Positions 1 through 23,745 of a DNA stretch of 23,745 nt are shown here, in pieces. Numbering within the stretch: position 1 is the stretch's first letter; the number at the start of each line of letters is the position of its first letter. The stretch covers positions 1 through 23,745 of the IMG/VR virus record IMGVR_UViG_3300028114_000109; one strand, given 5' to 3'. The position numbers and the translations under genes were made by a program. The notes beneath the pieces are model-generated. The model had not been told where the DNA came from. It saw nothing but the letters and a program-made list of their open reading frames with translations, and did no database searches. This DNA is from a virus.

Positions 1-250
1 TCGGTTTTATGGTCTGTACTGGTGTAATAGTAGGAGCTGGGGGGATACCTTTAGCTTGCAATAGTGCCTGTATCTCCTCAGGTTTTTTACCAGATTTATA
101 TGCTGCGAGGTTTATTTCTTGTTGTGTAACTACGGAAGTAGTTGCAGGAGTTCTAAGATCATTCCTTGCATCTCTCTTCGCTTGTTGAGTAGCGAGCATT
201 TGTTCGTTTGTACGTTTATTTTTAGCTTCTTGTTCGGGAGTTAATGGCAT
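1..250 (-). CDS. Virion-region protein, 3' end outside window
   Basis: The N-terminal 83 residues are visible, from ATG at 250. The protein continues beyond the window edge. It starts with a charged, Gln/Lys/Arg-rich probable helix, followed by a segment with a KSGKKPEEIQALLQAKG helix and a Pro/Thr-rich stretch (PPAPTITPVQT). No in-frame UGA occurs in this part. It lies 2 nt downstream of the fibre gene stop, so it belongs to the late morphogenesis transcript. I do not recognise the family; a structural, scaffolding or internal virion protein is only an inference from position. Confidence 0.75.
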   Translation of the reverse strand, partial: MPLTPEQEAKNKRTNEQMLATQQAKRDARNDLRTPATTSVVTQQEINLAAYKSGKKPEEIQALLQAKGIPPAPTITPVQTIKP

Positions 251-251
251 A

Positions 252-1901
252 TTATAATTCGTAAGATATATTGAGGTTACTTAGTCCCATGTAACGAGAG
301 GCTGAAGAACCTGTTGAAACTCCAACAGTCCAACTAGGAGTACCTGTTGTTGGTATGGTCGTGTGAGTAGCGACAAGGTTTCAGTTGATATAGAGTTTTA
401 TATTTACTCAAGGGTTTATTTCCATCATGTATTCATTCCAAACACTATCTGTTATACCAGAATCTACATTAGTTGCTTCGTAAGAACCATTAGCAGTACA
501 GAACCACAATACACCATTTTTAACAAGAACACGAGCAGTACCAGTTGTAGTGTCTGTTTCTTCTGTACCAAGTGAAGTTGCAGTTACAGCAAGTCAAAGT
601 CACCAGTTATTTGAACCTGTATTATATCGAGCGTTCCATCGTATACGTACTTTTTTAGATTGTGACCAGATAAATGAATTTGCTGAGCCTGTACCTTTAA
701 TAGTTCACCATACATGATTGACTGCACCATTGCTAGCATTATCAATATTGAAGTATTCAAATCATACTCCTGATATTGAAGAACCAGCAGCAACAAATGG
801 TCGAGTAGTTTTGAAAATATCATTGTGGTAGGTTGTAAGCAAATTTGTGCTAGATCCGTACACATCACCTAAACCAGTCAAAGCACTACCATCAAGAGCA
901 GGTAAAGCTCATTCAAGCATTGTAGCATCTATTTTTCCGTTATCTTTGAGCCTATAAACCTTTTCAGCAGTCACACTTGTAATTGTCACACTTGCCCCTG
1001 CACTTTCAGTTACAACAGTTTCAGCTACTACGATTGCTCATGCCACGACACTCACGATAGTAAATGTTCCATTGTTACTCGCAGTTCCAGATATAACTAT
1101 TTGAGTACCTTGTTTAAATCCTGCGGTGACGAATCCATTTGCACTATCTGAAATAGTTTTTGTACCAGCGGTAAATGATATGGTCGTAGCTGTGTATGTA
1201 GAGCCATTAGAGGTATCAAATTGTGTTTCAAAAGTATTACTTTCACTTGGTGTTCAAGGTGCATTATTAGCAGCTTTATAAATATCATCATCAGTAATAA
1301 GAGCGACAGGAACACCAGAAGGTACTACACTTGTTTTCATTACTCACGCTGTACTTTGTGTAGCGTTAGCAGGAGCTGTACCTGTACTTACTGCTTGCCA
1401 CTGTCCGAGATTGAGATTGTAATTGTAGAAAAGCCCTGTATTTGTTACATAAATGTCGGAATAGGGGAGAGTTGCAACACCATCACCACCAAGTGCAGTA
1501 TCTCTTGCTGCAGTTGTGGCGTATGTTTGGACATTGCCACCATTCTTATCGAGTTTGCTATTGATAGCTGTTTGAATATCAGCCCAGAATTGATAGTTAT
1601 CTGAGATGATTACTTTGCTTCCTGTCGCATGAGATGATGCAGGGGCTGTACTGTTTATACCCAAACCTTTCAAAAGAGTGACACTCGATACTGTGAGTGT
1701 ATTTGCAGTGCTATTGTAATCGGTAATCTCAGCGATCTGCATGTTATTTTTTCATGGATTGACGACTATGTAGGTATTTGTAGTTGTAGGAGTGTAACTA
1801 GGTGTATCGAGTACATACACTGTACCAGTAGCACCATTCCAGTCTTGTGCTAGTTGTGTTTCAAATCAATCTTCGAGAGGGATTATTGAGAGGTCTGACA
1901 T
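252..1901 (-). CDS. Tail fibre / receptor-binding protein with C-terminal lectin-like domain
   Basis: 549 residues with UGA read as Gly, starting at MSDLSIIPLEDG. The N-terminal part (to about residue 60) resembles virion attachment segments. The middle contains an FYNYNLNLGQWQAV strand motif typical of tail fibres and a beta-rich repeat-like section with KTISDSANGFVTAGFKQG. The last 200 or so residues look like a concanavalin A / laminin-G type sandwich: FIWSQSKKVRIRW, then GVLWFCTANGSYEA, NEYMMEINPGVNIKLYING and RYMGLSNLNISYEL at the end. Such domains bind glycans, so receptor recognition on the host or on the bacterium the host lives on is likely. Without recoding it breaks into at least four pieces. 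The start is 1 nt after the preceding stop. Confidence 0.8.
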
Positions 1902-1902
1902 A

Positions 1903-3678
1903 TTATGCGTAATTATCAAATAGGGATATGACTTCTTTGTTTACTTCGACTCTCATCTGTTCCAAAGAGAAAACAAGAGGATTTTCTGATGAGCTTATTC
2001 GTATTCCGAGTTCTTGACCAGTTACCTCTACAGGTATTCTAAGACTAAACTCGTAAGTATCAATACTATCTGATTGGTTTCCACCTCATCCGATAGATAG
2101 GTTACCAATAGGAGAATTACCGACAGGATATGGACTTGCGTTTACCTCGATAAAATCATCTGTTATCTGGCAAGTAGAGACGACTTCTCAATCCATGTAT
2201 ATATCGAGTGTAGCTTCCTTTTGGATAGACTTTCTCCCACGAATTTGTACCCATGATATAGTCTTCCAGTCATCTGTACCGAACTTAGTACGATAATCAC
2301 AGAGCCATTCTATGCCTACTCCGTTATCGTTGTATCATCGCTCAAATTCCAAGACTTGTCAGCCAGTGTTAGGAGCAAGTAAGTATCGGTATTCTCAATC
2401 ACTATCAATATAAGTACAATAATCATTGAGTGTAGGGATAGAATATTTAGTGAAAGCTCCAAATGATGAAGACCACACGACTGTCGTATCAGTAGTTCCT
2501 ACGTTATTAGCATCAAAAGAGAAGTAGTAGTTATTGAGGAGAGGAGCGTAGAGTGAACAGTTCGTTTTATAACTCTCAGGTTGTATGTTTGAAAAGAGTT
2601 CCCTGATGTTCTCCGAGAGGATAGAAGTACCTAATGCTTGAGTACCAGAGATAGCACTGACTTGCTTGAGAGTATCTAGTCAAAACTCATTGAAGAATAG
2701 AAGACTTCCCTCGACATTCTGTACGCTTCGATGACTCTGTATACCACTACGAGAGTTAATGGGTTTACTGGTCTCATTTGTAGCATCAAAAGAATATATC
2801 TTCCTATCCTTTCATACACAGACAAAACTTCATAATTCCTTTAGTGTGTTTACTCTTCACAACTCATCAGCACCTATTTCAAAATAGTTTGCTGGTGGGA
2901 AACTTTGTGCATCATTCGGAATAGCATTTGTATAAAATACAGTTGTAGGAGCATAATCATCACCAGAACCATATACCCTATCTGACATGTACTGCAAATA
3001 CCTAAATATAGGCGTTGTAGCTCTCTTATCAGTTACGCCGCTTCCATTACTTGTAAAGTTTATGATGGTGGATGATTCAGTAAGAGAAATCTGATAGGTA
3101 TTCATGGTGATAGTCCTCACAAAATAGAGCTGTCACTGTATGATTTCTGTTGGTAGAGTTCCGTAGAGAGCAACTCTATCACCAGCAACGAATCAATGAG
3201 CGGTGTGAGTGATTATATCTGTCGTATTGTCGAGAGTAACTGCTACACCAGCACTTAATGCCCGTGTTACTGTTGCTCAATCGTAGTACATATACGGATT
3301 AACTCCATCACACATGTAGATCACATTCTTGTAGACTGCAAAGCTCCACTTAGTCCTCGTTACTCCATCTGCTTCATATTCAATCAATCCTGTTTGTTTA
3401 CTTGTCCATGTATTCGTAAACTCTGTATATTGATACATAACAGAACCAGCAAAACCTATTAAAATTCTTTCTCCTGTGTCGTCTCGTTGAAAGAAGAATA
3501 AAGAGGTAAATGGATCACTACCTACACTATCTCAGAAGTTTGTAGTACCACGCCTAGTTTCCAGTGCTCCTCTCCTGTTATAGTACATATTCACAATATC
3601 AGCGAACTCATCCTCTTTGCGGATGCTTTCCTTACTTGTGTTAATACCTCAGGTGAGTGAGTTAAGTTCTTTGAGCAT
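1903..3678 (-). CDS. Large beta-rich tail protein (tail accessory / P22 gp10-like position)
   Basis: 591 residues from MLKELNSLTGGINTSKE. The opening (GGINTSKESIRKEDEFADIVNMYYN) and the string of short beta blades (YKNVIYMCDGVNPYMYYDG, YRYLLAPNTGGQVLEFERGY) match large podoviral tail or stabilisation proteins in style. Around residues 165-215 there is the familiar inserted beta module of phage structural proteins: HGFVAGDRVALYGTLPTEI, then QLYFVRTITMNTYQISL. At least ten UGA codons fall at turn glycines. The start overlaps the stop of the adaptor gene as TAATG, so translation is probably coupled. The exact virion position is inferred from order (adaptor, this, fibre). A generic tail protein is the alternative. 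Confidence 0.75.
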
Positions 3679-4286
3679 TATCGTTGTGTTCTAAAAGTAG
3701 TCTTACCTCTGAATCGTGACTTGCCTGTATGGAGCTTCTCTTGATTGTATGCCTGTAGCTTATTGATAGCGTTCTGTGTATTGCCTCTGAGTGTGTACTC
3801 AGCTATGTAGCTTGCATAGAGAGCAATGAGGAGGTCGAATCTCGTAGGTGTTGTAGCATCTTGTGAAGAACTCAGTGTAGGTCGGTATCCTTTATAGAAA
3901 ATATTAATCGTATAGCTAGCATCTGGTATGTCTATGAATCCAATGTAGGGTCATGTACTCTTTTCACGGAGATAGTACATAGTTGGTTTACTTTGTGATG
4001 TTCTACCGCTTGTGTACTCGTAGGTAGATTGCTCAAGAGGGAATGTATCTATAAGGACTCCGTCATCTGCTATCGTTACGAGAGTAGTAGGCAATGCGTA
4101 TTCTTGTGTACCACTTGTTATAGCGAGGATTTCCTTTTCATCTAAGAGTAGTCACATTTCATTCTGCACATGCTCGTAACTTTGTTTGATATAGTTATCG
4201 AGTTCATCATTGCCGAATACTCTACCATTAGGGTCGAACCTATATTGTTGTCTGGTGAGTGTGCGTAAACTAGATAGTGTACTCAT
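3678..4286 (-). CDS. Head-tail adaptor protein (P22 gp4-like)
   Basis: 202 residues starting MSTLSSLRTLTRQQYR. Features fit phage adaptor proteins that dock under the portal: an N-terminal helix, then NDELDNYIKQSYEHVQNEMG, an EILAITSGTQEYALPTTL beta segment common in this group, FYKGYRP, and a C-terminal helical region (RFDLLIALYASYIAEYTLRG, NAINKLQAYNQEKL) with a basic tail. UGA encodes Gly in MGLLLDEKE and STGPYIG. The stop shares a nucleotide with the next ATG (TAATG). The upstream neighbour is the terminase small subunit. The function is inferred from pattern and gene order. Confidence 0.72.
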
Positions 4287-4289
4287 ATA

Positions 4290-4670
4290 TTATTTTAATA
4301 ATGCTTGTAGTTGCTCATCTGTCATACTTGCTAACTCTTGAGGAGTAGTATCTATGTTGAGGTTTCTCTGGTCTATCTCTTGCTTGTCTGTCCAATCAAA
4401 GTTCTTGAGTGCAAATACATCTCATCCGTTGCCTCTTGCTATGAGTCTTTTCTCATACGCAAGCTCAACTCTCATCTTTGCTCTTTTTATCGTGTCAAAG
4501 TATTCATCTTTATTTTGATAGTTAATTAGAGCTTGTCTACTGGTAAATCATAAAAACAGAGCTAACCCTGTTATGGCTATCTCATCATTAGGAGTTTCTT
4601 CAAAATACCTATCTATTTCTGTTTGTAGTTCCTCCTTGTTAGTGTAGTATGCTGGTTGTCACGCTGTCAT
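4290..4670 (-). CDS. terS: Terminase small subunit (DNA packaging)
   Basis: 126 residues, MTAGQPAYYTNKEELQTEID to LQALLK. It carries the hallmark arrangement of many phage small terminases: a helix-turn-helix-like segment (TPNDEIAITGLALFLGFTS then RQALINYQNKDEYFDTIKRAK), a helix of KMRVELAYEKRLIA, then GNGGDVFALKNFDWTDKQE. The last motif, where a Gly-rich turn precedes ALKN followed by W-D, is very characteristic. The family binds viral DNA and recruits the large subunit at the portal. Two UGA codons lie at family glycines. Unusually, the large subunit is not adjacent within the window, so it must be encoded elsewhere. Confidence 0.85.
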
Positions 4671-4699
4671 GTTAATAACAAGGGAAGTCGAATAAAAGT

Positions 4700-5209
4700 T
4701 TATTTCTTACTTGGTCTCCCTTTCTTTTTTGGTGTTGCTATTGGTGTCACATCTTGTTCTGTTTCTTCGATAATGTTTACTGGTTCTACTGTTTCTATTT
4801 CTTCTGGTATGAATGCTTCCATCTTAGTATCAAAGATTACTTTCTTTTCTCCTACTGGTGTTGCGTAGAACTCATCTACTCTTTTTTGCTCTTCTTCACG
4901 TTCAGCTCGTTTCTTTTCTTTCTCTGGTCTTTTTTCGTTTGCTGTTTGTGCTATCTCCATATTCTGTCTTTCTACCTTAGTGACTTCATCGAGGGAGTGG
5001 ATACCTGCTCATTTCTTGAAAGGGAGACCTTTATGTACTCCATCTACATCCCACGGAATACCTGCTGGATGAAGAGTGACATCTGGATCAATAACATCGA
5101 CACATACTATCATGCCTGAGTGTTTACCCATGACACGCCAAAACTCCTTTGTAGGAGTCATTTCGCTGGGGACAATCAGTCAGTTGTTTTCGAGTTTTTT
5201 GTACATCAT
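4700..5209 (-). CDS. Unknown protein with charged C-terminus and AT-hook-like tail
   Basis: 169 residues, start MMYKKLENNGLIVPSEM. The N-terminal 85 residues look globular (EFWRVMGKHSGMIVCVDVID, GIPWDVDGVHKGLPFKK). Residues 95-125 are a very highly charged Lys/Glu helix, and the C-terminus is acidic, ending KKKGRPSKK, which contains a GRP core like an AT-hook. A promoter with TATAAT ends 6 nt before the ATG, so the mRNA may be leaderless. The first of the two adjacent ATGs was chosen because of this spacing. It is the last gene before the packaging genes. A DNA-contacting role is speculative. Confidence 0.75.
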
Positions 5210-5215
5210 AGAGTA

Positions 5216-5242
5216 ATTATACTTATTCCTTTTCTATTACAA
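5216..5242 (-). promoter_or_regulatory. Promoter, TTGTAA-15-TATAAT, 6 nt before ATG
   Basis: -35 at 5237-5242, -10 at 5216-5221, ATG ends 6 nt further on (5209). There is no room for a leader, so the transcript likely starts at or near the A of ATG. Overlaps the end of the upstream gene. Confidence 0.6.
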
Positions 5243-5492
5243 GAGAATTAAAATCTATTTCAGTGCCTACGCTTTTTACTGTGTTTCCTTTTTCGTTAAC
5301 TGTTTCCTTGTAGACTCCTTGTCGTACTCGGACTGTATATCCTACATCGAGCATTGCTTTAGCGAGATTCATTGCTGATTTGTGATAGTTTCCTTTGACT
5401 ATTCATACATCCTTTCAGAAAGTAAAAATACATCCATCAATATCGAGAGCATCATCCTTTTCTGGGCATTTGATTATTCGTATTGTGTGCAT
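5223..5492 (-). CDS. Small unknown protein, possibly leaderless mRNA
   Basis: 89 residues, MHTIRIIKCPEKDDALDIDG to SLVIEKE. It has a compact alpha/beta look: GCIFTFGKDVGIVKGNYHK, then a helix SAMNLAKAMLDVGY and beta strands YTVRVRQGVYKE. Two UGA glycines occur near residues 27-32. The TATAAT box lies 6 nt before the ATG. The promoter of the following gene overlaps the 3' end of this one. No family is recognised. Confidence 0.75.
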
Positions 5493-5498
5493 GGTTTT

Positions 5499-5525
5499 AT
5501 TATACTTTTATCCCTAGAATTACAA
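5499..5525 (-). promoter_or_regulatory. Promoter, TTGTAA-15-TATAAT, 6 nt before ATG
   Basis: -35 at 5520-5525, -10 at 5499-5504, ATG at 5492. Same boxes and spacing as 5216-5242, so the two genes are probably co-regulated and leaderless. It overlaps the mini-gene 5500-5598. Confidence 0.6.
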
Positions 5526-5598
5526 GAGCTTTTTCGTTTTCCTGGCGGATAAACTCATCGTTTTGTTTTTTGAGAAAATCTAGTAGTTCTTGGCTCAT
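5500..5598 (-). CDS. 32-residue mini-protein
   Basis: MSQELLDFLKKQNDEFIRQE followed by NEKALVILGIKV. It is one amphipathic helix with a hydrophobic tail. The start is 2 nt after the stop of the preceding gene and uses the common AACTATG context. The promoter of the next gene lies in its last codons. It is plausible as a real mini-gene because it fills the gap in frame with a genuine UAA. Confidence 0.55.
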   Translation of the reverse strand: MSQELLDFLKKQNDEFIRQENEKALVILGIKV

Positions 5599-5600
5599 AG

Positions 5601-5876
5601 TTATTTAATTGATGAGATAGAGTCTTCAATACCTAGTTCGTAGCCATCTTGTGAACATTCTAGTTCTGATGCTCTACTTCCAGATTTTCTATGTAATTTT
5701 ACGAGTTTCTCCTTTAATTTCTCTCGCTCTTCACTTCTAGCTGTCTCTATTTCGGAGGTGAAATAGTCAGTAAAATATTTGATAGCTTGCTCGGTATTTT
5801 CTTCAAGAGATTCTCCTGTGAATTTCTTTGTTCGGAAGTCGTGAGCAAATTTCTCTTGCCATTTGATTATAGACAT
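5601..5876 (-). CDS. Small helical protein, unknown
   Basis: 91 residues, MSIIKWQEKFAHDFRTKKFT onwards. It is mostly charged helix (NTEQAIKYFTDYFTSEIETA, then REKLKEKLVKLHRKSGS), ending in an acidic tail. No UGA is present. A 67-nt untranslated stretch precedes it, with TATAAT-like boxes but no convincing -35. Function unknown. Confidence 0.75.
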   Translation of the reverse strand: MSIIKWQEKFAHDFRTKKFTGESLEENTEQAIKYFTDYFTSEIETARSEEREKLKEKLVKLHRKSGSRASELECSQDGYELGIEDSISSIK

Positions 5877-5943
5877 AGTGGGGTTATAATTAGTGTATTA
5901 TAAAGAAAGGAAATATAGCTGATTCTCGATCAGATTGCGGAGC

Positions 5944-6237
5944 TTAGTTTTCATATTTATAGTATCAAGAATAAAAAGGTCGGAAAACATGTCATCTACT
6001 ATCTTGCCAGTTCGCTTCGTCGGTACATTTCATAGATTCTACACAATCAATCCTGTTATGCTTGCCCCATTGGTCGAGGAGAGCTGGTTTTCATTCGTGC
6101 ATCACGACTTCGTAAACAAGAGATTTGTAGTCTTTTATCTCATCATTTTCATAGTATTTTCCTCATGGGTATACTTTATCTCAAACAAAAATAGGATTAT
6201 CGTTGTTGTCGTAGAAGATGCGGAGTGTTTGTTTCAT
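5944..6237 (-). CDS. Small unknown protein
   Basis: 97 residues, MKQTLRIFYDNNDNPIFVGD onwards. It is rich in aromatic residues and beta-prone: VYPGGKYYENDEIKDYKSLV, YEVVMHEGKPALLDQWGKHN, ending FRPFYSGYYKYEN. UGA supplies Gly in FVGD, PGGK, EGKP and YSGYY. Two cysteines are present (DCVES, KCTDE). The following hairpin at 5917-5932 (5-bp stem) lies in the spacer after its stop. The opposite strand also has an open frame here, but the recoded minus frame has the glycine pattern of its neighbours. No family recognised. Confidence 0.65.
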
Positions 6238-6243
6238 GGGTTA

Positions 6244-6309
6244 TTATGGTTTGCTATTAGGGAATTGAGAGTGGAGGAAACGGGTCATGAATTCGAGTTG
6301 TCTAGACAT
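6244..6309 (-). CDS. Candidate 21-residue mini-gene
   Basis: MSRQLEFMTRFLHSQFPNSK plus a final Pro, ending in two consecutive UAA codons. It fits between the stop at 6315 and the next start at 6237, with spacing like other mini-genes here. There is no other support, and the segment may simply be a spacer. Confidence 0.3.
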   Translation of the reverse strand: MSRQLEFMTRFLHSQFPNSKP

Positions 6310-6314
6310 AGCTG

Positions 6315-6614
6315 TTAATTCCAAACATCACTGAGTGTTACCACTTGCTTTGGAATCTGGTATTGTCACTTGTTCTTCCTGTCATGGTGTGGGAGTCCAT
6401 CTACCCATTCCCTTAGCTTTTCGAGAATAGAGGTAGCGACATCAATGTCGGTACCATGTACTGTTTTGCCTTCTAAATCACATTTGTCCGTAGGTTCTTT
6501 ATTCTCTTTTACTTCTTCCAAGTAGCCTAGTGAAATATAGTCCATAATGAAGTTTCAAATATTTCTATATGTCTTTCAGTCAATTTGGTTTAGAGATTTT
6601 TTAGTTTCTGTCAT
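6315..6614 (-). CDS. Small unknown protein
   Basis: 99 residues, MTETKKSLNQIDGKTYRNIG onwards. Helical N-terminus (NFIMDYISLGYLEEVKENKE), then CDLEGKTVHGTDIDVATSIL, EKLREWVDGLPHHDRKNKGQ and a short C-terminal strand. UGA codes Gly at IDGK, NIGN and KGQY. Its start overlaps the end of the preceding gene by 14 nt. The DVATSILEKLREWVDGLP part looks like a small helical interaction module. Family unknown. Confidence 0.7.
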
Positions 6615-6855
6615 ATATAGCTTTCTTTAGATCATCACTTGCTTTATCAATAAGCCTAGATTGTTTGATAAAATCAAACATCTGATATATAGTCATAAAA
6701 TTGCTACCTATATTTTCTAGTGAGTTTACGATTTCTTTCTTTTCTGTTGCATATCCATATTTATCATCGCATGTCGACCATATATTCAATGCTAACTCTT
6801 TCATTTCATTAAATAGTGTATCACTCGGAGCTGTGTAAAAAAGTTGTTCTGTCAT
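6601..6855 (-). CDS. Small helical protein, first gene after a promoter
   Basis: 84 residues, MTEQLFYTAPSDTLFNEMKE onwards. Mainly helical (SLENIGSNFMTIYQMFDFIK, then QSRLIDKASDDLKKAIYDRN). It contains no UGA, unlike most genes here. It is led by a TTGCAA-16-TATACT promoter at 6886-6913, a 30-nt leader and the TTTAC-N9-ATG start signature. The downstream genes to about 4290 may be read from this promoter. Function unknown. Confidence 0.78.
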   Translation of the reverse strand: MTEQLFYTAPSDTLFNEMKELALNIWSTCDDKYGYATEKKEIVNSLENIGSNFMTIYQMFDFIKQSRLIDKASDDLKKAIYDRN

Positions 6856-6885
6856 AAAAGTATTGTAAAGAAGTAATGTGTAGAC

Positions 6886-6913
6886 AGTATATTCATAACT
6901 TATCCAATTGCAA
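6886..6913 (-). promoter_or_regulatory. Promoter, TTGCAA-16-TATACT
   Basis: -35 at 6908-6913, -10 at 6886-6891, in the 66-nt gap before the 84-residue gene. A 30-nt leader follows. Confidence 0.7.
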
Positions 6914-6921
6914 GAGATAAT

Positions 6922-7095
6922 TTACTTTCTTTGCTTGATTAGTTTGGATTGTCTTATGTAATAATCCCTATCTGCTTTTTCTAAAATAGAAAATCCACTA
7001 TTAGAGAAGAACATCTTGATTGTTCCTATACTTCTCCCTGTGGTTTCAGAAAGTTTAAGATAGAGAGCGTGTTTCTTTTGATTTATTGATGTCAT
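6922..7095 (-). CDS. Small basic protein, possible DNA-binding
   Basis: 57 residues: MTSINQKKHALYLKLSETTG, RSIGTIKMFFSNSGFSILEK, then ADRDYYIRQSKLIKQRK. The central part (LSETTGRSIGTIKMFFSNSGF) reads like a helix-turn-helix followed by a basic tail, so DNA binding is possible but unproved. Its start lies 13 nt inside the end of the RusA-like gene. Confidence 0.7.
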   Translation of the reverse strand: MTSINQKKHALYLKLSETTGRSIGTIKMFFSNSGFSILEKADRDYYIRQSKLIKQRK

Positions 7096-7472
7096 AGTGC
7101 GTTTATTATTAGTTCGATACGAGGGTTTAGTTTGTCTATTTCCATAAATTTAGATTGTATTTCTACGAGATGCTTATTGCTGTCTCATTCGAGTACATTT
7201 GCTTCTACGAGAGCATCAAGGATAAATTTAGTTGCAATACAAGAGAAATTATCTATGTCTTGAGCTGTGGAGCTTAGATAGAGTTTTATAGATACTCCGT
7301 ATTTGCCATTTATTTGCTCTCAGTGTGTTTGTTCTATCACTTTAGCTGTATAGTCTTGCTTCACTGTATTTAGTGTCCTAAAATGGCAGTTTCTAAACCA
7401 ATTTAATCATAGAGGTATTTTCTCAGGTTTCAGTTTTCATATAGTCCAATATATAGGCATTGTTATTTTCAT
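7083..7472 (-). CDS. rusA: RusA-family Holliday-junction resolvase
   Basis: 129 residues from MKITMPIYWTIGKLKPEKIP. The RusA signature is clear in the middle: STAQDIDNFSCIATKFILDA followed by LVEANVLEGDSNKHLVEI and a Lys a few residues later. The family's catalytic aspartates (D-x-DN and the G-D near the strand) and the conserved Lys are in place. The usual length is 120-140 residues. RusA enzymes cut Holliday junctions and other branched phage DNA before packaging. UGA codes Gly at three family sites. It sits in a run of small early/middle genes and overlaps the next start by 13 nt. Confidence 0.85.
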
Positions 7473-7475
7473 AGG

Positions 7476-7550
7476 TTAGTTTGGATAATCGACTTTTAAT
7501 TTTGCTTTGATCAGCTTCTTCTTCTCTCGGATTTCTTTTGGGGTTTTCAT
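7476..7550 (-). CDS. 24-residue basic mini-protein
   Basis: MKTPKEIREKKKLIKAKLKV then DYPN. A lysine-rich amphipathic helix. It sits exactly between two well-supported genes, with 3-nt gaps on both sides and the AAACTATG start context, which argues for a real gene. Function unknown. Confidence 0.5.
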   Translation of the reverse strand: MKTPKEIREKKKLIKAKLKVDYPN

Positions 7551-7553
7551 AGT

Positions 7554-7877
7554 TTATCATTTACATAATTCAGGCATACAAAACTTCTTTTCTCAAAATG
7601 TAATTGTCTTAAATCATCATCTAGGTCATCGCTCTATTTCTTTTTCTTCTCAGTATTTCTCGATAGCTTCTTGTCGTGTGAGAGATTTGGTGATTAAAAA
7701 CCAATGGGGGTATGAACATTCCATTTTGCCTAGCTTTTGTAATTCTTTCCACTTATCTTCTCATAGATGTCTGAGTACAGGGTATCACCATCAGACACAT
7801 TCACCACACCATCAGTCGAATAGACATGCTTTAAATTGTCATAGCTCTCAGGATTTTATAAGTTCTTCGATTATCAT
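7554..7877 (-). CDS. Cys-rich putative zinc-binding protein
   Basis: 107 residues, MIIEELIKSGELGQKFACLF then DGWCGECGWGYPVLRHLGED. Cysteines at about residues 18, 24 and 27 and at 51 (KMECSYPHWF), with His nearby, suggest one metal site. Most glycines of the CGECGWG stretch are UGA, so the gene is invisible to standard-code gene finders. The C-terminus has GGFKTITFGEKKFCMPELCK. Not assigned to a family. Confidence 0.65.
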
Positions 7878-7878
7878 A

Positions 7879-8046
7879 TTACATTTTATTAAAAGTTTGT
7901 GAGTCTATCCAACTTCCTGATTTATACTGAGCGTAGCGAATTCTTCAATTCGTTTCTTGAGATACCAACTTCTTTCAGTCTTTATAGAAGTATTTTACAA
8001 AACTGCGGTCTTGGCAGTAGTGAGACATGATATATTCGTCTTTCAT
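7879..8046 (-). CDS. 55-residue unknown protein
   Basis: MKDEYIMSHYCQDRSFVKYF then YKDGKKLVSQETNGRIRYAQ and a Ser/Gly tail. Two UGA codons fall at turn positions (DGKK, TNGR). It is separated from its neighbours by 1-2 nt. Nothing diagnostic. Confidence 0.65.
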
Positions 8047-8048
8047 AG

Positions 8049-8177
8049 TTATAGGTTAAAAGTCCAAATAAAAGCTGTATACATTATCTTCAAAAAGAAA
8101 AAAGTTATAAATACGTAAAACGCTACTCAAAAAATAAATTGTAATGTCTGTGATATTATTGTAATTATTTCTTTCAT
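8049..8177 (-). CDS. 42-residue single-pass membrane protein
   Basis: After MKEIITIISQTLQF comes an almost uninterrupted hydrophobic stretch (IFGVAFYVFITFFFLKIMY) followed by TAFIWTFNL. The membrane segment covers residues 12-33. One UGA (the Gly) sits in its middle. Small size and position among small phage genes allow a holin, superinfection or membrane-stress role, but there is no specific evidence. AACTATG start context. Confidence 0.65.
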
Positions 8178-8179
8178 AG

Positions 8180-8524
8180 TTATTTCTTTTTAGGTTTAGG
8201 TTTTTTCTTTTTTTCTTCCTGAAAGACCATTTCCTTGAGTTCAAATTCTTTCATATCCTCTAATTCCTTAAAAGTTCTACAATTAGAAAACAGATTTATA
8301 ATAGCATATTTCATATTCATCAGGATTCTTCCTTTTATTTTCTCGTCTATATTTCCGAGTGAAATATTTAATCTACGATTGATTTCATCTTCTATCTTGA
8401 TTTTACCAGCTTCTTCCATTACTGTTTTCTGTATGACTTCTTTTATCGATTCTTTACAGAGTTTTTCGATATTCATTTCACGAAGTTCTTCCTGAATTAC
8501 AGATTTTATTATTTTTTTAAACAT
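8180..8524 (-). CDS. Helical, highly charged protein
   Basis: 114 residues, MFKKIIKSVIQEELREMNIE onwards. Long heptad-like helices: KLCKESIKEVIQKTVMEEAG, then INRRLNISLGNIDEKIKGRI. The C-terminus is lysine-rich (QEEKKKKPKPKKK). It likely forms a coiled-coil oligomer; the basic tail could touch nucleic acid. No family recognised. Confidence 0.75.
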   Translation of the reverse strand: MFKKIIKSVIQEELREMNIEKLCKESIKEVIQKTVMEEAGKIKIEDEINRRLNISLGNIDEKIKGRILMNMKYAIINLFSNCRTFKELEDMKEFELKEMVFQEEKKKKPKPKKK

Positions 8525-8525
8525 A

Positions 8526-8702
8526 TTATTTCATTTGGTTAATAGCTGTTTGATAACCTTTTTCGTATGCAATATCACTCTTCACTCGTGCGTAGTGTCT
8601 CATTGCTTTGAGAAAATCCTCATAATTATCTAAAAAATAACTATCTTTGTAATAATGTTCTAAAAATTGCGACGCTGTTTTTAGTTTTAGGAGTGGTTTC
8701 AT
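8526..8702 (-). CDS. 58-residue unknown protein
   Basis: MKPLLKLKTASQFLEHYYKD then SYFLDNYEDFLKAMRHYARV and KSDIAYEKGYQTAINQMK. All helix by appearance, Tyr-rich. It lies 1 nt from both neighbours. Function unknown. Confidence 0.68.
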   Translation of the reverse strand: MKPLLKLKTASQFLEHYYKDSYFLDNYEDFLKAMRHYARVKSDIAYEKGYQTAINQMK

Positions 8703-8703
8703 A

Positions 8704-9018
8704 TTAGTTATGGAATTTGTTAATAGTCCTTTTCATAAATCACCATATACCCTCTAGTTTAGATGCCATTATAGCTTCTTTCTGACAAGCAACAGGCGTT
8801 CTCCCATGTCTACCACGAAGTTTCTTTGCGGAATCAGCGATAGGATCGTTGGTGAGGTCAAAAATACAATATCTATTACTTCTGTTTCACTCTATAAATA
8901 AGGGGCATTCTCCATACTCGTCACAGAGGACATTCGGGAGATAGACATACACTTGCTTGTTACTGTCGAGTGCCTTGATAGTACCATCAGGCAAGACTGT
9001 AATTTTTCATGTACCCAT
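8704..9018 (-). CDS. Unknown protein with Cys motifs
   Basis: 104 residues, MGTGKITVLPDGTIKALDSN onwards. Beta-rich first half (KQVYVYLPNVLCDEYGECPL, then FIEGNRSNRYCIFDLTNDP), then a basic segment (AKKLRGRHGRTPVACQ) and a helix ending IWGFMKRTINKF. The second Gly (residue 4) and two others are UGA. Four cysteines could bind metal. The 5' leader contains the same sequence that follows the two Cys-repeat genes (see the 23-nt repeat). Confidence 0.68.
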
Positions 9019-9033
9019 AAAAAGAAAATAAAA

Positions 9034-9056
9034 AAATAAATTATTTAACAATCTTG
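9034..9056. repeat. AT-rich 23-nt repeat, copy 1
   Basis: AATAAATTATTTAACAATCT and three more bases. An identical copy lies at 9562-9584. Both follow a Cys-repeat gene start region and mark the duplicated block. Confidence 0.65.
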
Positions 9057-9548
9057 TTCTTTTTCTACTCAAGTAATGAATGTGAATCACTCCCAGTTAA
9101 AATGAGGGATATCGAAGTATTCTTGTTTTTCTTTTTGAGTAAGTCTAGCCCACATCTTTTTGAATGCAGTTTGGAATCTTGTTGTATAACTTTCGTTTAC
9201 ATCAAGCTCTAGTTTTTTATTGAGCTTTGATATTTTTTCATACTCCTCCTTTGAAATTTCTACATTGAAAACTCTATATCTTTTTTGTTGAAATGAATTT
9301 TCATCATTATATTTTTCTGACCAACAGAAATAATTATACTCTGTCATTTTCAAATTTTTGCAATATGGGCAAGATAAGCAATCTGAGCAATATGAGCAAT
9401 ATGGGCAAGAGTAGCAATCTGAGCAAGAGTGGCAATCTGAGCAAGAGTGGCAAGATGAGCAATCTGAGCAAGAGTGGCAAGATGAGCAATCTGAGCAAGA
9501 GTGGCAATCTGAGCAATATGGGCAATATGAGCAATCTGTATTTTTCAT
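9045..9548 (-). CDS. Cys-x-x repeat protein A (short paralogue)
   Basis: 167 residues. After MKNTDC come 19 exact three-residue units of form x-x-Cys (mostly S-D-C, H-S-C, S-S-C, P-Y-C), giving a Cys every third residue from about residue 6 to 63. A conserved domain follows: CKNLKMTEYNYFCWSEKY, NSFQQKRYRVFNVEISKEEY, RFQTAFKKMWARLTQKEKQE and HFNWEGFTFITG. The repeats would form a very regular solenoid with a Cys ladder, or a metal/disulfide-rich rod. It is a paralogue of the gene just upstream. Its C-terminus is truncated after EKEQDC compared with that gene. A longer upstream ATG exists, but MKNTDC is shared by both copies and has the TTTAC-N9-ATG signature. Confidence 0.8.
9360..9530. repeat. 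9-nt tandem repeat array, 19 copies
   Basis: Same unit as the longer array, 171 nt, exactly 19 units, with more varied first codons (His, Pro, Leu, Tyr besides Ser). Older or less recently homogenised than the neighbour. Confidence 0.9.
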
Positions 9549-9561
9549 AATAAAAAGGTAA

Positions 9562-9584
9562 AAAAATAAATTATTTAACAATCT
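9562..9584. repeat. AT-rich 23-nt repeat, copy 2
   Basis: Second copy of the sequence at 9034-9056. In this copy the first UAA inside it ends the long paralogue; in the other copy a UAA in a shifted frame ends the short paralogue. Confidence 0.65.
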
Positions 9585-10230
9585 TGATTGTCTTCCCCAG
9601 TGCCTTACATACTTCTTCTAGTGTCATTTCTTCTCCACATTCTTTTTCAATACCTGTAATGTAGGTAAATCACTCCCAATTAAAATGAGGGATATCGAAG
9701 TATTCTTGTTTTTCTTCTTGTGTAAGTGTAACCCACATCTTTTTGAATGCAGTTTGGAATCGTGTATAATAAGATTCTTTTACATCAAGCTCTAGTTTTT
9801 TATAGAGTTTCGGTATTTTTTCATACTCCTCCTTTGAAATTTCTACATTGAAAACTCTATATTTTTTTTGTTGAAATGAATTTTCATCATCATAGTTTTC
9901 TGACCAACAGAAATAATTGAACTCTGTCATTTTTAAATTTTTGCAATATGGGCAAGATAAGCAATCTGAGCAATATGAGCAATATGAGCAAGAGTAGCAA
10001 TCTGAGCAAGATGAGCAATATGAGCAAGATGAGCAATATGAGCAAGATGAGCAATCTGAGCAATCTGAGCAATATGAGCAATATGAGCAAGATGAGCAAT
10101 CTGAGCAATATGAGCAATATGAGCAAGATGAGCAAGATGAGCAAGATGAGCAATCTGAGCAATATGAGCAAGATGAGCAAGATGAGCAAGATGAGCAAGA
10201 TGAGCAAGATGAGCAATCTGTATTTTTCAT
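9571..10230 (-). CDS. Cys-x-x repeat protein B (long paralogue)
   Basis: 219 residues. MKNTDC is followed by 30 three-residue units (S-S-C, S-Y-C, S-D-C mostly), so 31 cysteines recur every third residue through residue 96. The rest matches paralogue A at about 85-90% by eye (KMTEFNYFCWSENY, FQQKKYRVFNVEISKEEYEK, AFKKMW). It then continues past ITGIEKE with CGEEMTLEEVCKALGKTIKI, a C-terminal module seen in phage repeat proteins of this sort. The repeat length differs from A by 11 units, consistent with slippage in the 9-nt DNA array. Function unknown; a solenoid adhesin, metal-binding or redox protein are options. Confidence 0.82.
9943..10212. repeat. 9-nt tandem repeat array, 30 copies
   Basis: On the minus strand the unit is a Ser or other codon pair followed by TGC (mostly TCN NAY/TCT TGC). 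The plus-strand view is a run of GAGCAA with a variable triplet. Unit count was checked against codon arithmetic: 270 nt, exactly 30 units. All minus frames and one plus frame are open through it, which explains the spurious ORFs there. Confidence 0.9.
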
Positions 10231-10258
10231 AATAAAAAGGTAAAAAATAAAAGTGTGA

Positions 10259-10576
10259 CTATCTTAGGTTTATTCTCGCACGCTCATTGGCGTTTGAGCT
10301 TCTATACCACTCAAAAGCTGTCTCTAGTCAGTTTATCTCTGCTTTGTTTACCAACATTTTACGTCTAGCTGTCTTTATGGTGTCTAAAAAGTCTTTGTAT
10401 TCTTGGTTTGCTCTGGCTATCATCTCTCGATTAGATATAGAGCCATCTTGTTTCATCATAATTGATGCTAGGACAGTTTTTTCATTCTTTTCAAGGGTTT
10501 CATACTCTGCTTGGTTTTCAGCAAGTTCTATGCCCTTCTTTTCGAGCTTGTCGGGTATGAGTTCAAAAGCGAGCAT
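10259..10576 (-). CDS. Helical protein downstream of SSB
   Basis: 105 residues from MLAFELIPDKLEKKGIELAE. One long coiled-coil-like region (NQAEYETLEKNEKTVLASIM, SNREMIARANQEYKDFLDTI, KTARRKMLVNKAEINGLETA) ending FEWYRSSNANERARINLR. Such short helical proteins often accompany phage recombination or ssDNA-binding genes. The start is 1 nt after the SSB stop. The longer ATG further upstream lies in the SSB frame overlap and gives an unnatural hydrophobic N-terminus. Confidence 0.72.
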
Positions 10577-10577
10577 A

Positions 10578-11153
10578 TTAGAAAGGTACAGCATCAATAG
10601 ATACTTTGCCATCAGAAGGACTAGATAAATCTTGGAGAGGACTTTCATGCTCAAAAGGATTGTCATTCGTTATAAGTGCCTCCAAATTGATAGAATTAGC
10701 ATTCTTGAGTATTTCCTTTCCTATCTCTTTTGTGTTTTCAGGTTTTTGGAGAGCTGTGACTGTGTAGGTAGTTTCCATTCCTGCACCTGTTCTTGCGAGT
10801 TTTATATCGTAGGTAGTAGGGTTTCCTATATCTTCATCTTTTACCCAGTCTTCAAGTGATTTACGAATACCAGCTTGTCATACACTCCAAATTTCTGTAG
10901 TCTTCTTGTCATAGTTCCATACAACCATAGCCCATACGAAACGTGATTTACTATCTGCTCGTACTCATTCAGGAGTTTTTACAAACGAGCCATCATATTT
11001 TACACGAATTGGTTTATTATCTTCGTTCCACCACTCCCAGAACATAACTGGAGAAGTAAGGACACGGAGTTTTATAGACTCTCCGTCTTGTATACGGAAG
11101 TATCGACCATCAGTCTTTGGAGTGCTGTAATCTTTTGGAAGGAAATCTGACAT
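10578..11153 (-). CDS. ssb: Phage single-stranded DNA-binding protein (OB-fold)
   Basis: 191 residues: MSDFLPKDYSTPKTDGRYFR, then IQDGESIKLRVLTSPVMFWE, RFVWAMVVWNYDKKTTEIWS, QAGIRKSLEDWVKDEDIGNP and TTYDIKLARTGAGMETTYTV. The pattern of a strand with W-N-Y-D, then E-I-W, an I-R-K-x-L-E helix, D-E-D-x-G-x-P-T-x-Y-D-I-K and R-x-G is typical of phage ssDNA-binding proteins. The C-terminus is acidic and Ser/Asp-rich, ending DAVPF, with the terminal Phe that SSB tails often have. Three UGA codons break it into three apparent ORFs in the standard code. It acts in replication and recombination with the Rep and RusA products. Confidence 0.8.
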
Positions 11154-11156
11154 AAA

Positions 11157-11309
11157 TTATTTAGTTAAATAAGGAGAAAAAATATCTTTTAGTTGGTTGT
11201 AAAAGCTGTAAAACTGTTTACCTCAGTCTAGTTGGTAGGAAACGTGAGGATGTTTAGACCTATCTAGTTGTATGATAGAATCTCGGAGGACAAGTGCAGG
11301 ATCATACAT
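11157..11309 (-). CDS. 50-residue unknown protein
   Basis: MYDPALVLRDSIIQLDRSKH then PHVSYQLDGGKQFYSFYNQL and KDIFSPYLTK. Both glycines include one UGA. It is directly upstream of ssb with a 3-nt gap. Mixed alpha/beta; no family recognised. Confidence 0.65.
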
Positions 11310-11315
11310 AGTAGT

Positions 11316-11444
11316 TTAATAGTTAAGTTCTGCATCTCTATCTTCTCTGTCTCTCATCATTTCATACGAGCATATATCACGTTCAGACCTGTAAAAGTCT
11401 TCACGATGGTCTACGCTTGTTTCTGGTTCTCGTAAAGTTATCAT
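11316..11444 (-). CDS. 42-residue Arg/Glu/Asp-rich protein
   Basis: MITLREPETSVDHREDFYRS then ERDICSYEMMRDREDRDAEL. Almost wholly charged, probably a helix or disordered. First gene after the promoter at 11534-11561, with an 89-nt leader that has a weak stem (GAGC/GCTC flanking) and ends with CCCCTTT before ATG. Possibly starts the ssb transcript. Confidence 0.6.
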   Translation of the reverse strand: MITLREPETSVDHREDFYRSERDICSYEMMRDREDRDAELNY

Positions 11445-11533
11445 AAAGGGGTGATAAAAAGATAAAGAGTTGTTAATCAAGGTTGTGAGCTGTCGGCTTT
11501 GCCAGTTGCTCGTAGTTATGATTGAACGTAAAC

Positions 11534-11561
11534 AGTATATTCACAATTTATTCAATTGCAA
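11534..11561 (-). promoter_or_regulatory. Promoter, TTGCAA-16-TATACT
   Basis: -35 at 11556-11561, -10 at 11534-11539. Same boxes and spacer as 6886-6913. The next ATG is 89 nt away, so the ssb transcript would have a long leader. Confidence 0.65.
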
Positions 11562-11588
11562 GTATATTGTAATACTTTATTCATTTTC

Positions 11589-11750
11589 TTATCTTGACAA
11601 TTCTAGAGTTATCAATGCCCCACAGCTGTATTCTTCGATTGAGCTTATAATACCTTTGATGTTTCAGTTATGGATAGTATCACCTAGTTTATACCTGATC
11701 GGTTTTCAGTAGGACATGAATTGATTGGGTAGTAGGTGGTTGTATTCCAT
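11589..11750 (-). CDS. 53-residue SH3/KOW-like small protein
   Basis: MEYNHLLPNQFMSYGKPIRY then KLGDTIHNGNIKGIISSIEE and YSCGALITLELSR. The segment KLGDTIHNGNIKGIISSIEE has the strand-turn-strand look of small SH3 or KOW-type barrels (binding site unknown). UGA codes Gly at two turns. AACTATG start context. Confidence 0.62.
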
Positions 11751-11752
11751 AG

Positions 11753-11887
11753 TTACAAAGTTTTCGATAAATAGTACAAAGCTCGATATTTACTTTCTTC
11801 TGAGAGAGTGCTATATTTGTGAAAGTGCTTTCTGAGTTCTATCTTTTGTGATTCGGGGAGGTTTTCTATTTCTTTTTGGTAGTCCAT
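11753..11887 (-). CDS. 44-residue helical protein
   Basis: MDYQKEIENLPESQKIELRK then HFHKYSTLSEESKYRALYYL. Helical, no UGA. The start overlaps the preceding stop as TAATG. Function unknown. Confidence 0.62.
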   Translation of the reverse strand: MDYQKEIENLPESQKIELRKHFHKYSTLSEESKYRALYYLSKTL

Positions 11888-12069
11888 TATTTTACAATTA
11901 TATCTTTGTTAAAATTCTCATCAGCTAATCTCCAAATTATTTCAGTGAGAGATTTATCTATTCATTCTAGGTCTATTTCTGTTTTCACGGGGACTTCTAT
12001 ACCTTTTATGATTATGTGGCTGGTTATTACAAGTTTAGGGTTTATTGTGTTTGTGAGGTTCATATTCAT
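11887..12069 (-). CDS. 60-residue unknown protein
   Basis: MNMNLTNTINPKLVITSHII then IKGIEVPVKTEIDLEGIDKS and LTEIIWRLADENFNKDIIVK. Two strands followed by a helix. An alternative start two codons in is possible. Sits between the methyltransferase and the TAATG-coupled next gene. Confidence 0.65.
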
Positions 12070-12093
12070 TAGTTAGAGGGTTAATAGGTTAGT

Positions 12094-12774
12094 CTACATT
12101 ACAAAGAGAGGAGGTGTAGTAGATTTTAGTCTCTTTTCGATAATCTTGCAGTAGTATTCGTCTTTCTCGATAAGAATGTAATTTCGTCAGGTTTCGATAC
12201 ATGCACATCATGTAGTGCCACTTCCTGCGAAACAATCGAGTACAGTGTCTCATGGATTGCATGACTTTTGGATAAGATAGACGCACATTTCAACAGGTTT
12301 TTGTGTGGGGTGTAAATCGTTTCAAGTCTTGTTCCATTTCATTATATTAGGGTCACGACTTCAAGTGAGTTTCTTTGTGCCATCTCCATTACAGAATATG
12401 CAAAATTCATATTTGGGGGCGTAGTCTCATTCTAGGTCTCCCATACCTGTATTGTTCTTCTCCCATACGAGTATATTCTTATAATTCATGTGGAATTTAA
12501 TTTTTGATACGAAAGTGTCTATATGGTGCATGGAACAGAATATATAGGCGTGTGCATCGGGCTTTGATATTCGTTTTATCTCTAGTAGAAAGTCATCTAC
12601 CCATTCAAGAGTATCATCGTTTTCAATCTCTTTGTGTTTCGTTCGTTCCTGTCTGAAAGAAGACAGGAACGACATTCAGTACGGAGGGTCAGTTAAAACA
12701 AGGTCGATACTCTTGTCGGGTATTTTCTTCATTTCGATTAGACAGTCCCCCATTATCAAAGTGTTTAGTTCCAT
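12094..12774 (-). CDS. DNA adenine-N6 methyltransferase, beta-class order (DPPY before FAGSG)
   Basis: 226 residues from MELNTLIMGDCLIEMKKIPD. The catalytic DPPYG (motif IV) is near residue 33, then the target region, and the SAM-binding LDCFAGSGTTGA (motif I) is near residue 185, preceded by HPTQKPVEMC, the usual segment before motif I. DPPY normally means adenine-N6. The Gly after DPPY and the Gly in TTGA are UGA. There is no cognate restriction gene next to it, so it is an orphan enzyme that probably protects phage DNA or regulates timing. A perfect 12-bp inverted repeat lies inside the coding region just after DPPYG. Its start is overlapped by the gene upstream. Confidence 0.88.
12643..12672. 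repeat. Perfect 12-bp inverted repeat inside a methyltransferase gene
   Basis: Arms 12643-12654 (TCGTTCCTGTCT) and 12661-12672 around a 6-nt loop GAAAGA. It encodes residues just after the catalytic DPPYG, so the fold must be tolerated in the mRNA. Confidence 0.75.
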
Positions 12775-12917
12775 TTGTTTAGATTATGGAGTATATTCTT
12801 CTTTTCGCTGCCTCGCTCATCTTTTTCCTGCATTCTCTGAAATATCTGTTCCTCGCTAATCTTCGTATTTTTTTTTATTGCTTTTTCTTCTTCGGTAGTG
12901 TAGATGATGGCTTTCAT
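12765..12917 (-). CDS. 50-residue charged protein
   Basis: MKAIIYTTEEEKAIKKNTKI then SEEQIFQRMQEKDERGSEKK and NILHNLNKWT. Helical and strongly charged. Ends 10 nt inside the methyltransferase gene, so the two are translationally linked. Function unknown. Confidence 0.65.
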   Translation of the reverse strand: MKAIIYTTEEEKAIKKNTKISEEQIFQRMQEKDERGSEKKNILHNLNKWN

Positions 12918-12918
12918 A

Positions 12919-13617
12919 TTAAAGAGATTTAATATCAACAATAGTTTGCAGTTTCTTTACATCAAAGTCACATTCATCATCCATCCAATCGGCAATTATA
13001 AATAATCTGCCAGTCTCTCGGACAAGTCAAAATGCTATTGGATCTACTTTCTTTCTCTTTTCATTTGTTGTGCTTTTCTTCTTGTCTAGTTCTAGCTCTC
13101 TTCACCTATTTCGAGTATATATGATGATGATTTCGTTAAACAGATTGTATTTTTTGGCTCTCAGTATTTCTTTGAGTGGCTTGCTCGGTATGACTGATAC
13201 ATAGTTCTGTATTTCCTTTCTCCATATTGTTTTTCATTGAATACCAACACTCTCAAGGTCGGCAATGTCAGATTCAAAAACATATTTATTAAATCACCGA
13301 GATATAATCTGTATCTCCTTTTTGAATCAGAGCAATTGTTCATTCAGAGTTTCAATCATTTGCTTTTGTCAGAGAGATTCTGCTTGTTTCAGATTCTTAA
13401 TAACTTCCTTCTTGTATTTGAGGGCTTTATTGTAGTCTATCTGCTTGAGTCAGTTCTTTATGAGAGAGAAAAATGTATCTGAGTCGTACTTCTTTTCCTT
13501 GCCAAACAATTTGCTAAAAAATCACTTCTTCTTTTCGGTTATAATTCAACCAGTAAGATTTGGACTGTATGTAGTTGATATAGTTGATGTACTTGAATTG
13601 GTTGATAGTGAAGTCAT
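12919..13617 (-). CDS. 232-residue unknown phage protein
   Basis: Starts MTSLSTNSSTSTISTTYSPN, a Ser/Thr-rich low-complexity tail of about 22 residues, then KKKGFFSKLFGKEKK, a long helical section (NYNKALKYKKEVIKNLKQ style, to about 110), and a C-terminal alpha/beta part with EIIIIYTRNGREELELDKKK and PIAFGLVRETGRLFIIADWM. The last part looks like a compact domain with strand-rich core and acidic end (DDECDFDVKK). First gene after the promoter at 13644-13670. Four UGA glycines. No family recognised; an accessory role near the methyltransferases is only positional. Confidence 0.72.
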
Positions 13618-13643
13618 AAGTAAATTAAAAAGTAAGTATCCTC

Positions 13644-13670
13644 ATTATAGTTAATTATATTCTTTTGAAA
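13644..13670 (-). promoter_or_regulatory. Promoter, TTTCAA-15-TATAAT
   Basis: -35 at 13665-13670, -10 at 13644-13649, followed by 26 nt and the ATG at 13617. Explains the 160-nt gap 13618-13777 together with the 26-bp element. Confidence 0.5.
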
Positions 13671-13697
13671 CTATATATAGTTATATTTTGATCGACA

Positions 13698-13723
13698 TAT
13701 TCTACTCATACTCGGTATAGATT
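13698..13723. promoter_or_regulatory. 26-bp upstream element, copy 1
   Basis: Plus-strand core TTCTACTCATACTCGGTA, with a TACTC-A-TACTC direct repeat. It lies 27 bp upstream of the -35 of the promoter at 13644-13670. The second copy at 15985-16010 differs at one base and is 30 bp above another promoter. Confidence 0.6.
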
Positions 13724-13777
13724 ATAGATTTTGGTAATTATCCCTTGACAGCAATTAGTTTTTTCTACACTACTATT

Positions 13778-14038
13778 TTATAATCTACTTGTTTTAAGGG
13801 GATAGTTACCCATATTTATTATTGTATGAGGATATTGAGCATTATTTAGTTTCGTTATAGAATTTATAGAGTTCAGATATAGCCCTCGATATAGACTTAG
13901 ATTTAGTTGTATAGGTGACTTCTTCATCAGTGTATAAACTTGATACTTCCCACCATAAAAGGAGATGGAGAGGACAGATAGGTCACTTACGTGGAGGAAG
14001 TATTCTATCTTCTGTTGTGTGGAGAGTCTTTTGGGCAT
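13778..14038 (-). CDS. 86-residue unknown protein
   Basis: MPKRLSTQQKIEYFLHVSDL then SVLSISFYGGKYQVYTLMKK, followed by a Leu/Ser/Asn/Tyr-rich C-terminus ending NMGNYPLKTSRL. Beta-rich. No UGA. The start is 3 nt after the zinc-ribbon stop. The 160-nt gap that follows holds a promoter and the 26-bp element. Confidence 0.7.
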   Translation of the reverse strand: MPKRLSTQQKIEYFLHVSDLSVLSISFYGGKYQVYTLMKKSPIQLNLSLYRGLYLNSINSITKLNNAQYPHTIINMGNYPLKTSRL

Positions 14039-14041
14039 AGA

Positions 14042-14245
14042 TTATATAATAGTTAATATTTTTCAGTCACAAAGTATAGCATTATCTTCTGTACTACTAT
14101 TGCAGATAGGACAGGCGACTTCGCATAATTGCGGATCGCTTTCAGAATGACAAAAATCTCACTCATCGGATATAAATACTCGGACAGAATCGGTGTAGTT
14201 TTCTATAAATTCCTTTTTGTTTCCACATGTTTTACATTCGTACAT
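14042..14245 (-). CDS. Small zinc-ribbon protein
   Basis: 67 residues. MYECKTCGNKKEFIENYTDS has a C-x-x-C knuckle at residues 4-7, and EVACPICNSSTEDNAILCDG has a second C-x-x-C near residues 49-52, with additional Cys/His between (DFCHSE, QLCE). It resembles stand-alone zinc ribbons used as nucleic-acid or protein-binding adaptors. It sits 1 nt after the methyltransferase stop at 14247. The metal ligands are visible; the partner is unknown. Confidence 0.75.
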
Positions 14246-14246
14246 A

Positions 14247-14915
14247 CTAGATGATTTTAAGTTTAGAGAATTCAGGATTGAGTCATTTAATCCATACAGC
14301 GTGCATATATTCTATACTATCCGTAGCACCATCAGGAGTAAAACCCATACGCTCACGATGTACAAAAGAGTACATAGGCATATTTTCTTCCCAAAACTTC
14401 TTTCTCTTTTGGCTTCAAAAGAAATTGAGACGAAGTAACATCACCACGATTCCTCATTCTTTTACAAGTTTTAGAGAGTTCAAAATGAATTGTTCAGCAA
14501 AAGCAAACGGAGGATTAGAAATAACAAGATCATATATACCTCATATAGAGGGTACAAGTGATGTTATGGTAAAATCTTTATGGTAAGTTGCAGGGCTATC
14601 TTCTCGAATATCGTTGGTGACTATATTTACAGCTCAGTAATTTGCGAGTACAGTAGGGTATGCCATTTTTGTATCATACATGACTGATTTTCCTTTTCTT
14701 TTCCCTTCATACACTTTTGGCTCAAGATTCCCACCAGCACAAGGGTCGAGAATCTTCAAATCAGTTCTCAAAAGTTTTTCTTGTGGGTACGGTTGTAAAA
14801 GTTTATTCCCTTCTTGTGTTTGTAGGAAAGAATCAAGAAAAGTTACTATCGCACCTTGTGGTGTAGCGTAGTAGTCTGTGGGTTCTCTTTGCCCTCATCG
14901 TGCAGTGGAAGACAT
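14247..14915 (-). CDS. DNA adenine-N6 methyltransferase (NPPF type)
   Basis: 222 residues, MSSTARGGQREPTDYYATPQ onwards. TDYYATP at the N-terminus is the usual opening of phage adenine methylases. SAM motif I is ILDPCAGGN near residue 55-63; the catalytic motif is SNPPF near residue 132. It ends with AFAEQFILNSLKLVKEGGMV, then the RMGFTPDGATDSIEYMHAVW segment. Motif order is I before IV, unlike the other methyltransferase, so the two are independent acquisitions. Glycines in RGGQ, GIYD and others include UGA. Orphan enzyme: no endonuclease nearby. Confidence 0.85.
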
Positions 14916-15006
14916 AAAACTAAGTTAGTAATAAAGTAAGAGAAGTAGGCATATTTTCTTCTCATTGTATAAGGGTATTGAGCATATAGTAGGAATTAAA
15001 GGGTGT

Positions 15007-15306
15007 CTACAGGTATTGTTTTTTCTTTCTCTTTGGTTTAGTTACTTTTAGATAATACTCATGCTGTCTTTTCTTTTCTTTCTCTATTTTTCTAGCCATA
15101 TATTCTGGCGTAAATTTTCCCGAACTCTTTACCAAAAATCTAGGGTATTCTCTATCACACATTAGCAAAGTACACCACTCTTCTTTTGTTTCATCGTAAG
15201 AAGCCCATCATACTTTTTCTAGTTGCTTAAGTATATCAACAAGTATTGAGGCGTGACTGTTATTGCCGCTTACATCTATTTTTAGTGTTTTATATTCTTC
15301 GTACAT
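15007..15306 (-). CDS. 99-residue unknown protein with basic tail
   Basis: MYEEYKTLKIDVSGNNSHAS, ILVDILKQLEKVGWASYDET, KEEWCTLLMCDREYPRFLVK, then a basic C-terminus (RKIEKEKKRQHEYYLKVTKP, KRKKKQYL). The first 65 residues look like a small alpha/beta fold; the lysine-rich tail suggests nucleic-acid contact. UGA is used once. The 91-nt gap below it contains a 6-bp inverted repeat without a U run. Confidence 0.7.
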
Positions 15307-15308
15307 AG

Positions 15309-15389
15309 TTATTGTGTTAGGTGGTAAGGCGGAAATGGGTCACGACCATATGAATTATGGTTTGGAGATACCCAGACATTTTTTAGCAT
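15309..15389 (-). CDS. Candidate 26-residue mini-gene
   Basis: MLKNVWVSPNHNSYGRDPFP then PYHLTQ. The segment lies between two supported genes with UAA 2 nt before the next ATG. Rich in Pro, Asn and Tyr, so not a typical random AT-rich translation. Weak evidence otherwise. Confidence 0.42.
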   Translation of the reverse strand: MLKNVWVSPNHNSYGRDPFPPYHLTQ

Positions 15390-15398
15390 ATAATGCTA

Positions 15399-15560
15399 TT
15401 ATAAAAATTCTCAGTCAATTCTCATGCTAAACTTTTCTCCACATTCGCACTTCTGATTGTTGTCATAATAATTCCAATTATCGTTACTCATACTCTCGTC
15501 TCTCTTCTGGATTACTCAACATTTTTTGCAAGCCATATCCATTTTTACTTGTTTGTTCAT
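15399..15560 (-). CDS. 53-residue zinc-ribbon protein
   Basis: MNKQVKMDMACKKCGVIQKR, DESMSNDNWNYYDNNQKCEC, GEKFSMRIDGEFL. C-x-x-C at residues 11-14 and C-x-C at 38-40 make a plausible single zinc site. Two UGA glycines follow the metal motifs. Second stand-alone zinc ribbon in this region. Confidence 0.72.
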
Positions 15561-15571
15561 ATTATTTAGGT

Positions 15572-15781
15572 TTAGGAATAAAAGATTGTCATTCATACCA
15601 CCAGTTTATTCATTAAGGACACTTTTAGCCACATCTTTGATATATCAATATACTTCACAGCTTCTATGTACATTGATCCTATTCAATCTCAGTGCTGAAA
15701 TGCCATACCAATAAAGTAAAGATGAGATATTAGACATGCTAGTATAAAAAAGAAAAAACACATTTGAGTAATTCTAGACAT
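15572..15781 (-). CDS. 69-residue single-pass membrane protein
   Basis: MSRITQMCFFFFILACLISH then LYFIGMAFQHGDGIGSMYIE. Residues 7-26 form one membrane segment. The rest (AVKYIDISKMWLKVSLMNKL) is amphipathic. Three of the glycines after the membrane segment are UGA. The start is chosen because it follows the preceding stop by 1 nt, as elsewhere here; a longer reading from 15937 is open but conflicts with the promoter (see rejected items). Function unknown. Confidence 0.6.
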
Positions 15782-15782
15782 A

Positions 15783-15896
15783 TTATTTTGATAAAAGAGC
15801 TTGAGAGAGAAGTAATATACTACGAATAGAACCACCATATATACGAGTTTTGTGTTGTATGACATTCTTAGAGAAGAGGTGATTGTAGTGAGACAT
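15783..15896 (-). CDS. 37-residue mini-protein, first gene of a transcript
   Basis: MSHYNHLFSKNVIQHKTRIY then GGSIRSILLLSQALLSK. Its ATG is placed exactly like that of the 6855 gene: TATACT, 30-nt leader, TTTAC-N9-ATG. That placement, not the protein itself, is the evidence. The peptide is basic with a hydrophobic C-terminal helix. The overlapping frame of the membrane ORF is an alternative for this stretch. Confidence 0.5.
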   Translation of the reverse strand: MSHYNHLFSKNVIQHKTRIYGGSIRSILLLSQALLSK

Positions 15897-15926
15897 AAAA
15901 AGAAAGTAAAGAAATAAGATAAGAGA

Positions 15927-15954
15927 AGTATATTCATATATTCTATTCTGTCAA
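15927..15954 (-). promoter_or_regulatory. Promoter, TTGACA-16-TATACT
   Basis: -35 at 15949-15954, -10 at 15927-15932, then exactly 30 nt to the ATG at 15896. Leader sequence resembles that of the 6855 gene. Confidence 0.7.
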
Positions 15955-15984
15955 CAGATATTTATGTTTACATTTAGTATTATG

Positions 15985-16010
15985 TATTCTACTCATACTC
16001 GGTAGAGATT
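15985..16010. promoter_or_regulatory. 26-bp upstream element, copy 2
   Basis: 25 of 26 bases match the copy at 13698-13723. It lies 30 bp upstream of the TTGACA box of the 15927-15954 promoter. Matching distance points to an activator or repressor site. Confidence 0.6.
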
Positions 16011-16020
16011 GGAGGAGAGG

Positions 16021-16287
16021 TTAGAGGTGCTTTAGTAAATTATCTTTTATCCACTTGAGTCAATCTGGTTTCCAATAGTTCTCCATAATTCAATATTCGT
16101 TCTTCTTTCTAAAATTCAGTTTGTCACTCATAGGGTAAAAGTCTATTGCTCAGTATTCCCTAGTTATGATTTTATAGAAACGATTCGGAAATTCTTCTAC
16201 ATCGAAAAAGTCGCAGAGTTCGTGGTATTCGTTTTTAGAAAAGTCATCGTATATTTTCAATCTCCTTTGTTTGTTTCATTTAGCCAT
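16021..16287 (-). CDS. 88-residue unknown protein
   Basis: MAKGNKQRRLKIYDDFSKNE, YHELCDFFDVEEFPNRFYKI, ITREYGAIDFYPMSDKLNFR, KKNEYGIMENYWKPDGLKWI, KDNLLKHL. Aromatic-rich, alpha/beta. UGA encodes Gly at four of five sites. Immediately after the 115-residue gene (2-nt gap). No family recognised. Confidence 0.7.
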
Positions 16288-16289
16288 AA

Positions 16290-16637
16290 TTATTTAGAGT
16301 TAAAAAATGCTACTACAGAACGGAGATTATCGAGGGATGTTATTTTGAGTCATGCTCTGATTTGTTTCTTGATAAAATCCTGCACATCTTTTGGAAGTGT
16401 TTTTAATTGTTGCAAAACTCACTCCCCAAATTCAATAGGTCAGAAACTATCTATCTTTGACCAGAAATAGTGGTTCTTCCCTACTTTTAGAAACTTCCCA
16501 TCGTTATTGAGTCAGTCTATGAGTGTGTTGTACTCTTGCTGGTCTATCACTATTCTCTCCTTTCATTTCTCTTGGTCTATATTTACATCGACATAGTACC
16601 ATGCCCCACTATCCAACAACTCTTGGTTTTTTCACAT
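16290..16637 (-). CDS. 115-residue unknown protein overlapping the initiator gene
   Basis: Starts M-G-K-N-Q-E-L-L where codon 2 is UGA. A host using UGA as stop would abort it at once, a good marker of recoding. Contains AWYYVDVNIDQEKGKERIVI, DQQEYNTLIDGLNNDGKFLK, VGKNHYFWSKIDSFGPIEFG, LPKDVQDFIKKQIRAGLKIT. It starts 29 nt inside the replication initiator gene in another frame, so translation is likely coupled. Probably a replication-associated accessory factor by position only. Confidence 0.68.
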
Positions 16638-17322
16638 ATTGTGATTGGTTAGAAGTAAATTGTTTTGTATTCATTAGCCATGTAGTAAGTCTCCGTTTCA
16701 CTTCAAATGTTTTTTCAGTTTGCCAGCGTACCTTTTTTCAGTCTGGGGTCTTCTCACACCAATAGTTATAAAACTTGAAAAGCTCGGCACGCAAAACTTC
16801 TCTGTGTTCTGGGTCTGAGTTGATAGAAATGATTACCTCTTCTATATTATTTTCCAGAGATTCAAAAAACTCCCTTGTCTCATCTCTTGGAGAGGTTTCG
16901 ATAGAAACACCTATCTCTGTATCAGATTCTTTACTTCTTTCCTTATTCCCTTTTCCTCCTGTGGCGATTGGTTGGCGATTGGTTGGCGATTGGTTGGGTA
17001 CTTTGTTGGCGATTTGGTCTTGGTACTTATCCCAGTTATTGAGTAATACAACGCTAAAACTCTTGGTTGTTTTGATGGCGATTTCGTTGGTGGACACTAA
17101 CTTCTCTAGAGATGTCCTTATCTGGCTTTCGGTCAATCAAAGCTCCTCAGATAGCTTTTTCCTACCTGTTATGAGACTTCATTTTTGTACTGGTGTTCAC
17201 CTCCAATTTCAATCCTTTATATTTGCCTTGAGTAGCAAATGAATAAATAGGGATTTTGTAGGCGTGTCAGTATACCACTCCCAGTCGAGCAGTTGCCTGT
17301 ATATTTTTATGTATCACTCCAT
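16609..17322 (-). CDS. Replication initiator / replisome organiser
   Basis: 237 residues. MEGYIKIYRQLLDWEWYTDT, KSLFIHLLLKANIKDGNWRG, GSLITGRKKLSEELGLTESQ and IRTSLEKLVSTNEIAIKTTK form the winged-helix N-terminus of the phage replication-protein group that begins GYIK(L/I)YR with W-E-W-Y. A linker follows with NQSPTNRQPIATGGKGNK, then a C-terminal region (TREFFESLENNIEEVIISIN, ELFKFYNYWCEKTPDGKKVR, WQTEKTFEVKRRLTTWL) like the end domain of such initiators. UGA occurs at several family glycines (GYIK, DGNW, LGLT). The linker DNA contains 11-bp tandem repeats that may be the origin. It has its own promoter and a structured leader of about 100 nt. Confidence 0.85.
16963..17018. repeat. Iteron-like repeats inside the initiator gene
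   Basis: Unit GGCGATTGGTT occurs three times head to tail at 16963-16995, and a variant copy (GGCGATTTGGT) is at 17008-17018. Spacing of 11 bp places copies on the same helical face. Located in the linker coding region, as in lambda O, where the origin lies in the initiator gene. Confidence 0.55.
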
Positions 17323-17347
17323 GCTTTTTGCGATTGGAGATTTCAGT

Positions 17348-17380
17348 GCAGTAGGCGGAAATTGTGTTGTCACCTACTAC
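17348..17380 (-). promoter_or_regulatory. Hairpin in the initiator leader
   Basis: Arms 17348-17355 and 17373-17380 pair over 8 bp (one G-U) around a 17-nt loop, 25 nt before the initiator ATG. No U run follows, so it is not a terminator; translational or antisense control is possible. Confidence 0.4.
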
Positions 17381-17430
17381 ACTCAAACCTCTAAATACAA
17401 AAACAATTTCCTTTACGACAACACCAGACC

Positions 17431-17458
17431 ATTATAGGCATTCACTAGAATTAAGCAA
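17431..17458 (-). promoter_or_regulatory. Replication initiator promoter, TTGCTT-16-TATAAT
   Basis: -35 at 17453-17458, -10 at 17431-17436, in the 163-nt gap upstream of the initiator gene. The transcript would carry a leader of about 100 nt. Confidence 0.6.
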
Positions 17459-17485
17459 ATCTTTTTTTTCTCAAGTGTTGAGGGG

Positions 17486-17917
17486 TTATTTCAGGTATTC
17501 TGCAATAGCTTCACTAAAATACTTCTTATTCCCTCTAGCGAGTTCAAAGAATATTTGAGCCATATACTCAGTTGTATTCTCTTTTGCGTGTCTTACCTCC
17601 TCAGAGGTTACTAGAGTTCAATTAAGTAGGTTTTCTGCACAGTCAGCTAGGTCTCCAGTACGACAATGACATAACTCGTGGATAATGGCTTTTGCTTGGC
17701 TTTCTTTGCCCCACTCCCAGAATACAGGGAATATTCTTATTACCACAGTACGATATATAGGGTCGAAAACTATATCGGCAGCAGTACATTGATTGTCTCC
17801 GTGTTCCTCATCTTTTGATGGGAATTTTATAGTCCTTGTATAATTCTGTACTTCGAAGAGCCACATTATGTCTTCAATGAATTTACATATTTTCTCTTCT
17901 TTTGGTTTTAGTTTCAT
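17486..17917 (-). CDS. HExxH metallopeptidase-like protein (SprT/minigluzincin style)
   Basis: 143 residues, MKLKPKEEKICKFIEDIMWL onwards. The zinc-site helix is AKAIIHELCHCRTGDLADCA near residue 78-97, i.e. H-E-L-C-H with the catalytic Glu, preceded by a strand with RTVVIRIFPVFWEWG. The rest is a helical end (EYMAQIFFELARGNKKYFSE). Size suits small phage metallopeptidases. The only AGGAG-like purine tract before a start codon in the window is here, but it also lies between TATAAT and ATG (6 nt). Targets might be host or virion proteins; unknown. One UGA glycine. Confidence 0.75.
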
Positions 17918-17923
17918 ACTCCT

Positions 17924-17950
17924 ATTATATCACTTTGCTGATGGTAGCAA
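17924..17950 (-). promoter_or_regulatory. Promoter, TTGCTA-15-TATAAT, 6 nt before ATG
   Basis: -35 at 17945-17950, -10 at 17924-17929, ATG at 17917. Comes straight after the terminator at 17957-17986, so the metallopeptidase starts a new transcript. Confidence 0.6.
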
Positions 17951-17956
17951 GGGGAT

Positions 17957-17986
17957 AAAAAGATCCCTCTATATTTCAAGAGGGAT
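17957..17986 (-). terminator. Rho-independent terminator
   Basis: Minus-strand stem ATCCCTCT / AGAGGGAT (8 bp, perfect), 8-nt loop, then C and TTTTT. Follows the lysozyme gene stop by 60 nt. Confidence 0.8.
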
Positions 17987-18007
17987 AGAATGATGTAGTC
18001 TTGGCGA

Positions 18008-18041
18008 CGAGAGTATTATATCTATTTTACCCTGAAGTAAA
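18008..18041 (-). promoter_or_regulatory. Promoter-like site with the 15-nt shared motif
   Basis: TTTACT at 18036-18041, 15 nt, TATAAT at 18015-18020, within CGAGAGTATTATATC (plus strand, 18008-18022). The same 15 bases occur at 20816-20830. Downstream only about 50 nt separate it from the terminator, so any RNA would be very short. Confidence 0.4.
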
Positions 18042-18048
18042 TATGATA

Positions 18049-18732
18049 TTACAAGAACTGTGATACACGTTTGATCCAAGATTCTTCTGCCACGTCAGGA
18101 TGTCATACATACGAATATGATAGACAGCGTACAGAGTTATTACAACTCTTATATCCTATTGATATAGTATTTGCTAGAGAGTAGGTTGCTTCATCAATAG
18201 AATCGAATTTATAGAGCCAACAGCCATTCTCGTCAGGTCTTCACTTCGTTTTGGTATACCATTCTACTTTTCCTGTATCATATTTTCTTCCTTTTATTCC
18301 ATAGGGATTATTGTAGTGAGCACATACTTCTTTATTAAAATTTATACCGAGTGTCGATTCTGCGAACATGATACCAATTATTAGCCCTGTAGGTACTCCT
18401 TTTTCTCGTGCTATGCTATCTATACGTCTGAGAATCTCTATGTCCTCACAGAGAGGGCTTTTTGATGTCTTCTGGCATATTTTAGCATGGAGTTTTTGTG
18501 TATCGTAGTCTTTAGGCAGTTCTGCTTCTCTTATGAGCTTTCAAATCTCGTCATCGTTCTGCCAAACGTACTCTTCGTTATTTACAATTGATTTCTGAGT
18601 TATAGAACCGCATGAGGGGGCTTCACAGTTATTGAGTCAATAGGCGAGTTTACCTATAAAAGCTACTGCGAGGATCAGGACACAAAATATAAAGAAGAAT
18701 ATGTGACGAGGTATCGTGGTTTTATTTTCCAT
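18049..18732 (-). CDS. Membrane-anchored lysozyme / lytic transglycosylase-like endolysin
   Basis: 227 residues. MENKTTIPRHIFFFIFCVLI begins a signal-anchor (residues 9-33), followed by a linker with several Cys and then a muramidase-like domain: RRIDSARE, GVPTGLIIGIMFAESTLGIN (the Glu of AEST is the expected catalytic residue), NNPYGIKGRKYDTGKVEWYT, CWLYKFDSIDEATYSLANTI and ESWIKRVSQF. That arrangement is typical of soluble-lytic-transglycosylase or GH73-like cell-wall enzymes. The anchor suggests SAR-type or periplasm-facing action during lysis. Terminator follows. Four Cys pairs may form disulfides outside the membrane. Confidence 0.78.
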
Positions 18733-18736
18733 AAGG

Positions 18737-19180
18737 TTATTTAGAAAGTAAATCAGGATTCTCGTAGATGTTTCAGATGACTTCCAGATAACGAGGAGTA
18801 GTCAGGTATGCATGACAACCTCACCATAAATGAACAGTGTACATTTTCACCATCTTTCACGCCTCAGTTCATCATTTCACGCATATCTCTTTATCGTGAA
18901 TGTGTGGGAAGAACTTGTATTCGTACCACTCAATCGTGGCTGTGATAATGTTTTCCTTATTACTTGAGCAATGAAGTCTCACTATATCCCCCTCATATAT
19001 CTCTTCTCAGTTCTTGTCTAATAAACCAGTAAATTGCATGAGTTCTACATCTTCTAATTTTTGTACATAATTTCTTTTTATACTTTTATGTACTAAAACA
19101 CTTTTTTTATTTACTGAGCTTACTTCTGTCATAACATTGTGGTTTTTTAACCAAGCACGAAATTTTATAGGTCTATTCAT
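18737..19180 (-). CDS. YopX-family phage protein
   Basis: 147 residues. MNRPIKFRAWLKNHNVMTEV at the start and ELMQFTGLLDKNGEEIYEGD followed by IVRL are the classic YopX signature (KFRAW near the N-terminus and QFTGLxDKNGxEIYEGDIV in the middle). The C-terminus (TPRYLEVIGNIYENPDLL) matches the family's V-I-G-N-I-Y-E-N-P-E-L-L ending. The family occurs in many phages, role unknown. UGA encodes the conserved Gly of KNGEE and several in the middle. Confidence 0.9.
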
Positions 19181-19195
19181 ATTATTTATAAGAAA

Positions 19196-19339
19196 TTAAA
19201 TTCTCTCATTTAAGGCAGAGATCCAGTCATCGTCTACCAAAATGTTTTCGTACCCATCGTCAGATAGGTGTGGGGTTATCACTGAGGGTAGGTGTTCTCA
19301 TTGGTGTGTCTTTCGGGACACTTCGTATATTATCAACAT
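19196..19339 (-). CDS. 47-residue unknown protein (frame uncertain)
   Basis: MLIIYEVSRKTHQGEHLPSV, ITPHLSDDGYENILVDDDWI, SALNERI. The acidic C-terminus looks like genuine protein. A second open frame, 19182-19343 (MYVDNIRSVPKDTPMRTPTL and on), overlaps almost completely and has the favoured AACTATG start context and a stop 1 nt before the next gene. Only one is likely to be used; I prefer the first on amino-acid composition. Confidence 0.5.
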
Positions 19340-19353
19340 ACATAGTTTTTAGA

Positions 19354-19548
19354 TTAGAAATATTTTTTATTAGAAAATTGTTTGCTAGAGTCGAGCATCT
19401 TTAAAAAATTAGCAACACGAGCCATATTGAGTACGATAGCTTTTTCATCGTACATTGTCATTGTGGATAGGTTCTTGTCAGCAAACCATCGTAGAGATGA
19501 TTCAGCATTGTTTAGACCTATGCGTAGGTTGTGCGTTGTGTATTGCAT
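19354..19548 (-). CDS. 64-residue helical protein
   Basis: MQYTTHNLRIGLNNAESSLR then WFADKNLSTMTMYDEKAIVL and NMARVANFLKMLDSSKQFSN. Helical, no UGA. Start overlaps the stop of the secreted protein gene as TAATG. Function unknown. Confidence 0.72.
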   Translation of the reverse strand: MQYTTHNLRIGLNNAESSLRWFADKNLSTMTMYDEKAIVLNMARVANFLKMLDSSKQFSNKKYF

Positions 19549-19715
19549 TATTTAGAGAGTTTAAAACATAAAGTCTCTGTCTTTACCTTTCAAGAGGTAG
19601 GGACGAATATATCTACTGCACACTTATGAGTACGAGTAACGTATGTATATGAGTACATCACATCTGCGAACGTAGAGAGTGACATCAGTGACAATAAGAG
19701 GATAACTTTTTTCAT
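19548..19715 (-). CDS. Small secreted protein with signal peptide
   Basis: 55 residues. MKKVILLLSLMSLSTFA is a textbook signal peptide (two Lys, a hydrophobic core, a small-residue cleavage site S-T-F-A before DVMYSY). The mature part is about 38 residues with two cysteines (HKCAVDIFVP and ETLCFKLSK) that can form one disulfide. Glycine of TSGK is UGA. It would be exported to the host surface or medium. It follows a promoter at 19890-19918 and a leader of about 165 nt, which is unusually long here. Role unknown: superinfection exclusion, inhibitor or toxin-like effector are options. Confidence 0.72.
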
Positions 19716-19760
19716 AAAGGGGAGAAAAGAAATAAGAGTACAGAGATTCTGATGTAACTC

Positions 19761-19780
19761 TCACTCGAATGTCCAAGTGA
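19761..19780. repeat. Inverted repeat in secreted-protein leader
   Basis: TCACTCGAATGTCCAAGTGA: arms TCACT and AGTGA with a 10-nt centre. Resembles the palindrome beside the Rha promoter. Confidence 0.4.
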
Positions 19781-19889
19781 GCTATGGCGAATGTTACCCT
19801 ATCAGATTCCCTGTGATACTGTGCTGTCGGTCTTTCGTGAGCTGGCGTTGCCTTTTTGTGAAAGTTGTCGAGGAGCGAAGTACAATCAT

Positions 19890-19918
19890 ACTATAAATCT
19901 CTTTGTTTCAGATTGCAA
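19890..19918 (-). promoter_or_regulatory. Promoter, TTGCAA-17-TATAGT, for the secreted protein gene
   Basis: -35 at 19913-19918, -10 at 19890-19895. The next plausible gene start is 19715, so the leader is about 165 nt. With the promoter, this accounts for the 267-nt stretch 19716-19982, in which I see no gene but do see an inverted repeat at 19761-19780. Confidence 0.5.
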
Positions 19919-19982
19919 ATGTTTTTTATATTTTGTCTATATCGTATTGTTTCCGCATATAAAAGCCAAAAGAATGAGTAAA

Positions 19983-20684
19983 TTATGTTATAATTTTTGT
20001 TTGGTCGGGAAGAAAGTCACAGAATTTCTCTAGATTTGCTTTCGTCATAGCGTATATTTCTTTGTAGTGGAGTCATTCTTTCATACCTTTTTCCAAATTC
20101 ATAACTACTTGGTCTTCTGCTACTGCAAGATAAGTGAGTCATATTCGGCTCAAAATCTCTCGAATAGGTCTATCATGGTTTAAAAGTTCTAATGCTCTAT
20201 ACGTCATTTTAGTAATATTGGCGTAGTAATAGTTTGCCTGTGTACTACCTTGTGCCTTTGCATACTCTACAAACTCTTTTATCTTATCCGTTTCTTCTAA
20301 TCTGTGTACTTTGCCTGCATCTCTTGCTTCTATCCAGCTCGTATTCGTGTGCTGTTGTAAAACTTTTTTCATATTCATAAATGCTTCAACAAACATGTCT
20401 TGTACAATCTCAGCTTTCTCATATCCCTTGAGTTGCATGACGAGTTTTATAAATGCTGGTTCATTGAGGTTGTACTTTTTATAAGTACGACCTTGTTTGT
20501 TTGTAAAATCTGCCTCTATGAATTTTTGAGAAGAAACAATACGCTCGCCAGCGACTTGTTTTCTTTTAATAATTTTTTTAATAGTTCTCAAAAGGTCTGC
20601 ATGTTTTACTTCTAGCTTTTCTGCGATTTTCATAGAATCACAGTAAATATCGTTTCATCCTGTAAATACTAATTCTGTTTCCAT
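19983..20684 (-). CDS. Rha-family phage regulatory protein (antirepressor-like)
   Basis: 233 residues, METELVFTGGNDIYCDSMKI onwards. AEKLEVKHADLLRTIKKIIK, then RTYKKYNLNEPAFIKLVMQL and KGYEKAEIVQDMFVEAFMNM match the Rha (pRha) N-terminal domain, where a phage regulator binds DNA. The C-terminal half is a helical domain (AYAQGSTQANYYYANITKMT in style; RALELLNHDRPIREILSRIG; MTKANLEKFCDFLPDQT). Its own TTGCAT-16-TATACT promoter lies 29 nt upstream, and a palindrome TCACTC-N5-GAGTGA sits just above the -35, a candidate operator. Suggests a lysogeny or developmental switch, although no integrase is seen. Confidence 0.85.
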
Positions 20685-20713
20685 ATAATAGAGTTAAATA
20701 ATAGAACTCAATT

Positions 20714-20741
20714 AGTATATTGTTATATTTATAGAATGCAA
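20714..20741 (-). promoter_or_regulatory. Rha promoter, TTGCAT-16-TATACT
   Basis: -35 at 20736-20741, -10 at 20714-20719, 29 nt before the ATG at 20684. Same architecture as the promoters at 6886 and 15927. Confidence 0.7.
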
Positions 20742-20753
20742 ATTTAAATAGCA

Positions 20754-20770
20754 TCACTCAATTCGAGTGA
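20754..20770. promoter_or_regulatory. Candidate operator palindrome
   Basis: TCACTC-AATTC-GAGTGA, 6-bp arms, 12 bp upstream of the Rha -35 box and 2 bp from the terminator U run. A plausible binding site for Rha or a repressor. Confidence 0.4.
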
Positions 20771-20772
20771 AC

Positions 20773-20799
20773 AAAAAAACTCTCCCAGTTATGAGAGAG
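20773..20799 (-). terminator. Rho-independent terminator
   Basis: Minus-strand stem CTCTCTCA / TGGGAGAG (8 bp with one U-G), loop TAAC, then seven T. Ends the papain-like / CHAP / phosphoesterase transcript and insulates the Rha promoter. Confidence 0.8.
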
Positions 20800-20815
20800 C
20801 TTCCCCTTTTCGTAG

Positions 20816-20849
20816 CGAGAGTATTATATCGAATATATGACTACTGCAA
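20816..20849 (-). promoter_or_regulatory. Promoter-like site with the 15-nt shared motif
   Basis: TTGCAG at 20844-20849, 15 nt, TATAAT at 20823-20828, inside the last codons of the papain-like gene. Shares CGAGAGTATTATATC with 18008-18022 and is likewise followed at short distance by a terminator. Confidence 0.4.
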
Positions 20850-21450
20850 GAGGTCGGATATATTTATTCTTTAAGAGGTCAGGAAGTTCTACATGGATTT
20901 TATTCCATAATCCTTTCTCTATAAGTCCTCACCAAGAGTTCTGTAGATAATCTCTTCCTTTTTCCCTTGTTAAGTAGAGAGTGTGACCGAAAGCATCTCA
21001 AGTAAAGAGTCATACTGCCTTTCACATTGTCACTCATTGCTTCCAGAATCAACTAGGAGCTACGAGAGATACTACTATGGCATATCCAGCATCTAGGAGT
21101 TTTTTTGCTGAAGGAGAGTCAATATTGATTGGCTTACTTCTACATCAGTGTTCCTTTGCAAACTTCTCCGATATGTTCATCATACTTGCTACTCCGTTTG
21201 GGCTTATGTACTTAGATGCCCATTCAGCTATGTATTCATTCGTGAAGATTTTTCCAGTGTTGTACGTTGTGCATCCAGCAGATCCATACGCAGTACAGTA
21301 AGGATTCTTCTTCTGGTCGTAGTTTGCTATCTTTTTAGGTGTGAGTCCTACTTCTGTGGGTGTCTGATAACTTGTGTACGCTGTTTTGAATTTCTCAAAT
21401 AGGGTCTCAGGAGCAAAGGATTCTATCAGTTCCAGCTCAAATTGTTTCAT
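20824..21450 (-). CDS. Papain-like (C1) cysteine peptidase
   Basis: 208 residues from MKQFELELIESFAPETLFEK. Catalytic pattern: QKKNPYCTAYGSAGCTTYN has the Gln-x5-Cys arrangement of the papain oxyanion Gln and nucleophile Cys (about residue 51). GDAFGHTLYLT holds the His, and YLQNSWGG holds the Asn of the N-S-W-G motif. There is no signal peptide. The family includes phage and bacterial peptidases that cut peptides or isopeptides. The gene ends inside the promoter-like 15-nt motif at 20816-20830, and an RNA terminator follows. It is adjacent to the CHAP gene. Confidence 0.8.
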
Positions 21451-21453
21451 GTT

Positions 21454-21885
21454 TTATTTTAGGCGATACCATCACAAGACATCTTTATAGTCTTTTCTAG
21501 TTTCGAGGTTGAAAGCATTATATCCTTTACCGTCTCAGTTTCAAGTCGCTCAGTTTAATTCAAGTACAATAATGTCTATCTTATTGGCTTCGTGGACTAT
21601 AGCAACGTGTCCTGTTATTCAAGGTTTATCGTAAAAGATTATATCGCCACGTTTAGGTAGCATTCATGGTTTCCATTCTATCTTTTCCCAGATTTTAGGG
21701 TCAAAAGTTTTCTTTTTGTTGATCCAGCCAGTATAGGCAGTACCGCCAAAAGAACCTAGTGATATTCAGTAAACGTCTTTGACGTATTGCTTTGCTCCGT
21801 CAACACATTGTACTCCCATCACTCCATCGTAGTCTGGTGCAGTACGGAGATATTTATCTAGGAATTGATTATGAGACAGTGTCAT
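21454..21885 (-). CDS. CHAP-domain cell-wall hydrolase
   Basis: 143 residues. MTLSHNQFLDKYLRTAPDYD, GVMGVQCVDGAKQYVKDVYG: the nucleophile Cys in Q-C-V-D. GDIIFYD, then ITGHVAIVHEANKIDIIVLE with the catalytic His in G-H-V-A-I-V, and a following acidic/Asn residue. This is the standard layout of CHAP amidase/endopeptidase domains that act on peptidoglycan cross-links. UGA is at several glycines (DGVM, GVQ, ITG). No export signal, as usual for holin-dependent endolysins or virion-associated lysins. It ends 4 nt before the papain-like gene. Confidence 0.85.
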
Positions 21886-22012
21886 TTCAAGGTTGGTTAT
21901 CTAGATAAATGATTTCTCAAATCATCTCAGCCCAGTTTGAGTGTACCGGTTCGTCATCTCGTGCTTCTATTTCCTTTTCGATTTCAGGGGCGTATGAAAA
22001 TACTTCTTCCAT
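21869..22012 (-). CDS. 47-residue acidic protein
   Basis: MEEVFSYAPEIEKEIEARDD, EPVHSNWAEMIGEIIYLDNQ, PGNDTVS. Acidic helix then a strand. It overlaps the CHAP start by 17 nt, suggesting coupling. One UGA each in MIGE and PGND. Function unknown. Confidence 0.68.
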
Positions 22013-22019
22013 AGGATAA

Positions 22020-23345
22020 TTATATTTGTTTATGTTCAATGTCTACTTTTCCACCTTTGTAGTGTAGGAGTGTGATAGTTGGTTCTGTATCTTTAGTGAC
22101 ATATCATTCACGGATTTCATGTACTCATGGAGCTGTGAGAGCACCAGCACTTATTCTATTGATTCTTCCACTTCGTTCGTGTTGTAGACGATGGATATGT
22201 CAGCTAAGGATAACTTTCTCACCTTGTGTTCTAAACTTGCCAAATCGAGAGACAATTTCGTCAGGTTTCATTTTTGCTAAACCTTTCACATCTCAATGAA
22301 AAAGAAAGTGTTCTATTCAGCTTATCATAGTCACGAGCATAGTTTCATCAGAATCTTCAAATCCTATTTTAGAATCAAGTTGGCGTTGGAGGAGTTGGTG
22401 CATCATCCATCCAGCGAGTCGAAACTGGTCATCGTCTCGACTTTCTGTTACTCTATCATGGTTTCATCGTACCGCTTTTACGTCTACATCATGGTTCGCT
22501 TTTAGGCGGTTCAGTTCTTCAGCGTAGAGGGCGGAAACATACAAGATGAGTTTATGAGGTTGTCGAAAGTCAGGATGCATTGATAACTTCGTGTCAGGGT
22601 GTGCTCACATCTGAGTTGCATCTTCGAGGTCATCCCCGAGCATAAGTACGTTTATTCTATCGACTGGTTGTTCGATAAGGTGATCAATAACTCTTCCTAA
22701 TCTTTTGGCGGTTTCATAGGTTTCTCGATTTCAAAAGTGTGCATCTGTCAGGATTACAGATACTGATTCTACTGTTTTAGCTTGGCTTCTAAAAGTACGA
22801 GGGGGGATAGAGGGCATCCCAGCTCTGTCAAATTCTTGTACTATATCTTGTGTCCATGAATCTTGTACTGCGAGCTTCATCGCAAAATCATTGAGCATTG
22901 CGTTTCTCTTCTTTTCGCCAGCTTTGTCGAGGATCTTCCCAACATGAGTATCTACGCCACGTTCTATGATTTCTTCAAATTCATCTGCCATGTCTGCCTC
23001 AGTGAGAAACTTGAGTCTATCATGCGGAATGGGGAGCGAATGCTTCACCAGATTCATGCACGACTTGAACGCTTGCCATGTTTTACCTGTCATTCCATAC
23101 TTCTTTTGTACTTCTAATCCTGTGAGATTTGCTCAATGAAGGACATAATCTTCAAAGACAGATTGTGCGAGTTCACAATCAACGTGTACACACTTCTTTT
23201 TCTGTACTGGTCAATCCTGTACTGTAATATATATCATGTAATACTTTCTTCCGTCTGTTCCCCTTTGTACTTCGGGCATATCTGTCTCTCCGAGTAACTG
23301 ATTGAGGGTTTTTATCCCCTCATCTTGCTCTGGATTATCATTCAT
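22020..23345 (-). CDS. HTH plus calcineurin-like metallophosphoesterase
   Basis: 441 residues. The N-terminus (about 1-120) has a helix-turn-helix-like segment LTGLEVQKKYGMTGKTWQAF and a helical section. From residue about 190 the metallophosphoesterase motifs run in order: LTDAHFG, LMLGDDLED, VRGNHDRV, FLFHGDVKG and LSGHIHR. All metal and catalytic residues (D-x-H, G-D, G-N-H-D, H, G-H-x-H) are present. The Gly of GNHD and of GHIH are encoded by UGA, the strongest proof of recoding in the window. The family covers nucleases and phosphatases; the fused DNA-binding part favours a nucleic-acid substrate. It has the TTTAC-N9-ATG start signature. Confidence 0.88.
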
Positions 23346-23368
23346 AAAAGAATGGTAAAGAAATAAAA

Positions 23369-23617
23369 CTAACCTCGAAAGATAGGGTTTCAGGGCGGAA
23401 GCCGATTGAGAAGTGGTGGGAGTGGTGCATCCTTATCGAGTAAGATATGAGTTTGTTCGTTTATCTGTCGTACTACTTCTTGAGCTGATTCGTGCTTTTC
23501 TCGTAGGGCTATCATTTTATCCACCATCATTCCTTCATCTTCTGGTACTTTATGACGAAGTTGGAAGAGTATTTCTTCTTGATCTTCGTTTACTTGTGGC
23601 TTGAGAGGGTGGTTCAT
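23369..23617 (-). CDS. 82-residue helical acidic protein
   Basis: MNHPLKPQVNEDQEEILFQL, RHKVPEDEGMMVDKMIALRE, KHESAQEVVRQINEQTHILL, DKDAPLPPLLNRLPPGNPIF, RG. Helical with an acidic N-terminal half and a Pro-rich tail. The final UGA (Gly in PPGN) would be misread as its stop in the standard code, removing six residues. TATAAT ends 6 nt before its ATG. Function unknown. Confidence 0.72.
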
Positions 23618-23623
23618 ACTAAA

Positions 23624-23650
23624 ATTATAGTCAAAAAATAAAACAAGCTA
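23624..23650 (-). promoter_or_regulatory. Weak promoter, TATAAT 6 nt before ATG
   Basis: -10 TATAAT at 23624-23629, ATG at 23617. The sequence 15 nt upstream is TAGCTT, a poor -35. Spacing to ATG matches the three better cases. Confidence 0.35.
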
Positions 23651-23745
23651 GAGAGTTTTTTCTTTTTTCTCCTTGCGAGCCAAATAGTACAAGTGTTGTT
23701 TATGTTTTCGAGCAAGACGGAGCTTTTCACGATGCTTTTCGTCAG
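23648..23745 (-). CDS. C-terminal end of a basic protein (5' part outside window)
   Basis: Only the last 31 residues are visible: DEKHREKLRLARKHKQHLYY then LARKEKKEKTL. Very Lys/Arg-rich helix ending in UAG. The rest lies beyond the window, so neither family nor function can be assigned. Confidence 0.6.
   Translation of the reverse strand, partial: DEKHREKLRLARKHKQHLYYLARKEKKEKTL

What the first reader, a model, noticed from the sequence alone, without database searches (positions are those of the whole stretch)
6853..6869. TTTAC exactly 9 nt before ATG in five genes: a possible alternative to Shine-Dalgarno
TTTAC-N9-ATG precedes the starts at 6855, 9548, 10230, 15896 and 23345 (two are paralogues). 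The wider context is also alike, roughly TTATTTCTTTAC. The starts at 19715, 11444 and 20684 have looser versions. A random 5-mer at a fixed distance would be expected about 0.06 times among 57 starts. Some of these genes are internal in transcripts, so the motif is more likely a translation-initiation or leader signal than a promoter part.
Basis: seen in the sequence. Interest (0 to 1): 0.7.

Follow-up and report, generated by a model that had tools for sequence, protein, structure and literature searches.

The report
UUUA ribosome-entry signal in code-25 phage
The repeated TTTAC in this phage is the tail of a "UUUA" leader signal about 20 bases before start codons that its UGA=glycine bacterial relatives also use genome-wide, apparently in place of the Shine-Dalgarno sequence they have largely lost.

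Summary
The five TTTAC-N9-ATG matches exist, but two are paralogues and one (15896) is a 37-aa ORF out of frame inside a 121-aa ORF. The exact 5-mer and distance are weak after allowing for choice of k-mer, and are not conserved in relatives. The underlying signal is real and wider. TTTAC is the 3' half of TTTATTTYTTTAC, whose first TTTA lies at -22/-21. In window genes TTTA at -25..-13 precedes 18/45 starts versus 42/531 control ATGs (p=4e-8). In 16 code-25 (UGA=Gly) bacterial genomes TTTA starts at -24..-20 before 48% of genes versus 3% of internal ATGs. A second set of ten genomes gave 65% versus 7%, and distant code-25 phages 56% versus 6%. The fraction is similar for overlapping, closely spaced and divergent genes and near background at tRNAs, so it is not a promoter. 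Canonical SD is not used, 16S tails are degenerate in 7 of the 8 code-25 genomes read, bS21 is absent, and a four-domain bS1 is present; four of five rpsA genes inspected carry the tandem element. Best reading: a UUUA leader element that positions the 30S subunit, probably through bS1 (inferred). Translation role ~0.85; bS1 as reader ~0.45. I found no earlier report in the library searched.

The parts
6865..6877 (-). ATTACTTCTTTAC leader element of gene 6855..6601 (TTTAC at 6865-6869)
   Evidence: lies downstream of a promoter-like TTGCAA-N16-TATACT (6913..6886), i.e. in the predicted leader RNA
9558..9570 (-). TTTATTTTTTTAC tandem UUUA element of gene 9548; fills the 22-nt intergenic gap
10240..10251 (-). 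TTTATTTTTTAC tandem UUUA element of gene 10230 (28-nt gap)
11454..11466 (-).
23355..23367 (-). TTTATTTCTTTAC tandem UUUA element of gene 23345 (metallophosphoesterase-domain protein); fills the 23-nt gap after the upstream stop
15906..15918 (-). CTTATTTCTTTAC, same sequence but inside ORF 15937..15572 and before a 37-aa out-of-frame ORF: doubtful as a functional site
19724..19736 (-). CTTATTTCTTTTC leader of gene 19715, degenerate version
20694..20698 (-). TTTAA at -14..-10 of gene 20684 (Rha-domain protein), single UUUA
16656..16659 (-). TTTA at -22 of gene 16637
19197..19200 (-). TTTA-N5-TWA at -20 of gene 19180
11768..11771 (-). TTTA at -21 of gene 11750, inside the upstream coding sequence (2-nt gap)
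4693..4697 (-). TTTTA (TTTA at -26) before gene 4670; TTTTATTCGACTTCCCTT block retained in relative L018

Best explanation
A U-rich leader element in the mRNA, core UUUA beginning about 20-24 nt before the start codon and often followed by a second UUUA or UWA 7-9 nt further on, marks start codons in bacteria that read UGA as glycine and in their phages, in place of Shine-Dalgarno. TTTAC-N9-ATG in the window is the second UUUA of this tandem element. Most likely mechanism: the element is bound, single-stranded, by the platform side of the 30S subunit, best candidate the tandem OB-fold domains of bS1, which places the AUG near the P site without rRNA-mRNA pairing. Shown here: position, specificity, distribution, independence from operon position, near-background level at tRNAs, SD below background, degenerate 16S tails in most code-25 genomes read, bS1 present and bS21 not detected.
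For: Hosts: TTTA starting at -24..-20 before 380/797 genes versus 158/5201 internal in-frame ATGs. Ab initio EM on 498 leaders from 12 genomes finds T.91 T.97 T.99 A.93 in 57% of genes with starts at -24..-20 and a weaker T-W-A 9 nt on. Second set of ten genomes: 224/346 versus 134/1954, p=4e-124. Distant code-25 phages: 48/86 versus 30/471, p=2e-25; L013 21/24, L012 8/8. Window: 18/45 versus 42/531, p=4e-8. Not a promoter: TTTTA in 25/66 coupled, 48/116 close, 96/232 distant and 82/210 divergent genes but upstream of only 2/35 tRNAs; overlapping genes 19/39 and 6/15; second set 1/17 tRNAs; window gap<10 9/22 versus gap>=10 10/22. Same-strand gaps in code-25 genomes show a second mode at 20-29 nt, where 62/75 genes carry it. 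SD: 0-10% of starts, at or below internal ATGs in most code-25 genomes. 16S tails CUAUCUCC, CCACCACCC, AUCACCUUU, CCAUCUCUC. bS1 with tandem S1 domains; bS21 not found. rpsA leaders carry TTTATTTCTTTA (G057), TTTATTTTTTTA (G001, G029) and TTTATTTTTTA (G008); G047 has only a looser form. At 6855 the element lies downstream of a promoter-like sequence.
Against: No expression, TSS or ribosome data exist here; gene starts are longest-ATG ORFs. Several window genes lack the element (26 of 45 in the -26..-13 count). The host of this phage was not identified; only its glycine-codon usage resembles the G047/G057/G164 clade. The close relative L018 shows no TTTA at -25..-13 in 8 short genes. The 7-nt spacing peak of tandem UUUA is strong in clade B and weak in clade A and in the second set. 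G074, a code-25 genome with a degenerate anti-SD, has little of it (14/87). TGA=stop sisters also show some TTTA excess (18% versus 6%) without the -20..-24 peak. Nothing computed ties bS1 directly to UUUA.
Confidence: 0.82

Rival explanations
1. Promoter reading: TTTAC-N9 is TANNNT-N6-ATG, a -10 box placed for leaderless transcripts.
For: TACAAT, TACCAT, TACTTT and TACCTT fit TANNNT at -12..-7. Two other window genes (5209, 5492) really have CTCTTGTAAT...TATAAT-N6-ATG, and L018 keeps TATAAT-N6-ATG, so leaderless starts may exist in this phage.
Against: In hosts the element is equally common before overlapping, close, distant and divergent genes and near background at tRNAs. TATAAT has no peak at -12 in host leaders. 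6855 has a separate promoter-like TTGCAA-N16-TATACT upstream of its element. Gaps of 22-28 nt hold little but the element.
Confidence: 0.07
2. Base pairing: UUUA-N-UUUA pairs with a UAAA-N-UAAA stretch of 16S rRNA, a rewired Shine-Dalgarno.
For: G047 has CCCUAAACUAUAAAA just after its 16S 3' region, which would pair with UUUUAUAGUUUA.
Against: Of six code-25 16S genes scanned none of the other five has such a stretch near the 3' end (one lies about 1541 nt from it), yet they carry the same element; the G047 stretch may be trailer outside the mature rRNA.
Confidence: 0.07
3. No specific reader: leaders are simply unstructured and AU-rich, and UUUA is what such leaders look like.
For: These genomes are AT-rich, SD-less initiation in Bacteroidetes depends on weak structure and A-rich context (PMC6847099), and ATTT, TTTT and TTAT also rise in the same zone.
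Against: TTTA is the top 4-mer there (380/797; AAAT and TAAA not raised), sharply placed at -24..-20, with a near-invariant A and G-depleted flanks, also inside upstream coding sequences.
Confidence: 0.15
4. mRNA processing site: UUUA is cut by an endonuclease to leave short leaders.
For: Endonucleases preferring AU-rich single-stranded RNA are common (general knowledge).
Against: Does not explain the fixed distance at divergent operon-first genes or the loss of SD; untested here.
Confidence: 0.03

Closest known systems
U-rich / AU-rich ribosomal protein S1 target sites (Boni et al. 1991, Komarova et al. 2005, as cited in PMC5397173)
   Same: U-rich single-stranded leader stretch upstream of the SD position, proposed to bind bS1 and raise initiation; a candidate substitute for SD
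   Different: Those are diffuse enhancers accompanying SD in E. coli; here a defined UUUA core sits at a preferred distance in about half or more of genes and SD pairing is absent
Bacteroidetes SD-less initiation (PMC6847099)
   Same: Whole lineage without SD, leaders low in structure
   Different: Bacteroidetes retain the anti-SD and use A at -3 and A-rich context near the AUG; here a U-rich element lies at about -20, 16S tails are degenerate in most code-25 genomes read and bS21 was not found
'SD-scarce organisms lacking CCUCC', including candidate division SR1 (PMC10783764)
   Same: SR1/Absconditabacteria already listed with 2-7% SD genes and no CCUCC
   Different: That paper lists them; the section read gives no replacement element
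Leaderless mRNA with TANNNT box
   Same: Motif a short fixed distance from ATG; SD-free
   Different: Element also precedes overlapping and operon-internal genes and is near background at tRNAs
T7 gene 10 epsilon enhancer UUAACUUUA (from memory, a lead only)
   Same: Short U/A-rich leader enhancer with UUUA
   Different: Single phage leader next to a strong SD

Membership tests
Shine-Dalgarno ribosome-binding site | Purine-rich GGAGG-like sequence 5-10 nt before the start | tested here: not met
   SD-like 4-mers at 0-10% of starts in code-25 hosts, at or below internal ATGs in nearly all
Shine-Dalgarno ribosome-binding site | CCUCC at the 16S 3' end | tested here: not met
   Absent in 7 of 8 code-25 genomes with a readable 16S (G047, G057, G065, G049, G029, G008, G074); retained in G027
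sigma-70 -10 box / leaderless promoter | Present at operon-first genes and stable RNA promoters, absent inside operons | tested here: not met
   Equal in all gap classes; 2/35 and 1/17 tRNAs
bS1-type U-rich leader enhancer | U-rich stretch upstream of the SD position | tested here: met
   T peak and TTTA at -24..-17
bS1-type U-rich leader enhancer | bS1 with several S1 domains encoded by the host | tested here: met
   363-436 aa proteins with tandem S1 domains, best NCBIfam models all 30S ribosomal protein S1 but below curated cut-offs
bS1-type U-rich leader enhancer | Direct binding of the element by bS1 with an effect on initiation | not testable with these tools
   needs biochemistry
rRNA-mRNA pairing at another 16S site | Conserved complementary UAAA-N3/4-UAAA in 16S | tested here: not met
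   Near the 3' end in only one of six code-25 16S genes

The most novel reading that the evidence does not exclude
A bacterial lineage with a changed genetic code has replaced Shine-Dalgarno by a sequence-specific protein-read initiation code, UUUA (often in tandem) about 20 nt before the AUG, shared by hosts and their phages, and visible also at the rpsA gene of the presumed reader.
Probability: 0.35. Interest if true: 0.8.

Novelty: new variant of a known kind. Interest (0 to 1): 0.62.

Why it matters
How bacteria without Shine-Dalgarno pick start codons is an open question. Here is a lineage (UGA=Gly Gracilibacteria/Absconditabacteria and phages) in which the 16S tail has mostly decayed, bS21 is not detected, and a clear, sharply placed mRNA element is left, so the replacement can be read from sequence and tested. 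It also gives gene finders a start-site model for code-25 genomes and phages, a host-matching signal for phage contigs, and a natural case for asking whether bS1 can act as the main mRNA reader.

Tried and rejected
Leaderless -10 promoter (my first hypothesis, TANNNT-N6-ATG): rejected for the class by gap-class and tRNA tests, though it remains likely for 5209 and 5492. Pairing with the 16S tail: only G047 fits. Whole-genome counts of TTTAC-N9-ATG or TTATTTCTTTAC-N9-ATG in hosts: no excess over the reversed pattern or chance; the signal appears only at gene starts. Whole-genome tandem pattern TTTATTTYTTTA-N6..16-ATG: only a modest excess over the reversed control in many AT-rich genomes. Prophage search with the 591-aa protein to find the host: no close relative in 353 genomes. 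blastn of a late-gene stretch against phage records: no match. Near-identical contigs L009-L011 are the same virus and give no conservation evidence. Literature searches on Gracilibacteria, Absconditabacteria, SR1, CPR with Shine-Dalgarno or translation initiation: no report of the element (texts checked; PMC9297842 not held).

Full report
WHAT THE WINDOW IS. The window is a 23,745-base virus contig with most genes on the minus strand, open only when TGA is read as a residue (NCBI table 25). L009, L010 and L011 are the same virus at 98-100% DNA identity. L012-L017 and L019 are distant relatives, 34-40% identical in a 591-aa protein; L018 is closer at 73%. Glycine codon use (TGA 36%, GGA 24%, GGT 25%) resembles the host clade containing G047, G057, G065 and G164, not the other code-25 hosts with 70-82% TGA, though G029 and G074 of that second clade are also low. 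The host itself is not identified.

CHECK OF THE OBSERVATION. All five TTTAC-N9-ATG sites exist. 9548 and 10230 are paralogues; 15896 opens a 37-aa frame inside a 121-aa ORF in another frame. Three independent credible sites remain. Random sets of 45 non-start ATGs from the same strand give some 5-mer at some fixed distance at least 3 times in 71%, at least 4 times in 5% and at least 5 times in 0.2% of draws, so the stated expectation of 0.06 is too small. The wider alignment is stronger: TTTATTTCTTTAC (23345), TTTATTTTTTTAC (9548), TTTATTTTTTAC (10230), TTTATCTTTTTAT (11444), with degenerate forms at 6855, 15896 and 19715. Each of the first four has one TTTA at -22 or -21 and a second at -14.

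THE SIGNAL IN HOST BACTERIA. A pattern for the GHVDHGKT motif with TGA as glycine found eight genomes, mostly labelled Gracilibacteria, which opened their class (353 genomes). About 20-220 kb was read from each of several dozen genomes. In code-25 genomes the leaders have a T-rich, G-poor zone at -22..-18. The unbiased EM motif is TTTA (T.91 T.97 T.99 A.93), in 57% of 498 genes, starting at -24..-20, followed 9 nt later by T-W-A. Counting directly, TTTA starts at -24..-20 before 380/797 genes, versus 158/5201 internal in-frame ATGs and 59/567 leaders at -45..-41. TTTA pairs are most often 7 nt apart (85 pairs, against 19 at 6 and 41 at 8); this is clear in one clade and weaker in the other. 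Ten further genomes gave 224/346 versus 134/1954. Those ten were picked because the tandem pattern occurred in them, a mild bias; the statistic was taken over whole 20-kb stretches. TGA=stop sisters of the class show 18% versus 6% and no peak at -20..-24.

TRANSCRIPTION OR TRANSLATION. TTTTA at -26..-10 precedes 38% of genes with gap under 10 nt, 41% at 10-40 nt, 41% of more distant same-strand genes and 39% of divergent genes, but 2 of 35 tRNAs. Even overlapping genes, whose leader lies in coding sequence, have TTTA at -25..-13 in 19/39 and 6/15 cases. Same-strand gaps in code-25 genomes have a second mode at 20-29 nt, and 62/75 such genes carry the element, as if the gap exists to hold it. 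Some host tRNA promoters show an ordinary TTGNAA...TATAAT arrangement (by eye). In the window, 6855 has TTGCAA-N16-TATACT upstream (6913..6886), so its element falls in the predicted leader RNA; 9548, 10230 and 23345 have gaps of 22, 28 and 23 nt that hold little besides the element. The window gives the same independence of gap (9/22 versus 10/22).

WHY SHINE-DALGARNO IS NOT AVAILABLE. SD-like 4-mers are rarer at starts than at internal ATGs in most code-25 genomes (for example G047 2% versus 10%). Code-25 16S tails read CUAUCUCC (G008, G029, G049), CUAUCUCU (G074), CCACCACCC (G047), AUCACCUUU (G057) and CCAUCUCUC (G065), while most sisters keep CCUCC. SD is not clearly enriched in the sisters either, so its decline may be older than the element. 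PMC10783764 had already listed SR1/Absconditabacteria as SD-scarce and lacking CCUCC. bS21 was not found in the code-25 genomes searched. A protein with tandem S1 domains whose best models are 30S ribosomal protein S1 is present. Its gene carries the element in four of five cases inspected, in G057 as TTTATTTCTTTA, the same string as in the phage; G047 has a looser form.

PHAGES. Distant code-25 relatives have TTTA at -25..-13 before 48/86 genes versus 30/471 controls. In L013 it is 21/24, with the favoured position at -18. Phages therefore follow the rule with their own spacing; TTTAC-N9 is the local form in this phage.

MECHANISM. Best reading: the UUUA element is a single-stranded ribosome-entry site bound on the platform side of the 30S subunit, where leader at about -25..-10 would lie; repeated UUUA units suit tandem OB-fold domains, making bS1 the prime candidate. 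The same string in the rpsA leader would allow autogenous control, also untested.

LIMITS. Gene starts are longest ATG ORFs; genomes are mostly MAGs; clade names are inferred; other Patescibacteria classes were not tested at start level; no RNA or ribosome data were available. Novelty is judged only against the open-access library searched.

Noticed in passing
window 5245..5209 and 5528..5492 (minus): Two genes are preceded by near-identical CTCTTGTAAT...AAGTATAAT-N6-ATG, promoters placed for leaderless mRNAs; TATAAT-N6-ATG is kept in relative L018.
   Followed up: partly
window 6913..6886 (minus): TTGCAA-N16-TATACT promoter-like pair upstream of gene 6855, placing its TTTAC element inside the leader RNA.
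   Followed up: partly
window 9571..10230 and 9045..9548 (minus): Paralogous proteins with long Cys-rich (SC/DC/YC) N-terminal dipeptide repeats; the region of the duplicate is the most divergent between near-identical contigs (98% in L011).
   Followed up: no
window 15937..15572 (minus): 121-aa membrane-like ORF contains the TTTAC site called at 15896; a small frame difference between the two ATGs was not resolved.
   Followed up: partly
window 890, 6100, 15704, 20631 (minus); 86, 22477 (plus): Six further TTTAC-N9-ATG matches that are not gene starts, itself more than the 1.2 expected for the whole window.
   Followed up: no
G027 (L038, L145): Genome using TGA mostly as glycine (302 TGA versus 75 GGN codons) whose 16S groups with TGA=stop sisters and keeps CCUCC: second origin of the code or a mixed bin.
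   Followed up: partly
G074 (L047, L081, L121-L124): Code-25 genome basal in its clade with a degenerate anti-SD (CUAUCUCU) but only 14/87 genes with the UUUA element: how it initiates is unclear.
   Followed up: partly
L057 (G047 16S 3' region): UAAACUAUAAAA just downstream of the 16S end is complementary to the tandem UUUA element; not seen near the 16S end in five other code-25 genomes.
   Followed up: partly
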